A DNA stretch of 64,000 bases from an uncultured Tateyamaria sp. (GTDB taxonomy: Bacteria > Pseudomonadota > Alphaproteobacteria > Rhodobacterales > Rhodobacteraceae). A program made the position numbers and the translations under genes. A model generated the notes under the pieces. It saw only the letters and a program-made list of their open reading frames with translations. It searched no databases and was not told the DNA's origin. Below, piece by piece: positions 1 to 64,000 of the stretch; positions within the stretch are counted from its first letter, which is position 1; every line of letters begins with the position of its first letter. The stretch lies in contig NZ_CANNDO010000004.1 of the NCBI RefSeq assembly GCF_947503385.1, forward strand, positions 186,001-250,000, given 5' to 3'.

Positions 1-119
1 CATGTGGCATCCCCCAAGGCCAGAATACGCCCGTCCCGCACTGCAACATGCGTCGCCTCGGGCACCGTTGGGTCCATGGTAACGATTGTTTTTGCTTGAA
101 AAACCGTAATGTCAGACAT
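1..119 (-). CDS. Amidohydrolase family protein, N-terminal fragment
   Basis: Only the first 39 or so codons are inside the window; the gene runs off the left edge. The reading MSDITVFQAKTIVTMDP followed by VAVRDGRILALGDA is the usual opening of YtcJ-like or cytosine-deaminase-like amidohydrolases, where a small beta domain precedes the metal-binding barrel. No catalytic residues are visible. It lies directly downstream of the LysR gene on the same strand (78-bp gap), so it may be co-transcribed with it or share in the same catabolic function. The substrate cannot be told from this piece. Confidence 0.6.
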   Translation of the reverse strand, partial: MSDITVFQAKTIVTMDPTVPEATHVAVRDGRILALGDAT

Positions 120-197
120 GCAGACCCCCGCTGTAGTACACCTCTAGGCCTACAGCAGATAGCGACAAAGACAACTCGTTTTGGCCGCGGACCGTGC

Positions 198-1100
198 TTA
201 GGTTGGGTGCTGCGGCGCGGGCAGCGCCTGCAAGTAGTCGACGAAATGCCGGGTGGGTCCCACCACGTGATCGCGCCGCCAGATCGCCGATGTGATCAGC
301 CGTTCGGTCACATCCTCAATCGGGACAACCACAAGGCCCGGTGCCAGCGCGCTGCACACGTCTTCGGTCAGAACGGTCACCCCCATGCCGCAGGACACAA
401 GACCAAGGATACCTGCGGTGTTGAACGCCTCCTGCACGATGCGCGGGACAAAGCCCGCGCGGCGGCACAGGGGGATCAGGTAGTCATAAAAATGCTGCCA
501 GTCAGTGGAATTCCCGTGCACGAAATCCTCGTCCGCCAGATCGGCCAGACAAATGGCATCGCGTTCAGCAAAGGGATGGCTGTCCGCGCAGACACAGACA
601 AAACGTTCCGATTGCACCGGGTGCTGGTCATAGCCGTCCTTGCTGACCGGGCCGGTGACAAACCCGATGTCCAGCTTGCCCTCGGCCAGCCGGTGCATCT
701 GGGTCAGCGTCACGCCGTGTTGCGGCTTGAGCGTGATTTGCGGCTGGCGCTCCTGAAAATCCTTGAGCAGCGTCGGCAAGGGACCGGCAATCGCGAAATC
801 CGTGTACCCGATGCGCAAAGAGCCAATCCGCCCGTCATGGGCGCTGCGCACCTCTTCGGTGGCGCGCTCCATCAGGCTGAGAATCTCATAGGCCCGCCCA
901 AGGAATGCGCGCCCTGCGGGCGTAATCTGGACGTTCCTGTTGGACCGGATGAACAGCGCCACGCCCAGTTCCGTCTCCAGCGCCTGAATGGCGCGGCTCA
1001 GTGCGGGCTGGGCAATGCCAAGCCTGTCCGCAGCCCGGCGAAAATGCAGGTCTTCGGCGGTGGCGACAAAGTAGCGGACAAGGCGAAGATCGGTGCGCAT
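198..1100 (-). CDS. LysR-family transcriptional regulator
   Basis: 300 residues, the normal LysR length. Residues 1-60 form the winged helix-turn-helix (LRLVRYFVATAEDLHFRRAA, then QPALSRAIQALE and LGVALFIR). Residues 90-295 are the periplasmic-binding-protein-like effector domain. It is divergent from the TRAP transporter genes, with a 102-bp shared intergenic region that carries a perfect inverted repeat. By family rule it probably autoregulates and activates the transporter and deacylase genes in response to their substrate. The effector is unknown. The ATG start fits the HTH alignment. Confidence 0.9.
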   Translation of the reverse strand: MRTDLRLVRYFVATAEDLHFRRAADRLGIAQPALSRAIQALETELGVALFIRSNRNVQITPAGRAFLGRAYEILSLMERATEEVRSAHDGRIGSLRIGYTDFAIAGPLPTLLKDFQERQPQITLKPQHGVTLTQMHRLAEGKLDIGFVTGPVSKDGYDQHPVQSERFVCVCADSHPFAERDAICLADLADEDFVHGNSTDWQHFYDYLIPLCRRAGFVPRIVQEAFNTAGILGLVSCGMGVTVLTEDVCSALAPGLVVVPIEDVTERLITSAIWRRDHVVGPTRHFVDYLQALPAPQHPT

Positions 1101-1113
1101 GATGCCGTTTCGG

Positions 1114-1136
1114 TATCAAAATTGTTACATTTGATA
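1114..1136. promoter_or_regulatory. LysR-type operator, perfect inverted repeat
   Basis: TATCAAA (1114-1120), nine spacer bases, TTTGATA (1130-1136): the arms are exact reverse complements. The site is 14 bp upstream of the LysR start and 66 bp upstream of dctP. Size, spacing and AT-rich centre match the ATC-N9-GAT form of LysR boxes. The role as binding site is inferred. Confidence 0.65.
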
Positions 1137-1202
1137 TTATGCCGATCCGATTCCCCATGCAAAGCTGAAAGAAAAAACAGATGGACAACAAGGAGAGACA
1201 AC

Positions 1203-2195
1203 ATGGGATTTCAGATAAAGACTGCCGTGGCAGCACTGGCACTGGCGACAGCCACCACAGCCGTTTCGGCGCAGGACATCACAATGAATGTGGGTTTTGG
1301 CGCGCCTGAGGATTCGCTTTATGGTCGGTTCGGCGCGATTTTCGAAGAGATGGCCGAAGAGTACACCGGCGGGTCCGTCGATGTGCGTCTGCGCTGCTGC
1401 AACCAAATCGCGACCGAGGACGAAGGGTTCCGCGCCATGCAGCTGGGCACGGTCGACGGCTTTTTCATCACAGCCAACAACGTGTCGCCGCACTGGCCGC
1501 TGATGGATGTGACCGTGCTGCCCTATATCTTCCAGAACACCGACCACCTCGCACGGGTTGTGGATGGCGAAGTGGGCGATTTCATCCGCTCGCAACTGCT
1601 GGCCGACACCGGTGTGCATCTTCTGAGCTTTGGTCCGGCGCTTTATCGAGACTTCTACAACTCGGTCCGTCCGGTGAACACGATGGCCGACATGGACGGC
1701 CTCAAAATCCGCACACCGAACAACGCGGTGATGCTGGCCACGTTCGAGGCATTTGGCGCAAACCCCGTGCCGCTGGCATGGTCGGAAACGCCCACCGCGC
1801 TGCAAACAGGCACCGTGGACGGCGGCGACAATGGCACGTCCTTTATCCGCGACATGAGCTTTTATGAGTTCATGCCAAACCTCGTCATCCTCGAACATTT
1901 CGTGTCGATGGCGCCGCTCTTTGCCTCCTCCAGCTTTATGGACCGGCTCAGCGATGAACAGCGCGAGCAGATCATGCGCGCCGCCGTCGATGCGGGCAAC
2001 AAGTTCAGCGAAGAGGTCCGCACAGAGACCGAAGAAGTGCGCCAATGGCTGGTCGCCGAAGGTGGGATGACCCGCACGGACCCTGACCGCGCCGACTTTA
2101 TCGCGGCCGCACAGACCGTGCAGCAAGCCGTGGCCGAAGAACGCGGGCAGGAGTTTGTGGACCTCGTTAACATGATCAACGCCGCAGCCGAGTAA
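1203..2195 (+). CDS. dctP: TRAP transporter solute-binding protein (DctP family)
   Basis: 330 residues with a Sec signal peptide (KTAVAALALATATTAVSA, cleavage near residue 22). The mature part has the DctP pattern: residues that track the solute path such as EGFRAMQLGTVDGFF, LKIRTPNN and an ETPTALQTGTVDG stretch typical of the ligand pocket. It captures a carboxylate-type solute in the periplasm and passes it to DctQM. The start at 1203 was chosen over upstream codons because AAGGAGAG lies seven bases before it and the signal peptide begins there. It heads a dctPQM-deacylase operon, so the ligand may be an N-acyl amino acid; that is inference from context. Confidence 0.9.
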   Translation: MGFQIKTAVAALALATATTAVSAQDITMNVGFGAPEDSLYGRFGAIFEEMAEEYTGGSVDVRLRCCNQIATEDEGFRAMQLGTVDGFFITANNVSPHWPLMDVTVLPYIFQNTDHLARVVDGEVGDFIRSQLLADTGVHLLSFGPALYRDFYNSVRPVNTMADMDGLKIRTPNNAVMLATFEAFGANPVPLAWSETPTALQTGTVDGGDNGTSFIRDMSFYEFMPNLVILEHFVSMAPLFASSSFMDRLSDEQREQIMRAAVDAGNKFSEEVRTETEEVRQWLVAEGGMTRTDPDRADFIAAAQTVQQAVAEERGQEFVDLVNMINAAAE

Positions 2196-2282
2196 GCCTG
2201 CGCATCCGAGCAACTGCCGGGGCCGTTTTGCTGGCCCCGGCCCGACCACCCGATCCCGACAGCGCACCCGAGGGGGACAACC

Positions 2283-2819
2283 ATGGCCGTGCTACGATGG
2301 CTCGAACGGCATTTCGAGGAAGCACTGTGTTGCACCGCCCTCGTGATCATCGCCGTTGCCGTGTTTTCGCAGGTGCTGGCCCGCTACGTGTTCGAAGTGG
2401 CGCTGCGCTGGACCGAAGAAACCGCTGCCATCTGCATGGTCTGGGCCGTCTACATGGGCGCGTCGCTATGCGTGCGCGAGCGGTTCCACATCCGCATCCT
2501 CGTCGCGGTCCAATCGCTGCCCACGGGGATGGGACGGATCGCGATTTTTCTCGCTGATCTCGCTTGGGCGGGGTTCTGCGTTTTGATGATCCGGGTCAGT
2601 TGGGATTACCTCGGCGTGCTGTGGAAATTCCCGTCGCGCAGTCCCAGCCTCGGGATCAACGAGTTTTATCCGCAGACCATTCTGGTCATCGGCTACGGGC
2701 TGATGCTGGCCCGGCTGATCCAGACCTATGTGATCTGGTATCGCAACGGGGCCGAAGGGTTGCCGGGGATGCTGGTCGAGGATGGCGACGCGGCCCCGGA
2801 TGAGGAGCATCTGTTTTGA
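2283..2819 (+). CDS. dctQ: TRAP transporter small permease (DctQ family)
   Basis: 178 residues with four predicted membrane segments, the DctQ size and topology (LVIIAVAVFSQVLARYVF near residue 20, then TEETAAICMVWAVYMGAS). The E-E and W residues after the first helix are typical of the family. It binds the large subunit DctM and is needed for transport. It lies 87 bp after dctP with GAGGGGGACAACC before the ATG, and its stop overlaps the TTG start of dctM by four bases. Confidence 0.88.
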   Translation: MAVLRWLERHFEEALCCTALVIIAVAVFSQVLARYVFEVALRWTEETAAICMVWAVYMGASLCVRERFHIRILVAVQSLPTGMGRIAIFLADLAWAGFCVLMIRVSWDYLGVLWKFPSRSPSLGINEFYPQTILVIGYGLMLARLIQTYVIWYRNGAEGLPGMLVEDGDAAPDEEHLF

Positions 2820-4111
2820 ATGAGCTTCTGATCCTGTCGATCTGCTTTGTCTTTCTGACGCTGATCGGCGTGCCGCTGTTTGCTGCTGTGGGCCTGACCA
2901 CCGCGCTGGCGCTGTTCCTGATCGACATCCCGTTTACCCTGCTGGCGCAGACCGGCTATAACAGCCTCACCCCCTTTCCCCTGCTCACCATCCCGCTTTT
3001 CGTGCTGGCCGGACGGCTGATGGAGACGGGTGGTATGGCCAACCGGATGATCGGCATCGCGACCAAGCTGGTGGGGGCCTATCGCGGGTCCATGGGGCTG
3101 GTCACAGTCTTTGCCTGTATGCTGTTCGGGGCACTCTCAGGCTCCGGGCCCGCCACGACGGCGGCCATCGGGTCGGCCACGGTGCCTGCAATGAAAAAGG
3201 ACGGCTATGACGTCCCCTTTGCCGCCGCAATCACCGCAAGTGCCGGCGCTCTGGGCAGCCTGATCCCGCCCTCGAACCTGATGATCATCTACGGGCTGGT
3301 CTCCGAAACCTCGATCCCGCGGCTGTTTCTCGCGGGGATCATCCCCGGCTTTGTCGTCACCACCCTGCTGATGATGACCACCTACATCATCGCGCGGCGG
3401 CGCGGCTACGGCGGGGGCGGCGATCCGTTCACATGGGGTCCGTTCCTGACCGCCGCGTGGGAGGGTAAATGGTCGATCGGCGCGCCTGTCCTGATCCTTG
3501 GCGGCATTTACGGCGGGGTCTTTACCCCGACCGAGGCGGCGGGCGTTGCGGTGTTCTACGCGCTTTTTGTGGGCCTGTTCATCTACCGCGAACTGACCCT
3601 GCGCAAGGTCCTGGAGGCGCTGCGGTTCACCGCCCTGTTGACCGGCATCCTGATCCTGCTGACGCCGACGCTGGCCTTTGGTCAGTTGACCGCCTTTTAC
3701 GATGTGCCCGCAGCCGTGCAATCCGGCATCACCGCCATCACCACCAGCCCGTTCCTTGTCCTGCTGCTGATCGGGATTTTCTACATCTTCATCGGCACGT
3801 TCATGGAAAGCCTCGCGCAGATCGTTCTGTTCACAGCCGTGTTCCTGCCGCTGGTCACGTCGCTGGGGATCGACCCGGTGCTGTTCGGCATCTTTACCGT
3901 GATCACCTGCGAGATCGGCTTTCTGACGCCGCCTCTGGGCGCGAACCTGACGATTGCATCGCGCATCTCGAAGATTTCGCTGGAACGTATCTCGGTCGCG
4001 GTGCTGCCCTTTATCGGGGCCTATATTCTGGGGATGATCATCCTGATCCTGTTCCCGGACCTGACACTGTTCCTGCCCAATTGGGTCTACGGGCCCGCAT
4101 CCGTGAGGTGA
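2816..4111 (+). CDS. dctM: TRAP transporter large permease (DctM family)
   Basis: 431 residues, about twelve hydrophobic segments. This is the ion-coupled transport subunit. Family features: MNELLILSICFVFLTLIGVP at the N-terminus, LFGALSGSGPATTAAIGS (residues ~100-120) and SLIPPSNLMIIYG. The start is TTG at 2816, which overlaps the dctQ stop codon; the next ATG is out of frame, and TTG gives the normal DctM N-terminus. Translational coupling to dctQ is likely. Confidence 0.9.
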   Translation: MNELLILSICFVFLTLIGVPLFAAVGLTTALALFLIDIPFTLLAQTGYNSLTPFPLLTIPLFVLAGRLMETGGMANRMIGIATKLVGAYRGSMGLVTVFACMLFGALSGSGPATTAAIGSATVPAMKKDGYDVPFAAAITASAGALGSLIPPSNLMIIYGLVSETSIPRLFLAGIIPGFVVTTLLMMTTYIIARRRGYGGGGDPFTWGPFLTAAWEGKWSIGAPVLILGGIYGGVFTPTEAAGVAVFYALFVGLFIYRELTLRKVLEALRFTALLTGILILLTPTLAFGQLTAFYDVPAAVQSGITAITTSPFLVLLLIGIFYIFIGTFMESLAQIVLFTAVFLPLVTSLGIDPVLFGIFTVITCEIGFLTPPLGANLTIASRISKISLERISVAVLPFIGAYILGMIILILFPDLTLFLPNWVYGPASVR

Positions 4112-4116
4112 CGCCC

Positions 4117-5721
4117 ATGTTCGACCTGATCCTGAAGGGTGGTGAGGTGCATGATGGCACAGGCTGTGCCGCGCAGGTCACGGATGTGGGCATCAAGGAC
4201 GGCATGATCGCCCATGTGGGCGAGATCAAACCAGACAGCGACGGCGAAGTGATTGACGTATCCGGCCTCGCCGTGTCGCCCGGCTTTGTCGACATGCACA
4301 CCCATTCGGATTTCACCCTGATCGCCGATGGCCGCGCCGAAAGCCAGGTGCATCAGGGGGTCACAACCGAAGTGATCGGCCAATGCGGCATCTCCTGCGC
4401 GCCGGTCTGTTCACACGCCGCGATCCGGCAGGTGTCCCCGTGGTTCACCGAACGGGCCAAGCACCGCAAATGGCTGGGGTTCGGCGAATATCTGGATGTG
4501 CTGGACGACACCGGGCTGGGTGTCAACGTCGTGGCCTTTGTCGGGCACGGCACCATCCACCGTGCGGTTCTGGGCGACGAGTTGCACGCAGGCGAGCCGG
4601 ACGACGTGGCCAAGATGGCCAAGTTCGTCGATCAGTGCATGGAGGAAGGTGCGGGCGGATTTTCGTCCGGCTTGGAGTATTTCCCCGGCATCCTCGCCGC
4701 CCCCGATCATCTGGTGCCCATGGTCGAGGTCGCGGCCAAATACGGGCGGCTTTATGCGACGCATGTGCGCAACCGCGACACCGAGTATGACCTTGGCTTT
4801 ACCGAAGCGATGAGCACGGCGCGTCAGGCGGGCGCGCGCCTCCAGATCAGTCACATCCAACCGAAATTCGGCGCGCCCGTGCACGCGATGGAACATACGC
4901 TCGAAATGATCGACGTGGCGCGCAACCATGATGGCGACATCGCCTTTGACGTGATCCCGCATGACTGGAACCACACGTTGATGGCCGCGATCCTGCCGAA
5001 ATGGGCGCAGGCCGGGGGGATCGACGATGTATTGAAACGGTTGGCGAACCCAGAATTGCGCGACCGGATCAAGGCCAACCCCAAGCCCATGTGGCTGATC
5101 GTCAAGGCGCGGCAGTGGAAGGATATCATTCTGCTGAACGCGACCGAGAACAAAGATCTCGTCGGTGCCAATTTCCAAGAGATCGGGCGGATGCGCGGCG
5201 TTGATCCCTATGACGCCGTGCTCGATATCTTGCTGGAGGAAGGCGAAAACCTGATGGCCACGATGTGGTCGTCCAAGAGCTTTCTGAATTCCGACATCGA
5301 CCTGTGCCTAGAACAGCCCGAATGCGCGGTGATCTCGGACACGGTGGCCATCGCCAATGACGGCATCCTGAGCGATCACATCGGATCATTGAGCGGGTAC
5401 GGCTGGGCCGCGCGGTTCCTGCAACACTATGTCCGCGACCGTCGGGTTCTAAGCCTGTCGCAAGCACTGGCCAAGATCACCTCGATCCCGGCAGAGCGTC
5501 TGGGCCTGAAAGGTCGCGGCAAGCTGCAAAAGGGGTATCACGCGGATATTTGCGTGTTCGACCCTGCGGCGATCACCAGCAATGCCACAGCCCGCCACCC
5601 GCGCCGCTATGCGTCCGGCATTGCCCACGTTCTGGTCAACGGCGCGATGTCGATGCGCAATGGCAAGCGGACAGAAATGAACAACGGCGTCGTGCTGCGC
5701 GAGTTTCAATCCGCCGGATAA
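4117..5721 (+). CDS. N-acyl-D-amino-acid deacylase / D-aminoacylase family amidohydrolase
   Basis: 534 residues. Metal-dependent amidohydrolase of the D-aminoacylase (DAN) family, which hydrolyses N-acyl-D-amino acids to the free amino acid. Visible motifs: a start of the type DLILKGGEVHDGTG, the metal motif HTHSD near residue 66, VTTEVIGQCGISCAPV (the family cysteine), ATHVRNRD and QISHIQPK. The C-terminal beta domain is present (KGYHADICVFDP). It follows dctM by five bases, so the TRAP system probably imports its substrate or a related compound. Dihydropyrimidinase-type or prolidase-like substrates are less likely given the motif set. Confidence 0.85.
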   Translation: MFDLILKGGEVHDGTGCAAQVTDVGIKDGMIAHVGEIKPDSDGEVIDVSGLAVSPGFVDMHTHSDFTLIADGRAESQVHQGVTTEVIGQCGISCAPVCSHAAIRQVSPWFTERAKHRKWLGFGEYLDVLDDTGLGVNVVAFVGHGTIHRAVLGDELHAGEPDDVAKMAKFVDQCMEEGAGGFSSGLEYFPGILAAPDHLVPMVEVAAKYGRLYATHVRNRDTEYDLGFTEAMSTARQAGARLQISHIQPKFGAPVHAMEHTLEMIDVARNHDGDIAFDVIPHDWNHTLMAAILPKWAQAGGIDDVLKRLANPELRDRIKANPKPMWLIVKARQWKDIILLNATENKDLVGANFQEIGRMRGVDPYDAVLDILLEEGENLMATMWSSKSFLNSDIDLCLEQPECAVISDTVAIANDGILSDHIGSLSGYGWAARFLQHYVRDRRVLSLSQALAKITSIPAERLGLKGRGKLQKGYHADICVFDPAAITSNATARHPRRYASGIAHVLVNGAMSMRNGKRTEMNNGVVLREFQSAG

Positions 5722-5756
5722 CGCGACACGTCAGAGCAGGGCATTCGGGAAAGATA

Positions 5757-5843
5757 TGGTGCGGCCGGCGAGACTCGAACTCGCACGAGTGTTACCTCAC
5801 AGCGACCTCAACGCTGCGCGTCTACCAATTCCGCCACGGCCGC
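5757..5843 (-). tRNA. tRNA-Leu (anticodon GAG)
   Basis: On the minus strand the 7-bp acceptor stem GCGGCCG/CGGCCGC, the D arm, an anticodon stem CAGCG/CGCTG with loop TTGAGGT, a long class II variable arm and the T loop GTTCGAGTC are all present, and the CCA end is encoded (5757-5759). The anticodon is GAG (bases 5809-5807), reading CUC/CUU codons. The long variable arm agrees with leucine. Confidence 0.96.
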
Positions 5844-5908
5844 AGACCTTGACTTGGTCCGTGGTCTTTAGCGTCGAACATCTGCAATGCCAAGCCTCAA
5901 AACCAAAG

Positions 5909-5937
5909 AAAAACCGGGGCCGTGACAGGCCCCGGTT
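5909..5937 (-). terminator. Rho-independent terminator
   Basis: On the minus strand a perfect 10-bp stem AACCGGGGCC/GGCCCCGGTT with a six-base loop, followed by five T's. It sits 25 bp after the stop codon of the peptidoglycan-binding protein and would end that transcript. Confidence 0.8.
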
Positions 5938-5961
5938 CGGGATGTCCGATTGTGCGTCGGA

Positions 5962-7323
5962 TCAATCGCTGATCACGAGGCCAAAGCTGGGCAGAGCCGA
6001 GGCTGGTTGCACCTGCGGCTGCGTGGCCACGGCGCTGGAATTTGTGCCCAGCGTCAGGGACGCTTTGCGCAGCAACTCCACCCGCTCGGGCTGACCGGGT
6101 GCGAACACGGCCGGTGCGCCGGCATCCACGGCTTTGAGCCCTTGGGCATACCAGACGCGGGCAACGTCCACCCGCTGCGAGGTGCCAAAGCCCTGCGCCA
6201 AGTGGTGGCCCATCAGCTCACCATATACGTGGTCGCCCATGGCAAAGAGCATCAGTGCCGAACCAAGTGCGACGTCCATGTCGTCCGTGCGGTAGCCGAC
6301 GCCCATGCAAATCTGTGCCGTCCCTTTCAGCTGTGCAGGCGACATGCCCGTGGTCAGGATGAACCCGGCCACGTCGCTGACGACTTCGGGTTGGGTTTTC
6401 AGCGCCAGAGCGGCCACATGCTGTTGCATCGCGGGGCCGAACTGTTGGCACTGCGCCGCGATCTGGTCAGAGGTAAAGCCCTGCACTTTGGCGATCATGT
6501 CTTCGGATTTGGCGATGGCGTAGGTCCGGGCCAGACAGAACTGTTCGTTCAGCGCCACGTTGGGGTCGGTCATCGACGCCGCGGTGGTAAAGCCGCCATT
6601 GGTGTTGGTCAGCAGCGACACGGTATTGCAATGGGACGCCAGAGACTGCGTGCCCCCCTGCCCGAGGAAATTGGGCAGCGCTGCGGACGCGGTTGTCGTC
6701 GTGGGTGCCGCCGGTGCCGCCGCAGCCGGGGCCGTCGGTGTCGCCACAACCGTTGTCGTGGTTGTCGTACCCACGGGTGCAACGGGTTGCGGGGCCACGA
6801 CGATTGTCGCACCCGGCTGTGCCACGGCTGTGCCACCGGCCATTTCCTGACGGTAGACCTTGAGCAGGCCGCGCGTGCCTTCGGGGTTTTGCGCGATCTG
6901 CTGGTTGACCGTGTAGCCACCCGCCTGCGCGCGGTTGTAGGAGGTGATCAGCAGGTTCTGTTCGAACGGGGTCAGCTGGCCCGTCGCCGGGTAGCCCATA
7001 TAGGCCTGATAGTTCGAAATCGCTGCGCGCGACTGGCGGCCCAACTGGCCGTCCACGCCCCCGGCGTTGAAGCCGAAATAGTTGAGCGACGCCTGAATGT
7101 TACGTCCCTCTTGGGTCGAAGGAATGCGCGGCTTGTATGTCTTTTTGGTGTAGGTGCGGGTGGTGGCACGCTTGCGCTGGTTTTGCTTTGTCGCTGCGTG
7201 GCCCACAATGCCACCGATAATGGCGCCTGCCACAAAGTCACCAGCGTCCGCTGCGACCTTGGTGGCCGGAATAACGGCCAGAGACAGTGCAACGGCTGAG
7301 GCGGTAATCGTCTTCGAAATCAT
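5962..7323 (-). CDS. Exported peptidoglycan-binding domain protein with glycine-zipper segment
   Basis: 453 residues. A signal peptide (residues 1-25, cut after VAADA) is followed by a glycine-zipper stretch GDFVAGAIIGGIVGHA and then a PG_binding_1 domain around residues 70-125 (IQASLNYFGFNAGGVDGQLG, AISNYQAYMGY). A low-complexity Ala/Thr/Pro linker (residues ~195-235) leads to a C-terminal region of unknown fold with several Cys and Met residues. It probably sits in the periplasm against the wall. A shorter paralogue is encoded at 13441. GGAGGG lies ahead of the start. The C-terminal half gives no recognised enzyme motif. Confidence 0.75.
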   Translation of the reverse strand: MISKTITASAVALSLAVIPATKVAADAGDFVAGAIIGGIVGHAATKQNQRKRATTRTYTKKTYKPRIPSTQEGRNIQASLNYFGFNAGGVDGQLGRQSRAAISNYQAYMGYPATGQLTPFEQNLLITSYNRAQAGGYTVNQQIAQNPEGTRGLLKVYRQEMAGGTAVAQPGATIVVAPQPVAPVGTTTTTTVVATPTAPAAAAPAAPTTTTASAALPNFLGQGGTQSLASHCNTVSLLTNTNGGFTTAASMTDPNVALNEQFCLARTYAIAKSEDMIAKVQGFTSDQIAAQCQQFGPAMQQHVAALALKTQPEVVSDVAGFILTTGMSPAQLKGTAQICMGVGYRTDDMDVALGSALMLFAMGDHVYGELMGHHLAQGFGTSQRVDVARVWYAQGLKAVDAGAPAVFAPGQPERVELLRKASLTLGTNSSAVATQPQVQPASALPSFGLVISD

Positions 7324-7434
7324 GAAATTCCCTCCGGGTTATGGGGAAGATCATACAAAACAAAGGGGATTCGCGAAGTCACAAATTCCATACCCGACCG
7401 TCAAACCTGCGCGTTCGCCAGGAAAAACATCCGT

Positions 7435-7920
7435 TCACGCCCGGATTCGCGGCGCGCGCCGGGACAGCGGCCAAAAGGCCCAGACCAACACCACCGCAAT
7501 AATCCCGTATCCCAGTTCCGGCATATTCGGGATCACGATATGCTGCGTGGTGCGCCCCGGCAGAAAGTTAAAGGCCCCGGCCAGCACGACACCGCGCACG
7601 TAAAGGTTTTGCATCACGTGCCGGTGCAGCGCGATATCGCGCCGCCAGATCGCCCGCATGGCAACGTAAATGCCATAGAGCGCATAGACAGACAGCAAGT
7701 GGATCGGGCTGAGCCCAAAGGACGTGAACGGGCTGGTGATCCCGAACGACACCAGAGCCGCGCCCGCCAGCGCGCTGACCCACACATATCCCAGCGTCTT
7801 GTGCAGCCTGTCCCGGCGGGGCCGCCACAGCACCAGCGGCCCCAGCACAAGCGCGGTCAGCGCCAGCGCCACATGGGTCTGCACAATCGGGGGGGCGCTC
7901 AAAAGCGGGTCAAATGTCAT
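7435..7920 (-). CDS. DUF2306-type membrane protein
   Basis: 161 residues with about four to five membrane segments. The spacing RDRLHKTLGYVWV, SPIHLLSVYALYGIYVAMRAI and ALHRHVMQNLYVRG is typical of DUF2306 integral membrane proteins, in which conserved His residues lie at the helix ends. Function is not known. ATG at 7920 was preferred over the upstream start because GGAG lies eight bases before it and the added residues look non-coding. The gene is on the same strand as the downstream peptidoglycan-binding gene, 111 bp away. Confidence 0.7.
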   Translation of the reverse strand: MTFDPLLSAPPIVQTHVALALTALVLGPLVLWRPRRDRLHKTLGYVWVSALAGAALVSFGITSPFTSFGLSPIHLLSVYALYGIYVAMRAIWRRDIALHRHVMQNLYVRGVVLAGAFNFLPGRTTQHIVIPNMPELGYGIIAVVLVWAFWPLSRRAPRIRA

Positions 7921-8033
7921 GGTCAGGTCTCCTTTCCGTGTGACGCTTGCCTGCACGCTGCGTCTCTGGCACGAACAAGAGTGGCGGGTGCCGCGCCCGC
8001 AACACGTACTGCGTCAAACGACAAGGAAACCGC

Positions 8034-8801
8034 GTGAACAACAGCCCCCTGCAACTCGCGATGCGTGAAATGCGCCGCGATTTTCAGCGCCCCGTTCTAT
8101 GGGTGGCGTTGGGCGGCGTGGGCCTTGTGCTGGCCTTTGCGGGCGCGTTCGGCACGGCAGACGTGCTGCGCCCGGTGCCGCTGGTTCTGTACTGGATAAG
8201 CGTGGTTATCCTGACCTATTGCGCGGGCGCGCTGACCGTGGGCACGCTGCGGCGCGCATTGCCATCGGCCTCGCGTTTCTTGCGGCTTTCGCTGACAGGA
8301 CTTGCCGTCGGGTTGGTCGTGATGTGCATCGTCGCCGCAGTGAATACCGCGCTCTTTGGGACAGGGTGGCTGACCGGTGGGGCGGCTATTCGCTTTGCCG
8401 TTAGCACGCTGGGCACGGCCTGTGTGGTGACAATAATCCTCGAATACGCCTTTGCAAATGCTGGCACACCGACGGTCCCTGAACACCCTGCCCTGTTGTC
8501 CCGTCTTCCGGTTGCAAAACGCGGACCGCTTCTGTCGCTCAGCGCAGTGGACCACTATGTTGAGGTGACGACCACCAAGGGCACCGAACTGGTCCTGATC
8601 CGCCTCGCCGATGCCATCGCCGAAACGCAGCCGACCATCGGCCTGCGCATCCACCGGTCGCATTGGATTGCGCGGGATCATGTGGCATCTGTCGCGCGCG
8701 GCTCCGGCAAGGCTACCGTGCGGCTGAGCGACGGGCGCACCCTGCCCGTCAGCCGATCCAACCTGCCGCGCCTCAAGGAGCATGGGCTGCTGCCCGACTG
8801 A
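8034..8801 (+). CDS. Membrane-bound LytTR-family DNA-binding regulator
   Basis: 255 residues. Residues ~18-150 contain four hydrophobic helices ([19 protein letters not shown], then others to ~150). Residues ~160-250 form a LytTR domain ([53 protein letters not shown]). Such proteins bind direct-repeat promoters and sense through the membrane part. The start is taken as GTG with AAGGA upstream; 29 earlier in-frame codons look non-coding. It ends four bases before lipB on the same strand. The target genes are unknown. Confidence 0.8.
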
Positions 8802-8805
8802 CCCC

Positions 8806-9468
8806 ATGACCAAAACGCCAGAATGGATCACCACGCCGGGCCTCACAGACTACCGCACCGCAGAGGCATGGATGGAAGCACGCGCTACGGCCATTGCCGC
8901 CGGAACGGCGCGCGAATGCATCTGGCTGGTGGAACATCCCCCGCTTTACACGGCAGGGACATCGGCAAAGCCAGCCGACCTGACCGATGCCGACCGCTTT
9001 CCCGTGCACAACACCCGGCGCGGCGGGCAATACACCTATCACGGTCCCGGACAGCGGGTGGCCTACACGATGCTGGACGTGGGCAAGCGCGGGCGCGATG
9101 TGCGCGCTTTTGTCCAAAATCTTGAGGCGTGGGTGATCGCGACCTTGGCCGAGTTCAACCTGCGCGGCGAAATCCGCCAAGGACGCGTCGGGGTCTGGGT
9201 CGCGCGTCCTGACAAGCCGCCATTGCCTGACGGCACCCCGGCCGAGGACAAGATCGCCGCCATCGGCATTCGCCTGCGCAAATGGGTCAGCTTTCATGGG
9301 CTGAGTATCAATGTCGAACCTGACTTGGGCCATTTCGATGGCATCGTCCCCTGCGGCATTGCCGAACATGGGGTGACCAGCCTTGTGGATCTTGGCCTAC
9401 CCGTTACCATGGATGACGTGGATGTCGCGCTGAGAAAGACATTTCTGCAAGTGTTTCCAGACACTTAA
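8806..9468 (+). CDS. lipB: Octanoyl-[acyl-carrier-protein]:protein N-octanoyltransferase (lipoate biosynthesis)
   Basis: 220 residues. LipB transfers octanoyl groups from ACP to apo-lipoyl domains in the cytoplasm; LipA then inserts sulfur. Signature motifs are all present: [22 protein letters not shown], the catalytic lysine in DKIAAIGIR (K149) and the catalytic cysteine in GIVPCGI (C183), with SFHGLSINV between. The start at 8806 is four bases after the LytTR stop. Confidence 0.95.
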
Positions 9469-9566
9469 ATCCAGAACCCGGCCAAAGCCGCATCAATGCC
9501 AAACCCTGAACCGAATTTGGCCACATCATCTGATTAGCTGATCGTTAACCATAACGAGCAGTACAC

Positions 9567-10778
9567 ATGGCAGATTTTCTGAACGGCATCTTCATCAGCG
9601 AGATTCTGGCCGACAATGCGGGTGGATCGGCCGTTGACGTGGACGGCGACGGCAACACGAACAAGGCCGACGAGTATATCGAGCTTGGCAATGCTTCGGG
9701 CGCACCTGTATCGCTGGATGGCTACGAGCTGTGGTCTGAAAAGAACGGAGCGCTGTTTGCGTTTGATGTAAATGACGTGCTCAACCCAGGCGAGGCTGCG
9801 ACGGTGGTCGGCAACTATGCGGGTGGCGATTCCGGCGGGTTTTACGACGCGGGCATCGCGGAGAACGGCAACTTCATCCCCGATGGCGAAGGACAGAAGT
9901 TCGACTCGATCTTTCTGGTCGACACCAACACGGGCCAATACATCGTGCTGTCCTATGGTCAGCCGCCGCGGGTGCCAACGCTGCCGACGGGGTTTCCCGG
10001 CACAACGCAGGTGGGATCCGGCGAAAGCCTGAACAGTAACGCGCCAAACGGCACCGCCTTTGCCCGTGATGCCAATGGCAACCTGATCGAGACCACGCCC
10101 ACGCCCGGCACGCCCGGTATCGCCTGTTTTACCGCCGGGACGATGATCCTGACGCGGCACGGGGAACGACCCGTGGAAACGCTGGCCCCCGGGGACGGTG
10201 TTCCCACCTATGACAACGGAATGCAGAGGTTGGTGGGCATCTGTGCGCAAACCATCCCGCCCGCGGCTCTGCTGCGCGACCCGGCCTTGCGCCCGCTGCG
10301 CGTGGATGGCGCACCCTTTGATGTCACCGGCAGTACCCTGCTGTCCCCCGCACATTGCCTGTTGTTCCAGTCGGCCATGGCCGAGGCGCTGTTCGAATGC
10401 AGCGAAGTGCTGCTGCGCGCGCGCCACTTGGAACTGGCCGGCTTTGCCCGCCCCGAACTTCCCCGCGGTGGCGTCACCTACTACCATCTGATGTTTGCCG
10501 AACACGAGATGGTTCTGGCCGACGGGTTCTGGAGCGAGACATTCCTGAACACAGGCACGGATGCGGACGAAGGCGCGCCGGACGCGAAATGGCAGACTGA
10601 GAACAACCTCATGCGGTCCCACACCCGCCACGCTACATCCGCCAGACGCATTCTGCGCGGATTCGAAGCTGCCGTGCTGCTGGATGCGCCACGCAGCGCG
10701 AAATCGCGCCCTGACACGGGCCGCGCGACCTATATCGCCATGCCCGACCGTCAATCCGGAGCACGCGCGGCACGATAG
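9567..10778 (+). CDS. Lamin-tail-like plus Hint (intein/hedgehog-type) domain protein
   Basis: 403 residues in two parts. Residues 1-~180 resemble a lamin-tail beta-sandwich domain (IFISEILADNAGG, DEYIELGNASGAPVSLDGYEL). Residues ~185-340 form a Hint_2 domain that opens with the nucleophile in GIACFTAGTMILT (C187) and has the RPVETLAPGD loop and a SPAHCLLF motif. Hint domains can catalyse self-cleavage or remain as protein scaffolds; in Rhodobacterales they occur at the end of secreted, acidic proteins. No classical signal peptide is seen, and the acidic calcium-like run DVDGDGN suggests type I export. Substrate and fate are unknown. Confidence 0.75.
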   Translation: MADFLNGIFISEILADNAGGSAVDVDGDGNTNKADEYIELGNASGAPVSLDGYELWSEKNGALFAFDVNDVLNPGEAATVVGNYAGGDSGGFYDAGIAENGNFIPDGEGQKFDSIFLVDTNTGQYIVLSYGQPPRVPTLPTGFPGTTQVGSGESLNSNAPNGTAFARDANGNLIETTPTPGTPGIACFTAGTMILTRHGERPVETLAPGDGVPTYDNGMQRLVGICAQTIPPAALLRDPALRPLRVDGAPFDVTGSTLLSPAHCLLFQSAMAEALFECSEVLLRARHLELAGFARPELPRGGVTYYHLMFAEHEMVLADGFWSETFLNTGTDADEGAPDAKWQTENNLMRSHTRHATSARRILRGFEAAVLLDAPRSAKSRPDTGRATYIAMPDRQSGARAAR

Positions 10779-10940
10779 TGCAAAGACCTGCCATCATTGA
10801 CCCCGTGCGCGACAATTCATCCCGCCTCTGAGCCGTATCTTTGATTGAAGCGCTCCCCCCAAGTCACTAGAACCGACACAGAATCCGTGCGCGGTCGGGA
10901 ACCCCGCGTGCGTTGAAAATCAACAGCCAGGAGGCACCGC

Positions 10941-12614
10941 ATGGCAGACGCAGCCATTCACGGGCACGAGCATGAAGACGAGCGCGGCTTTTTCACCCGC
11001 TGGTTCATGTCGACCAACCACAAAGATATCGGGATCCTTTACCTGATCGTTTCGGCCCTCGTGGGCTTTGTCTCTGTCGCTTTCACCGTCTACATGCGGC
11101 TCGAGCTGATGGACCCCGGTGTCCAGTACATGTGTATGGAAGGCGCCCGTCTGACAGCCGCAGCCGCCGGGGAATGTACGCCCAACGGACACCTTTGGAA
11201 TGTTCTGATCACCGGTCACGGCATTCTTATGATGTTCTTTGTGGTGATCCCCGCCCTGTTTGGCGGATTTGGCAACTATTTCATGCCGTTGCAGATCGGC
11301 GCGCCGGATATGGCGTTCCCGCGGATGAACAACCTGTCCTTCTGGCTATACGTTGCGGGCACGACGCTTGCCATCTGTTCGGTGCTGGCACCGGGTGGCA
11401 ACGGTCAGGCCGGGTCCGGCGTGGGTTGGGTTCTGTACCCGCCGCTGTCGACCAACGAACAAGGTATGTCTATGGACCTCGCAATTTTCGCGGTCCACGT
11501 GTCGGGCGCCTCGTCAATTCTGGGCGCGATCAACATGATCACCACCTTCTTGAACATGCGTGCGCCGGGCATGACGCTCTTCAAAGTGCCTCTGTTCTCG
11601 TGGTCGATCTTTGTTACATCGTGGCTGATCCTGCTGTCCCTGCCAGTGCTGGCGGGCGCGATCACCATGCTGCTGATGGACCGCAACTTTGGCTTTGCCT
11701 TTTTTGACCCCGCAGGCGGCGGCGACCCTGTGCTGTATCAGCACATCCTGTGGTTCTTTGGCCACCCAGAGGTGTACATCATCATCCTGCCCGGCTTTGG
11801 CATCATCAGCCACGTGATCGCCACGTTCAGCCGCAAGCCCGTCTTTGGCTACCTGCCGATGGTCTGGGCGATCATTGCGATTGGCGCTCTGGGCTTTGTC
11901 GTGTGGGCGCACCACATGTACACGGTCGGCATGTCGCTGAACCAGCAAGCCTATTTCATGCTGGCCACGATGGTTATTGCGGTGCCCACAGGGGTCAAGA
12001 TCTTTAGCTGGATCGCGACCATGTGGGGCGGCTCGGTTGAGCTGAAAACACCCATGCTGTGGGCCTTCGGCTTCCTGTTCCTGTTCACCGTGGGTGGCGT
12101 GACCGGCATCGTGCTGAGCCAAGCCGCCGTGGACCGCTACTACCACGACACATACTACGTCGTGGCGCACTTCCACTATGTGATGAGCCTGGGTGCGGTG
12201 TTCTGTATCTTTGCCGGGGTCTACTTCTACTTCCCAAAGATGACCGGTCGCATGATCCCTGAATGGATGGGCAAGGTTCACTTCTGGACCATGTTCATCG
12301 GGGCAAACCTGACCTTCTTCCCCCAGCACTTCTTGGGTCGTCAGGGGATGCCGCGTCGCTACATCGACTATCCCGAGCAATTCGCGCTCTGGAATTGGTG
12401 GTCGTCGATTGGCGCGTTCCTTAGCTTTGCGTCGTTCCTGTTCTTCTTCGGAGTGGTCATCTACGCCCTCTACCGGGGCGCCAAAGTCACCGAGAACAAC
12501 CCATGGAACGAGTATGCGGACACGCTGGAATGGACCCTGCCCAGCCCGCCACCAGAGCACACGTTCGAAATCCTGCCCAAGCAGGAAGACTGGGACAAAC
12601 AGCCGTCACACTAA
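10941..12614 (+). CDS. ctaD: Cytochrome c oxidase subunit I (aa3 type)
   Basis: 557 residues, twelve membrane helices. Catalytic core of the aa3 oxidase carrying haem a, haem a3 and CuB, and the D and K proton channels. Visible: the STNHKDIG start, GHGILMMFF (haem a ligand), [18 protein letters not shown] (His-Tyr cross-link and CuB ligand), [11 protein letters not shown] and [12 protein letters not shown] (haem ligands). GGAGG lies ahead of the ATG. The other subunits are not in this window. A strong terminator follows at 12635. The expression context (162 bp of promoter region, no neighbour in phase) suggests a single-gene transcript. Confidence 0.97.
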
Positions 12615-12634
12615 TGTGGACCGCTGCAAAATCT

Positions 12635-12664
12635 GGGCCTCGGCAGACCGCCGGGGCCCTTTTT
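12635..12664 (+). terminator. Rho-independent terminator of ctaD
   Basis: GGGCCTCGGC pairs with GCCGGGGCCC (ten base pairs with one G-U) around a five-base loop, followed by five T's (12660-12664). It starts 20 bp after the ctaD stop. Confidence 0.85.
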
Positions 12665-13440
12665 CGTTGAGGGAGGGTGCGTGTCACGTCACACCCTGCT
12701 CTTTGTCATCGCATAGCGTGCTCCGCTGGAATGGGCCGGGCGGCTGCATCACCTGTTGGGTTTTGCGGCGGCGTTGCTGCCGTGCGGTGGGACTGTGCTG
12801 CATTCCCTGTGACGCGGCGCACCATCAGTCTGTCTGCCACGACAGAAACGGGCGACCACGTCACGAATTGGGTCGTGATACATTTCGGCCGGATCGCCCC
12901 GGCCATGTGCGTCGCCTTGGCTCTGCGTGTGCTGCGTTGGGTGGCCCCACGCGTGACCCGCGTGCCTTGGATCACCGTGCAAAAGGTCTGTGCATGTGGG
13001 CCTGTTTGGCGCGTTGTTCGGGCCGCCTATCGCTCTGAACTTTGTGCTGACGGTAACCCTGCGCAGTTACACGACGCGTCCTGATGTCATGGCACAGGTC
13101 GTCCTGTCGACCCGGATTGGCGTTACAGTGGTGACGATGTGCATTCGGGTGCTCATCGCGCTGCCCGCCTATGCGCTGCCGCTTCGCCGCAGGCGCCAAA
13201 CACAGAAACTCAGGCAAAGGCTGCGGCTGTTATGCAATATCAACCGCGCCATTTGGCCGTTCATTGCCCATGCCCGCCGTCAAAAAGCGCAGATCACCGC
13301 GCACACTGACCGGGCATCCGCACGACCCTTTCCACAGCCGTCTGGCAGCCTCATATGCATGTCCCACTGCTGCCCGCGGATCGCGCTGCCCGAACGCCGC
13401 ACCCGCCGCCCGCAGGACGACAGACAAAAAGGAGCATGTC
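12665..13440 (+). other. 776-bp stretch without a convincing gene
   Basis: Several short overlapping open frames exist but none carries a clear family signature. The frame from GTG 12990 begins with two hydrophobic runs (LFGALFGPPIALNFVLTV and GVTVVTMCIRVLIALPAYAL) and then a basic tail. It could encode a small two-helix membrane protein of about 70 residues or be the decayed end of one; it stays open to 13520, past the start of the next gene. Other frames give hydrophobic pieces (LHHLLGFAAALLPCG) broken by stops, which suggests a degraded membrane protein gene. No ribosome site was seen for it. Confidence 0.3.
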
Positions 13441-14046
13441 ATGCTGTCCAAAACACTGATTTCCGTCGCACTCGCGACCTCGCTTGTCCTTGTGCCCACC
13501 ACCCGCGCCACAGCCGATAGCAAGGACTTCATCGCGGGCGCGGTACTTGGCGGCGTCGCCGGGGCGATCATCAACAAGGAAGTGCGCAAGAACAAAGAGC
13601 GTCAGGCCGCCCGCCAGCGCGCGGTGACACCGCGCACCTATGCAGCCCAACCGCGCACCTACCGTGCGCCCGCGAAAAAGACCTATCGCCCTTCCATCCC
13701 CGCCACGCCCGAAGGGCGCGAAATTCAGTCGTCACTCAACTATTTTGGCTTTGACGCGGGTCCCGTGGACGGTCAGGTGGGCCGCAAGACACGGGGCGCA
13801 ATCGCGGATTACCAGCGCTATATGGGCTATGACGGCACAGGCACGCTGACCACGTTCCAGCAACACTTGCTGACAACGTCCTATCTGCGCGCCGAAGCAG
13901 GCGGCAGCCGCACATTGCAGGACATCGCGACCCTGCCCGACGGCACGCGCGGCCTGCTGAAGCTCTACCGCGAAGATCTGGCCGCTGGCGGCGCGCAACA
14001 ACGCAGCCTGACACCCGCACCATCCGGCGCCTATATCGACCTGTGA
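13441..14046 (+). CDS. Small exported peptidoglycan-binding domain protein (paralogue of the 5962 gene)
   Basis: 201 residues: signal peptide (cut after TRATA), glycine zipper KDFIAGAVLGGVAGAII, a basic Tyr/Arg/Pro linker and a PG_binding_1 domain at ~97-145 (IQSSLNYFGFDAGPVDGQVG, AIADYQRYMGY). It matches the N-terminal part of the 453-residue protein at 5962 over its length, including QHLLTTSYLRAEAGG and GTRGLLKLYR, but lacks the long C-terminal region. AAGGAG lies six bases before the ATG at 13441; an out-of-frame ATG at 13436 was rejected. Confidence 0.8.
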   Translation: MLSKTLISVALATSLVLVPTTRATADSKDFIAGAVLGGVAGAIINKEVRKNKERQAARQRAVTPRTYAAQPRTYRAPAKKTYRPSIPATPEGREIQSSLNYFGFDAGPVDGQVGRKTRGAIADYQRYMGYDGTGTLTTFQQHLLTTSYLRAEAGGSRTLQDIATLPDGTRGLLKLYREDLAAGGAQQRSLTPAPSGAYIDL

Positions 14047-14129
14047 CCGGAGCCGTTGGGGCGGTGCAAATCGCCGCCCCGCGACACCCTGTCCTTCGAC
14101 ATGCGGGCTGCACGGAATATACTTTGACC

Positions 14130-14624
14130 ATGCCCTATCGCTGGACCACAGAACCGGACGCACATGTGCAAGAGCTACAACTCTGGCCGCACAACTCGCT
14201 GCCCCAGACCGGGATGGCAGCCGTGGTTCTGTTCACCTTTACGATGATCCTGATCCCCACATTGCCCCTGTTGGGCAGTGTGGTGCTGTGGGGGCTTCTG
14301 CCCTTTGTGCTGGGGGCCGTGTGGGCGCTGTACTATGCGCTGCGCCGCAACCGTCGCGCGCGCCAGATCATCGAGGTGCTGACCCTCGGTCCCGAGGATA
14401 CGACGCTGACCCGAACTGATGCCAACGGTGCCGTGCAGGAATGGGATTGTAACCGCTACTGGACGCAAGTGACGAAATACGAGAACGAGGGGCCCGTGCC
14501 CCACTATATCACGCTCAAAGGCAAGGGCCGTGAGGTCGAGATTGGCGCCTTTCTGAGTGAGGACGAACGCCTCGCGCTATATGACGACCTCAACCGTGCG
14601 CTCAACCGCAGAGGCGGTCCTTGA
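14130..14624 (+). CDS. DUF2244 membrane protein
   Basis: 164 residues. Starts with the DUF2244 pattern (LQLWPHNSLPQTGM), has two membrane helices at residues ~33-75 (a TMILIPTLPLLGSVVLWG run, then a LLPFVLGAVWALYYAL run) and a cytoplasmic beta-rich domain ending in FLSEDERLALYDDLNRAL. DUF2244 genes commonly lie near cytochrome oxidase genes in alphaproteobacteria, as here; function is unknown. The ATG at 14130 is preferred over an earlier in-frame start because the motif begins there. Its end overlaps the convergent YqeY gene by 23 bp. Confidence 0.8.
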   Translation: MPYRWTTEPDAHVQELQLWPHNSLPQTGMAAVVLFTFTMILIPTLPLLGSVVLWGLLPFVLGAVWALYYALRRNRRARQIIEVLTLGPEDTTLTRTDANGAVQEWDCNRYWTQVTKYENEGPVPHYITLKGKGREVEIGAFLSEDERLALYDDLNRALNRRGGP

Positions 14625-15066
14625 CCATCGGGCCAACCGCGCCGAAATCCATCTGACCGGTATACTTGGATTTGAGCACACCCATCACCTTGCCCATGTC
14701 GCGAATGCTGTCTGCACCGACTTCGGATATGGCGGCGTCCACGGCGGCAGCGGCGGCTTTGTCATCCAGCTTTTGCGGCAGGAACTCTTCGATCACAACG
14801 ACCTCGGCCTCCTCCCGCTCTGCCAGATCGAGCCGCCCACCCTCTTCGTAGGTGCGCGCGCTCTCGCGGCGTTGCTTGACCATTTTGCCAAGAATCTGGA
14901 GCACTTCGCCGTCAGCCACGCCATCGTCATGGCCCGCCGCGCGTGCGTCGATATCCTTGTCCTTGATCGCGGCATTGATCAGCCGCAGCGTCGACAGGCG
15001 GTCAGAATCCTTGTCCTTCATCGCCTGTTTCAGCGCCGCAGTGATGCGGCCCCGCAAATCTGTCAT
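14602..15066 (-). CDS. GatB/YqeY-domain protein
   Basis: 154 residues. The YqeY family shares a domain with the tRNA-binding tail of GatB amidotransferase. Visible: TDLRGRITAALKQAMKDKD, STLRLINAAIKDKDI, MVKQRRES, EREEAEVVVIEEFLPQ and DMGKVMGVLK, all family hallmarks. A role in tRNA-linked metabolism is assumed from the domain only. The ATG at 15066 has GGGGA upstream; a longer version to 15117 adds residues without family match. It is divergent from carA, a common arrangement in this order. Confidence 0.9.
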   Translation of the reverse strand: MTDLRGRITAALKQAMKDKDSDRLSTLRLINAAIKDKDIDARAAGHDDGVADGEVLQILGKMVKQRRESARTYEEGGRLDLAEREEAEVVVIEEFLPQKLDDKAAAAAVDAAISEVGADSIRDMGKVMGVLKSKYTGQMDFGAVGPMVKDRLCG

Positions 15067-15265
15067 GTTCCATCCCCATGGCATCATGTCGAGTTTGTGA
15101 AGATAGGGCACAAACACGCCCCTGACAAGGCTGATGATCCTAGGTAAGCTATTGATATTACTTGAAAGAACATTTCCGCCAACGCCTTGACCGCATGTGC
15201 GCCACCCTTTACGTTCCGCGCAATTTGCGTCTCTGCACCCTTATGGAAGTTGCCCGAGCCTGCCC

Positions 15266-16423
15266 ATGACCGACAGCACACCCGCCCACCCGACCGCCTG
15301 CCTCGCCCTTGCCGATGGAACCCTGTTTTACGGCACCGGTTTCGGTGCAACCGGGATCACCACCGCCGAGCTGTGTTTCAACACCGCCATGACCGGCTAT
15401 CAGGAAATTATGACCGACCCGTCCTATGCGGGTCAGGTGGTGACCTTTACCTTTCCACATGTGGGCAATGTGGGCGTGAACCCCGAAGACGACGAAACCG
15501 GTGATCCTGTGGCCGCCGGGATGGTGGTCAAATGGATGCCCACGGCCCCTTCGAACTGGCGCGCGGCCCAGCCTCTGTCGGATTGGCTGTCAGCGCGCGG
15601 GCGCATTGCCATCGGCGGAGTGGACACCCGCCGTCTCACCCGCGCGATCCGGCAGGCCGGTGCGCCGCATGTGGCGCTGGCCCATGATCCTGACGGCAAT
15701 TTTGACGCCGATGCGCTTGTCACGGCAGCCCGCGCCTTTGCCGGGCTTGAAGGGATGGACCTGGCCAAGGAAGTCACCTGCGCGCAGTCCTATCGCTGGA
15801 ATGAAATGCGGTGGGCCTGGCCCGATGGGTACACGCCGCAGAACAACCCGGAATTCAAGGTGGTTGCTGTGGACTACGGCGCCAAGCGCAACATCCTGCG
15901 CTGTCTCGCGTCGGCGGGCTGTGACGTCACTGTTTTGCCCGCAACCGCCACGGCGGACGATGTCATGGCGCACAATCCCGATGGGGTGTTCCTGTCCAAC
16001 GGTCCCGGCGACCCGGCGGCGACCGGCGTCTATGCCGTGCCGATGATCCGGGACGTGCTGGCACGCGACCTGCCGGTCTTTGGCATCTGCCTCGGCCACC
16101 AGATGCTTGCATTGGCGCTTGGGGCCAAGACGATCAAGATGAACCACGGTCACCACGGCGCCAATCACCCGGTCAAAGATCTGGAGACCGGCAAGGTCGA
16201 AATCACCTCGATGAACCACGGCTTTGCCGTGGACGCGCAAAGCCTGCCGGACGGTGTGATCGAGACGCATACATCGCTGTTCGACGGGTCAAATTGCGGC
16301 ATCCGCATGGCCGACAAGCCGGTCTATTCGGTGCAATATCACCCCGAAGCAAGCCCCGGCCCGCAAGACAGCTATTACCTCTTTGAACGGTTCGCCACCG
16401 CGATGCGGGACCGCGCCGCCTGA
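15266..16423 (+). CDS. carA: Carbamoyl-phosphate synthase, small (glutaminase) subunit
   Basis: 385 residues. Hydrolyses glutamine and channels ammonia to CarB for carbamoyl phosphate (arginine and pyrimidine synthesis). N-terminal CPSase small-chain domain (DGTLFYGTGFGATG, CFNTAMTGYQEI) and a C-terminal class I amidotransferase domain with the nucleophile in FGICLGHQMLALA and the His-Glu pair in YHPEASPGPQD. The ATG at 15266 gives the normal N-terminus; upstream in-frame codons have no family match. carB is not adjacent. Confidence 0.97.
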   Translation: MTDSTPAHPTACLALADGTLFYGTGFGATGITTAELCFNTAMTGYQEIMTDPSYAGQVVTFTFPHVGNVGVNPEDDETGDPVAAGMVVKWMPTAPSNWRAAQPLSDWLSARGRIAIGGVDTRRLTRAIRQAGAPHVALAHDPDGNFDADALVTAARAFAGLEGMDLAKEVTCAQSYRWNEMRWAWPDGYTPQNNPEFKVVAVDYGAKRNILRCLASAGCDVTVLPATATADDVMAHNPDGVFLSNGPGDPAATGVYAVPMIRDVLARDLPVFGICLGHQMLALALGAKTIKMNHGHHGANHPVKDLETGKVEITSMNHGFAVDAQSLPDGVIETHTSLFDGSNCGIRMADKPVYSVQYHPEASPGPQDSYYLFERFATAMRDRAA

Positions 16424-16445
16424 CGCGACGCGCGCTTTGCCAATG

Positions 16446-16460
16446 TTAACCGCACGTTAA
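16446..16460. promoter_or_regulatory. CtrA binding site
   Basis: TTAA (16446-16449), seven bases, TTAA (16457-16460): the full CtrA consensus, 46 bp before the glycosyltransferase start. CtrA controls cell-cycle, motility and gene-transfer-agent genes in Rhodobacterales. Confidence 0.6.
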
Positions 16461-16506
16461 CCACGCGCGCGCCAATGTCGCTCCGGTCAAAGGAGCGATC
16501 CCAGCG

Positions 16507-18381
16507 ATGAGCGACCCCCTTCTGCGCCTGCCCGCACCCCAGCCTGTTGCCCGTGCGGGGCGTCCAGCCGTGCCGGTGGGGCGGCAATTGGTCGATGCCG
16601 GTGTGATTGACCAAGGTGCGTTGCTCAAGGCGTTGAACCTACAACATTATATCGATGCACCGCTGGGCGAGATTTTGGTGGCGACCGGCGATGCGGCCCC
16701 TGCCGATGTTCTCACCGCACTGTCCGTGCAATACGGGGCCGAGCAGGTGGACCTGTCCATTGATCCACCCGCTACAACAATGTCGGATGCCTTGCCCGCC
16801 ACGACGTGCCAACGCTATGGCGCAGTGCCGTGGCGTTGGTTTGGGCGAACGCTGCTGGTGGCGACGGACCGCCCGGATCGTATGCGGGCGCTGCGCGCCT
16901 CCCTTGGGCCTGATGCCCCGCGCATCCTGCCCGTCGTGGCCGAGCGGGCGCAGGTTATCGCGCAGATATCGGCCCTTTATGGCGGTGAACTGGCGCACCG
17001 CGCCCTGACCCGCCTGCCGGGCGACATCAGCTCGCGCACATGGACGCTGGCCAGTGCGATGGGCGCGTCCACAACAGTCCTGTTGCTGGGTCTGCTGATT
17101 ATGGGCCTTGTCCTGATGCCGGCCATGCTGATCACGATCCTTGTTGCCATCAGTGTTCTGTCGCTGCTGCTCACCACCGGCTTGAAGGCGGGTGCGCTTG
17201 TGGCGCAACTGATGAAGGGTGTGCCGTCTCAAACGGCACCGCTGGCGCCGGTGCCGCTTTCGCGAATGCCCAAAGTGTCGATGCTGGTCCCCCTGTTTCA
17301 CGAGGAAAACATTGCCGATGCACTTATCAAGCGCCTGACCCGCCTCACCTACCCCAAGGCGCTGCTGGAGGTTGTGCTGGTGCTGGAGGCCAAGGATACC
17401 ATCACCCGCGACACCATCGCCCGCACCAAACTGCCGCACTGGATGCGCGTGATCGAAGTGCCCGATGATGGCACAATTACAACCAAACCCCGCGCGCTGA
17501 ACTACGCGCTGGATTTCTGTCAGGGCCAGATCGTGGGCATTTGGGACGCCGAAGACGCGCCCGAACCGGACCAGTTGGAAAAGGCCGTCGCCCGGTTTGC
17601 GCAAGCGGGTCCAAAGACGGTCTGCCTCCAGGGTATTCTCGACTATTACAACGCGCGGCAGAACTGGCTGTCGCGCTGCTTTACCATCGAATACGCGGCG
17701 TGGTGGCGGTTGGTGTTGCCGGGGGCCGCCCGGATGGGACTGGCCCTGCCGCTTGGGGGCACAACCCTGTTCTTTCGCCGTGACATCCTCGAAGAACTGG
17801 GCGGCTGGGACGCCCACAATGTCACCGAGGACGCCGATCTGGGCATACGCCTTGCGCGCGCAGGATATGTGACAGAATTGATCCCCACCGTCACGATGGA
17901 GGAGGCGAACTGCCATCCATGGGCGTGGATCAAGCAGCGTTCACGCTGGATCAAAGGGTTCCTGATCACCTATTGCGTCCACATGCGCCGCCCGCGCCAA
18001 TTGCTTCGCGACCTCGGGCCTCTGCGGTTTCTTGGGATTCAGGCGATGTTTCTAGGGACTGTCGTGCAATTTGCGACGCTGCCCCTGCTCTGGAGCTTTT
18101 GGCTGCCCGTCTTTGGCGTGACCCACCCCGTGACGCTGACGGCTGGTGCCGGGGTGATGTGGCCACTGGCAGCCCTATTTATTACGTCCGAACTGATCAG
18201 CATCGTCGTCAGCGTTCTGGCCGTGTCGGACCGCACACACAGACATCTTGTGCCGTGGGTTCTGACCATGCCGTTCTACTTTCCGCTGGCCGCGGTCGCT
18301 GCCTACAAGGGGCTTTACGAACTTATCGTCGCCCCGTTCTACTGGGACAAGACACAGCATGGGCGCGCAGCCGCGCCCTAA
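16507..18381 (+). CDS. Membrane glycosyltransferase (family 2) with N-terminal MshEN-like domain
   Basis: 624 residues. Residues ~20-160 resemble the GspE/PilB N-terminal domain that binds cyclic di-GMP in MshE (PVGRQLVDAGVIDQGALLKA; APLGEILVATG). Two membrane helices lie at ~177-225. The GT2 catalytic domain spans ~255-470, with the donor motif WDAEDAPEPD, the base motif TEDADLGIR and QRSRWIKG (the QxxRW motif of processive synthases). Further helices follow to the end. This layout fits a cellulose-synthase-like enzyme that makes and exports a polysaccharide. A CtrA box upstream suggests cell-cycle control. Its end overlaps the formate dehydrogenase gene by four bases, convergent. Confidence 0.88.
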   Translation: MSDPLLRLPAPQPVARAGRPAVPVGRQLVDAGVIDQGALLKALNLQHYIDAPLGEILVATGDAAPADVLTALSVQYGAEQVDLSIDPPATTMSDALPATTCQRYGAVPWRWFGRTLLVATDRPDRMRALRASLGPDAPRILPVVAERAQVIAQISALYGGELAHRALTRLPGDISSRTWTLASAMGASTTVLLLGLLIMGLVLMPAMLITILVAISVLSLLLTTGLKAGALVAQLMKGVPSQTAPLAPVPLSRMPKVSMLVPLFHEENIADALIKRLTRLTYPKALLEVVLVLEAKDTITRDTIARTKLPHWMRVIEVPDDGTITTKPRALNYALDFCQGQIVGIWDAEDAPEPDQLEKAVARFAQAGPKTVCLQGILDYYNARQNWLSRCFTIEYAAWWRLVLPGAARMGLALPLGGTTLFFRRDILEELGGWDAHNVTEDADLGIRLARAGYVTELIPTVTMEEANCHPWAWIKQRSRWIKGFLITYCVHMRRPRQLLRDLGPLRFLGIQAMFLGTVVQFATLPLLWSFWLPVFGVTHPVTLTAGAGVMWPLAALFITSELISIVVSVLAVSDRTHRHLVPWVLTMPFYFPLAAVAAYKGLYELIVAPFYWDKTQHGRAAAP

Positions 18382-20072
18382 ACCTCATCGGCAAAGTGGC
18401 GCATGACCAAACGGATCGGATTTGGGGCCGCCTGCCCCAGACCGCAAATCGACGCATCGGCCATCGCGGTGCACACCTCTTCGAGCAGGCCCTGATCCCA
18501 TGCCTCGGCCTGCATCAACTTGACCGCCTTCTCGCAGCCCACCCGGCACGGCGTACACTGGCCGCAGCTTTCATCCTCAAAGAACCGCAGCATATTGAGC
18601 GCTGCGTCCCGCGCCTTGTCCTGATCGCTCAGCACGACGACTGCGGCGGAACCGATAAACGTGCCGTGCGGCTGCAACGTATCAAAATCGAGGGGCACAT
18701 CATGCAGTGTCGCGGGCAGCAGGCCCGACGATGGCCCGCCCGGTTGGTAGGCTTTGAACACGTGGCCATCCGCCATACCGCCTGCCGCCGCGATGATGTC
18801 GGTGATGGTGGAGCCTGCGGGCAGCAGATAGACACCGGGGCGCGCCACGCGACCTGACACGGAATAGCTGCGCAAACCCACACGCCCGTTCTTTTCCGTG
18901 CTGTTGAGCACGTGCGGACCCTCGCGGCACACCCGTGCGACCCAATGCAGCGTCTCGACATTGTGCACCAGCGTCGGACGGCCAAAGATACCGACCTGCG
19001 CCACATAAGGTGGGCGGTGCCGCGGCATACCGCGCTTTCCTTCGATGCTTTCGATCATCGCGCTTTCTTCGCCGCAGATATAGGCACCAGCGCCGCGCCG
19101 CAGCGCGATAAAGCCTTTGTCCACAACACCTGCGTCTTCCAGCGCCTTGATTTCACGTCGCAAAATCTCAAGAACCGCCGGGTATTCGTCGCGCATGTAG
19201 ATAAAGGCGGTATCCGCCTCAACAGCCCACGCCGCGATCAACATCCCCTCAAGAAATAGATGAGGTGTCCGCTCCAAGTAGTAGCGATCCTTGAAAGTTC
19301 CGGGCTCGCCCTCATCCCCGTTCACCGCCAGATAGCGTGGTCCGGGATTGGCGCGGACAAAGCCCCATTTCGTGCCCGACGGAAAGCCCGCGCCGCCAAG
19401 ACCACGCAAGCCGCTGTCCTTGATCTGCGCCTGCACGTCTTCCCAATTGCCATTGTCGCGCAGGTCCCGCAGCGCGTCATAGCCACCTGCGGCTGCATAA
19501 TCGGCATAGGTCTCGTAGTCGGGCACATGGGCGTGCGTGTCGCCAGCGGCGATGGCCGCCTGCACCTTTTCGGGTGTGGCAAAATCGATGTGGTTGTGCC
19601 CCAGTTCGAGCGTCGGTGCAGTGTCACACCGGCCCATGCAGGGCGCGCGCAGGACGCGCACTTGGGCGGGGTCAAGCCCGTCTTCGAGCGCTGATTTCAA
19701 AGCCTGGGCACCCGCCAATTCACAGCTGAGCGAGTCGCACACACGGATAGTGAGCGCAGGCGGCGGTGTCTCGCCCTCCTTTACCACGTCGAAATGGGCG
19801 TAGAACGTCGCGACCTCGTATACCTCGGCCATGCTCAGTCGCAGCTCTTCGGCCAGTGCGCGCAGGTGAGCGGCGCTCAGATGGCCATGCGCATCCTGAA
19901 TCGCGTGCAGGAATTCGATCAGCAGATCCGCACGGCGGGGCGCATCGCCCAGCAACGCGCGCACCTCGTCCCAGGCCTGATCTTCCAGCGCGCGGCCTTT
20001 GGGTCGCACGCGCCCCTTGCCTCGTCCCGATTTCCAGACACCCTTGCCCTTGGTTTCCTGATCCAGCGCCAT
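18378..20072 (-). CDS. NAD-linked formate dehydrogenase beta subunit (NuoE-NuoF fusion)
   Basis: 564 residues, the fused layout of Fdh1B of methylotrophs. Residues ~40-175 are a NuoE-like thioredoxin fold with a [2Fe-2S] set (CDSLSC and CMGRC). Residues ~200-560 are NuoF-like: the FMN site GLGGAGFPSGTKW, NGDEGEPGTFKDR, GAYICGEESAMIESIEG and a [4Fe-4S] set (SCGQCTPCRVGC, later CGLGQ). This part takes electrons from the formate-oxidising alpha chain and reduces NAD. No alpha (molybdenum) subunit lies next to it: both neighbours face the other strand. ATG at 20072 has GGAG ten bases before it; a longer start adds residues without match. It could also serve another NAD reductase complex. Confidence 0.8.
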   Translation of the reverse strand: MALDQETKGKGVWKSGRGKGRVRPKGRALEDQAWDEVRALLGDAPRRADLLIEFLHAIQDAHGHLSAAHLRALAEELRLSMAEVYEVATFYAHFDVVKEGETPPPALTIRVCDSLSCELAGAQALKSALEDGLDPAQVRVLRAPCMGRCDTAPTLELGHNHIDFATPEKVQAAIAAGDTHAHVPDYETYADYAAAGGYDALRDLRDNGNWEDVQAQIKDSGLRGLGGAGFPSGTKWGFVRANPGPRYLAVNGDEGEPGTFKDRYYLERTPHLFLEGMLIAAWAVEADTAFIYMRDEYPAVLEILRREIKALEDAGVVDKGFIALRRGAGAYICGEESAMIESIEGKRGMPRHRPPYVAQVGIFGRPTLVHNVETLHWVARVCREGPHVLNSTEKNGRVGLRSYSVSGRVARPGVYLLPAGSTITDIIAAAGGMADGHVFKAYQPGGPSSGLLPATLHDVPLDFDTLQPHGTFIGSAAVVVLSDQDKARDAALNMLRFFEDESCGQCTPCRVGCEKAVKLMQAEAWDQGLLEEVCTAMADASICGLGQAAPNPIRLVMRHFADEV

Positions 20073-20283
20073 CGCTGCGTCTCCTGCCCTATCTCGGGGT
20101 GACAGTATCAGCGCGCCTGACACCCCATCAGCCCAAAAGCGACGCCTCGCGCGTCAAAGCGCGCGCCGATGGTCACCACCCTGCCGCCCATCGGACACGT
20201 TTTGGGCCAGATCACCCGCTAGGTGGGTCGGCGCGGCCCGTGCTAGGGTCGTGCGCCTGTTCATCGGAGTGATTCTGACGCCC

Positions 20284-21309
20284 ATGTTCCGCCTGATGCC
20301 ATACATCGTGGCCACGCTTGTGCCCGCCGCTCTGCTCGCGGCGGCCAGCGTCTGGGGCGGGATATGGGCGCTGGCTGCGGTTCTGACGATCACGGTGGTT
20401 GTGTTCTTTCTCGACAAAGTGACGGTCGAAATGACGCCCAGCGATGCAGACGGGCACCGGCTGTCCGAAGCGCTTGGGATCGTGCATTTTGTGCTACTGG
20501 CCTTGGCGATCTGGTCCATGGGGCAGCCCATGGCTCTGATCGACAAAGTGTTGATCATCATCGGCTGCGGCCTTTGGTTTGGACAGATTTCGAATTCCAA
20601 CGCGCATGAGCTGATCCACCGCAATGCGCGCTGGCCTTTCCGGCTGGGGGCTGCGTGCTATGCCAGTCTGCTGTTTGGACATCACACCAGCGCGCACCGG
20701 CTGGTGCATCACGTCTATGCCGCAACCGACCGCGATCCGGCGTCGGCCCGATTGGGCGAAGGGTTCTGGCGCTACGTGCCGCGCACGTGGCTGGGCAGCT
20801 TTCGCGCCGGGTTGCGGGCCGAGCGGCGGCGGCGGGACGGCGCGTTTTGGCCCACCCCCTATCGGTGGTATGTGGGTGGTGCCGTGGCCAGCCTTGCCTG
20901 TGCGGCGGGTCTGGCAGGCTGGCGCGGTGTTGCCGGGCTGGTTGCCATCGCCGCCTATGCGCAACTGCAACTGATGCTGTCGGACTATGTGCAGCATTAC
21001 GGCCTGCGACGGGCAACGACATCAGACGGGCGGGTCGAACCGATGGGGCCGCAGCATTCGTGGAACACGCCGCACTGGTACTCTTCGGCGATGATGCTGA
21101 ATGCGCCACGTCATTCCGAGCATCACATGCACCCGGCCAAACCGTTCCCGGCGCTGGAACTGGACCGCGCGACAATGCCGATGTTGCCGCGCCCCCTGCC
21201 GGTTATGGCCGTGCTGGCGCTGGTTCCGCCGGTGTGGCGGCACCTGATGGATCGCCGCGCGCTGCGCTGGCAAAAGCCCGCCACCGACGCGACGTTTGCC
21301 GCCGAATAG
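20284..21309 (+). CDS. AlkB-type alkane 1-monooxygenase-like di-iron membrane hydroxylase
   Basis: 341 residues. Histidine boxes: HELIHR, HHTSAHRLVHH and RHSEHHMHP, plus the HYG motif (DYVQHYGLRR), all as in AlkB hydroxylases that insert oxygen at the terminal carbon of alkanes. Six or so membrane helices. The first ATG (20284) is taken, giving FRLMPYIVATLVPAALL; a GTG at 20251 is also possible and the upstream ribosome site is weak either way. No rubredoxin or rubredoxin reductase lies next to it, so partners must be elsewhere or the substrate differs (other membrane fatty-acid-like molecules). Confidence 0.87.
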   Translation: MFRLMPYIVATLVPAALLAAASVWGGIWALAAVLTITVVVFFLDKVTVEMTPSDADGHRLSEALGIVHFVLLALAIWSMGQPMALIDKVLIIIGCGLWFGQISNSNAHELIHRNARWPFRLGAACYASLLFGHHTSAHRLVHHVYAATDRDPASARLGEGFWRYVPRTWLGSFRAGLRAERRRRDGAFWPTPYRWYVGGAVASLACAAGLAGWRGVAGLVAIAAYAQLQLMLSDYVQHYGLRRATTSDGRVEPMGPQHSWNTPHWYSSAMMLNAPRHSEHHMHPAKPFPALELDRATMPMLPRPLPVMAVLALVPPVWRHLMDRRALRWQKPATDATFAAE

Positions 21310-21337
21310 CCCGCGCGAAGCGCTAGCCCCGCCCGCT

Positions 21338-21355
21338 CGCATCTGACAAGATGCG
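21338..21355 (+). promoter_or_regulatory. Hairpin immediately before a start codon
   Basis: CGCATCT-GACA-AGATGCG, seven perfect pairs, ends three bases before the ATG at 21359 and occupies the place of a ribosome site. It could terminate the upstream alkB transcript (no T-run) or control translation of the next gene. Confidence 0.3.
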
Positions 21356-21358
21356 GGC

Positions 21359-21754
21359 ATGAGACATGCCCTGCTTTCGCTTGCCCTGATCGTCGGTGCC
21401 GGAATGGCCCATGCCGACCCGATGACCGCCGCCGAGTTCGAGGCCTATGTGACCGGCAAGACGCTGTACTATGGTCGGTCAGGCGAGGCCTATGGCGCAG
21501 AAATTTATCACGAAAATCGGCGTGTGACCTGGTCGTTCCTGGATGGGGACTGCAAGGACGGATACTGGTACGCGGAGGGGCGCAGCATCTGTTTCGTGTA
21601 TGACGACCGCCCAGAGCCGCAATGCTGGACCTTCGAGAGAGGCAATAGCGGCCTGATCGCACGGTTCGAGAACAACCCGGAAAGCACCGCGCTATACGAG
21701 GCGCAGGACGTGGGCGAGGAGATGATCTGCCTAGGCCCCAAGATCGGTGTGTGA
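21359..21754 (+). CDS. Exported four-cysteine protein of unknown function
   Basis: 131 residues with a signal peptide (residues 1-19, cut after AHA). The mature part begins DPMTAAEFEAYVTGKTLYY and has cysteines in DGDCKDG, GRSICFVYDD, EPQCWTF and MICLGP, in a spacing that matches the 131-residue protein at 24739. Probably a small disulfide-bonded periplasmic protein. No enzyme motif is seen. Together with its paralogue it brackets xseA-purD. Confidence 0.7.
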   Translation: MRHALLSLALIVGAGMAHADPMTAAEFEAYVTGKTLYYGRSGEAYGAEIYHENRRVTWSFLDGDCKDGYWYAEGRSICFVYDDRPEPQCWTFERGNSGLIARFENNPESTALYEAQDVGEEMICLGPKIGV

Positions 21755-21795
21755 TCCAAAGGAGCGCTGACGCGCACGCGATTCATTTTTGTGAA

Positions 21796-21848
21796 CGAGG
21801 GGGCTGTCTGCCCCCTCGCGCTCCCCCGAGGATTTTTTGGGGACAGAG
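21796..21848. terminator. Strong hairpin with T-run, possible terminator and repeat copy
   Basis: CGAGGGGGC (21796-21804), five-base loop, GCCCCCTCG (21810-21818), then CGCTCCCCCGAGGATTTTTT. It lies between convergent genes, ending the 21359 gene on one side and xseA on the other. The downstream CCCCGAGGATTTTTTGG part resembles the repeat found at 43338 and 62774. Confidence 0.45.
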
Positions 21849-21853
21849 ACGGG

Positions 21854-23395
21854 TCAGAACAGCGAACCTTGCTCTGGTTTTGGTGCCGATTTTTTGGGGG
21901 TGGCCTTGCTGCCACCAACCGTCATGCGGCCATCGGAAAATTCGATTTCGAGACCCGGCGCATTGGCTGCGGCCGCTTTGGTCGTCACGATCTGTCCACC
22001 GCCGCGTATCACGGCATAGCCCCGCGCGAGCGTTGCCCTGTAACCCAGCGTTTCGCGCAGGCGGTCCATTGCGTCGAGTTGCGCCCGCAGACGGCTTACC
22101 TGTGCCGCACCCACACGCGACAGGCGCGCAACCAGGCCCGCGATCCGTTCGGCGGCCTGCGTCTGGTCGCGCTGCAACAGGTGCGGACCAAACCGCGCTG
22201 TCCGCGCGGTCAGTTGATCTCGGCGCGCAGAAGCCACGCGGTGCAGTGCGGGGGCGAGGCGATCCGCAGCGGACGTGAGCCGCTGCGCATTGGCCTGCAC
22301 CTGACGGCGCAGGGTGGCGGGCCTGAGGCTGCCCGCCACATCAGACAGGCGCACCTTGCGCTGCTGCACGCCCGCAATCAACGCAGGCGCCAAACGGTCG
22401 CCCAGCATGTCGAGCCGCTGGCGCGGCCCTTCGACCAACGCATCGGGTTTAGGCAATGCACGGCCCAGATCCGCCAGGCGCTGGCCACGCCGTTGCAGGC
22501 CCGCGCTGAGCGCGCCGGACATACGCGCCGCCGCAGTGTCGAACCACGCCATCAACTCATGGCGCACAGGCACCGCCAATTCCGCCGCGGCTGTGGGCGT
22601 GGGGGCGCGTTTGTCCGAGACGTAGTCAATCAGCGTCGTGTCCGTTTCGTGCCCCACCGCTGAGATCAGCGGTATGTCGGATGCGGCGGCGGCGCGCGCC
22701 ACCGCCTCTTCGTTAAAGCCCCACAGATCCTCGACCGACCCGCCACCCCGTGCCACGATCAACAGATCCGGGCGCGGCATTGCCCCACCCGGCGACATCG
22801 CGTTGAACCCTTCGATTGCCCGCGCCACCTCGGGGGCACAGGCGGCCCCCTGCACGGCCACGGGCCAGATCAGCACCTTGCGCGGAAAGCGGTCGCGCAG
22901 GCGGTGCAGGATGTCCCGGATCACCGCACCCGAAGGCGAAGTGACAACGCCGATCACCTCCGGCAGGTAGGGCAGCGGGCGCTTGCGGCGGGCGTCAAAC
23001 AGCCCTTCGGCGTGTAGCTGCGCCTTGCGCTTTTCCAACAGCGCCATGAGCGCGCCCATGCCTGCGGGTTTCAGATCTTCGATCACGATCTGGTACTTTG
23101 ACTGTCCCGGGAAGGTGGTCAGGCGGCCCGTGGCCACGACTTCCATCCCCTCTTCGGGTTGGGTTTGCAGACGGCTTGCCACCCCTTTCCACATTACACC
23201 CGCGATCACGGCGCGATCGTCCTTGAGATCAAGGTAGATGTGCCCGGACCGTGGACGGCTCACCCGACCCACCTCGCCTTTGATCCGTACATGAGAAAAC
23301 TCGCCTTCGATCATGCGCTTTACCGCGCCGGAGATTTCAGAGACGCTGAATTCCGGGGCGTTGCCTGCCTCTTCGGGATCGTCGATCAGGTCCAT
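21854..23395 (-). CDS. xseA: Exodeoxyribonuclease VII large subunit
   Basis: 513 residues. With XseB it forms a nuclease that degrades single-stranded DNA into acid-soluble oligonucleotides. N-terminal OB fold ([42 protein letters not shown]), the catalytic domain with [37 protein letters not shown] and [16 protein letters not shown], then a coiled-coil C-terminal half with many Arg and Leu residues. The start is the ATG in [10 protein letters not shown]; the longer open frame upstream has no match. It is divergent from purD. Confidence 0.95.
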
Positions 23396-23465
23396 GTCGC
23401 TTCCTTGTGCCGCTCTGCGCATCAGCTTAGAACGCGCAGCAACGAAGGCCAAGAAGGGCGCGCAT

Positions 23466-24731
23466 ATGAACATCCTCATCCTCGGCAGTGGCGGGCGCGA
23501 ACATGCGCTGGCGTGGGCCGTGCTGCAAAACCCCAAATGCGACCGGCTGGTGGTGGCACCGGGCAACGCTGGCATCGCGGCGATTGCCGACTGCGCATCT
23601 TTCGACATCTGCGACGCGGGCGCGGTGCTCGCCTTCGTCGAGGCTGAGGCCATTGATTTCGTCATCATCGGTCCCGAAGCACCGCTGGCCGCGGGGGTGG
23701 CTGACCGGCTGCGCGAAGCGGGTGTGCTGGTGTTGGGCCCCAGTCAGGCGGCGGCACAGCTTGAGGCGTCCAAAGCCTTTACCAAGGCGATCTGCGACGC
23801 CGCCGGTGCGCCAACAGCGGCCTATGGCCACTTCACGGATGCTGCGGCGGCCAAGGCATATGCGCAAGCACAGGGCGCGCCCATCGTGGTCAAAGCGGAT
23901 GGTCTGGCTGCGGGCAAGGGCGTTATCATCGCCGAAACCGTGGCGGAGGCCGAAGCGGCGATTGACGACATGTTTGGCGGTGCTTTTGGCGGTGCCGGTG
24001 CCGAAGTGGTGATCGAAGAGTTCATGCAGGGCGAAGAGGCATCTTTTTTCGTATTGTGCGACGGGGTGGATGTGCTGCCAATCGGCACGGCGCAAGACCA
24101 CAAGCGTGTGGGTCAGGGCGACACCGGCCCCAACACGGGCGGCATGGGCGCCTATTCGCCAGCGCCGGTGCTCACCGACGCCATTGCACAGCGTGCCATG
24201 GACGAGATCATCAAGCCGACCGTTGCCGAGATGGCCCGGCGCGGCACGCCGTATCAGGGCGTGCTTTATGCCGGACTGATGATCGAACATGGTGCGCCGC
24301 GCCTTGTGGAGTACAATGCGCGCTTTGGCGATCCGGAATGTCAGGTGCTGATGATGCGGCTGGGCGCGCAGGCGCTGGACCTGATGCACGCCACTGCGGA
24401 GGCACGTCTGAACACCGCGCAGGTGAACTGGGCTGCGGATCACGCCATGACAGTGGTCATGGCCGCCAACGGCTATCCCGGCAGCTATGCCAAAGGGGCC
24501 AAGATTGATGGGCTGGACGCGCTGGCGTCAGACAGCGATCACATGGTGTTTCACGCTGGCACAGCGCTCAAAGACGGGGCGATCACCGCCTCTGGTGGTC
24601 GCGTGCTGAATGTGACGGGCCGCGGTGATACGTTGGCCCAAGCCGCCGAGCGGGCCTATGGTATGGTGGATCAGGTCGACTTTCCCGGTGGGTTTTTTCG
24701 CAATGACATCGGGTGGCGCGCCCTCAACTGA
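23466..24731 (+). CDS. purD: Phosphoribosylamine-glycine ligase
   Basis: 421 residues, the normal PurD length. ATP-grasp enzyme that joins glycine to phosphoribosylamine in purine synthesis. Motifs: [64 protein letters not shown] and [18 protein letters not shown] lies before the ATG at 23466. It is divergent from xseA with a 70-bp gap. Confidence 0.97.
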
Positions 24732-24738
24732 TGCGCGG

Positions 24739-25134
24739 TCAGGAGATCGGCGGCGGATTGCAGGCCACGGGCCGGTCTGTGATCTCCGACACGGCTTGTA
24801 TCTCATCGCCTTCGTCATCCAGCACCAAAAGCGTGCCATCCTGCACAAACGGGAACCAGCAATGCTGGCGCCCATTGCGCTCGTCATCATAGGTGAAACA
24901 CACAAGCGGTCCGTCGATGGTCACCGTGCCGTAGGCGCACGAGCCATCCGACCGCGCCCAGACTGTGCGGTCGCGGCGCACAAACTGCTCTACACCGACA
25001 AGATTGTCCGTGCCCCAGATCACAAATGTCGCAGTCTTGCCCGTAAGCTGATCAAGGAATTCTTCGGCGCTGATCTGGTCTTGTGCTGTGGCAAGGCCTG
25101 CGCTGGTCAGCACCAACAGCGCCGACCGGATCAT
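24739..25134 (-). CDS. Exported four-cysteine protein (paralogue of the 21359 gene)
   Basis: 131 residues: signal peptide (cut after ATAQ region, residue ~18) then QISAEEFLDQLTGKTATF, with cysteines in DGSCAYG, GPLVCFTYDD, RQHCWFPF and PVACNPP. The order and spacing match the protein at 21359 (same length, same C-F-x-Y-D-D motif). It ends the ferredoxin-FG-GAP-this gene run and overlaps the FG-GAP gene by four bases (ATGA). Function unknown. Confidence 0.7.
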   Translation of the reverse strand: MIRSALLVLTSAGLATAQDQISAEEFLDQLTGKTATFVIWGTDNLVGVEQFVRRDRTVWARSDGSCAYGTVTIDGPLVCFTYDDERNGRQHCWFPFVQDGTLLVLDDEGDEIQAVSEITDRPVACNPPPIS

Positions 25135-25880
25135 TGGCAGGCCATCGCGCGGGCAAAGGCAGGACGCGTTGTGTCCGAGCCCAGAGCCTGCCAGTCAAAT
25201 CGGCGGCCGTCCCAGCGCAGCAGGATCAGGTCGGACCAGTTGCCTGTGGCAAGGATCATTTCGGGGCCGTCGCCACATTCGCGGATGCCACCAGCGATAT
25301 CGGCTTCTCCGATGCGGTGGTTGGTCAGGCCGGGCAGATGTGCGACCTCTGTCAACGCGCCGTTGTCAAAGCGCCAGATCCGCAAGGTCTTGGCCAGATG
25401 TGGCCGGTCGATATAGGCCAGTTCGACCGCACCGTCCTTGTCCAGATCGGCCCCGCCGACCGGGGCCAGCCAGCGGTTTGTCGTGCCGATATGCGGCGTC
25501 TCGGCAATTTTGCCCTGCGCGCCGTAGATGGCCAGCGCGCCACCGGCGGTGACATCCGTTTCCACGACAATCACTTCGGGCGCGCCGTCCCCGTCCACGT
25601 CGGCCAGACGCGGGGCAACATCCTCGAACACATGATCCTGCGGCAGGGTAAAGGTGACGCGCTCGCCATGCGCCAGCGTCAGGGTCAAGGCCCCCCACTC
25701 AATCGCGTCACCCAGAACCGCGTGCCCATAGCGCGTTGTCGGTGATGTGTATTCCGCGTTTGTGATGGTCCCACCGGCGGCACCCGCGCCCAGCGACGCG
25801 CACCACAGGCACAGCGCCAGCCATGCGCCGCGGGCGGGCGCGTGGCACAGGCGTGACAGCGGACGCGGCGCGCCGGTCAA
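25131..25880 (-). CDS. FG-GAP/VCBS-repeat exported protein
   Basis: About 249 residues with a hydrophobic export signal (WLALCLWCASLGAGAAG) and beta-propeller style repeats carrying calcium-type loops: LADVDGDGAPEVIVVE and GADLDKDGAVELAYID. Such proteins often bind partners outside the cell membrane. The start is uncertain. TTG at 25880 (just after the ferredoxin stop) gives a normal signal peptide; an ATG at 25928 inside the ferredoxin gene would add 16 residues. It is coupled to the next gene by a four-base overlap. Confidence 0.65.
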   Translation of the reverse strand: MTGAPRPLSRLCHAPARGAWLALCLWCASLGAGAAGGTITNAEYTSPTTRYGHAVLGDAIEWGALTLTLAHGERVTFTLPQDHVFEDVAPRLADVDGDGAPEVIVVETDVTAGGALAIYGAQGKIAETPHIGTTNRWLAPVGGADLDKDGAVELAYIDRPHLAKTLRIWRFDNGALTEVAHLPGLTNHRIGEADIAGGIRECGDGPEMILATGNWSDLILLRWDGRRFDWQALGSDTTRPAFARAMACQ

Positions 25881-25881
25881 A

Positions 25882-26238
<357 letters not shown>

Positions 26239-26292
26239 CTACCCATGGGAAATAGGCCGCACCAGCCCCTTTTTCAGGGGGGCGTTTCGACT

Positions 26293-26325
26293 TTGCCAGT
26301 CGATGCAAATGTTCTATATATGTTC
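26293..26325 (+). promoter_or_regulatory. Promoter with LexA (SOS) box
   Basis: A -35 TTGCCA (26293-26298), 16 bases, and a -10 TATATA (26315-26320). The -10 lies inside GTTC (26311-26314), seven bases, GTTC (26322-26325), the alphaproteobacterial LexA box. LexA bound here would block the promoter. Such boxes precede imuA-imuB-dnaE2 in related bacteria. Confidence 0.7.
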
Positions 26326-26327
26326 TT

Positions 26328-26747
26328 ATGCAGGTCTATCCCGCCCCAACATCGGCCCAATGGCCCCGCCCCCCCGCTTGCCTGCGCGCGTCCGAACTGG
26401 AACTGCCGCCCGTAAACGCACGCGTGGCCGTGGCGGGGCTGGTCATCTTGCGGCAGCGGCCCGGCACCGCCAAGGGCGTGATCTTTCTTACCCTTGAGGA
26501 TGAGACCGGCGTGGTCAACATCATCGTCTGGCGTCACATCTACGAGGCGTTCCGCCGCGCGGTGATCGCCGGGCGCATGTTGCGCGTCACTGGCCGGATG
26601 CAGCGGGCGCACAATGTCACCCATGTGCTCGCCGAAGAGATCGAGGATATCTCGCACCTGCTGGACCAGCTTCTGGCCGAGGACACGGGCCGCACCATGG
26701 CCGCCGAGACACGGACCGAGACCTGGGAAAGCCGCAAAAGCGGCTGA
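26328..26747 (+). CDS. C-terminal OB-fold fragment of error-prone DNA polymerase DnaE2
   Basis: 139 residues. Residues ~30-130 match the end of DnaE2: LRASELELPP, VAGLVILRQRPGTAKGVIFLTLEDETG, VVNIIVW, VTGRMQ and HVLAEEIEDIS. The polymerase, PHP and helix-hairpin parts (about 900 residues) are absent, and no imuA or imuB lies upstream. The start follows the LexA box by only two bases, so translation may be leaderless. Most likely the left and right ends of an imuA-imuB-dnaE2 operon joined by an internal deletion; a protein made from it would be an SOS-induced single OB domain. Confidence 0.7.
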   Translation: MQVYPAPTSAQWPRPPACLRASELELPPVNARVAVAGLVILRQRPGTAKGVIFLTLEDETGVVNIIVWRHIYEAFRRAVIAGRMLRVTGRMQRAHNVTHVLAEEIEDISHLLDQLLAEDTGRTMAAETRTETWESRKSG

Positions 26748-26810
26748 GCCTATGCAGGACGCGCGCCCTGCGCTATCCTCACTGCAAAAGCCCAAATCAG
26801 AGGCCCGAGC

Positions 26811-27338
26811 ATGTCATATCGTCTTCCCGCCACCGCCCTCGCGGCGGCTCTCGCCCTTGGTGCCTGTGCCGAAATCGGCACCGCCACCCGCTCAAATATC
26901 GACCCGGTGTCACTGGCCAGCGCACCACCCGGCGCGGCCCCCGGGACCTGCTGGGACAAAACGGTGAGCCCTGCCGTGGTCGAAACCCAGACCCGCAAAG
27001 TCGCGCTGCAACCCGCACAGATCAGCAGCGATGGCCGCGTGCAGTCCCCGCCGATCTACAAAACCGAAACGCAACAGATCGTGGTCGAGCCACGGCGCGA
27101 GAACTGGTTTGAAATCCCCTGCGCCGACGTACTGACCCCGGACTTTGTCGCCTCGCTCCAACGCGCACTGGCCGCACGCGGACACTACAATGGCCCGCTC
27201 ACTGGCAAGATCGACTTGCGCACACGGCAGGCCATCCACCGATTTCAACGCAGCGAAGGGTTCGACAATCCGACCCTCACCGTGGCCGCTGCGCGCAAAC
27301 TGGGCCTGATCGCGGTCAACCAGACCGCCCGCCTCTGA
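26811..27338 (+). CDS. Lipoprotein with C-terminal peptidoglycan-binding domain
   Basis: 175 residues. Lipobox LALGAC gives a lipidated Cys at residue 19. A central part with conserved Cys pairs (GTCWDKT, EIPCADVL) is followed by a PG_binding_1 domain at ~115-170 (FVASLQRALAARGHYNGPLTG, TRQAIHRFQR). Probably an outer-membrane lipoprotein that touches the wall. The central region is common in Rhodobacterales but of unknown role. Confidence 0.8.
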   Translation: MSYRLPATALAAALALGACAEIGTATRSNIDPVSLASAPPGAAPGTCWDKTVSPAVVETQTRKVALQPAQISSDGRVQSPPIYKTETQQIVVEPRRENWFEIPCADVLTPDFVASLQRALAARGHYNGPLTGKIDLRTRQAIHRFQRSEGFDNPTLTVAAARKLGLIAVNQTARL

Positions 27339-27342
27339 CACG

Positions 27343-27370
27343 AAAAAGGGCGCTCCGAACCAGAGCGCCC
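27343..27370. terminator. Bidirectional terminator
   Basis: GGGCGCTC (27348-27355), seven-base loop, GAGCGCCC (27363-27370), flanked by five A's on the left and CTTGTTGTTTT on the right, so both convergent transcripts (lipoprotein and degP) end with T's. Confidence 0.85.
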
Positions 27371-27397
27371 CTTGTTGTTTTCCGTGCCGCGTGGTCG

Positions 27398-28867
27398 TCA
27401 GCCTGCGAGGCTCAGCGCCACAAAGCGGGGATCACCTGCGCGCCGTACCAGCAGCAGCAGCGACTTGCGGCCCGCCTCTTTCACATCTTCCAGACGTTCT
27501 TCGAACTCGGCGATGGTCGCGACCTTTTGCTGACCGGCTTCGGTGATCACGTCACCGGCACGCAGACCTTTTTCAAACGCTTCGGATGTCTCGTCCACAT
27601 CCGTCACGGCCAGACCCACCTGATCTTCGGCCACGCCCAGTTCTGCGCGCAGCTCTTCTGTCAGCGTGCTCAGCGTCAGACCCAGCACGTCCTTGGTCTC
27701 GGGTGCATCCGCTTCGGGCGCCTCTGCCACGGCGGGCACCGCGCCTTCGGCTTCTTCCCGGCGACCCAGCGTGACGCGCAGCGTCAGTGTTTCACCATCG
27801 CGGAACACGACAACGCGCACCGTCTCGCCCACGGGGCTGTTGCCCACCTGCCGCACGAGACCACGGGTGTCCGCCACGTCCACGCCGGCAAAGCTCAGGA
27901 TGACGTCGCCGTCCTGCATCCCCGCCTCTTTGGCCGGACCCTCGGGCACGGATGTGACCAGCGCGCCTTCGGTGTTTTCAAGCCCGATCGCCTCTGCGAT
28001 GTCGTCGGTGACGTCCTGAATGCGCACGCCCAGCCAGCCCCGGCGGGTCTCGCCAAACTCTTGCAACTGGTCCACGACCTTGGTCACCACATTCGACGCC
28101 ATCGAAAAGCCGATGCCGATGGAACCGCCATTGGGCGACAGGATCGCAGTGTTCACACCGATCACCTCGCCATCCATGTTGAACAGCGGACCGCCCGAGT
28201 TGCCCCGGTTGATCGCGGCATCCGTCTGGATGTAGTCGTCATAGCTGCCCGACAGCGCCCGGTTGCGCGCCGAAACGATCCCGGCCGATACCGAAAAACC
28301 CTGCCCCAGCGGGTTGCCCATGGCCACGACCCAATCGCCCACACGGGCGCCATCACTGTCACCAAACGGCACAAACGGCAGCGGCGCGTCGGCCTCGACC
28401 TTTAGCAGCGCGATGTCGGTATTGGGGTCGGTGCCGACCAATGTCGCGGTCAACTCGTCGCCGTTGAAGAACTCGATATTGATCTCGTCCGCGCCCTCGA
28501 TGACGTGGTTGTTTGTCACGATATAGCCGTCTTCGGAGATCACAAAGCCGGACCCGAGTGCCGAGGACCGGCGGGGCCGGTCGCTGGGACCGTTGCGGTC
28601 CTGAAACTCACGAAAGAAATCCTCGAAGGGCGAGCCTTCGGGCACGATGCCCTGCGGGCCTGTTCGACCTTCGACCACGGTCGAGGTGGTAATGTTGACC
28701 ACCGACGGGCTGATCTGTTCCGCCAGCGGGGCGAGGCTTTCGGGACGGGCCTGTGCGGCCAGCGCCTGTACCAGCACAAAGGCCAGCGCCAGTGCGCCCA
28801 GCCAGAACGCCCGGATGATGTTGGGGTGGGGAAGCTGTCTCGAAACGGCGATTGCCTTGGACTGCAT
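27398..28867 (-). CDS. degP: Periplasmic Do/DegQ-family serine endoprotease
   Basis: 489 residues. Signal-anchor region (ALALAFVLVQALAAQA) then a chymotrypsin-fold protease with the triad H121 (NNHVIEGA), D151 (NTDIALLK) and S224 (RGNSGGPL), and two PDZ domains (~280-370 and ~400-485). It clears misfolded envelope proteins. The start with CAGGAG upstream (28867) was chosen. It closes the rpiA-gor-hflK-hflC-DUF2065 run, 165 bp after DUF2065, and has its own likely heat-shock promoter. Confidence 0.95.
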   Translation of the reverse strand: MQSKAIAVSRQLPHPNIIRAFWLGALALAFVLVQALAAQARPESLAPLAEQISPSVVNITTSTVVEGRTGPQGIVPEGSPFEDFFREFQDRNGPSDRPRRSSALGSGFVISEDGYIVTNNHVIEGADEINIEFFNGDELTATLVGTDPNTDIALLKVEADAPLPFVPFGDSDGARVGDWVVAMGNPLGQGFSVSAGIVSARNRALSGSYDDYIQTDAAINRGNSGGPLFNMDGEVIGVNTAILSPNGGSIGIGFSMASNVVTKVVDQLQEFGETRRGWLGVRIQDVTDDIAEAIGLENTEGALVTSVPEGPAKEAGMQDGDVILSFAGVDVADTRGLVRQVGNSPVGETVRVVVFRDGETLTLRVTLGRREEAEGAVPAVAEAPEADAPETKDVLGLTLSTLTEELRAELGVAEDQVGLAVTDVDETSEAFEKGLRAGDVITEAGQQKVATIAEFEERLEDVKEAGRKSLLLLVRRAGDPRFVALSLAG

Positions 28868-28969
28868 CACGGGTTCTCCTGCATCTTTACTTTGGGCCGA
28901 AACGGCCATCTGCACATCTCAGTGCGCGCCTGCGCACAGGGTGCATGTAGGGTTGCATACGCGCAACAT

Positions 28970-28999
28970 TAAAGATGGAACGCACGTCACATCTTTCAA
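28970..28999 (-). promoter_or_regulatory. Possible RpoH-type (heat shock) promoter of degP
   Basis: On the minus strand TTGAA (28999-28995), 15 bases, then TCCATCTTTA (28979-28970), close to the alphaproteobacterial sigma-32 pattern CTTGAA-N15-17-CCCCATNTA. It is about 100 bp ahead of the degP start. Inferred from sequence and gene type. Confidence 0.35.
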
Positions 29000-29032
29000 C
29001 AGACCGTGAGGCCCATGTGAGCGCCATATTGG

Positions 29033-29227
29033 TTAAAGACCGATGAAGAAGGCAAGCCAGACGCAAATCAGTCCCGACACCAGCGCCAGCGCACCCAATT
29101 GTCTACGGGCTGTTTCGGGCAGGCTGCGCAGCACTTCCAGCACCCGTTCGATAAGCGAAGGGGCCAGCGCATAGGCCAGCCCCTCCACAATCAATACACA
29201 GCCCAAGGCCAGTAGAATCCAAGCCAT
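29033..29227 (-). CDS. DUF2065 small membrane protein
   Basis: 64 residues, two membrane helices (WILLALGCVLIVEGLAYALA and LGALALVSGLICVWLAFF) joined by a basic loop. DUF2065 genes almost always follow hflC, as here (one base shared with the hflC stop). It may belong to the HflKC complex; function is not shown. Confidence 0.88.
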   Translation of the reverse strand: MAWILLALGCVLIVEGLAYALAPSLIERVLEVLRSLPETARRQLGALALVSGLICVWLAFFIGL

Positions 29228-30114
29228 CAGTCGCCTTCGGCGCTGCGCGACCCCTGATCGGAGCGCAAGTAGTTAAAGAACTCGCTGTCCGGCGACATCA
29301 CCATGGTCGAGTTCGAGCCCTGCAACGCGCGTTCGTAGGCCGTGAGCGAGCGGTAGAATTCAAAGAATTCCGGATCCTCGCCAAAGGCTTGGGCAAAGAT
29401 CGCGTTGCGGCGGGCATCTGCCTCACCCCGAATGATCTCCGCCTGACGTTCGGCGTCCGAGGTCAGTTCGACCACGGTCCGGTCGGCTTGGGCCCGCACA
29501 CGCTGCGCCGCCTCGTTACCTCGGGCACGTTCATCTGTAGCCTCACGCTCACGCTCTGCGCGCATCCGTTCGAATGTCGCATCAAGGTTTTCCGGCGGCA
29601 GGTCGGTGCGTTTGAGGCGCACGTCCACCACTTCGATGCCCAGCGCACGCGCTTCGGCAATCGCGCCGTTGCGGATGCGCAGCATCAGCGCGGCCCGATC
29701 CGAACTCAGGATATCATTGGACGACACAGAACCCAGCACTTCGCGCAGTTCGTTCCGCAGAATACCGTCGATGCGGCGTTCGGCAGATTGTTCACCACCC
29801 GTACCAACCGCCTGACGGAACTGGTTCACATCCACGATCCGGTAGCGCGCAAACGCGTCGACAACCAGACGACGGTCATCCAGCGGCGTGACCTCCAGCG
29901 GTTCGACGTCGCGGCTGAGGATCCGGTCGTCATAACGCACGACTTCTTGGATCAGCGGCAGTTTGAAGGCCAGACCGGGGTCTTCCTTGATGTCGACCAC
30001 ACGACCAAATTGCAGCACCAGCGCCTTTTCACGCTCGTCCACGATGTAGACTGAACTGAGGCCAATTGCGCCCAGAACGACGAGGATCGGGATCAGATAA
30101 GTGGAACGACGCAT
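29227..30114 (-). CDS. hflC: HflC, SPFH-family membrane protease modulator
   Basis: 295 residues: one N-terminal membrane helix (YLIPILVVLGAIGLSSVYIV), then the SPFH/band 7 domain (REKALVLQFGRVVDIKEDPGLAFKLP) and a coiled coil with QRVRAQADRTVVELTSDAER and a C-terminal YERALQ region. With HflK it forms a periplasmic cage around FtsH that limits access to membrane substrates. Its start overlaps the hflK stop by one base. Confidence 0.95.
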   Translation of the reverse strand: MRRSTYLIPILVVLGAIGLSSVYIVDEREKALVLQFGRVVDIKEDPGLAFKLPLIQEVVRYDDRILSRDVEPLEVTPLDDRRLVVDAFARYRIVDVNQFRQAVGTGGEQSAERRIDGILRNELREVLGSVSSNDILSSDRAALMLRIRNGAIAEARALGIEVVDVRLKRTDLPPENLDATFERMRAEREREATDERARGNEAAQRVRAQADRTVVELTSDAERQAEIIRGEADARRNAIFAQAFGEDPEFFEFYRSLTAYERALQGSNSTMVMSPDSEFFNYLRSDQGSRSAEGD

Positions 30115-31289
30115 CAGTTCGACCCTCCTGTTGCGCCACGGCGCAGTTCATTCAGTGGCAGATAGGGGACAACGCCCTGCCCGCCACCGTCGTTGTTCTC
30201 ATCCAGAATGATTTTGTCGATCCTGCCCAGAACAGTTTCCATCGTCTCCAGATACAAACGCTTGCGTGTCACGTCTGGTGCCTTGGAATATTCCTCCAGA
30301 ACAGCGGAGAAGCGGGACGCCTCACCTTCGGCCTGGTTGACCTGCTGGGCGCGGTACGCTTCGGCTTCTTCGAGAAGCTGAGCGGCCTGACCACGCGCCT
30401 CGGCGAGGACCCGGTTGGCATAGGCGTCGGCCACGTTTTGCAACCGGTCACGCTCTTGCTCGGCGGCTTGCACGTCACGGAAGGCGTCAATCACCTCCTG
30501 CGGCGGGTCGGCCTTGTCAAAGTTCACACGGATGATGTTCACGCCCGCGTCATAGCTGTCGAGCGTATTTTGGATCAGTTCCTGCAAACGATCCGCAATG
30601 GACCCGCGATCCCGGTTCAGGATCGGTGCAAGATCGGATTGCGCAATGATTTCGCGCATCGCCGATTCAGACACGGCCCGGATCGTCGGGCGCGCATCGC
30701 GCAGGTTGAACAGGAACTTGTCCGGTTCGGTGATGTTCCAAACCACTTGGAAATCGATGTCGACCACGTTTTCGTCGCCGGTGAGCATCAAGCCCGCGTC
30801 TCCACCGCGTCCGCCCACACCGATCTCTTCGGTTTGTTCGCGTGTGACGGGGATAACTTCTGCTGTGACCACGGGCCACGGGGCAAAGTTCAGACCGGGA
30901 TTACCGACAGAGGAGAATTCGCCAAGGAACAGCTCAACCGACTGTTCTTCGGGACGGACTGTGTAAAAGCTCGCCATGCCCCATAGGACAACGCCGATCA
31001 CAGCAGCAATGCCGATGGTGCCGCGGGTCAGGAACGGGCCTGCGCCGCCGCCGCCACCTGCGCCGCCGCCGGTGTTGCCTCCGCCGCGACCGCCCATGAG
31101 AACGCGCAACTGCTCTTGGCCCTTTTTGACCAACTCGTCGATTTCGGGGATTTGCGGTCCTTCGTCGCCCGGGCCACGCCCGCCGCCGCCATTGCCGCGA
31201 CCGGGGCCGCGTGAACCGTTGTCACGCCCGCCGCCGTTGCCGCCGGAATTACCGCCACCGCCCCAGGGGCCGCCCGTGTTGCCAGCCAT
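30114..31289 (-). CDS. hflK: HflK, SPFH-family membrane protease modulator
   Basis: 391 residues. N-terminal Gly/Asn-rich tail (WGGGGNSGGNGGGRDN, residues 5-35), a proline/glycine stretch, one membrane helix (GTIGIAAVIGVVLWGMASFY), then the SPFH domain (FYTVRPEEQSVELFLGEF) and a coiled coil ending in a short cytoplasmic-like tail. Partner of HflC. The ATG at 31289 has AAGGAG upstream; a longer start adds residues without match. It lies 74 bp after gor. Confidence 0.95.
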   Translation of the reverse strand: MAGNTGGPWGGGGNSGGNGGGRDNGSRGPGRGNGGGGRGPGDEGPQIPEIDELVKKGQEQLRVLMGGRGGGNTGGGAGGGGGAGPFLTRGTIGIAAVIGVVLWGMASFYTVRPEEQSVELFLGEFSSVGNPGLNFAPWPVVTAEVIPVTREQTEEIGVGGRGGDAGLMLTGDENVVDIDFQVVWNITEPDKFLFNLRDARPTIRAVSESAMREIIAQSDLAPILNRDRGSIADRLQELIQNTLDSYDAGVNIIRVNFDKADPPQEVIDAFRDVQAAEQERDRLQNVADAYANRVLAEARGQAAQLLEEAEAYRAQQVNQAEGEASRFSAVLEEYSKAPDVTRKRLYLETMETVLGRIDKIILDENNDGGGQGVVPYLPLNELRRGATGGSN

Positions 31290-31363
31290 ATGGTGTATTT
31301 CTCCTTTTGATCGCGCAGCATCCGCTACGCCTTGGCCCATAACTGTGTGTTTCCGCCACAAAT

Positions 31364-32839
31364 TCAAGCGGTCCGCATGGGCGTTCTCATGGTTACGATC
31401 TCTTCGGACATGGTCGGATGCACCGCCACGGTCCGGTCGAAATCCTCTTTGGTCGCGCCCATCTTGATGGCCACGCCCGCCAGTTGGATCATCTCGCCCG
31501 CATGTGGTGCGACGATGTGACAGCCCAGCACCTTGCGGCTTTCCTTCGCGACGATGAGTTTCATCAGCACCCGGTCGGATTGCCCGGCAAAGGCGGTCTG
31601 CATCGGGCGGAACGACGTGCAGTAAACCTCAATCTCTTCCTGATCGCGCGCCTGCTCTTCCGTCATCCCAACCGAACCATATTCAGGCTGCGTGAACACC
31701 GCAGACGGGATCAGCGCGTGATCGACCGGCGTCGGGTTGTCTTTGAACACTGTCTCGACAAAGGCCATGCCCTCGCGAATGGCGACCGGCGTCAGGTTCA
31801 CACGATTGGTCACATCGCCCACCGCATAGATGCTGTCCACATCCGTCTTGGAGTATTCGTCCACGACAACCTCGCCGCGGCGACCCAGCTTTACGCCCAA
31901 GTCTTCGAGGCCCATGTCAGCGCTGTTGGGTGTCCGGCCCGTGGCAAACAGCACGGTGTCGAACACACGTTCGCGCCCGTTCGTGGCCTTGACCCAGATC
32001 GGCCCACCACGCGACGGGTCCGCCGCGTCTCGGGTCTGTTCAGTGAGGATGTTGCTTTGTTGTGCCGACGCGCCCATGGCGGCATCGGAATCGGTGGGCC
32101 GGGCGCCGTCGTCTACGTCAGCGGCGCGCCGCATCTCCACGATATCCGTCCCGGTGTGCACATCGATACCCCGCGACCGCATTGCCTCGGCGATCAGGCC
32201 GCGCGCCTCATCGTCAAAGCCGCGCAGAATTTGCGCCCCGCGATAGTATTGCGTCACCTCAACGCCCAGTCCGTGCATGATGCAAGCGAACTCGCAGGCG
32301 ATATAGCCACCCCCGACGATCAGCAGCGATTTGGGCAGGCTTTCGAGATGAAAAATGTCGTCCGATACGATGCCCAGATCGGCATTGGGCAAATCAGGGC
32401 GCACCGGATGCCCGCCATTGGCCAGCAGAATGGTCTTGGCGGTCTTGGTCTCGCCGGTGGACAGTTTGACGGTGTGGCCATCCTCGATGGTGGCGCGGGC
32501 ATCGAACCGGTCCACGCCGGAATTGTCCAACAGCGATTTGTAGACGTCTTCGAGCCGGTTCAGTTCGGTGTTCAGATGGTCGCAGAACGCACGCCAGTTG
32601 AACGTGCCGGGGTTGATGTCCCAACCATATCCCGCCGCCAGTTCGGGCATGTGCGAAAACTCGCTGGCAAACACCATCAGCTTTTTGGGCACGCAACCAC
32701 GGATCACGCAGGTGCCGCCATAGCGGTCTTCTTCGGCCAGCGCGACCTTGGCATCTGCTTCGCCTGCGGCCACACGTGCTGCGCGCACCCCGCCCGAACC
32801 GCCTCCGATCACGAAGAGGTCGTAGTCATATTCTGCCAT
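31364..32839 (-). CDS. gor: Glutathione-disulfide reductase with a 40-residue insert
   Basis: 491 residues (family about 450). FAD motif VIGGGSGGVRAARVAA, redox pair C44/C49 in GGTCVIRGCVPKK, NADPH-site GGGYIACEFACIMHGLG and the C-terminal HPTMSEE that gives the catalytic His. It reduces glutathione disulfide with NADPH. Residues ~239-279 (AADVDDGARP to DPSRGG) are extra to the family and Ala/Asp/Ser-rich; they sit in the loop after the third beta strand of the NADPH domain. It lies 11 bp after rpiA on the same strand. Confidence 0.93.
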   Translation of the reverse strand: MAEYDYDLFVIGGGSGGVRAARVAAGEADAKVALAEEDRYGGTCVIRGCVPKKLMVFASEFSHMPELAAGYGWDINPGTFNWRAFCDHLNTELNRLEDVYKSLLDNSGVDRFDARATIEDGHTVKLSTGETKTAKTILLANGGHPVRPDLPNADLGIVSDDIFHLESLPKSLLIVGGGYIACEFACIMHGLGVEVTQYYRGAQILRGFDDEARGLIAEAMRSRGIDVHTGTDIVEMRRAADVDDGARPTDSDAAMGASAQQSNILTEQTRDAADPSRGGPIWVKATNGRERVFDTVLFATGRTPNSADMGLEDLGVKLGRRGEVVVDEYSKTDVDSIYAVGDVTNRVNLTPVAIREGMAFVETVFKDNPTPVDHALIPSAVFTQPEYGSVGMTEEQARDQEEIEVYCTSFRPMQTAFAGQSDRVLMKLIVAKESRKVLGCHIVAPHAGEMIQLAGVAIKMGATKEDFDRTVAVHPTMSEEIVTMRTPMRTA

Positions 32840-32850
32840 GCTCGGGGTCC

Positions 32851-33639
32851 TTACTCTGCCAGGTCAGTGAACAGGTTGTCGGTCTCAAGAAAATCGAGGC
32901 GGTCCTGCTCCACCGTGCCTTCATTGATGTCGCGCACCTCGACCCGGCCATCGCCGTAGCCAATCACGACAGCGTCACAGATATCGATAAACAGCCCGTT
33001 TTCAACCACACCCGGCATCTGGTTCAGCACAAGGCTCAGCTGCCTCGGGTTGCCGATGCGCTGCAGATGCAGGTCGAGAATGTGGTTGCCTTCGTCGGTC
33101 ATAAAGGGCCGGTCGCCGTTCATCCGCAAGGTGGACTGACGGCCCAGAACATCCATGGAAATAAGAGTTTCCTCGACCAGCGCCTGAGTGGTCTGCCAGC
33201 CAAAGGGGATCACTTCGATGGGCAGCGGAAAGGAGCCGAGGTGTTCGACCTCTTTGCCGATGTCAGCGATCACCACCATTTGATCGGAGGCGGTCGCCAC
33301 AATCTTTTCCTGCAAGAGCGCGCCGCCACCGCCCTTAATCAGGTTGAGGTCGCCGTCGAACTCGTCCGCGCCATCAATGGTCAGGTCCAGCCACTTGGCC
33401 TCGTCGAGCGAAATGACTTCGATCCCCACCTCGCGGGCAAGGTCAGCGGTGCGCGTGGACGTGGGCACGCCGCGAAACCGCAGCCCGCCTTCGCGAACCT
33501 GTTCGCCCAGACAGCGCACCAGCCACGCGGCGGTTGACCCGGTGCCAAGGCCCACACGCATCCCATCCTCGACATAATCGGCGGCGCGTTTGGCGGCGAC
33601 GAATTTCGCTTTGTCGATGGGGGACAATTCTCCGGGCAT
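32851..33639 (-). CDS. rpiA: Ribose-5-phosphate isomerase A
   Basis: 262 residues. Interconverts ribose 5-phosphate and ribulose 5-phosphate in the pentose phosphate path. Motifs: GLGTGSTAAW (phosphate site), DLTIDGADEFD (base region) and IKGGGGALLQEKIVA. It heads the gor/hfl run; gor follows after 11 bp. Its NADPH-path neighbour role fits gor. Confidence 0.97.
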   Translation of the reverse strand: MPGELSPIDKAKFVAAKRAADYVEDGMRVGLGTGSTAAWLVRCLGEQVREGGLRFRGVPTSTRTADLAREVGIEVISLDEAKWLDLTIDGADEFDGDLNLIKGGGGALLQEKIVATASDQMVVIADIGKEVEHLGSFPLPIEVIPFGWQTTQALVEETLISMDVLGRQSTLRMNGDRPFMTDEGNHILDLHLQRIGNPRQLSLVLNQMPGVVENGLFIDICDAVVIGYGDGRVEVRDINEGTVEQDRLDFLETDNLFTDLAE

Positions 33640-33742
33640 GAACGGGGCGACTCCTTTTGGTGCTGGCGTGGTTATAGAGGCCGCGCGCCGGGGTGGCGAC
33701 CCCTAACCCCCCGCCTTGGCCACGTCTCGCCATGCGGGCCTG

Positions 33743-34330
33743 TCACACGCCGCCATCCAGCGCGTCAACCGCTTCGAGCACTTCGTCCAGAACCACGCGC
33801 CCGTCACCATCCAGATCGAAAACCAGCATGGCACGCATCCCCGCACGGGCCCGCGCGGACAGCCCCGCCTCAGACCGGGCTTGCGCATGGGCGCGCATCT
33901 CGGCCCATGTGGCGGTGCCGTCGCGGTTGGCATCTGCCGCCCTGTGCCAGATCAGCAAACGGCCCCGCATCGTGGCACTGGCCGCTGCAATCTGCACATC
34001 GCGTTCGGCGCGTGTCACGTTCAGGTCATTGTCCAGATCCGCTTCGAGCAAGCGGCGCAGTTCGCGCGCCCGCAAGCGCGATAGTTCTGCCGCGATGGCC
34101 GTCTCGATCTGGTCCGCGGTCAGCGCCCCACCCTGCCCATAGCCAAGGATCAGCCCCGCCGCTTCTTCGATGAAGGCCTGCGGATTGCCCTGAAGCCGCT
34201 CCAGCGTTGCGCCCGGTGTGCGCGCGGTCAGCGCGGCCGCCAGCGCATCGGGCGACAGTTCCTGCCCGAACCCGGCCCGCCACGGCATCAGACATGTGAT
34301 CAGCGACAGGGCCGCAATGAACCAGCGCAT
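33743..34330 (-). CDS. Exported EF-hand (calcium-binding) protein
   Basis: 195 residues with a signal peptide (residues 1-23). Three EF-hand-like loops: DLDNDLNVTRAE (98-109), DANRDGTATWAE (133-144) and DLDGDGRVVLDE (172-183); the first lacks the usual glycine. Between them a helix-rich part. GGAGGA precedes the ATG at 34330. A perfect CtrA box lies 41 bp upstream. Function is unknown; calcium binding in the periplasm is inferred. Confidence 0.75.
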   Translation of the reverse strand: MRWFIAALSLITCLMPWRAGFGQELSPDALAAALTARTPGATLERLQGNPQAFIEEAAGLILGYGQGGALTADQIETAIAAELSRLRARELRRLLEADLDNDLNVTRAERDVQIAAASATMRGRLLIWHRAADANRDGTATWAEMRAHAQARSEAGLSARARAGMRAMLVFDLDGDGRVVLDEVLEAVDALDGGV

Positions 34331-34370
34331 GGCATCCTCCTCCATTTTTCAGCAGGCAATCATTTCAGGG

Positions 34371-34385
34371 TTAATTGCCGGTTAA
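34371..34385. promoter_or_regulatory. CtrA binding site between divergent genes
   Basis: TTAA (34371-34374), TTGCCGG, TTAA (34382-34385), a full CtrA consensus in the 128-bp region between the EF-hand gene (minus) and the GST gene (plus). Either gene may be the target. Confidence 0.55.
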
Positions 34386-34458
34386 GCCTGACCGAAACGG
34401 TGTCCGACCTGTCGCTTTGAGGCGTTGCACGCAGATGCGGCGTCTGTAGAACCGAGCC

Positions 34459-35166
34459 ATGGCCTACGTCCTCCATTATGCGCCCGACAACGCCTCGATC
34501 ATCGTGCGGATGACGCTCGAAGAGCTGGGCGTGCCCTATCGCACCGCGCTGGTGGACCGCGCGGCACAGGCACAGGCAAGTGCGGCCTACCGCGCCATCA
34601 ATCCCGCCGGTCTGATTCCTGCGCTTGAGACCCCGGAAGGCACCCTATTCGAGACAGCCGCCATCCTGCTGTGGCTGACCGAAACGCACCGCGCCATGGC
34701 CCCACAACCGGGCGACGCAGACCGGGCGGCCTTCCTCAAATGGCTGTTTTTCACCTCGAACACGGTGCACGCGCACCTGCGTATGCTGTTCTATCCGGCC
34801 AAATATGTAGGGCCGGACCCCGACGCGCAGGCCAACCTGCGCGCGCAGATCACCCGGCACAGCGCGCCCGACATGACGCTGCCCAAGGGTCTTGACCTGC
34901 TCGACCGGTACATTGCGGACCATCCCGAGCACGCGGCACCTTCTGTCCTGCACTACTACATCGCCGCCATCCTGCGATGGTGCGGCATCTACCCCGAGGG
35001 CCAGACCGTATGGTTCGACATCACGCGCTGGCCTGCGCTGCACAGCATGGCCGAGGCGCTCGAAACCCGCGCCGCCGTTCATGCCGTGCAGGCCGCCGAA
35101 GGTCTTGGCCCCACCCCGTTCACCGCGCCCCGGCGCCCCAATCCGCCCGAAGGGATAGCGCTTTAG
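34459..35166 (+). CDS. Glutathione S-transferase family protein
   Basis: 235 residues: thioredoxin-fold N-terminal domain (YVLHYAPDNASIIVRMTLEELGVPY, then NPAGLIPALETPEG and FETAAILLWLTE) with the Pro-then-ESxAI type glutathione loop replaced by FETAAI, and an all-helical C-terminal domain. Likely a cytosolic GST of unknown substrate. It ends four bases before sdaA, so the two may be co-expressed. Confidence 0.85.
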   Translation: MAYVLHYAPDNASIIVRMTLEELGVPYRTALVDRAAQAQASAAYRAINPAGLIPALETPEGTLFETAAILLWLTETHRAMAPQPGDADRAAFLKWLFFTSNTVHAHLRMLFYPAKYVGPDPDAQANLRAQITRHSAPDMTLPKGLDLLDRYIADHPEHAAPSVLHYYIAAILRWCGIYPEGQTVWFDITRWPALHSMAEALETRAAVHAVQAAEGLGPTPFTAPRRPNPPEGIAL

Positions 35167-35169
35167 CCC

Positions 35170-36543
35170 ATGTTTCTCTCTGTTTTTGAAATGTTCAAGG
35201 TCGGCATCGGTCCGTCCTCGTCCCACACGATGGGGCCTATGGTGGCTGCGGCGCGCTTTCTCGACATGATGCGCGGGTCACCCTTCCAGTTTGCGGGTGT
35301 GCGCGCCTCTCTCCATGGCTCGCTTGCGTTTACCGGCGTCGGCCATGCAACGGACCGGGCCACGATCCTTGGGCTGGCGGGCTTTGTGCCCGATAGCTAC
35401 GATCACGAACGGGCCGAAGCGGTGCTAGCCAAACTCGCCGAAACCCGTCAATTGCATCCCGACGGCCTGCCACCCTTGCACTTTGACCCCAAAACCGATC
35501 TCGTCTTTGACTATGATACCGCCCTGACCGGACACGCCAACGGCATGATCCTGATGGCCACGGACGCGCAAGGCGACGTAACCCTGCGGCAGGTGTTCTA
35601 TTCCATCGGCGGTGGTTTCGTCATGACCGAAGAAGAACTGGCCGCGGGCAAGGCGACCGATGAGGGCGCGCCGGTCCCCTTCCCGTTCAAGACCGCTGCC
35701 GAGATGCTGGAGATGTCCCAAGCCTCGGGCAAATCCATCGCCGAGATGAAGCGCGCCAACGAAGTGTCGCGCAACGGCGACCCACATCTGAAATCCGGCA
35801 CCAAACGGCTGTGGCAAGTGATGAACGATTGTATCAACCGCGGTTTGACGACGGACGGCACCCTGCCCGGCGGTCTGATGGTCAAGCGGCGCGCCAAGGG
35901 GATCCATGACAAGCTCTTGGAAGAGCGCGGCATGAACCTGACCGCACCGCACACCATCAACGACTGGATGAGTGTCTATGCCATGGCGGTGAACGAAGAG
36001 AACGCGGCAGGCGGGCAAGTCGTCACGGCCCCCACCAATGGCGCGGCGGGCGTGCTGCCCGCAACGCTGCGCTATTACCTCGACCACGTACCGGGCGCGT
36101 CCGAGGCCCATATCGAGGATTTTTTGCTGACCGCCGCCGCCATCGGCGGGCTGGTCAAGTACAACGCGTCGATCTCTGGTGCCGAAGCGGGGTGTCAGGC
36201 CGAGGTCGGCAGCGCCGCCGCTATGGCCGCAGCCGGGCTTTGCGCCGTGATGGGCGGCACACCCGCCCAGATCGAAAACGCGGCCGAGATTGCGCTGGAA
36301 CATCACCTCGGTATGACGTGCGATCCCGTGCGCGGACTGGTGCAGGTGCCCTGTATCGAGCGCAACGGGCTGGGCGCGATCAAGGCCGTGTCTGCCGCCT
36401 CTCTTGCCCTGCGCGGCGACGGCACGCATCTGGTGCCGCTTGATGCCTGCATCGAGACGATGCGCCAGACCGGTGCGGATATGAGCGAGAAGTACAAGGA
36501 GACGTCGCTGGGGGGCCTTGCTGTCAACGTGCCCAACTGCTGA
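35170..36543 (+). CDS. sdaA: L-serine ammonia-lyase (iron-sulfur type)
   Basis: 457 residues, the single-chain form. Converts L-serine to pyruvate and ammonia with a [4Fe-4S] cluster. N-terminal beta domain ([16 protein letters not shown]), then the alpha domain with [40 protein letters not shown] and [19 protein letters not shown]; the cluster cysteines are in GCQAEVG, MTCDP and VPCIERN. Oxygen-sensitive class. It is three bases after the GST stop. Confidence 0.96.
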
Positions 36544-36560
36544 TCATCGCGAGGCGAATG

Positions 36561-37571
36561 TCACGGGCCGCTGTTGCCCGTTCCAACAGCGCCTTGCGAC
36601 TGGCTGAGCGGTTTTTGCTTTTTCTTCGCGCCTCGCGGCTCACGTACCGGTGACACACTGCGACTGCGATCACCGGCGTGAATGCGCTTCACTCCGGGCG
36701 TCACGTCGCCCTTTTTGTTATATTGCATGAGGGTTTCGAGATACTCGGCGTCAAAGGCCTGACTGCCGACAGAATGGCGGCGCTTGTAGTTGGGGTTCAC
36801 ATGCCTCACCAGACCGTTCCGCTGATTTTTGGCCAAGTTTCGTTCTGCCTCGCCGGTGTCCAGGTAGGCCTGTGGCACTGCGCCGGGTGAAAAGGTGGAT
36901 GTCGGACGGGCAACGGCATTCAGTGTCGTTTCGATTGCCCGGGCCGTCATGGAGTGAATCACATTCTCCACCGTCCCACCGGCCTGAAACATGCTCTGGA
37001 TATGTTTCAGCGTTTCCTTGTCACGGAAGATGTGAAACGCAGCCATACTTTCCTGTTTGGGTCCGGACCGCTTGGTGGTGTGCTGGGTGACTTCGGGTTC
37101 TACCGGGTCCGGATCGCTTGGCTCCGGCAACTCTTTTTCACCAAAATAGGTTTCCTCGGAGCGCACTGTCATGGTCGACAGGCGGGCATTGGATACGACC
37201 TGCAGAAATGCCTTCAACTCCTGCCCCAGTTCATGCGCAGCCCCGACATGCAGGCTGCTGGATATCAGGACTTCCCAGTATCCGGTAAAAAGATGATACG
37301 TCATGCCCGTCGAAAACAGTTCGTCCTGCCCGGACTCTAGCCGTCGCCACGACCCTTCAAACCCCTTTTTGCCACGCGGACCACCCAACAGTCCAATGTG
37401 CCTGTCAGCAACCGGCTTGGCCTTGTTCTTTTCAGTGCCGGGGTTGTCAAACACACTGTCAGGATCGTTCGCGAATTCGGTCAGGCGCCTTCGGGCAAGG
37501 TCGGCACCCAGTTCATAGGCCGTGTTGTAGTAGGCATAGGGATCGCTGTCGGGCCGACCGGGATGCGGCAT
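36561..37571 (-). CDS. Hypothetical protein, 336 residues, no family recognised
   Basis: I do not recognise a family. N-terminal half is mixed helix with Tyr-rich runs (YAYYNTAYELGADLARRRL, TGMTYHLFTGYWEVL), no signal peptide or membrane helix. A charged linker (EPSDPDPVEPEVTQ) leads to a second helical part and a basic, Ser/Lys/Arg-rich tail with SRSVSPVREPRG and KKKQKP at the end. Base composition looks lower in GC and codon choice more even than the neighbours, so it may have been acquired recently. ATG at 37571 with AAGGGA upstream is preferred to the earlier frame start. The gene lies alone between convergent sdaA and a divergent transporter. Confidence 0.5.
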   Translation of the reverse strand: MPHPGRPDSDPYAYYNTAYELGADLARRRLTEFANDPDSVFDNPGTEKNKAKPVADRHIGLLGGPRGKKGFEGSWRRLESGQDELFSTGMTYHLFTGYWEVLISSSLHVGAAHELGQELKAFLQVVSNARLSTMTVRSEETYFGEKELPEPSDPDPVEPEVTQHTTKRSGPKQESMAAFHIFRDKETLKHIQSMFQAGGTVENVIHSMTARAIETTLNAVARPTSTFSPGAVPQAYLDTGEAERNLAKNQRNGLVRHVNPNYKRRHSVGSQAFDAEYLETLMQYNKKGDVTPGVKRIHAGDRSRSVSPVREPRGAKKKQKPLSQSQGAVGTGNSGP

Positions 37572-37766
37572 CAAATGTTCCCTTTTGAAAAAGCCGGTAT
37601 GCAAAACAATCCACACACCAGAGGTGCCGGGGAAATAATCCCGGTCACTACCTACGGTGGAATGGACGCCAGATGTTTGTCAAGCACAACCCGATGACGT
37701 CAGATAGCGTCAGTTCGCTCGCAATGGCCTGTTGTCAAACCCGCGATATCGGGTAGCGTGCGCCCC

Positions 37767-38684
37767 ATGTCCCAAGACCGGCCCCTGTTGGGCGTTATAC
37801 TCATGCTCGGCTTTTGCATCGTGGCTCCGATGGGGGACGCGGTGGCGAAACTGCTGGGGCAATCGGTGCCGCTGGGACAGCTTTTGTTCATCCGCTTTGC
37901 GGTACAGGCGCTGGTGCTGATCCCGCTTGTCTGGGCCACGCGGCGCATGTGGCGGATGCAGGGCCGCGTGCTGCGCCTGACCGTGCTGCGCACCGTTCTG
38001 CATATCTTTGGCATCGGGGCGATGTTCTCGGCCCTGCAATACCTGCCGCTTGCGGATGCGGTGGCCATCGCCTTTGTCATGCCGTTCCTGATGCTGCTGC
38101 TGGGCAAATTCGTGCTGGGCGAAGAGGTCGGCGCGCGCCGCCTTTGGGCCTGTGTTGTGGGGTTTGTCGGCACGCTCATGGTCGTTCAGCCCAGCTTTGT
38201 TGAGGTGGGCTGGCCCGCTCTTCTGCCGCTGGTTGTGGCCGTCAACTTCTCGGTTTTCATGCTTGTCACGCGCCAGATTGCCAAGGAAACGGACCCCGTC
38301 GGTCTACAGGCGGTCAGCGGTGTCATGGCGGTGGTGATCATGGGACCGCTCCTGCTGCTCACGCAGTCGAGCGGCATCTTTGCCCTGACGCTCAAGACGC
38401 CGACCGGTCTGGAATGGAGCCTGCTGCTCGCCATTGGGTTGCTGGGCACGCTGGCGCATCTGCTGATGACGTGGTCGCTGCGCTATGCGCCCTCGGCCAC
38501 GCTCGCACCGATGCAGTACCTCGAAATCCCGGTGGCGACGATCATTGGGTTGATCGTTTTTTCCGACTTTCCCAATGGCTTGGCGTTGGCCGGTATTCTC
38601 ATCACGATTGCGGCGGGTTTGTATATTGTCCTGCGCGAGCGGGCCATCGCCCGGATAGAGGCGCGGACACCAGCGCCTGTATAA
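37767..38684 (+). CDS. EamA/DMT-family transporter
   Basis: 305 residues, ten membrane helices as two five-helix EamA repeats. Visible: GFCIVAPMGDAVAKLLGQ at the start, LGEEVGARRLWACVVGFVGTL at the repeat junction and SATLAPMQYLEIPVATIIGL in the second half. DMT proteins export metabolites or take up solutes; the substrate is not clear. Its last 83 bases overlap the 3' end of the thiamine pyrophosphokinase gene on the other strand. Confidence 0.88.
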   Translation: MSQDRPLLGVILMLGFCIVAPMGDAVAKLLGQSVPLGQLLFIRFAVQALVLIPLVWATRRMWRMQGRVLRLTVLRTVLHIFGIGAMFSALQYLPLADAVAIAFVMPFLMLLLGKFVLGEEVGARRLWACVVGFVGTLMVVQPSFVEVGWPALLPLVVAVNFSVFMLVTRQIAKETDPVGLQAVSGVMAVVIMGPLLLLTQSSGIFALTLKTPTGLEWSLLLAIGLLGTLAHLLMTWSLRYAPSATLAPMQYLEIPVATIIGLIVFSDFPNGLALAGILITIAAGLYIVLRERAIARIEARTPAPV

Positions 38685-39321
38685 CGGCATCCAGCTGCGC
38701 CCGTGGCACCATCACCAGCATATGCGGCGCGTCCACCTCGATCCGGATCGGGCCAAGCGCCGCATTGGACGTGCCGATTTGCGTCAGCGGACCGAATTGC
38801 AGACCATCAATGGGCCACTTCAATCCTTGGGATGTGCCCTGCACCGGTCCCAGTGGGAACAGCGACACCACGTCCTCCGCTTGGGTCGGTAAGTTCAGCG
38901 TGCGGGGGCAGAGAAAGGTCAACTCAGTCTCGCCGATCAGGATGCAAGGCCGATCGGGGTACTTGGTCAAGACGTAGAGCACGGCGAGTTGGTGATCGAG
39001 CCGCGCGCCGGTGAACCCCACCGCCAAAACCAAGGGCGCGCTGATGTTGCGCAAAGCCTTGTCGAAATCCGTGCTGTTCTGTTCCGCGATGTGATGCAGC
39101 CGGTCGGGCGGCAACGCATGGCGCAATTTGCCCGGCAGACTGTCGAAATCACCGATCACAGCGGCCAGATCAATGCCCGCTTGCAGCGCAAGCGCCGCGC
39201 CCCCGTCTGCCGCGACGCAAGTCGGCGCACGCGCAACGGTGTCCAATACCATCGATGCCGACGCATTGCCGCCGCCTACGAGCGTAACGGGTTCATTTTT
39301 GTGAACAATGCTTGTGATCAT
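38602..39321 (-). CDS. thiN: Thiamine pyrophosphokinase
   Basis: 239 residues. Transfers pyrophosphate from ATP to thiamine to make thiamine diphosphate. Motifs: AADGGAALALQAGIDLAAVIGDFDSL (the DGGA and GDFDS active-site acids), STDFDKAL (TDxxKAL) and GFTGARLDHQLAVLYVL. The C-terminal 80 residues form the small beta domain. Start as ATG at 39321; the upstream ribosome site is weak. The 3' end overlaps the convergent transporter gene. Confidence 0.9.
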   Translation of the reverse strand: MITSIVHKNEPVTLVGGGNASASMVLDTVARAPTCVAADGGAALALQAGIDLAAVIGDFDSLPGKLRHALPPDRLHHIAEQNSTDFDKALRNISAPLVLAVGFTGARLDHQLAVLYVLTKYPDRPCILIGETELTFLCPRTLNLPTQAEDVVSLFPLGPVQGTSQGLKWPIDGLQFGPLTQIGTSNAALGPIRIEVDAPHMLVMVPRAQLDAVIQALVSAPLSGRWPARAGQYTNPPQS

Positions 39322-39459
39322 CCGGCTTTAATGCATTTTTGAGAAACAAATCACAATGTCGCCTCGAAATGATACCGTACCCGGCACAGATTCGGGCCGC
39401 TTTGGTCCGCAGTTCAGCTCTATAGAAATTGTCGAAAATCGGCAGAGGATGAGCATCCG

Positions 39460-41676
39460 ATGATGAGTAATAATAAAATTTTGACAGTATCCTACGGCAC
39501 ATTCTCGTGCACGTTGGAGGGATTTGACGACAGTTTTGGCACGATGAAGGCGATTGCGGAGTATTTTCGCGATCTGGCTGCCGATGACAGGTATTTCGGT
39601 GCCGAACCCCCGCAACCCGATGCCGAGATGTTGGCCCGTATTGCCGAACGTGAGATTTCCCGCCGCGTGGAAGCGCGCGAGCAGGAAGGCCGCATTGTCC
39701 TGAGCGCGGAGCCAGAGGCCGCCGCCCCCGCGGCGATCACCGTGGCCGATGTGGTTGCTGACGCGCCCGAGGTCGTCGCGCCCGAACCGCAAGAGGCAAA
39801 AACCGATCAGCCTGAACCTGCCGTGCAGGCTCAGACCGCGCCGGAGGTTGAAGACGTCATTGTCGACGCACCGGTCACGGATACCGAAGAGACGGTCGAA
39901 GATGCGGACACTGACGCCGCCTTTGACATGGATTCGCTCTCCGCAGCGCTGGATGCTTCGGACGAGGCGGACGCCACCGCAGAAGACGAGCCCACTGCCG
40001 CGCTCTCTGACGATGCCACCAACGACGACCTGCCCAAAGACGCAGTGACCGCGGATGCCACCGGCGACACGGACGACCTCGATGCGCTGATGGCCGATGT
40101 GGATACGGACGCGGACGAAACACCCGATGACAGCGCCGAAGCCTTCTTTGCCGACACCACTGCCGATGTGGCCGAAGGTGAAAACGAGGATGCCGCGCCC
40201 GCCATGATCGAAGCCGAAGAGGTGGTGGACACGCCAGAAGCGCCCGCCCCCGATAGCATCGCGGCCAAGCTGCAACGCATTCGCGCCGTCGTCAGCCAAA
40301 GCAAGGAAGACGGGCTAGATGATGACATGTTCGAAGACGAACATGCCGAAGCCTTTGCCGCGACTGACGAAACCGACATCGACATCCCCGAAGATTACCC
40401 AGCCGAAGCAGAGGTCGGGGAGACCCTTGCCGATGCCCGCGCAACCTTTGAGGCTGCTGCGGACGCGGATGATTCGGTCGAGGCCGTGACGGACGAAGAC
40501 GCGGATGACGAAATTTCCGACATCCTCGCACGGTATGATGCCGACACATCGGACGCAGCCGACGCGTTGGCCGAGGCTCCGCAGGACGTGATCGAAGAAG
40601 ATGACGCAGGCATCGACAGCCTTGCCGCCGATCTCGACATCGACACAGCGGACAGCGGCGCCGCCGAAAACCTCTTTGGCGCTGACATGGACGATGACAT
40701 CGACGACGAGATCGAGGATGAGGTCGCCGAGACGGATGCAACCGACACACCGTCACCGCGGCGCGCCCGCATCATCAAGGTCAAGCGCGCCGATATCGAC
40801 GCCGCCCTCGCCCAAGGTCATATCGAAGAGATTGAGGACGAAGAAGAGGCCACCGCCGTCTCGTCCCTGTCCGAAGAGGAAGAAGCCGAGTTGCAGGCCG
40901 AACTGGCTGCGGTTGCCGCCGAACTGCCTGAAACAGACGCCGATGATCTGAGCGATCTGCAACAGATGGACGATGCCTCGGCGGTCGGTTCCATGGCAGA
41001 GGACGCACAGGAGATGCCCGTGGCCGACGCGGATGTCTCTCGCCTGATGGCCGAAGCCGACAGCCAAATGGAAGAGCCCGAAGGCTCGCGTCGCCGCAAC
41101 GCGTTCCAGCACCTCAAGGCCGCTGTCATGGCGAAAAAGGCGGATGCTGGGATCGGCGACGACACCATCAAGGACGAAGGCGCGTTCCGTTCCGATCTGG
41201 CCTCCGTCGTGGTGCCGCGCCGTCCCGCGGCCTCCGGCACACGCGACGCCCGCCCCGCAGCAGAGCGGCCTGCCCCTCTGAAGCTCGTGGCCGAGCAGCG
41301 CGTCGACCTAGAAGGTGCGGCCCCAAGCGGCCCGGTGCGCCCGCGCCGCATCGCCCAAGCCGAAGAACCCGCCGCGATCGACACTGCCGATGGCAGCTTT
41401 GCCGACTATGCCGCCGACATGGGCGCGCACAGCCTGCCCGATCTGCTCGAAGCTGCGGCAAGCTATCTCAGCTTTGTCGAAGGGCACGACCAGTTCTCGC
41501 GCCCGCAGCTGATGACCAAGGTGCGTCAGGTAGAGAAAGAGGACTTCAGCCGCGAAGACGGGCTGCGCTCTTTTGGCCAGCTTCTGCGCGCGGGCAAGAT
41601 CGAAAAGCGCAAGGGTGGTCGGTTCACCGTCACCAGCGACATCGGTTACCGCCCGGACGAACGCGCCGCAGGCTGA
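39460..41676 (+). CDS. Very acidic, Asp/Glu/Ala-rich protein with conserved ends
   Basis: 738 residues. Residues 1-75 look folded and conserved-like (KILTVSYGTFSCTLEGFDDS, MKAIAEYFRDLAADDRYFG); residues ~75-600 are low-complexity and strongly negative with DD, DE and AE runs; residues ~640-735 are a second folded part (LPDLLEAAASYLSFVEGHDQF, MTKVRQVEKEDFSREDGLRSF, GRFTVTSDIGYRPDE). No signal peptide or membrane helix. It may be a cytoplasmic scaffold or a charge spring between two binding modules. The N-terminal part resembles conserved Rhodobacterales proteins of unknown role. Preceded by a 138-bp AT-rich divergent region and followed by a terminator at 41699. Confidence 0.7.
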   Translation: MMSNNKILTVSYGTFSCTLEGFDDSFGTMKAIAEYFRDLAADDRYFGAEPPQPDAEMLARIAEREISRRVEAREQEGRIVLSAEPEAAAPAAITVADVVADAPEVVAPEPQEAKTDQPEPAVQAQTAPEVEDVIVDAPVTDTEETVEDADTDAAFDMDSLSAALDASDEADATAEDEPTAALSDDATNDDLPKDAVTADATGDTDDLDALMADVDTDADETPDDSAEAFFADTTADVAEGENEDAAPAMIEAEEVVDTPEAPAPDSIAAKLQRIRAVVSQSKEDGLDDDMFEDEHAEAFAATDETDIDIPEDYPAEAEVGETLADARATFEAAADADDSVEAVTDEDADDEISDILARYDADTSDAADALAEAPQDVIEEDDAGIDSLAADLDIDTADSGAAENLFGADMDDDIDDEIEDEVAETDATDTPSPRRARIIKVKRADIDAALAQGHIEEIEDEEEATAVSSLSEEEEAELQAELAAVAAELPETDADDLSDLQQMDDASAVGSMAEDAQEMPVADADVSRLMAEADSQMEEPEGSRRRNAFQHLKAAVMAKKADAGIGDDTIKDEGAFRSDLASVVVPRRPAASGTRDARPAAERPAPLKLVAEQRVDLEGAAPSGPVRPRRIAQAEEPAAIDTADGSFADYAADMGAHSLPDLLEAAASYLSFVEGHDQFSRPQLMTKVRQVEKEDFSREDGLRSFGQLLRAGKIEKRKGGRFTVTSDIGYRPDERAAG

Positions 41677-41698
41677 ACCACGATCCGCACATGGAACA

Positions 41699-41728
41699 GG
41701 GCGGTGCATTCCGGTGCGCCGCCCTTTT
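41699..41728 (+). terminator. Rho-independent terminator
   Basis: GGGCGGTGC (41699-41707), eight-base loop, GCGCCGCCC (41716-41724), then TTTT. It starts 22 bp after the acidic protein stop. Confidence 0.8.
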
Positions 41729-41748
41729 GCGTTCCGGACCAGCCCCGG

Positions 41749-41964
41749 TCACGCATCCGGATCAGGCTGCCCAATTCCCTTGAAAATGAACTTGAGCGGG
41801 ATCGCCCAGATCACGCCAAGACCCACGTATATGGCGAGTTCCAGCAGGATCGACGGACGCTCGAACAGCGCAACAAGGCTCACTGCCGCCATGATGTAGA
41901 GCGGCAGCCCAACAATCAGGATGAGCAGTGCTAGCCGCTTGCGGGTCTTGTAACGCAACGCCAT
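41749..41964 (-). CDS. DUF2842 membrane protein
   Basis: 71 residues, two helices (LALLILIVGLPLYIMAAVSLVAL and LLELAIYVGLGVIWAIPLKFIF) with the family end KFIFKGIGQPDP. A small alphaproteobacterial membrane protein of unknown role. It follows purA by 11 bp on the same strand. Confidence 0.8.
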   Translation of the reverse strand: MALRYKTRKRLALLILIVGLPLYIMAAVSLVALFERPSILLELAIYVGLGVIWAIPLKFIFKGIGQPDPDA

Positions 41965-41975
41965 TGGCGCGCTCC

Positions 41976-43268
41976 TCAGTCAGCAAAGGGATCGCGGACC
42001 AGGATTGTGTCTTCCCGCTCCGGCGAGGTGGAAAGTAGCGCGACCGGACAGTCGATCAACTCCTCAACCCGCCGTACATATTTGATCGCATTGGCCGGCA
42101 AGTCGGCCCAGCTGCGCGCCCCTTCGGTGGATTCGCTCCACCCCGGCATCTCTTCGTAGATCGGTGTGCAACGCGCCTGCTGATCGGCCGCGGTGGGTAG
42201 GTAATCCATCCGCACCCCGTCCAGCATGTAGCCCACACAAATCTTCAGCGTCTCGAACCCGTCAAGCACATCCAGCTTGGTCAGCGAAATGCCGTTCACG
42301 CCAGAGGTCGCACAGGTCTGCCGCACAAGGCAGGCATCAAACCACCCACAGCGCCGCTTGCGCCCGGTTGTGGTGCCAAATTCATGCCCACGCTCCCCCA
42401 GCCGCTGCCCGTCCGCATCCTCAAGCTCGGTCGGAAACGGCCCCTCGCCCACACGGGTGGTATACGCCTTTACGATGCCCAGCACAAAATCGATGCTGCC
42501 GGGGCCCATGCCAACCCCGGTCGCGGCCTGCCCCGCAATCACATTCGACGAGGTGACAAACGGATAGGTGCCAAAATCAATGTCCAGCAGCGCCCCTTGC
42601 GCCCCTTCGAACAGGATGCGCTTGCCCGCCTTGCGCGCCTCATTCATCACCTTCCAGACCGGCGCGGCATAGTCCAGAATGGCAGGAGCAACCTCCGCCA
42701 GCTTGGCGATCAGCGCATCACGGTCAACCGGCTCCAGCCCAAGACCCCGCCGCAACGCATCGTGATGCACCAACGCCCGGTCCACCCGCAACTCCAGCGT
42801 CGCCTGATCGGCAAGGTCCGCCACGCGCACGACGCGCCGCCCGACCTTGTCCTCGTAGCACGGCCCGATGCCCCGGCCTGTCGTCCCGATCTTGGCGACA
42901 GAATTTTGCGCCTCGCGCGCCCGGTCCAACTCGCCATGGATGGGCAGGATGAGCGGGGTGTTCTCGGCAACCATCAACGTTTCGGGTGTGATCTCCACAC
43001 CTTGCGCGCGCAATGTCTCGATCTCCGACACCAGATGCCACGGGTCCAGCACGACACCATTGCCGATCACGCTCAGCTTGCCGCCCCGCACCACACCCGA
43101 AGGCAGCGCGTGCAGCTTGTAGACCTCGCCATCGATGACCAGCGTGTGACCCGCGTTGTGGCCGCCCTGAAACCGGGCGATCACATCGGCCCGCTCGCTC
43201 AGCCAATCGACAATCTTGCCCTTGCCTTCGTCGCCCCACTGCGCGCCGACAACCACTACGTTGGCCAT
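41976..43268 (-). CDS. purA: Adenylosuccinate synthetase
   Basis: 430 residues. GTP-dependent first step from IMP to AMP. Motifs: the N-terminal [38 protein letters not shown] region and [14 protein letters not shown] (GTP/IMP loops). The start at 43268 is taken; the open frame continues 78 codons further without family match. A roughly 33-bp repeat copy lies 70 bp ahead of the start. Confidence 0.97.
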
Positions 43269-43337
43269 GCTTGAGCCCTTTCGATGCAAACCCGCGCCGG
43301 TATAGCGGCACGGTGCTGGGACGCAAACCGATACTTC

Positions 43338-43370
43338 GTTTCTTCTGACCAAAAATACCACCCCCGGAGG
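43338..43370 (-). repeat. 33-bp interspersed repeat, copy 1
   Basis: On the minus strand this reads CCTCCGG then GGGTGGTATTTTTGGTCAG and AAGAAAC; it matches 31 of 33 bases of the stretch at 62774-62806. Both copies lie just upstream of, and in the same orientation as, a gene (purA here). Confidence 0.7.
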
Positions 43371-43441
43371 GTCCGGCGCTTGAACCATGCGCCGCGCTCC
43401 GCCATGACACGCCCCAAACGATCCAAACGGAGCCACGACAT

Positions 43442-43837
43442 ATGGGCTTTTTCCTGCGCTGGGTGTGCGCCCTTGGCCTTCTGGCCGCAACCTACAATCC
43501 AACCCAATACAACTATGTGGTCTGGGTCTCCGAATATGGCGGCGCGAACCTGTCTATCGCCGTGCTGATCGGGCTGCTGCTGATCGTGGGCTACATCATC
43601 TATCTGCGCGCCACGCTGCGCTCCATCGGAGCGTTCGGCATGGCGCTGGTACTGGCTCTGGTCGGCGCAATCCTCTGGGTGCTCTACGATGTGGGCCTGC
43701 TGTCGCTGGAAAACCGCAACCTCAACACGTGGATCGGCCTTGTTGCGCTGTCGCTTGTCCTCGGCATTGGCCTCAGCTGGAGCCTTGTGCGCCGTCGCCT
43801 CTCCGGTCAGGCGGACGTGGATGATATCGACGAATAA
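43442..43837 (+). CDS. Small membrane protein (DUF6524-like)
   Basis: 131 residues, four membrane helices; begins [21 protein letters not shown] with [22 protein letters not shown] and [20 protein letters not shown] following. This pattern is that of DUF6524 proteins, to my recall. Function unknown. It is divergent from purA. Confidence 0.65.
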
Positions 43838-43855
43838 GGGACGGTGGGCGGGGCG

Positions 43856-43874
43856 TCTTTGGCAAGGCCAAAGA
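43856..43874. terminator. Hairpin between convergent genes
   Basis: TCTTTGGC-AAG-GCCAAAGA, eight pairs with a three-base loop and no T-run, between the ends of the DUF6524-like gene and the nitrile hydratase activator gene. It may act as a weak terminator. Confidence 0.3.
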
Positions 43875-43888
43875 GCGTCCGACCATCG

Positions 43889-44197
43889 TCACTCCAGCGT
43901 CACAGGCGCTCCGTGGGGCGTGTGCAGATAAGCGGCCCGCCACGCCTCCGTCAGCCGCGCCGTCTCCGCCGCGTCTGCGGTGCCAAGCTCGACCAGAATC
44001 GCCTCCAGCGTCTCCAGCCACGCGGCAAAATAATCGTCCCCACCGTTCAGCGCGGTATCCGCACCGTGCCTGCGCAACGTGGCCCCAAACCGCTCCGCCC
44101 AGTCGGGCCACGCGAAATGCCCCGCTTCGTTCAAATGGACGGTCAACGCAAAAAGCTGCGCGTGCCACGGTGCCTCGAATACCGGGTCCGGCGTCAT
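43889..44197 (-). CDS. Nitrile hydratase accessory/activator protein
   Basis: 102 residues. Resembles the N-terminal part of the beta chain and the P14K/NhlE type activators that load cobalt and oxidise the active-site cysteines (FEAPWHAQLFALTVHLNEAGHFAWPDWAERFGA). It overlaps the beta chain gene by four bases, so the order is alpha, beta, activator on the minus strand, as in Co-type operons. Confidence 0.85.
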   Translation of the reverse strand: MTPDPVFEAPWHAQLFALTVHLNEAGHFAWPDWAERFGATLRRHGADTALNGGDDYFAAWLETLEAILVELGTADAAETARLTEAWRAAYLHTPHGAPVTLE

Positions 44198-44868
44198 GCG
44201 CGGCTCAGATAGCTCTGCCAGAGGTCGGCCACGACCTCGTCGCCGGGATGTTCGGGATGCGCCCAAAGGCTCTCTGCCTTGAACGCCACCGCATAAAGCG
44301 GCTCCGGGTCCTCGCCAAAGCCATGTGCGTTGCTGTCCGGCAGCACATGTGCCCCGTGGCATCGCACCACCACTCCTGTCGCCCCGGCCAGATACCCGGG
44401 CAGCCGGGTGTGGCCCCCGGCGACGGCCGCGTTCTCTGCCGGTTTGCGCGCCACAACCGCATCGCCGGGCGCAAATGTGGCCACCGGCCCACCGACCCGC
44501 GTCGCGGGTCCGCCGCGTGCCAGAACACCGGCCACATCCGCGGCCTCCAGCCGTTTGTCCGCCAAAGGTGACACACCATCAGCAACGCCGCTTACCAGCT
44601 CGGCCCGTGTCACGGCACCGGTTTCCACCAGCAGATCAGCCAGTGCAGCAAGCCATTTCTCATAGTAACTGAACCGCGCGTAATCCGTGGGCGCGAGCCC
44701 TTCGCGCCGATGCCGCGACAGGTCGATGCTCCACAATCCCAACGCACCACAGGCAAGCGTCACCGCCAGCGCGCGGGGATGCCAATCGGCATGGAATTTC
44801 ACCCCTTCCGGCTCAGGCGTCACCGGCCCGTCACCGAACCGCCCCCCCATGTCGTGCACCCGGCTCAT
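44194..44868 (-). CDS. nthB: Nitrile hydratase beta subunit
   Basis: 224 residues. Starts with the family motif ([16 protein letters not shown]) and ends with the SH3-like domain that contacts the active site ([36 protein letters not shown]). It forms the alpha-beta enzyme that hydrates nitriles to amides. ATG at 44868 overlaps the alpha-chain stop by four bases (ATGA). Confidence 0.93.
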
Positions 44869-45473
44869 GGTGCAACCGCCAGACCGCAGCCGATCATCGA
44901 ATCGCGGGTAACCAGCGCCTGCAATGCCACTGCGTTCAGAGCCTCGGTGCCCGCAGGCCGCGCCGGCAACACAAGATACCGCACTTCCGCCGTGGAATCC
45001 CACACCCGCACTGCCGTTTCATCCGGCAAACTCACCCCGAACTCTGCCAGCACCTTGCGCGGCTCCCGCACGGCCCGCGCCCGGTAGGCGTCGGATTTGT
45101 ACCAGCCCGGCGGAATCCCAAGCAGCGGCCACGGGTAGCACGAGCACAATGTGCACACGACCATGTTGTGCACCGCATCCGTATTCTCGACCACAACCAT
45201 GTGTTCGCCCTGCCGCCCATAATAGCCCAATTCGGCCAGCACAGGGTCCGCATCGTCCAGCAATGCCGCCTTAAAGGCCGGATCGCTCCATGCCCGCGCC
45301 ACGACATGCGCCCCGTTCTTCGGTCCGATGCGGTTTTCGTAGGTGTCGATGATCTCGTCCAGCGCCGCCGGATCGATCAGCCCCTTTTGGGTCAACAACG
45401 TCTCCAACGCCTTGACGCGCAAGGCGGGTTCGGGCGGCAAAACACTGTGCGGGTGGTCGTGATCATGTGGCAT
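44865..45473 (-). CDS. nthA: Nitrile hydratase alpha subunit (cobalt type)
   Basis: 202 residues. The metal site is [12 protein letters not shown] (C107, C110, C112); the Thr between the first cysteines marks the cobalt type (iron type has Ser). The cysteines are oxidised to sulfinic and sulfenic acids after loading. His-rich start [10 protein letters not shown]. The ATG at 45473 is chosen over an upstream frame start without match. It is divergent from secG (113 bp). Confidence 0.94.
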
Positions 45474-45586
45474 GGTGTCAACCTGATCATAGCGGGCGGC
45501 AATGTCCAGCACGCAGCACCCTTGCCCCCTCTGGCAAACTTGCATAGATACCGCGCATCGCGCAGCAAAGGTGCCCAAAAGCCTCC

Positions 45587-45949
45587 ATGGAAAACGTCGT
45601 TCTGATCATCCATCTGATCCTCGCCCTCGGCCTTGTCGCCGTGGTTCTGATGCAACGTTCCGAAGGGGGCGGCTTGGGCATGGGTGGCGGCGGCGGCGCC
45701 ACGACCGGTCGCGCGGCGGCCACAGCCATGGGCAAGGTGACGTGGATCCTCGCCATCGCGTTTATCATCACGTCGATCACGCTGACGATCCTAGCGGCAC
45801 GCAATGCTTCGGGCACGTCGGTCATTGACCAGTTGGGCATCACGCCACCTGCGCAAAACACACCGGCGGACGATCTGGTCCCTCCCGGCGAAGACCTGCT
45901 GCCGCCCGCTTCCGACGACAGCGGCCCTCTGGTGCCCTCCGCCGACTGA
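45587..45949 (+). CDS. secG: Preprotein translocase subunit SecG
   Basis: 120 residues: two membrane helices ([20 protein letters not shown] and [17 protein letters not shown]) with the classic QRSEGGGLG loop between. The C-terminal tail is acidic and proline-rich ([17 protein letters not shown]). SecG aids SecYE protein export. The next gene is pyrG, 174 bp away. Confidence 0.95.
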
Positions 45950-45992
45950 CCCCACGTCACACGTCCAAAATCTTGAGGTTGGCCAAATTGCT

Positions 45993-46044
45993 GCAACATC
46001 ATGTTGCGGCAACCTTGCCCCTCTGAACCGAATCCTGTTACACT
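45993..46044 (+). promoter_or_regulatory. Putative pyrG promoter with upstream palindrome
   Basis: A perfect inverted repeat GCAACAT-C-ATGTTGC (45993-46007) is followed by TTGCCC (46015-46020) and, after 18 bases, TACACT (46039-46044). The palindrome lies just upstream of the -35 and could bind a regulator. Evidence is sequence only. Confidence 0.4.
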
Positions 46045-46123
46045 GAGGTCCCGTGGGGTGCGCAACATTTGCACCGCCACTGCGGGCTTCTTGCCACGCA
46101 TCGACCACGGGAGAGCACTGAAA

Positions 46124-47767
46124 ATGGCGCGCTATATCTTCATCACGGGTGGGGTTGTTTCATCGTTGGGCAAGGGCCTCGCCTCCGCCGCACTTGGTGC
46201 GCTGTTGCAGGCGCGCGGTTTTTCCGTCCGCCTGCGCAAACTGGACCCTTACCTGAACGTCGATCCCGGCACCATGTCGCCCTTTGAACATGGCGAAGTG
46301 TTCGTGACTGATGATGGTGCGGAAACGGACCTCGACCTGGGCCACTATGAACGGTTCACCGGCGTGGCCGCGCGCAAGACCGATTCCGTGTCGTCGGGCC
46401 GCGTCTACTCTACCGTGCTCGAAAAGGAACGCCGTGGCGACTACCTCGGCAAGACGATTCAAGTGATCCCGCACGTCACAAACGAGATCAAGGATTTCAT
46501 CAACATCGGCGATGACGAGGTTGATTTCATGCTGTGCGAGATCGGTGGCACTGTGGGCGACATCGAAGGGCTGCCCTTTTTCGAGGCCATCCGCCAGTTT
46601 TCCCAAGATAAACCGCGCGGCCAGTGCATCTTTATGCACCTAACCCTGCTGCCTTACATCAAGGCCAGCGGCGAGTTAAAAACCAAGCCCACTCAGCACT
46701 CGGTCAAGGAATTGCGCTCCATCGGCATTGCCCCCGACATCCTTGTCTGTCGCTCCGAAGGCCCCATTCCGGTCAAGGAACGCGAAAAACTCGCGCTGTT
46801 CTGCAATGTGCGCCCCGAAAGCGTGATTGCCGCGCAGGACCTCAGCACCATCTATGACGCTCCGCTGGCCTATCACCGCGAGGGTTTGGACCAGGCGGTA
46901 TTGGACGCCTTCCAGATCAGCCCCGCGCCCAAGCCCGACCTGAGCAAATGGGAAGATGTCAGTGACCGCATCCACAACGCCGAAGGCGAGGTCAAGGTCG
47001 CCATTGTCGGCAAATACACCCAGCTTGAGGACGCCTATAAATCCATCGCCGAAGCGCTGACCCACGGCGGCATGGCGAACCGGGTCCGGGTCAAGGTCGA
47101 GTGGGTGGATGCCGAACTTTTTGACCGCGAGGACCCCGCCCCGCATCTCGAAGGGTTCAATGCGATTCTCGTGCCCGGCGGCTTTGGCGAACGCGGCACC
47201 GAAGGCAAGATCAAGGCTGCCGAATTCGCCCGCACCCGCAAGGTACCCTATCTGGGCATTTGTCTGGGGATGCAGATGGCGGTGATCGAAGCGGCGCGTA
47301 ACACTGCTGACCTCACCGATGCCGGCTCCGAAGAATTTGACCATGAAGCTGGGAAAAAACGTTTTACCCCGGTGGTTTACCACCTCAAGGAATGGGTACA
47401 GGGCAATCACAAGGTGGAACGCAAGGTGTCTGACGACAAGGGCGGCACCATGCGCCTCGGTGCATACGATGCCGTACTGTCTGAGGGCTCCAAAGTGGCA
47501 AAGGCCTACGGGTCGCTTGCCATCGACGAACGCCACCGCCACCGCTACGAGGTCGACATCAAGTACCGCGAACGCCTCGAAGAGGCGGGCCTGCGGTTCT
47601 CGGGCATGTCGCCGGACGGGCGCCTGCCCGAGATCGTGGAATGGCCGGATCATCCGTGGTTCATCGGCGTGCAGTTTCACCCGGAACTGAAGTCGAAACC
47701 GTTTGAGCCACATCCGCTGTTTCAGGATTTCGTCCGCGCGGCCAAGGAAATGTCACGGCTGGTCTGA
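46124..47767 (+). CDS. pyrG: CTP synthase
   Basis: 547 residues. Amination of UTP to CTP with glutamine. N-terminal synthetase domain ([45 protein letters not shown]) and a C-terminal class I amidotransferase ([19 protein letters not shown] nucleophile, [12 protein letters not shown]). ATG at 46124 has GGGAGAG upstream; the longer frame upstream has no match. It is 65 bp before the ycaO gene on the same strand. Confidence 0.97.
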
Positions 47768-47831
47768 CCCGCAGCCCGCGCGCATTTTCCATTTCGCGCC
47801 GCGTGGGATTGGTGTTTGCATAGCAGACAAG

Positions 47832-49040
47832 ATGACCACCACCCACAAATCCTTTACCGACGGCACCCATCGCATTGTGGACCCTGCTGTCACGCTGGCC
47901 AGCGTGCACCCGCATCTGGCGGCGATGGGCATCACGCGGGTGGCCAATGTGACCGGTTTGGACCGGATCGGCATCCCGGTTGTCAACGCCTACCGCCCGA
48001 ATGCGCGCGCTCTGTCGGTGTCGCAGGGCAAAGGGCTGACCCTTGATGCCGCCAAAGCGTCGGCGGTGATGGAAGCCGTCGAAGGGTTCCACGCCGAAGA
48101 GATCGACCTGCCCTATCTGACCGCCAGCGCGGACCAACAGGCCAAGACGGGTCGCCTGATCGACACGGACAGGCTGCCATACCTGCACGGCACCACCTTC
48201 AACCGTGATCGTGTCCTGCACTGGATCGAGGGGCGCGACCTTGTCTCCGGTCAATCGGTATGGTTGCCCGCCGAACTGGTCCACACCGACTATACCCTGC
48301 CCCGCCAGCCCAATGCGGGTTGCTTCGTGGCCAGCACCAACGGTCTGGCCTCGGGCAATCACGCGTTTGAGGCGCAGGTGCACGGCATCTGCGAGGTGAT
48401 CGAGCGAGACGCCCACACCATGTGGGACCACCTGCCATTCCGGCACAAGGCCGCAACGCAGCTTGATCTGGGCACGGTGACGGAACCGCAATGCCGACGC
48501 GTGATCGACGCGCTGACCGCCGCAGGCATGGCGGTTGGGGTCTGGGACATGTCCGGCGATGTGGGCGTAGCCACCTTCCACTGTCTGATCACCGACACGC
48601 GCGATGCCGATGGGCATTCGGGTGGCGGCGCGGGCACGCATCTGTGCCGCGAGGTCGCCCTGATGCGCGCGCTGACCGAGGCCGTGCAAGTGCGCACCAA
48701 CTACATCACCGGTGCCCGCGACGACCTGCACCCGACAGAATACACGCCCGCAGGCATCGCACGCAAAAACCGCTACGCTCAGGAACTGATGGAGGGGCCC
48801 ATCGCCCATGCGGTTCCGTTTGGGGACATCCCCACACACAGATGCGAGACATTGGAAGAAGATCTGGACATCCTCCTGACACGGCTGCAAGCCGTGGGTG
48901 TAACCGAGGTCGTCGCCGTCGACCTCGCCAAACCCGCCTTTGGCATCGCTGTGCAGCGCATCGTCATTCCCGGCCTCGAAGGACCGCACGATCACGACGA
49001 CTATTGCCCCGGCGACCGGGCACTGCGGGTGCCGCGATGA
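47832..49040 (+). CDS. YcaO-family ATP-dependent cyclodehydratase/thioamidase
   Basis: 402 residues. YcaO enzymes activate a peptide amide with ATP and then form azolines from Ser/Thr/Cys or, with TfuA as partner, replace the backbone oxygen by sulfur. Family residues seen: SAVMEAVEGFHAEE (ATP site, residues ~78-90), EVIERDAHTMW (E188, E191, R192, D193) and ALTEAVQVRTNYITGARDD (~280-298). No PxPxP end, so it is not the azoline-type C-terminus. It overlaps tfuA by four bases (ATGA). The ribosome site is weak. The partner gene order argues for the thioamide class; the exact product is unproven. Confidence 0.9.
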   Translation: MTTTHKSFTDGTHRIVDPAVTLASVHPHLAAMGITRVANVTGLDRIGIPVVNAYRPNARALSVSQGKGLTLDAAKASAVMEAVEGFHAEEIDLPYLTASADQQAKTGRLIDTDRLPYLHGTTFNRDRVLHWIEGRDLVSGQSVWLPAELVHTDYTLPRQPNAGCFVASTNGLASGNHAFEAQVHGICEVIERDAHTMWDHLPFRHKAATQLDLGTVTEPQCRRVIDALTAAGMAVGVWDMSGDVGVATFHCLITDTRDADGHSGGGAGTHLCREVALMRALTEAVQVRTNYITGARDDLHPTEYTPAGIARKNRYAQELMEGPIAHAVPFGDIPTHRCETLEEDLDILLTRLQAVGVTEVVAVDLAKPAFGIAVQRIVIPGLEGPHDHDDYCPGDRALRVPR

Positions 49041-50311
49041 TCCACGTCTTTGCGGGCCCCACCATCGCCTCTGCCGCTGTGACCGACATACTGCCGCAGG
49101 CGCGGCTCCATCCGCCGGCCCGCACCGGCGACATCCATGCCGCCTGCCAGCACGGCGCGTCTGCCATCGGTCTCATCGACGGGTATTTCGACGGGGTGCC
49201 ATCGGTCTGGCACAAGGAAATCCTGTGGGCGCTGGATCAAGGCATCGCGGTGTTTGGCGCGGCCAGCATGGGCGCTCTGCGCGCCGCCGAATTGCACAGC
49301 TTTGGCATGGTCGGCGTCGGCGCGATATTCGAGGCCTATCGTGACGGCACCTTTGAGGATGATGATGAGGTGGCTTTGCGCCACGGTCCGGCGGAACTGG
49401 GCTATGTCGCGCTGTCCGAGCCGATGGTGAACATCCGCGCCACACTGGCGCTGGCCACCGAGCGGGGCCAGATCGACGGCAATGCGGCGGCCCAACTGAT
49501 CATGCGAGCCAAGGCCCTGCATTTCCCTGACCGCACATGGGACACTTTGCTGGGCACGGGTGACCTGCGCGTCTGGGTGCGCGAGCACGCCGTCGACCAG
49601 AAACAACGCGACGCGCTCCAGATGCTGACCGATATGGCCTCGGACATCCCCAAGCCTATGGCCACGTTCACCTTCCAACATACCGTCATGTGGGAAGGCT
49701 TGGTGCGCGCGGCGGGCCCGGACCGCCACACCACATTGATCTTGGACCAGTTGCGCCATGACCCGGAGGCCTATGTCGATCTGCGCCGCCGCGCGGTGGC
49801 GACGCTTGCCGCTGACACGTCTTGGGAGGTGTCACAGGCCGAGGTGCACCGCGCCGTGACACGGTTTCGGGCCGAACGACAACTATACACCGCGCAAGCG
49901 CTCAATGACTGGCTGGAAGCGCACAAGACGGACCTCAACGCGCTGCACTATCGCTGCGCCGAAGACATCGGACTGACCGACGTTATCGCACAGCACCGCG
50001 ACGCATTTGACGTGGCACTGGTCGACCTCTTACAGAGCGACGGCACGCTTGCGGGGCTGCGCAGGCGCGCGCGACACATGGCGGCCACGCTGGATACACT
50101 CGGGCACCCGAACCCCGCACCGGACAGCCTCGACCTGCAACCCGGGGCGCTTTTGCAATGGTATTTCGAGACCGTCACGCACCGCCCCGTGCCCGATGAT
50201 CTCGACGCCTATATCAAGACAAGCGACTTCGCCGACCGGGACGCATTCGAACAAATGATGGCGCGCACCTATTTGCTGTGGCATCACAAAGACGGGGGGC
50301 ACAACGCGTGA
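49037..50311 (+). CDS. TfuA-family protein with long C-terminal extension
   Basis: 424 residues. Residues 1-~160 are TfuA: VFAGPTI, GASAIGLIDGYFDGVPSVWHKEI, GAASMGALRAAELHSFGMVGVG and DDDEVALRH. TfuA works with YcaO in thioamide formation. Residues ~230-424 are an extra helical region with no recognised domain (ALNDWLEAHKTDLNALHY and later PGALLQWYFET), making the protein nearly twice the usual TfuA length. The stop overlaps the metalloprotease start (GTGA), so the three genes are coupled. Confidence 0.88.
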   Translation: MIHVFAGPTIASAAVTDILPQARLHPPARTGDIHAACQHGASAIGLIDGYFDGVPSVWHKEILWALDQGIAVFGAASMGALRAAELHSFGMVGVGAIFEAYRDGTFEDDDEVALRHGPAELGYVALSEPMVNIRATLALATERGQIDGNAAAQLIMRAKALHFPDRTWDTLLGTGDLRVWVREHAVDQKQRDALQMLTDMASDIPKPMATFTFQHTVMWEGLVRAAGPDRHTTLILDQLRHDPEAYVDLRRRAVATLAADTSWEVSQAEVHRAVTRFRAERQLYTAQALNDWLEAHKTDLNALHYRCAEDIGLTDVIAQHRDAFDVALVDLLQSDGTLAGLRRRARHMAATLDTLGHPNPAPDSLDLQPGALLQWYFETVTHRPVPDDLDAYIKTSDFADRDAFEQMMARTYLLWHHKDGGHNA

Positions 50312-51663
50312 GCTACGTTGAAACCGAACATTCCGGCGGCACACGGTTCAGGCTGTTTCCGCAATTGCCCACGCTTGATCAGCAGCAAGAGCCTGAGACG
50401 ATATGGGTTTCGTCCCCCGCCGGCACGGTCATGCCCGGCCCGTCCGATCACCGCATGTACGTCATCGACCCGGTGGGCAAGGAACGCGCCTATGGCTATT
50501 ACCCCGGTCCCGGCGGATCGACCTTTCACTACCGTCCCCCGTGGCAGGGCCCGCTGTTGCCGTTCGCCCATCCCGATGACGACGGCCATTTCGACCACCT
50601 CGACACTGGCACGTACGAATTCGAACAGGCCCACGCCTTTGGCGCGATCCGCTTTACCATGGACATCTGGGAACGGTATTTTGAACGCCGCCTCGAATTT
50701 CACTTTCGTGACCACTACGACCGGCTTGAAATTCTGTTCCTGCGCGGGCTCGACAATGCATTTGCGGGCTTCGGTTCGATCGAGATTGGATCCTACACGC
50801 TCAAGACCGGGGAACTGGTGGAATTTGGCCTGAGCTTTGACATCCTGTCTCACGAATTCGGGCACCTTATCATCTACAACGAGATTGGCCTGCCGGGCAA
50901 AACCGACGTGAACGGGGAATATTTCGGCTTTCACGAATCCGCGGCGGACATGGTGGCGCTGATTTCCCTGCTGCATTTCGACAGCGCTTTGGTGGGTCTG
51001 CTCGAGGCAAGCAGCGGCAACCTCTATTCGTTCAACCGGCTCAACCGCTTTGGCGAGGTGTCAAACAACGGTCAGCTGCGGTCCGCATCCAACGAGGTGA
51101 CGTTGTACCAGTTTGCCGGAGGCTGGGTGCATGAACATGACCTCAGTCAGGTCCTGACAGGCGCGCTGTTCGACATCTGGGTCGATATCTTTCACGAAAA
51201 TTTGCTGGCTGGCGGGTTGATCTCGTCCGAGCTTGAGGATTTGTCCGACCGGCTCGAAGGGGACCCGAATTATCAGGCGATAGTCCAGCCGCTGTTTGAC
51301 GCGGCTTATGCGCAAAATCCCGGTGCCTTCGCTGATGCGCTGATCGCCTCGCGCGATTACATGGGCTTTGCCATGGCCGGAATCTGGGACCACCTGTCGA
51401 TCGAGACGCTGGATTACGCGGACGTCTACAAGACCTTTCTCGAGGTCGACCATGCCATGACGGGCGGGCAGTATCACCGGATCATCCGCCTGAACATGGA
51501 ACGTCGTGGTATCGGTGTGATCAGCGCGGGACCGCGCCTTGCCCCCCCGGATGAAACCAGCCACGCCTTCTCGGATCGGACCGCCACGCCGGACGACCAA
51601 CAGCACAGATGCAGCCGCCACCTGCCCTATGCGATCCGCCGTGAAATTGCGCAACACCGCTAG
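50308..51663 (+). CDS. Gluzincin (thermolysin/fungalysin-like) zinc metalloprotease
   Basis: 451 residues. HEFGHLIIY (H182, E183, H186) with a third zinc ligand Glu210 in FHESAADMVAL, the gluzincin layout. No signal peptide or membrane helix is visible, so it likely acts in the cytosol or is exported by an unseen route. Residues ~1-110 are a beta-rich N-terminal part; ~230-400 a helical part. Start is GTG at 50308, sharing bases with the tfuA stop. Its coupling to YcaO-TfuA suggests maturation of a modified peptide or protein, for example leader removal; that is inference. Confidence 0.7.
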   Translation: MSYVETEHSGGTRFRLFPQLPTLDQQQEPETIWVSSPAGTVMPGPSDHRMYVIDPVGKERAYGYYPGPGGSTFHYRPPWQGPLLPFAHPDDDGHFDHLDTGTYEFEQAHAFGAIRFTMDIWERYFERRLEFHFRDHYDRLEILFLRGLDNAFAGFGSIEIGSYTLKTGELVEFGLSFDILSHEFGHLIIYNEIGLPGKTDVNGEYFGFHESAADMVALISLLHFDSALVGLLEASSGNLYSFNRLNRFGEVSNNGQLRSASNEVTLYQFAGGWVHEHDLSQVLTGALFDIWVDIFHENLLAGGLISSELEDLSDRLEGDPNYQAIVQPLFDAAYAQNPGAFADALIASRDYMGFAMAGIWDHLSIETLDYADVYKTFLEVDHAMTGGQYHRIIRLNMERRGIGVISAGPRLAPPDETSHAFSDRTATPDDQQHRCSRHLPYAIRREIAQHR

Positions 51664-51776
51664 GCGCTGCGCGCGCAGTTCAGGAAAAAACTGACACCGT
51701 CGCATCCGATATGTCATAGATTGCACATTGGGGACCGGCGCATCGCGCGCCGTCAGTGTCGGGGGAGGACACGGAT

Positions 51777-52373
51777 TTGGGTGATAGACTTGTAAATTTT
51801 TCGACAATTTTGCTTTTTGGCCGCGAACTGGATGATTTGAAATACGAAGAGGCCGCAGGACCAAACGAAACGCAGACATCCAACGCAGGCAACGTGGTGC
51901 CGCAGACCAAGCGGCCCGAACAGTCGGACAAAAATGATTTCGTCGACGCGCAACTGGCCGCTTCGGGCGCACGCTTTGCGCGCATCTTCGGCTTCAGCTT
52001 CGAAGGGCACTACTACGACCTTGCGCGGCCGCAGATTTTTCTGGTGCATGGCGCAGGCGCGCCCGCCGAGGATCAGCAGGCCGTGTCCAAACGCGGACGC
52101 GGCAGTGTCGATCAGGCCGGGCTTTCGCGTCGCAACGTAAAATTTGCCGATGACGTGATGGTCTGGGCCTATGAGAAATCCGATTTCTCGATCCGGCTCG
52201 ACCCCGAGATCGGACCGCTGGATCAAATTCTGCTGGACGCCGAATTGGGTCAGGACGGCGGCGGCTACAGCGGCGGCAAGGCCTATAGCGGTGGCAAAGC
52301 CTACAGTGGCGGCAAGGCTTATAGCGGTGGCAAAGCCTATAGCGGGGGCAAAGCGTTCGGCGGCAGCGACTGA
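51777..52373 (+). CDS. Protein with C-terminal (YSGGKA)5 tail, candidate YcaO-TfuA substrate
   Basis: 198 residues from a TTG start with GGGGGAGG seven bases upstream; a GTG at 51756 in the same frame lacks such a site. Residues 1-~155 look globular (LVNFSTILLFGRELDDL, ARIFGFSFEGHYYDLARPQ, FADDVMVWAYEKSDF). The tail starts at GQDGGG and holds five perfect YSGGKA copies, then FGGSD. The last gene of the ycaO block, same strand, 113 bp after the protease. A globular leader with repeated short cores is a RiPP-like design. No family is recognised. It could instead be a Gly/Tyr-rich surface or adhesion tail. Confidence 0.6.
   Translation: MGDRLVNFSTILLFGRELDDLKYEEAAGPNETQTSNAGNVVPQTKRPEQSDKNDFVDAQLAASGARFARIFGFSFEGHYYDLARPQIFLVHGAGAPAEDQQAVSKRGRGSVDQAGLSRRNVKFADDVMVWAYEKSDFSIRLDPEIGPLDQILLDAELGQDGGGYSGGKAYSGGKAYSGGKAYSGGKAYSGGKAFGGSD
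52266..52355 (+). repeat. Five tandem 18-bp coding repeats (YSGGKA)
   Basis: Copies at 52266, 52284, 52302, 52320 and 52338, each 18 bp, all encoding Tyr-Ser-Gly-Gly-Lys-Ala. The codons vary between copies (TAC/TAT, AGC/AGT, GGC/GGT/GGG, AAG/AAA, GCC/GCT/GCG), so the peptide is kept while the DNA drifts, which points to selection on the protein. Confidence 0.95.
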
Positions 52374-52376
52374 CCG

Positions 52377-52850
52377 TTATGCAGCGCGTCCCGTTGTCAG
52401 GCGCTTGTGGATTTTGGTGTCATCCTCGGACGTTCGCTCGAATCCAAGCCTGCGGTACAGGGTGATTGCCGGATTGCCCCGTACCAGCGACAGGCTGACA
52501 TTCTTGTTCTGGCCGGTCGCATCGGCAATCACCGCCTTGATCAGCGCGGTGCCGATCCCCTGCCCGCGCACCTCTTCGATCAGGTGCAACTGATCAAGGC
52601 ACAGCTCCTTGTGGGTCTGCGACACCTGAATCCACCCCGCGTCAACACCTGCCACGGTGACGACGCGAATTTCCGCTGCGATGAAATAGCCGCGAAACGC
52701 GGCGTCAATCTGATCTGCGTCCCACGCATCCAGCGCAATCAACAATGGCTTCATCGAACTCAGATATAGGTCCCGGGCAAAGTCAAAATCCGCGTCGGTC
52801 GCGGGCCGCAAATCATAGGCAGGCGACGCCGGACAGTCCCACGCGGTCAC
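52377..52850 (-). CDS. GNAT-family N-acetyltransferase
   Basis: 157 residues with the GNAT core: DLRPATDADFDFARDLYL start, LDQLHLIEEVRGQGIGTALIKAVI (motif A, acetyl-CoA loop) and SLVRGNPAITLYRRLGFERT (motif B). Substrate unknown. It is the downstream gene of the cyclase and overlaps it by four bases (ATGA), so both are made from one transcript. It is convergent with the (YSGGKA)5 gene, with three bases between. Confidence 0.88.
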   Translation of the reverse strand: MTAWDCPASPAYDLRPATDADFDFARDLYLSSMKPLLIALDAWDADQIDAAFRGYFIAAEIRVVTVAGVDAGWIQVSQTHKELCLDQLHLIEEVRGQGIGTALIKAVIADATGQNKNVSLSLVRGNPAITLYRRLGFERTSEDDTKIHKRLTTGRAA

Positions 52851-54607
52851 TGCAGGCCCGCCTTCTTCAACCCCTCGATCAGCCGATCCCGTGGGCCGGG
52901 ATTGCGGTCCGGAGGCACGTTTTCCCAGTGTTTCAGGGTGAACTCCGGATGCGTCTCAAGGATCTGCGCTGCGTGCCGCCGCGCTTCATCCATCCGGCCC
53001 AGCAATGCGTTGCTAGCGGTCAGCATCCGGTAGGCTTCTGTCTTGTCGCGCATCTGGGTCAATGTCCGTATGGCCTGTTCGTAGTCATTCATATCAAAGA
53101 ATGCCTCGCCCAGGTGCCATAAATACCAGTCAGGGTAGAACGGGTTCAGCCGCATGGCCCGCCCGATCAACTCCACCGCCCGCTTTGGTTCGCCATAGAC
53201 ACTGGCCGAATGGCCCATCTCGGCCAGAATGTCGGCGTCATTCGGGTTGAACTGGATCGCCCGTTCATAGGCGGCCAGCGATTCGTCGTGGCGGCGCTTG
53301 TAGAGGCAGGCATTGCCCAGGGCCGCGTGCCCCCGCGCGTCATCCGGGTCCAGCCGCAGCGCAATCTCCGCCTTGGTGATCGCGTCATCCAGTGCTTCTT
53401 CGGGGTGTTCGGCCCAGTTGAACCGCCATGCGTCGTTCGACGTGCGCGAGATGCTCGCATACGGCACCGCATAGGCCGGGTCGATGATGGACGCCTGTTC
53501 GAACAGGCGGCGCGCGTGCAGGTTCAACTCGCGCCGCGGCTGCTTGTAGACTTCACGACCCCGCAGGATCAGACCATAGGCCTGCAAGTCCGACGGCGCC
53601 GTGCGTTGCTGGCGCTGCCGCTCGGCCTTGTCGATCTTGACCGACAAACACGAAGCGATGACAGCCGTGATCTCATCCTGAAAGGCAAACACGTCCTCGA
53701 TGCTGCCGTTGAATGTCTCAGCCCAGACCGACCGGCCCGATTCCGCTTCCAGCAATTGTACCTGTACGCGCAACTGATCGCCCGCGCGCTGAAATCCCCC
53801 TGTCGTCAGATAGCGCACGCCCAGCTTGGCACCGATTTCGCGGACGGGCATATGGCGGCTTTCGAACAGGCTTGATGACTGCTGCGCAATCACGTGCAGA
53901 TTGTTGAACCGCGTCAAGTTAGAAATAATGTCGCCCGTCAAGCCGTTGCAAAGATGCGCGTTTTGCGGCTGACCGGACATGTTGTCCAATGGCAGAACCG
54001 CCACCGAATTATCGGGGATGTCCTGCACCGTCACGTGTCGTTCGATGATCGGTGGGGCGGTGACGTGTCGCGCCGTGCCAATGGGCTCGATCTCGAACAC
54101 TTCGATCACCTCGTCAATGTTCTTCAGCTCCGGCGTGCCCAGCGAGGTCAGCGGCACATCCACCACGTCACGCGCTACATGTGACACCGCCTGCGTCACG
54201 CATATCCCACCCGGTTTGGCCAGCGTCTGAACCCGCGCGGCCACGTTGATCGCATGACCGTGCAGGCCGAAATGCCCTTCGCGCACTTCGCCCATGTTGA
54301 TACCGATGCGGAAAGAAATCGGGTCTGCCCCGGAATTCCACACCACGTCGTTGGAAAATTCGCGCTGCATCGCCACTGCAAAATTCACACAGTTCGCCGT
54401 GCTGTCGAACAACGCCAGCACCCCGTCACCCGCGATGTTCTTGATTGTCCCTCCGTAATCCGCAGCCAACTGGCGGATCAGGTTGATCGCATTCGACACC
54501 CGCTGCGAGGTTTCCGCCTCGTTGCGGCTCATCAATTTGGAATAGCCGTAAATATCCGCGACCAGAACAGCCGTATCGCCGTAATGTGTGACGCCTGAAA
54601 TTTCCAC
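52847..54607 (-). CDS. Class III adenylate/guanylate cyclase with TPR repeats
   Basis: 586 residues from GTG 54607. Residues ~8-175 are the catalytic domain: metal Asp18 (AVLVADIYGYSKLM) and Asp61 (IAGDGVLALF), and the Asn/Arg pair in GHAINVAARVQ. Then a TolB-like strand (~220-320) and TPRs to the end (HPEFTLKHW, LAAYERAIQFNPNDADILAEMG). It makes cAMP (or cGMP) in response to a bound partner. Start uncertain: the ribosome site is weak and the frame stays open to 54793, but the domain begins only here. Coupled to a GNAT gene. Confidence 0.82.
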   Translation of the reverse strand: MEISGVTHYGDTAVLVADIYGYSKLMSRNEAETSQRVSNAINLIRQLAADYGGTIKNIAGDGVLALFDSTANCVNFAVAMQREFSNDVVWNSGADPISFRIGINMGEVREGHFGLHGHAINVAARVQTLAKPGGICVTQAVSHVARDVVDVPLTSLGTPELKNIDEVIEVFEIEPIGTARHVTAPPIIERHVTVQDIPDNSVAVLPLDNMSGQPQNAHLCNGLTGDIISNLTRFNNLHVIAQQSSSLFESRHMPVREIGAKLGVRYLTTGGFQRAGDQLRVQVQLLEAESGRSVWAETFNGSIEDVFAFQDEITAVIASCLSVKIDKAERQRQQRTAPSDLQAYGLILRGREVYKQPRRELNLHARRLFEQASIIDPAYAVPYASISRTSNDAWRFNWAEHPEEALDDAITKAEIALRLDPDDARGHAALGNACLYKRRHDESLAAYERAIQFNPNDADILAEMGHSASVYGEPKRAVELIGRAMRLNPFYPDWYLWHLGEAFFDMNDYEQAIRTLTQMRDKTEAYRMLTASNALLGRMDEARRHAAQILETHPEFTLKHWENVPPDRNPGPRDRLIEGLKKAGLQ

Positions 54608-55014
54608 CCAATATCCAATCGCGCAATGGTGCCCAAAATTGGCAAACCCGGAGCTTCGGATCCGCCTTGTTCCTACCGGGTTTGGAAAAATCTGAACAGT
54701 GGGTTTCCGCCGATTGCCTGCACTGCAAGGCGCAAAACCGTGGTTTGCGCGCGCAATGCAACCACAGGTGAGGTCCTGTGCCCCGCGCGACACAATGCGG
54801 CGTTCCCACCGACGCCCCCTTGCCCGCGTGCGTCACGGCCCCTAAGTCTTTCCCAGCCCGAGGCACCCGCCCTCGCGCGACGGAGATTTTATGCAAGAGA
54901 CCCGGACAGCCGTCCGCGCCTGATCGTTTCACGACCGGGACCCGAGACCCAAGGACACTCACGCGCGACGCTGAGTGATCCCGGACGCATACTCTGACAA
55001 AATCGAGACATCCG
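54608..55014. other. 407-bp intergenic region without a supported gene
   Basis: Between the divergent cyclase (minus) and yjhX (plus). Open frames here are overlapping, on both strands, and carry no motif; the minus frame simply continues the cyclase reading upstream. No clear tRNA, terminator or repeat seen. It should hold the promoters of both genes. Confidence 0.5.
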
Positions 55015-55272
55015 TTGAATATCTCAAAACACGAACAGCGTGTTTTGCATGTACTGGCGCTGGGTGGGGCCATCCACCACGAACGGCACGACAATGGCAA
55101 AATACGCAGCATCACCTGCTTTACGCGCGAAGGGCACGTCCTCACAGATTGTACCCTCGACGTATTCCTGCGCCTGAAAAGGCGGCGCTTCATCCGGTCG
55201 CAAAACGGCCGCCCCTACCGCGTGTCGCGCAAAGGGATTGAGGCCGTACGCGCGCAACTCAACCAACGCTGA
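55015..55272 (+). CDS. YjhX/UPF0386-family protein (TopAI-like)
   Basis: 85 residues. Matches the YjhX pattern over its whole length: MNISKHEQRVLHVLALGG start, RSITCFTREGHVLTDCTLDVFLRLKRRRFI, NGRPYRVSRKGIEAVRAQL end. YjhX (TopAI) of E. coli inhibits topoisomerase I and is held in check by YjhQ, a GNAT-type protein. No YjhQ-like gene is adjacent; the nearest GNAT gene is 2.2 kb away on the other strand. The start is TTG, since MNIS is the family N-terminus. Confidence 0.85.
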   Translation: MNISKHEQRVLHVLALGGAIHHERHDNGKIRSITCFTREGHVLTDCTLDVFLRLKRRRFIRSQNGRPYRVSRKGIEAVRAQLNQR

Positions 55273-55336
55273 AAGGGGACCAAAGGACGATATAGCTGCG
55301 GTGCAACTGACCGGATTGCACGGCGCATGACCCAAC

Positions 55337-55368
55337 GCGGGCGGGCCGACCGGCGTCGGCCCGCCCGC
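55337..55368. repeat. Perfect 14-bp inverted repeat
   Basis: GCGGGCGGGCCGAC (55337-55350), loop CGGC, GTCGGCCCGCCCGC (55355-55368). A very stable hairpin 64 bp after the yjhX stop without a T-run. Likely a terminator or mRNA end-stabiliser. Confidence 0.5.
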
Positions 55369-55452
55369 ACCGGATCACGACCGCGTGACGCCGGTTTACC
55401 GGCTGTGTTATGACCTTACCTCAAGGTGCATCGCTTTTGAGAGGAGACTGTC

Positions 55453-55950
55453 ATGCCTACGTCACTCCCCCGCCGCGCCGTGCTGGCCACGGGCGGCGCT
55501 GCACTGATCACCACCGCCGCTGGGCTGCGCGTGCCCGCGCGCGCCGCTGGGCTTGCGCCCACGCCCACCATGCGCGGCGGATCGAACAATTATCGCCCCG
55601 GCGCGCCTATCGTCGAACGGATCGGCGGCGGCGGCTTTTTGATGACCGGTACCGTGCGCCGCGCGGGCGACGGCGCAGCCATACCCGGCGCGCGTATCCA
55701 GATGTGGGCGCACACCACCGAAGGTCACGAGCGCGACCAGCGCATCCACGGTGCGACCCTCACCGATGCCCAAGGGCGCTTTGCCATGGACATGCCGCAG
55801 ATTGTACCGGCCTTTGGTCAGGCCCATGGCCACCTCGCCTATGATGCTGACTTTGACGACAACGGGTTTGAGACCGTGTTCCTGCGCCCGATCATGTCGC
55901 GCGCCTCCGACACAATACTCGACGTCAATTTTGTGCTTGTTCCGGCCTGA
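55453..55950 (+). CDS. Tat-exported intradiol-dioxygenase-like protein
   Basis: 165 residues. Tat-type signal (LPRRAVLATGGAALITTAAG, with RR) then a domain like the intradiol ring-cleavage dioxygenase beta fold (FLMTGTVRRAGDGAAIPGARIQMWAHT, DAQGRFAMDMPQIVP, GHLAYDADFDDNGFETVFLRP). The usual iron ligands, two Tyr and two His in fixed order, are not evident, so activity is doubtful. It ends 12 bp before a membrane protein with haem-type His residues; the two probably work together. Confidence 0.65.
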   Translation: MPTSLPRRAVLATGGAALITTAAGLRVPARAAGLAPTPTMRGGSNNYRPGAPIVERIGGGGFLMTGTVRRAGDGAAIPGARIQMWAHTTEGHERDQRIHGATLTDAQGRFAMDMPQIVPAFGQAHGHLAYDADFDDNGFETVFLRPIMSRASDTILDVNFVLVPA

Positions 55951-55962
55951 CACGGATTGCCG

Positions 55963-56553
55963 ATGCGCGCCGCCCTGATCTGGACCGCGCTGGCCGCCGC
56001 TTTGCTTGCGCCGCTCATCGCCGCGGCGGGCAGCCCGCTTTTGCAGTGGCGCAGTGGCGTCTACATCGCCGCCGGGTTTGCGGGCATCGCCGGAATGGCG
56101 CTTTTGCTGGTGCAACCCCTGCTTGCCGTTGGTGATTTGCCCCTTGCCCAAGCCCGCGCCCGGCGCGTGCACCGCGCCTCTGGCGCGCTGCTGGTGCTGT
56201 GCGTTACGGGCCACGTGGCGGGTCTCTGGATTGCCAGCCCGCCGGATGTGGTGGATGCGCTCACCTTTACCTCGCCCACGCCCTTTTCCGCGTGGGGGGT
56301 GATCGCGATGTGGGCCGTGTTTGCCGCCGCCCTGCTCGCCGCTTTGCGCAAACGGTTGCCTCTGCGTCCGATGACGTGGCGGCGCGCGCACGCAGCACTG
56401 GCGGTGATCGTGGCCGGGGGCACCGTAATCCACGTGCTGCTGATCGACGGCACGATGGAAACGCTAACCAAATTTGGCCTCAGCCTGCTGGTTGCGCTGG
56501 CAGCGGTTCGGGTTGCGTGGGTGGTCGGTCTTGTGCCCGTACGTCGCCCTTAG
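55963..56553 (+). CDS. Ferric reductase-like transmembrane protein
   Basis: 196 residues, six hydrophobic helices. His residues at VHRASGALLVLCVTGHVAGL and RRAHAALAVIVAGGTVIHVLL are placed as in the haem-carrying ferric reductase-like family (also MsrQ, YedZ). It probably moves electrons from the membrane to the periplasmic protein encoded just upstream. ATG at 55963; a TTG two codons earlier is possible. Confidence 0.7.
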   Translation: MRAALIWTALAAALLAPLIAAAGSPLLQWRSGVYIAAGFAGIAGMALLLVQPLLAVGDLPLAQARARRVHRASGALLVLCVTGHVAGLWIASPPDVVDALTFTSPTPFSAWGVIAMWAVFAAALLAALRKRLPLRPMTWRRAHAALAVIVAGGTVIHVLLIDGTMETLTKFGLSLLVALAAVRVAWVVGLVPVRRP

Positions 56554-56693
56554 AAGACCGATCGCCATCTGTGCACGGGTCTGCGCAGGGGACATGCCAC
56601 GTATTGCTCCGGGAACCGCAAGGGTGTGGTCCCCGAGACCAGCGTGGCGCCTAAAATGTTGCGCCCATCGTCGCCCACGCTCATAACCGGCAG

Positions 56694-57467
56694 ATGCTCA
56701 GCTACCAGCACATTTACCATGCCGGGAACCTTGCCGATGTCCACAAGCACGCGCTGCTGGCGTGGATGCTGTCCTATCTTACCCGTAAGGACAAACCGCT
56801 TAGCTATTTGGAAACCCATGCAGGCCGCGCGCTGTACGACCTTGCCGCAGCGGAAGCGACCAAGACCGGAGAGGCGGCGCAAGGTATTGCCCGGGTTGCA
56901 GACTGGTTCGCCGCCGATGATCCATACATGCAGGTCATGCACCAAACATCTGAAACACATGGCATAAATGCTTATCCAGGCTCACCGCTTGTTGCTGACC
57001 TGCTGCTGCGTGACGGGGATCGCATCACCTTGGCGGAACTCCATCCACAGGAACGCGCCGCCTTGCAGCACACGTTGCCCACCGCTCAGGTGCATCAGAC
57101 CGACGGATTTGCCCTTGCCCATGCGAAACTGCCGCCGACACCCCGCCGGGGTCTCATGCTGATTGACCCCAGCTATGAGGTTAAGTCGGATTACGACGAC
57201 ATCCCCCGTCACATCCGCAAATACGCCCGCGCGTGGAATGTTGGGATTATCGCGCTGTGGTATCCAATTCTGACATCCAATGCGCACGCCAGCATGTTGA
57301 AAACCCTTGCAAATAACCATCCAGACGCGCTGCGCAGCGAGGTCCGGTTTCCCCCCGCGCGCACCGGCCATGGCATGGTCGGCTCAGGTCTCTTTGTGAT
57401 CAGGCCGCCCTTTGGGCTTGCCGAACGCGCCGCAAATCTGAAAACTCGCTTCGACCAACTGAAGTGA
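56694..57467 (+). CDS. rlmJ: 23S rRNA (adenine2030-N6)-methyltransferase
   Basis: 257 residues. Starts with the family MLSYQHIYHAGNLADVHKH; has YLETHAGRALYDL and the catalytic MLIDPSYEVKSDY (N6-adenine DPPY type, here DPSY). It methylates 23S rRNA A2030 during ribosome assembly. Its end abuts the first TerB gene (five bases). Confidence 0.93.
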   Translation: MLSYQHIYHAGNLADVHKHALLAWMLSYLTRKDKPLSYLETHAGRALYDLAAAEATKTGEAAQGIARVADWFAADDPYMQVMHQTSETHGINAYPGSPLVADLLLRDGDRITLAELHPQERAALQHTLPTAQVHQTDGFALAHAKLPPTPRRGLMLIDPSYEVKSDYDDIPRHIRKYARAWNVGIIALWYPILTSNAHASMLKTLANNHPDALRSEVRFPPARTGHGMVGSGLFVIRPPFGLAERAANLKTRFDQLK

Positions 57468-57472
57468 CATCC

Positions 57473-57907
57473 ATGTTTGAACGCCTGTTCCCGAAACGCC
57501 CCAAGGAAACACCGCCGCTGCCCGAACCTACCCCACAGCTTGCGCTCGGCGCGCTGCTGGTGCGCGTGGCCATGGCCGACAGTGAATATCAAGCCGCCGA
57601 ACTGGCCGCGATAGACAAAATCCTGAGCGGTACGTTCGACCTCAAACCGCTCGAAGCGGCCCGGTTGCGCGCCACTTGCGAGGCATTGGAACGGCACGCA
57701 CCGGGCACGCCAGAATTCGCGGAAATTCTCCGCGATACAATACCTTATGCCGACCGCTTGGGCCTTGCCATGGCCATGTGGCAGGTGCTGCTGGCGGACG
57801 GCGAACATGCCGCCATCGAAGAAGCGTCGCTGCACCAGATCGAAGCGGCACTGGGTATCACCCAAGCCGACAGCGCCGACATCAAAACACGTGCGCTTGG
57901 CGAATAG
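57473..57907 (+). CDS. TerB-family protein (copy 1)
   Basis: 144 residues of helical TerB fold (LGALLVRVAMADSEYQAAELAAIDKIL, IPYADRLGLAMAMWQVLLADGEHAAIEE). The conserved acidic residues for a metal or partner sit in the A-D-x-E and A-D-G-E turns. Role unknown; the wider family links to tellurite resistance and stress. The ATG at 57473 is preferred over a GTG overlapping rlmJ. A tandem paralogue follows. Confidence 0.75.
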   Translation: MFERLFPKRPKETPPLPEPTPQLALGALLVRVAMADSEYQAAELAAIDKILSGTFDLKPLEAARLRATCEALERHAPGTPEFAEILRDTIPYADRLGLAMAMWQVLLADGEHAAIEEASLHQIEAALGITQADSADIKTRALGE

Positions 57908-57932
57908 GCCCGTGCGGCATACATGAGGTGAC

Positions 57933-58367
57933 ATGTTTCAAGACCTTCTCAAGCGGCTGATTCAGCCCGAACCCGCCCCCATCGCCGACGCCGACGCGCG
58001 CCTTGCCCTCACCGCGTTGCTGGTCCGCGTGGCCCGATCGGACAACGACTATTCCGGGGATGAACGCGCCCTGATCGACGAAATCGCACAAGATCGCTAT
58101 GGGCTTTCTCCGAGTGATGCCAAGGCGTTGCGCACCGAAGCCGAAGCGATGGAGGCCGAAGCGCCCGACACCGTCCGCTTTACCCGCGCCATCAAGGACG
58201 CCGTGCCTTACGAGGACCGTCTGGGTGTCATCGCCGCTTTGTGGAAAGTCGTTCTGGCCGATGGACAACGCGCCCAAGAGGAAGACGCCCTGCTTCGGCT
58301 GGTGTCCAACCTGCTGGGCGTGACCGATCAGGACAGCGCCCGCGTTCGCCAACAGGTCACAGGTTGA
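57933..58367 (+). CDS. TerB-family protein (copy 2)
   Basis: 144 residues, similar to copy 1 across its length (ALTALLVRVARSDNDYSGDERALIDEI, VPYEDRLGVIAALWKVVLADGQRAQEED). The duplication keeps the D/E turn residues. Its stop shares bases with the TTG start of the PhnD-like gene (TTGA), implying a coupled set rlmJ-terB-terB-phnD-like. Confidence 0.75.
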   Translation: MFQDLLKRLIQPEPAPIADADARLALTALLVRVARSDNDYSGDERALIDEIAQDRYGLSPSDAKALRTEAEAMEAEAPDTVRFTRAIKDAVPYEDRLGVIAALWKVVLADGQRAQEEDALLRLVSNLLGVTDQDSARVRQQVTG

Positions 58368-59125
58368 TCGCCAGCCTGCCCATGTACTGGCGGCCCGAAA
58401 CGGCTGGGGCGTGGCGTGGATTCTGGGCGGATGTGCAGGCCGCGTCTGACGTGCCGCTCCCCGACCTCACCGCGCCGGACGACTTGCCTGCACCGTGGAC
58501 CGAACATTGGCGCGCGCCCGATCTGGCTGTGTCGCAGACCTGTTCCTTTCCATTGCGCACCGCCTTGCGCGATCAGGTCACTTATGTCGGTACTTTCGAT
58601 TTCGGCCTCGGCACAGCGGATATGCCGTGCCCGCCCGGTCACTACCGGTCGGTCTATGTGCAACAGAACCCAGACCCGCCAGAGGGTGCGCTGCGCTTTG
58701 CGCTCAACGGCTTTGACAGCCAGTCGGGTTGGGCGGGCACGTCGCTGGCCAGCGCAGACAGCAGCGGGGATGTCACCTTCATCCGCACCGGATCACACGC
58801 GGCATCCATGGCGGCGGTTGCCGAAGGGCGTGCGGATCAGGCGGCGCTGGATGCGGTGACCTGGCGGCTTCTGCAACGTTACGCACCGCAGGCGGCGCAG
58901 GTAACGGTTGTGGGCCACACGGACCCAACCCCCGGTCTGCCCCTCATCTGCGCCAAGGGACGCGACGCCGCCCCGCTGCGCGCGGCATTGGCGCACGTGT
59001 GCGGCCTGTCGGCGTGGATCGGGCACCCCGACCTTGGCGGATTGCAAGGCTTTGTCGTGCTGGACGAGGCGGACTACTTTGGGTTGCCGGTGCCGACGCC
59101 ACCCGATGAATTCCGCATCACGTGA
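58364..59125 (+). CDS. PhnD-like substrate-binding-fold protein
   Basis: 253 residues. Resembles phosphate/phosphonate ABC periplasmic-binding proteins (RSVYVQQNPDPPEG, ALRFALNGFDSQSGWAGT, IRTGSHAASMAAVAEGRADQAALDAVTW, ALDAVTWRLLQR). The N-terminus from TTG at 58364 reads MIASLPMYWRPETAGAW, the usual one for this subfamily; the ATG at 58382 would shorten it. No clear signal peptide and no permease or ATPase nearby, so it may act free in the cytosol or periplasm as a sensor or carrier. Ligand unknown. Confidence 0.75.
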   Translation: MIASLPMYWRPETAGAWRGFWADVQAASDVPLPDLTAPDDLPAPWTEHWRAPDLAVSQTCSFPLRTALRDQVTYVGTFDFGLGTADMPCPPGHYRSVYVQQNPDPPEGALRFALNGFDSQSGWAGTSLASADSSGDVTFIRTGSHAASMAAVAEGRADQAALDAVTWRLLQRYAPQAAQVTVVGHTDPTPGLPLICAKGRDAAPLRAALAHVCGLSAWIGHPDLGGLQGFVVLDEADYFGLPVPTPPDEFRIT

Positions 59126-59229
59126 CGGAAATTAGGGCATTTGCCCGCGATTCCGCGCCTTTTGCCCGTAGACAAGCACCCGGTTTTGCCCCCTTATACC
59201 GGCTGACCTGAAGCTGACCGACGTGCGCC

Positions 59230-60003
59230 GTGTCCGACACACCCGTTATTGAAATCCGTGACCTGCACAAAGCCTATGGTGCGCTTGAGGTGCTCAAGGG
59301 CGTCGATATCACGGCACAGGGCGGACAGGTGATTTCGCTCATCGGCTCTTCCGGCTCCGGCAAATCCACGCTGCTGAGGTGCTGCAATCTTCTTGAGGAC
59401 AGCCAGCAAGGCACAATCCGGTTCAAGGGCGAGGACGTGGCGTGGAAGGGCAGCAACCACAACCGTCGTCCTGCAAACGCCAAGCAGGTGCTGCGCATTC
59501 GCACCAACCTGTCCATGGTGTTTCAGCAGTTTAACCTGTGGGCGCATATGAGCATCCTGCAAAACGTGATGGAAGCGCCTGTCACAGTTCTGCGCCGTGA
59601 CCCGAAAGAGGTCGAAGCCGCCGCGCGCGCCTATCTCGACAAGGTCGGCATTGGCGACAAATGCGACGCTTACCCTGCACAGCTTTCGGGGGGGCAGCAA
59701 CAACGCGCCGCCATCGCGCGCGCCTTGTGCATGGAACCCGAGGCGCTGCTTTTTGACGAACCAACCTCTGCGCTCGACCCGGAACTGGAGCAAGAGGTGG
59801 TCAAGGTTATCAAGGACCTCGCCGCCGAAGGGCGCACCATGCTGATCGTCACACACGATATGAAACTGGCCGCCGACGTGAGCGATCACGTGGTGTTCCT
59901 GCACCAAGGGCTGATCGAAGAGGAAGGTCCGCCGGACGCCCTCTTTGGTGCGCCGAAATCTGAACGACTGCGCGGGTTCTTATCCGCGACCCGTGCCGCG
60001 TAA
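59230..60003 (+). CDS. Polar amino acid ABC transporter, ATP-binding protein
   Basis: 257 residues. Walker A GSSGSGKSTLLRCCN, Q-loop FQQFNLWAHMS, signature LSGGQQQRAAIARAL, Walker B ALLFDEPTSALDPE, H-loop VTHDM. Belongs to the HisP/ArtP/OccP group. Start is GTG at 59230 (MSDTPVIEIRDLHKAYG). First gene of the ABC-permease set that leads to the glutamine synthetase gene. Confidence 0.95.
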   Translation: MSDTPVIEIRDLHKAYGALEVLKGVDITAQGGQVISLIGSSGSGKSTLLRCCNLLEDSQQGTIRFKGEDVAWKGSNHNRRPANAKQVLRIRTNLSMVFQQFNLWAHMSILQNVMEAPVTVLRRDPKEVEAAARAYLDKVGIGDKCDAYPAQLSGGQQQRAAIARALCMEPEALLFDEPTSALDPELEQEVVKVIKDLAAEGRTMLIVTHDMKLAADVSDHVVFLHQGLIEEEGPPDALFGAPKSERLRGFLSATRAA

Positions 60004-60030
60004 ACGTAAACAAAACCAAGGGAGTAAGAG

Positions 60031-60753
60031 ATGAAAAACATCCTTTTGACCACTGTCGCCGTGACCCTCACCGCGACACTTGCCATGGCCGATGGCCACG
60101 CTGTTGTCCGCATGGGCACCGAAGGGGCCTACCCTCCGTGGAACTTCATCAACGATGCGGGCGAAGTCGACGGGTTCGAGCGGGAACTGGGCGACGAGCT
60201 GTGCGCGCGGGCCGAACTGACCTGCGAATGGGTCACGAACGAGTGGGACAGCATTATCCCCAACCTCGTCTCCGGCAACTACGACACGATCATCGCGGGC
60301 ATGAGCATCACGGCCGAGCGGGACGAAGTCATCGACTTTACCCAAGGCTACACCCTGCCCGATCCGTCGGCCTATGCGGCGACATCCGCCGACCTCGACG
60401 TGGCCAGCGCGACAATTGCTGCGCAAACCAGCACCATCCACGCGTCGTTTGTGGCGGAACAGGGCTGGGACCTGCTTGAGTTCTCGACACCCGAAGAAAC
60501 CATCGCTGCCGTGAAAAACGGCGAAGCGGACGTGGTTCTGGCTGACAAATCCTATCTGTCAGACGTGGTGGCACAGGACGACGACCTCGTGTTCCTTGAG
60601 CGTGAAGAGCTTTTGGGTGGCGGCGTCGGCATGGGCGTGCGCGAGAGCGACGCCGAACTGAAAGCCAAGTTCGACGCGGCCATCACCTCGATGAAGGAAG
60701 ACGGCTCGCTGAACGCGCTGATCACCAAATGGGAAATCGGCGACACGTTCTGA
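60031..60753 (+). CDS. Polar amino acid ABC transporter, substrate-binding protein
   Basis: 240 residues: signal peptide (KNILLTTVAVTLTATLAMA) then a family 3 binding protein (RMGTEGAYPPWNFINDAGEVDGFERELGDEL, AGMSITAERDEVIDFTQGY, GEADVVLADKSYL). GGAG lies ahead of the ATG. It captures a basic or polar amino acid or opine in the periplasm. It follows the ATPase gene by 27 bp. Confidence 0.92.
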   Translation: MKNILLTTVAVTLTATLAMADGHAVVRMGTEGAYPPWNFINDAGEVDGFERELGDELCARAELTCEWVTNEWDSIIPNLVSGNYDTIIAGMSITAERDEVIDFTQGYTLPDPSAYAATSADLDVASATIAAQTSTIHASFVAEQGWDLLEFSTPEETIAAVKNGEADVVLADKSYLSDVVAQDDDLVFLEREELLGGGVGMGVRESDAELKAKFDAAITSMKEDGSLNALITKWEIGDTF

Positions 60754-60762
60754 TGTTCCGAC

Positions 60763-61050
60763 GTGACCACTTTGTCACGAACACAATTTGGACGGCTGCG
60801 GGGGTGGTCCCCCGCCCGTCTTTCCCTGATGGTCGAAGCACGCAGCGCCGAGGGGCCGTTTTATTGCGAATACCAGACACGGTCCGGCGACCCGGCAAAA
60901 GCCGAAGCGCAGGTGCGCGCCTATCTGGACACGCATGGCGCGGAACTGGTCCATGTGGAGTTGTCGGGGCCCGGGCGCGTGCCTTTGCCCCCGAATGCGG
61001 ACACGGTGCGCGTGTCCGGTCGCATCTTCTTTGACGAGGATGAAGCCTGA
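60763..61050 (+). CDS. Small hypothetical protein inside the ABC operon
   Basis: 95 residues from GTG 60763 (nine bases after the binding-protein stop). No signal peptide, no membrane helix, no family recognised; a mixed beta/helix pattern (YCEYQTRSGDPAKAEAQVRAYLDTHG, DTVRVSGRIFFDEDEA). The start is uncertain: an in-frame ATG at 60829 gives 73 residues. It lies between binding-protein and permease genes and may tune the transporter. Confidence 0.5.
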   Translation: MTTLSRTQFGRLRGWSPARLSLMVEARSAEGPFYCEYQTRSGDPAKAEAQVRAYLDTHGAELVHVELSGPGRVPLPPNADTVRVSGRIFFDEDEA

Positions 61051-61070
61051 GGAACCTGTGAACCACACTG

Positions 61071-61955
61071 ATGTTTTCATTCTGCACCGATCCCAGCACC
61101 CTGCCTGACTGGCAGTGGATGGCCTGTTACCTGACCACGACCAAGCACATGTCGCTGTATTGGTCGGTGTTTACGGTGCTGTTTCTGCTTGCCGTGACTG
61201 CACCTGCTGCGCTTGCCTTTGGCTTTGCCGGTGCGTCTGCCGCGCGGTCCAAAATCATGCCGGTGTCGTGGCTGGGCAAGGGGTATATCGCGATTGTCCG
61301 CGGCGTCCCCGATATCGCGTTTTTTCTGTTTTTCGTGATCGCGCTGGATCAGGCGATCGAATATCTGCGCCATCGTGCGCTGTGCCCCGATTGGTCCGAA
61401 CCGGTGCGTCAGGGCAATGATTTCGTGGTCTGCCAAGCGGCAAAGATGCCGCTGGGCAACGCGCCACAATGGGTTCACGAAAGCTACGGCTTCACGCTGG
61501 CTGTTGTGACGTTTGCCATCGTCTTTGGGGCTTTTGCCGCGAACGTCCTTTTTGGTGCAATGCGTGCGGTGCCGCACGCACAACTGGAAACAGCCGAAGC
61601 CTACGGCATGTCGCCGCGCCAGACATTCTGGCGGGTGCTGGTGCCGCAGATGTGGGTCTATGCCCTGCCCGGACTGTCGAACCTGTGGATGGTGCTGATC
61701 AAGGCGACGCCGCTGCTTTTCCTGCTGGGGGTCGAGGACCTCGTTTATTGGGCGCGCGAGTTGGGCGGGATCAAAACGCCGCGCTTTACTGAGTACCCGC
61801 ATGGCGACTGGCGCATGTGGTATTTCCTCGCGCTCTTGGTGTTCTACCTGCTGTTCACCCGCGCCTCCGAGGTGGCGCTGGACCGCCTGATGACGCGGCT
61901 GAGCCATGGTCAGGCCACCACCGCCGGCGAAGCCCAGCGAAAGGCCGCCGCATGA
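61071..61955 (+). CDS. Polar amino acid ABC transporter permease 1
   Basis: 294 residues, about five to six helices. Permease loop EAYGMSPRQTFWRVLVPQMW (the EAA region, ~185-205) and the start SVFTVLFLLAVTAPAALAF are typical of HisQM-type permeases. The second half includes an extended periplasmic stretch (HRALCPDWSEP). ATG overlaps the next gene start (ATGA). Confidence 0.9.
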   Translation: MFSFCTDPSTLPDWQWMACYLTTTKHMSLYWSVFTVLFLLAVTAPAALAFGFAGASAARSKIMPVSWLGKGYIAIVRGVPDIAFFLFFVIALDQAIEYLRHRALCPDWSEPVRQGNDFVVCQAAKMPLGNAPQWVHESYGFTLAVVTFAIVFGAFAANVLFGAMRAVPHAQLETAEAYGMSPRQTFWRVLVPQMWVYALPGLSNLWMVLIKATPLLFLLGVEDLVYWARELGGIKTPRFTEYPHGDWRMWYFLALLVFYLLFTRASEVALDRLMTRLSHGQATTAGEAQRKAAA

Positions 61956-62758
61956 CGTGCTTTGACACCATTCAGGCCTACGGGCTGCGCGCCATCGGCG
62001 TCGGCGAACGCCGCCTCCCGCGCGAAGATTTCACCCTGTGCGAGCAGTTCACGCTGATCGGGTCGGGCATGATCTGGAACATCTACTTTGGTTTGCTGGC
62101 GCTGTGTGCGGGCTTTTTCCTCGCCACCGCTGTGGCCCTTGGCAAAACCTCGTCCAACCGGTGGCTGCGCAAACCGTCGGAATGGTTCATTTTTGTGTTT
62201 CGCGGCTCGCCGCTCTTCATTCAGTTCTTCTTTGCGTATTTCTTTTTCCTACAGCTCAAGGCCCCGTTGCCCGTTTTTGACGTTTTCACCGCCGCGTGGG
62301 CGGGCGCGCTGGTGGTGCTGTTTTTCAACACCTCCGCTTATACCGGAGAAATCTTTTACGGTGCGTTGCAATCTATCCCCAAGGGGGAGGTGGAGGCAGC
62401 AGATGCCTACGGTCTGAGCGGATGGTCACGGTTTCGGCGGGTGATCTGGCCCACGATGTTGCGGCTGGCGTGGCCTGGCTACACGAACGAGGCAATCTTT
62501 CTGTTTCACGCCACGACGCTGGTGTTCTTTTCGGCCTTTCCAGTGCGGGGACAACGGGGCGATGCGCTGTATTACGCGAACTACTTTGCCGACAAGACGT
62601 TCAATCCGTTCATCCCCTATCCCATTCTGGCCTTCTATTTCATCCTACTGACACTTCTGGTGATCGGGCTCTTTGGGCTTGTGAACCGGCGGCTGAACCG
62701 GCACTTGCCACAGGGTGCGCGTACGCGGCTGAGGGTAAAGCCGAATTTGATCCGGTAG
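61952..62758 (+). CDS. Polar amino acid ABC transporter permease 2
   Basis: 268 residues, HisQM family: MIWNIYFGLLALCAGFFLATAVALG, VFRGSPLFIQFFFAYF, the EAA loop EVEAADAYGLSGWSRFRRVIWPTML. It forms the membrane channel with permease 1. ATG at 61952 overlaps the previous stop by four bases; a longer frame start was rejected. Confidence 0.9.
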   Translation: MTCFDTIQAYGLRAIGVGERRLPREDFTLCEQFTLIGSGMIWNIYFGLLALCAGFFLATAVALGKTSSNRWLRKPSEWFIFVFRGSPLFIQFFFAYFFFLQLKAPLPVFDVFTAAWAGALVVLFFNTSAYTGEIFYGALQSIPKGEVEAADAYGLSGWSRFRRVIWPTMLRLAWPGYTNEAIFLFHATTLVFFSAFPVRGQRGDALYYANYFADKTFNPFIPYPILAFYFILLTLLVIGLFGLVNRRLNRHLPQGARTRLRVKPNLIR

Positions 62759-62773
62759 GATTTTACTTTTATG

Positions 62774-62806
62774 CCTCCGGCGGTGGTATTTTTGGTCAGA
62801 AGAAAA
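62774..62806 (+). repeat. 33-bp interspersed repeat, copy 2
   Basis: Reads CCTCCGG, then CGGTGGTATTTTTGGTCAGA and AGAAAA; 31 of 33 bases equal the minus-strand copy at 43338-43370. It ends five bases before the glutamine synthetase start, so its AGAAGAAAA end may take part in ribosome binding. Confidence 0.7.
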
Positions 62807-62810
62807 CGAG

Positions 62811-64000
62811 ATGCAGGATTGGTTAACTGAACACCCCGACATCCGCGCCCTGCGTGTGGCCGCGTCCGATCTGAACGGTGTGGCGCGTGGCAAGCGCGTG
62901 CCGGTGTCGTCCGGAGCCAAGGCGCTTGCCGGGTCGATGCGGTTTCCCAAATCGGTGCTGAACCTCGACATTCAGGGCGAGGATATCGAGGACAGCCCGC
63001 TGGTGCTGGCTTCGGGAGATCAGGATGGCGTGCTGCGCCCCACGGAGCGTGGATTTGTACCGCTGCCATGGCTTGAGACACCCACGGCGCTGCTGCCGGT
63101 GTGGATGTATGACGAGGCCGGCGCGCCCTTTGCCGGTGATCCGCGCCATGCGCTTGCGGCGGTCGACGCGCGATTGGCGGGGCTCGGGTTGCGGCCCGTC
63201 GCAGCGGTGGAACTAGAATTTTTTCTGATCGACGATCGTGGCGACGCGCTGCGCGTGCCCGCGTCGCCACGGTCCGGCAAGCGCCGCATCGCCGGTGAGA
63301 TTCTCAGCCTGCGCCTGCTTGACCAGTTCGATGCGTTTTTTACCGAGCTTTACGATGGTTGCGCTGCCATGGGCATCCCGGCGGATGCAACAATATCGGA
63401 AAGCGGTTTGGGCCAGTTCGAGGTCACGCTCGCCCATCAGGACGGCGCGCTGAAAGTGGCCGATGATGCGTGGCTGTTCAAAATGTTGGCCAAGGGGCTG
63501 GCCCGCAAGCACGGCTTCTGTGCCACCTTTATGGCCAAGCCATATGCGGATTATGCGGGGACCGGTATGCATATGCACGCTTCGCTGCTCGACGACGTGG
63601 GGCGCAACGTGTTTGATGACGGCGGCCCGGAAGGGGCCGTGATGCTGCGGCACGCGATTGCGGGATGTCTGTCTGCAATGCCCGGCAGCACCCTGATCTT
63701 TGCGCCGCACGCCAATTCCTACGACCGGATGGTGCCAGGCGCACATGCGCCCACCGGCATGGCATGGGCCTATGAAAACCGGACCGCCGCGATCCGGGTC
63801 CCCGGTGGCCCGCCTGCCGCACGGCGAATCGAACACCGGATGGCGGGCGGAGACATCAACCCGTATCTGATGCTGGCCGCAGTGCTGGGAGCCATGGCAA
63901 ACGGAATCGAGGACGGCGTGATGCCGCCCGCGCCGATCACGGGCAACGCCTATGAACAGGACCTGCCACAGGTCCCCGCCACATGGGACGCCGCCATAGA
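62811..64000 (+). CDS. Glutamine synthetase family protein (gamma-glutamylpolyamine-type), C-terminus cut
   Basis: About 397 residues are in the window and the frame remains open at the end. Reads MQDWLTEHPDIRALRVAASD, with DLNGVARGKRVP (N-terminal GS domain) and the catalytic domain: AAVELEFFLID, TISESGLGQFEVTLA, AKPYADYAGTGMHMHASLLD, FAPHANSYDRMVPGAHAPT and IEHRMAGGDINPYLMLAA. This subgroup covers gamma-glutamyl-putrescine/ethanolamide and related ligases rather than true GlnA. It follows the ABC set, so it may activate the imported amine or amino acid. Confidence 0.88.
   Translation, partial: MQDWLTEHPDIRALRVAASDLNGVARGKRVPVSSGAKALAGSMRFPKSVLNLDIQGEDIEDSPLVLASGDQDGVLRPTERGFVPLPWLETPTALLPVWMYDEAGAPFAGDPRHALAAVDARLAGLGLRPVAAVELEFFLIDDRGDALRVPASPRSGKRRIAGEILSLRLLDQFDAFFTELYDGCAAMGIPADATISESGLGQFEVTLAHQDGALKVADDAWLFKMLAKGLARKHGFCATFMAKPYADYAGTGMHMHASLLDDVGRNVFDDGGPEGAVMLRHAIAGCLSAMPGSTLIFAPHANSYDRMVPGAHAPTGMAWAYENRTAAIRVPGGPPAARRIEHRMAGGDINPYLMLAAVLGAMANGIEDGVMPPAPITGNAYEQDLPQVPATWDAAI

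What the first reader, a model, noticed from the sequence alone, without database searches (positions are those of the whole stretch)
47832..52373. YcaO-TfuA-metalloprotease-repeat-protein cluster: candidate undescribed backbone-modification system
Seen: ycaO, tfuA and a gluzincin metalloprotease overlap by four bases each (ATGA, GTGA), so they are made together, and a fourth gene on the same strand encodes a protein with five perfect YSGGKA repeats. Known: YcaO with TfuA makes thioamides (thioviridamide, methyl-coenzyme M reductase thioglycine). Inferred: the repeat protein or a partner peptide is the substrate and the protease completes maturation. Four genes in this order are not a described type to me.
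Basis: partly seen in the sequence, partly recalled or inferred. Interest (0 to 1): 0.88.

Follow-up and report, generated by a model that had tools for sequence, protein, structure and literature searches.

The report
Mobile cassette making repeat-core sulphur peptides
A small mobile set of genes in ocean and soil bacteria appears to make a carrier protein ending in a string of identical short peptides, swap oxygen for sulphur in that string, and cut the pieces free; it looks like a widespread, overlooked branch of a known peptide-modifying chemistry.

Summary
In detail: ycaO, tfuA and a metalloprotease gene overlap by four bases each, followed by a gene ending in five perfect YSGGKA units. 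It is a real, conserved cassette. With the protease as bait, the best 80 of 132 loci were kept: tfuA in 80 of 80, ycaO in 79 (one truncated contig), the fourth gene next to the protease in 73; of the seven misses four are contig ends and three have it elsewhere on the same contig. The fourth protein is a conserved domain plus a changeable tandem tail (VSGAK, VSGAR, VSGSR, YSGGKA, VGGGK, VRGAS, DLVGRS, MNVG), with Gly in every consensus unit. Units are nearly identical in protein but synonymously almost randomised: the signature of a multi-core precursor. A GNAT acetyltransferase and a nucleotide cyclase usually travel along; in the window all six genes sit in a 7.7-kb insertion, absent at that site in 14 of 19 same-genus genomes. 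Most likely a thioamide peptide system working like thiovarsolin, but with an oversized precursor and its own thermolysin-fold protease. Against: Rhizobium plasmids carry protease plus precursor without ycaO-tfuA nearby (two opened), and a sister branch has no repeats. Chemistry and product are untested.

The parts
47832..49040 (+). ycaO: ATP-dependent amide-activating enzyme; best match among solved structures is MJ1094 (6pe3)
   Evidence: Pfam PF02624 E=4.2e-76; NCBIfam methan_mark_1 235.9 bits, cut-off 365; PDB 6pe3 E=1.6e-29; S77 E81 E84 E188 E191 E283 Q286 R288 conserved in at least 97% of the rows that cover them, 85 ORFs (that these belong to the ATP site is recalled); C-terminal PxPxP in 0 of 85
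49037..50311 (+). tfuA: TfuA domain in the N-terminal half plus a C-terminal extension of about 200 aa of unknown role
   Evidence: Pfam PF07812 at residues 48-167, E=8e-48; ThioGly_TfuA_rel 191.9 bits, cut-off 235.2; PDB 6xp8 E=8e-32 over residues 4-176
50308..51663 (+). MP: gluzincin-type metalloprotease, HEFGH 182-186 and HESAAD 209-214
   Evidence: H182 E183 G185 H186 E210 D214 conserved; AlphaFold model pLDDT 81 matches M36 protease 7qfy E=7e-7 and thermolysin E=2e-6
51777..52373 (+). Rep: probable precursor protein, 198 aa (TTG start)
   Evidence: start by Shine-Dalgarno and homologue alignment; no Pfam, NCBIfam or PHROG match; no PDB fold match with E below 1
51777..52241 (+). conserved leader-like domain of Rep
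   Evidence: alignment A3 of 25 homologues, invariant M1 G15 A68 P85 W130 G146
52266..52355 (+). core array, five units YSGGKA
52377..52850 (-). GNAT N-acetyltransferase of the cassette
   Evidence: PF13508 E=1.9e-10; a GNAT of one of two types in 61 of 72 loci with at least 4.5 kb 3' of MP
52847..54793 (-). class III adenylate/guanylate cyclase with TPRs
   Evidence: PF00211 E=3.1e-10 plus TPR; a cyclase of one of two types in 64 of 72 loci; 10 PF00211 places in the 4.57-Mb genome
47768..55452 (.). inserted block between pyrG and the gene at 55453 (also holds the yjhX-like ORF 55015-55272)
   Evidence: in 14 of 19 other same-genus genomes pyrG is followed within 100-1246 bp by the gene at 55453 (9) or by rlmJ (5); the gap in the window is 7686 bp; the other 5 show neither in the 1.5 kb read

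Best explanation
A six-gene, horizontally moving thioamide peptide system. Rep is the gene-encoded substrate: its N-terminal domain is a large leader and its C-terminal tandem array is a multi-core. YcaO activates backbone amides with ATP and TfuA supplies sulphide, so one amide in each unit becomes a thioamide, probably at or next to the Gly that every tandem consensus unit keeps. MP, a thermolysin-fold protease, then cuts within or beside the array (thermolysin-type cleavage before the hydrophobic first residue V or Y would release equal units; that specificity is recalled), and the GNAT may cap the free amine. The cyclase probably regulates or senses the product. Shown: gene order, conservation, families, array structure, purifying selection on each unit, presence of the block as an insertion. 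Inferred: that the array is the substrate (likely), thioamide rather than another YcaO product (likely), Gly as the site (about even), cleavage by MP (about even), acetylation and signalling (guesses).
For: Gene order ycaO-tfuA-MP-Rep in all 5 other family genomes with MP, of 198 searched. Of 80 kept loci, tfuA in 80, ycaO in 79, Rep adjacent in 73; the 7 others are 4 contig ends and 3 with Rep elsewhere on the same contig (recount 130). A Rep-leader profile search in 385 class genomes gave 6 hits, all 6 next to MP and tfuA, 5 also next to ycaO. In the phylum sample of 398 genomes the 4 newly opened strong MP places all have the four genes. In 397 genomes of another order, all 17 newly fetched strong MP places have ycaO and tfuA adjacent and 15 have Rep (five are contigs already seen). 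Tandem tails in 77 of 83 Rep ORFs, Gly in the consensus unit of 77 of 77. Identical units differ at 61% of codons against 67.5% expected from random synonymous choice, 72 loci. Nearest named YcaO and TfuA models are the McrA-glycine thioamidation pair. MP fold. Thiovarsolin precedent: repeating core, precursor+YcaO+TfuA suffice for a thioamidated product, N-acetylated (PMC6511847, passages).
Against: No chemistry is shown. Two opened Rhizobium plasmids have MP-Rep-cyclase without ycaO-tfuA within about 9 kb of MP, and 49 Rhizobium records carry that Rep; 14 of the 49 have no near-accession tfuA record among the 60 of 353 listed. In the one sister plasmid opened, the ycaO-tfuA pair has its own 47-aa ORF, so action in trans is unproven. 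Paracoccus denitrificans has ycaO-tfuA-Rep with no MP. G448 has its ycaO on another contig. A related branch has no tandem repeats (L010, L011, L014, L110, L129-L132, L203-L205), and L107 and L202 end in Arg-rich tails. Eight of 72 loci lack a cyclase and 11 a GNAT in the stretch held. Transporters, heme oxygenases and ThiS or another sulphur carrier were not looked for as such; an ABC-ATPase family occurs in the flanks of 26 loci but at least 5 kb from MP.
Confidence: 0.68

Rival explanations
1. Protein modification, not a peptide product: the array stays on Rep, which works as a poly-thioamide protein (as McrA or ribosomal uL16 carry a functional thioamide), and MP is a quality-control or regulatory protease.
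For: YcaO enzymes do modify proteins: uL16 (PMC13063428, abstract start and passages). Rep is large (about 150-325 aa), its domain is conserved, and most tails end in an acidic GD or SD. A related branch keeps a non-repeat tail.
Against: Unit sequence switches between clades while the domain stays, which is more typical of a product than of a functional protein site. MP is next to Rep in 73 of 80 loci.
Confidence: 0.17
2. The YcaO makes azolines on Ser in each unit (loss of 18 Da per unit) rather than thioamides.
For: Most unit types contain Ser (VSGAK, VSGAR, VSGSR, YSGGKA).
Against: Arrays whose unit has no Ser, Thr or Cys exist: GGGKV (L036), GMNV (L109). C-terminal PxPxP, recalled as typical of azoline-forming YcaOs, in 0 of 85. 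TfuA is adjacent in 80 of 80 loci.
Confidence: 0.06
3. MP is not a protease but an alpha-ketoglutarate HExxH oxygenase that hydroxylates or oxidatively cleaves the array.
For: A HExxH protein of a RiPP pathway annotated as metallopeptidase proved to be such an oxygenase with a zincin-like fold (PMC12636437, passages).
Against: The best fold matches are M36 and thermolysin-like proteases, and the Glu and Asp of the HExxH...ExxxD gluzincin pattern are conserved. No oxygenase of this kind was compared directly.
Confidence: 0.1
4. Rep is an accessory or immunity-like protein and the true substrate is a short unannotated ORF.
For: A Rhizobium ycaO-tfuA pair sits next to a 47-aa ORF; Rep-MP pairs exist there without local ycaO-tfuA. 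Short ORFs were not searched for systematically in the cassette loci (one search used 70 aa or more).
Against: Per-unit purifying selection with clade-specific units is hard to explain for an accessory protein.
Confidence: 0.08

Closest known systems
Thiovarsolins (var cluster, Streptomyces varsoviensis; PMC6511847, passages)
   Same: YcaO+TfuA; repeating core; precursor, YcaO and TfuA suffice for a thioamidated tripeptide; products N-acetylated; a basic residue (Arg) in each core, as in many units here
   Different: Here the substrate is a protein of about 150-325 aa with a conserved domain and 4-6 residue units built around Gly; the cassette has its own protease, GNAT and cyclase; alphaproteobacterial, inserted block. 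The paper notes no specific protease in the var cluster and supposes an endogenous acetyltransferase. A VarO-type heme oxygenase was not looked for here.
McrA-glycine thioamidation YcaO/TfuA of methanogens (PMC5589413, search listing and start of abstract only)
   Same: Nearest NCBIfam models for both enzymes; act on Gly
   Different: Both scores are under the curated cut-offs; substrate is a repeat tail, not McrA; bacterial mobile cassette
TfuA-related gene cluster families catalogued by Malit et al. 2021 (PMC8120280; section 9 parts 1 and 2 of 3 read, plus term passages; supplements not seen)
   Same: Reports over a thousand proteobacterial ycaO-tfuA clusters, over 500 in Rhizobium, some in Ruegeria; this family may be among them
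   Different: Precursors were sought with RiPPER, which looks for 20-120 aa ORFs (PMC6511847), so Rep would be missed. In the main text 'repeat' and 'protease' do not occur and 'peptidase' once (a prolyl endopeptidase).
uL16 thioamidation by E. coli YcaO (PMC13063428, passages)
   Same: YcaO thioamidates a protein by recognising its fold
   Different: No TfuA; a residue of a ribosomal protein, not an array; not a mobile cassette

Membership tests
YcaO-TfuA thioamidation pair | YcaO fold with conserved ATP-site residues | tested here: met
   PF02624, PDB 6pe3 sequence match, conserved E/Q/R pattern in 85 ORFs; assignment of the residues to the ATP site is recalled
YcaO-TfuA thioamidation pair | tfuA next to ycaO | tested here: met
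   79 of 79 loci in which ycaO is on the contig
YcaO-TfuA thioamidation pair | scores above NCBIfam cut-off for the McrA thioglycine pair | tested here: not met
   235.9 against 365 and 191.9 against 235.2 bits: related, not the McrA equivalogs
YcaO-TfuA thioamidation pair | O-to-S exchange in the substrate backbone | not testable with these tools
   needs mass spectrometry
RiPP precursor with multiple cores | conserved leader and repeated, clade-variable core | tested here: met
   A3 alignment and 8 unit types in 77 of 83 ORFs; a sister branch without repeats exists
RiPP precursor with multiple cores | short precursor (RiPPER range 20-120 aa) | tested here: not met
   198 aa in the window, about 150-325 aa elsewhere
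Thiovarsolin family | APR/GPR cores | tested here: not met
   no such unit among the 8 types
Gluzincin (M4/M36-like) protease | HExxH plus downstream Glu ligand (and Asp) and fold | tested here: met
   H182 E183 H186 E210 D214; 22 PDB matches with E up to 0.001, all M36, thermolysin-like or elastase-type metalloproteases as I know them by name
Gluzincin (M4/M36-like) protease | peptide-bond hydrolysis | not testable with these tools
   needs assay
Pycsar (cyclase-based phage defence) | PycC cyclase with Pycsar effector beside it | tested here: inconclusive
   the cyclase matches PycC weakly (best E=1.9e-7); none of the other five cassette proteins matches a PADLOC model at E up to 0.001; the match may only reflect the shared cyclase domain

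The most novel reading that the evidence does not exclude
A previously undescribed class of horizontally spread systems in which a dedicated carrier protein bears a poly-thioglycine array that is diced by a cassette protease into equal, acetyl-capped thioamide peptides acting as a cyclase-linked signal or metal ligand, overlooked because its precursor is too large for RiPP-finding software.
Probability: 0.25. Interest if true: 0.88.

Novelty: new variant of a known kind. Interest (0 to 1): 0.72.

Why it matters
If right, it shows that YcaO-TfuA chemistry acts on a large two-part precursor that carries many identical cores, usually with its own protease, and that precursor searches limited to 120 aa miss a family spread across Roseobacteraceae and several other alphaproteobacterial families. 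Natural variation of the unit around one fixed Gly gives a ready series for mapping what the enzymes accept, and many of the loci come from named isolates (Roseovarius, Ruegeria, Leisingera).

Tried and rejected
Chance repeat or recent slippage: rejected, because units are identical in protein but nearly randomised in synonymous codons. Simple scaffold or adhesin repeat: not favoured, because the tail is tied to tfuA and MP in nearly all loci opened. Azoline formation: see rivals. Known fold for Rep: AlphaFold pLDDT 69, no PDB match with E below 1, led nowhere. Profile of MP against PDB sequences hit only 'Cake' entries on residues 35-97, ignored; the fold search was used instead. Viral contigs: 58 pattern matches, none encodes MP. 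PADLOC: only weak PycC matches for the cyclase. PHROGs: nothing for MP or the window Rep. Literature: searches listed nothing on this gene order or array (searches returned mostly unrelated papers, only 20 of 286 and 20 of 623 listed); the library holds open-licence papers only, so 'undescribed' is limited to these searches. I recall no published name for it.

Rows dropped: L076 (same contig as L012) from the tail and MP counts. L107, L110 and L129-L132 were not given to the tail script, and L053 (truncated) was left out of the tree, which used 53 of 77 after removing near-copies. Of the 17 places, five (L195, L196, L198, L199, L200) have the contig lengths of loci already seen and are not independent. 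The search scored at most 9 candidates per genome, so misses are possible. In one search, 52 of 132 relatives were not kept and were not examined. Weak MP matches: 6 of 13 matching genomes are weak; 4 of these 6 were opened (L133-L136) and hold none of ycaO, tfuA or Rep, so I take them as distant proteases. In one search, weak matches were not opened.
Full report
1. What is there. In the window, ycaO (47832-49040), tfuA (49037-50311) and a metalloprotease gene (MP, 50308-51663) overlap by four bases each and are followed after 113 bp by a gene (Rep) ending in five perfect YSGGKA units and FGGSD. Rep most likely starts at TTG 51777. YcaO and TfuA are clear; MP and Rep match no Pfam or NCBIfam family.

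2. Conservation. In 198 genomes of the family MP was found in 6 including this one, and the 5 others all have the four genes in this order. A scan of the species-genome collection with the MP alignment gave 132 relatives; the best 80 were kept, by their titles Alphaproteobacteria except one MAG labelled Gammaproteobacteria. tfuA is present in 80 of 80 and ycaO in 79 of 80, the miss being a truncated contig; Rep is next to MP in 73 of 80. Of the 7 misses 4 are contig ends, and 3 have Rep elsewhere on the same contig. Starting from Rep instead, 6 of 385 class genomes match; all 6 have MP and tfuA beside it and 5 ycaO; in G448 ycaO lies on another contig. In 398 genomes of the phylum 13 match MP: 7 strongly, all with the cassette, and 6 weakly, of which 4 were opened and have none of the other genes. 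In 397 genomes of a second order, 40 have an MP match, about half of them weak and unopened; the 17 newly fetched strong places all have ycaO and tfuA adjacent and 15 have Rep adjacent, the other two being contig ends. Five of the 17 are contigs already seen.

3. The array. Of 83 Rep ORFs examined, 77 have a tandem tail of period 4-6: VSGAK 40, VSGAR 19, YSGGKA 8, VSGSR 5, VRGAS 2, VGGGK 1, DLVGRS 1, MNVG 1; all 77 consensus units contain Gly. Later loci add SGANLG, VSGSK and MMTGRS types and GMSVx in Paracoccus. Within a locus the units are 99% identical in protein, yet identical units differ at 61% of codons; random synonymous choice would give 67.5% (72 loci, 18 of them at or above expectation). 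So every unit is held by selection on the protein. Arrays differ by K or R in all units at once between related Ruegeria. Exceptions: L010, L011, L014, L110, L129-L132 and L203-L205 form a sister branch with one conserved tail (such as SYSAHMQMAHRGGKLS); a cyclase-ATPase of about 1000 aa was found in the 8 of these that were clustered, and in L108, which has a tandem tail (domains checked in L010 only). L062 and L077 have irregular units; L107 and L202 end in Arg-rich tails.

4. Extra genes and mobility. Clustering the neighbours shows a nucleotide cyclase in 64 and a GNAT acetyltransferase in 61 of 72 loci with at least 4.5 kb downstream of MP, both in 59; in the window they are 52847-54793 and 52377-52850. 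The genome has 10 PF00211 places, so a cyclase there by chance is unlikely, although shared ancestry inflates the counts; at 80% MP identity 13 of 20 groups with enough sequence have both. In 14 of 19 other same-genus genomes pyrG is followed within 100-1246 bp by the gene at 55453 or by rlmJ, where the window has 7686 bp to 55453; the other 5 are undecided; none of the 19 shows the cyclase or GNAT in the 1.5 kb read, and Rep was absent from all 19. The MP tree puts the YSGGKA clade across Roseobacteraceae, Parvibaculaceae and Phyllobacteriaceae. I read this as a block that moves as a unit.

5. Proteins. MP has HEFGH and HESAAD with the ligand candidates conserved, and its model (pLDDT 81) matches M36 protease and thermolysin. 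Rep's model is weak (pLDDT 69) and matches nothing. A second reading of MP, an alpha-ketoglutarate HExxH oxygenase, is kept as a rival because such an enzyme was once annotated as a metallopeptidase (PMC12636437, passages).

6. Evidence against. Rhizobium plasmids (49 records) carry Rep beside MP; in the two opened, the tail is of SRSGG type and a cyclase is present but no ycaO or tfuA lies within about 9 kb of MP. For 35 of the 49 there is a tfuA record of the same organism name within 5 accession numbers among the best 60 of 353 tfuA records, so ycaO-tfuA may act from a sister plasmid; but 24 of those 60 tfuA records have no such Rep partner, the pair is common in Rhizobium, and in the case opened it has its own 47-aa ORF, so this is open. 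Paracoccus denitrificans has GNAT-ycaO-tfuA-Rep without MP.

7. Mechanism. By analogy with thiovarsolin, whose repeating precursor with YcaO and TfuA alone gives thioamidated, N-acetylated tripeptides (PMC6511847, passages), and because the nearest named enzymes act on Gly of McrA, I think each unit receives one thioamide at or beside its Gly, MP releases units or removes the leader, and the GNAT caps them. The first step is likely, the site about even, the later steps inferred. That thiocarboxylated ThiS homologues and TfuA transfer sulphide to such YcaO substrates is stated in PMC13063428 (passage).

8. Novelty. Repeat-core YcaO-TfuA systems are a known kind. New here, as far as my searches go, are the oversized two-part precursor, the near-constant thermolysin-fold partner, the GNAT-cyclase companions and the wide spread. 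A likely reason it was missed is that RiPPER looks for 20-120 aa ORFs. The clusters themselves may be among the Rhizobium and Ruegeria clusters counted by Malit et al.. I found no description in the searches listed.

Noticed in passing
window 49037-50311: TfuA carries a C-terminal extension of about 200 aa; of 86 cassette TfuA ORFs (stop to stop) 69 are 437 aa or longer and 17 are 314 aa or shorter. Role unknown.
   Followed up: partly
L070:9426-10268 and other long Ruegeria Rep proteins: The longer Rep proteins have an inserted stretch; in L070, the only one scanned against PHROGs, it matches phage head-decoration and tail-fibre families (phrog_2647 E=1.2e-13). Pfam found nothing in L070, L054 or L077.
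   Followed up: partly
window 55015-55272: YjhX-type putative toxin gene (PF09857 E=4e-40) inside the inserted block, between the cyclase and the old flank.
   Followed up: no
L162:7585-9744 (Rhizobium acidisoli plasmid): ycaO-tfuA pair preceded by a 47-aa ORF that looks like an ordinary small precursor; tfuA of this kind is common on Rhizobium plasmids.
   Followed up: partly
L010, L011, L014, L110, L129-L132, L203-L205: Sister branch of the cassette with a non-repeat tail; 8 of these 11 were clustered and have a cyclase-ATPase of about 1000 aa; L010 also has a CRP-like regulator.
   Followed up: partly
13 of the clustered loci, e.g. L010:3324-4082: A CRP-like cyclic-nucleotide-binding regulator family lies in the flanks of 13 loci, which would fit a cyclase-linked control; only L010 was checked against Pfam.
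   Followed up: partly
window 43889-45578 (minus strand): Looks like a nitrile hydratase gene set (CTLCSC motif in the ORF at 44865-45578), recognised from memory, no family search run.
   Followed up: no
G000 C8:34581-35156: A second, weaker YcaO (78 bits) elsewhere in the same genome.
   Followed up: no
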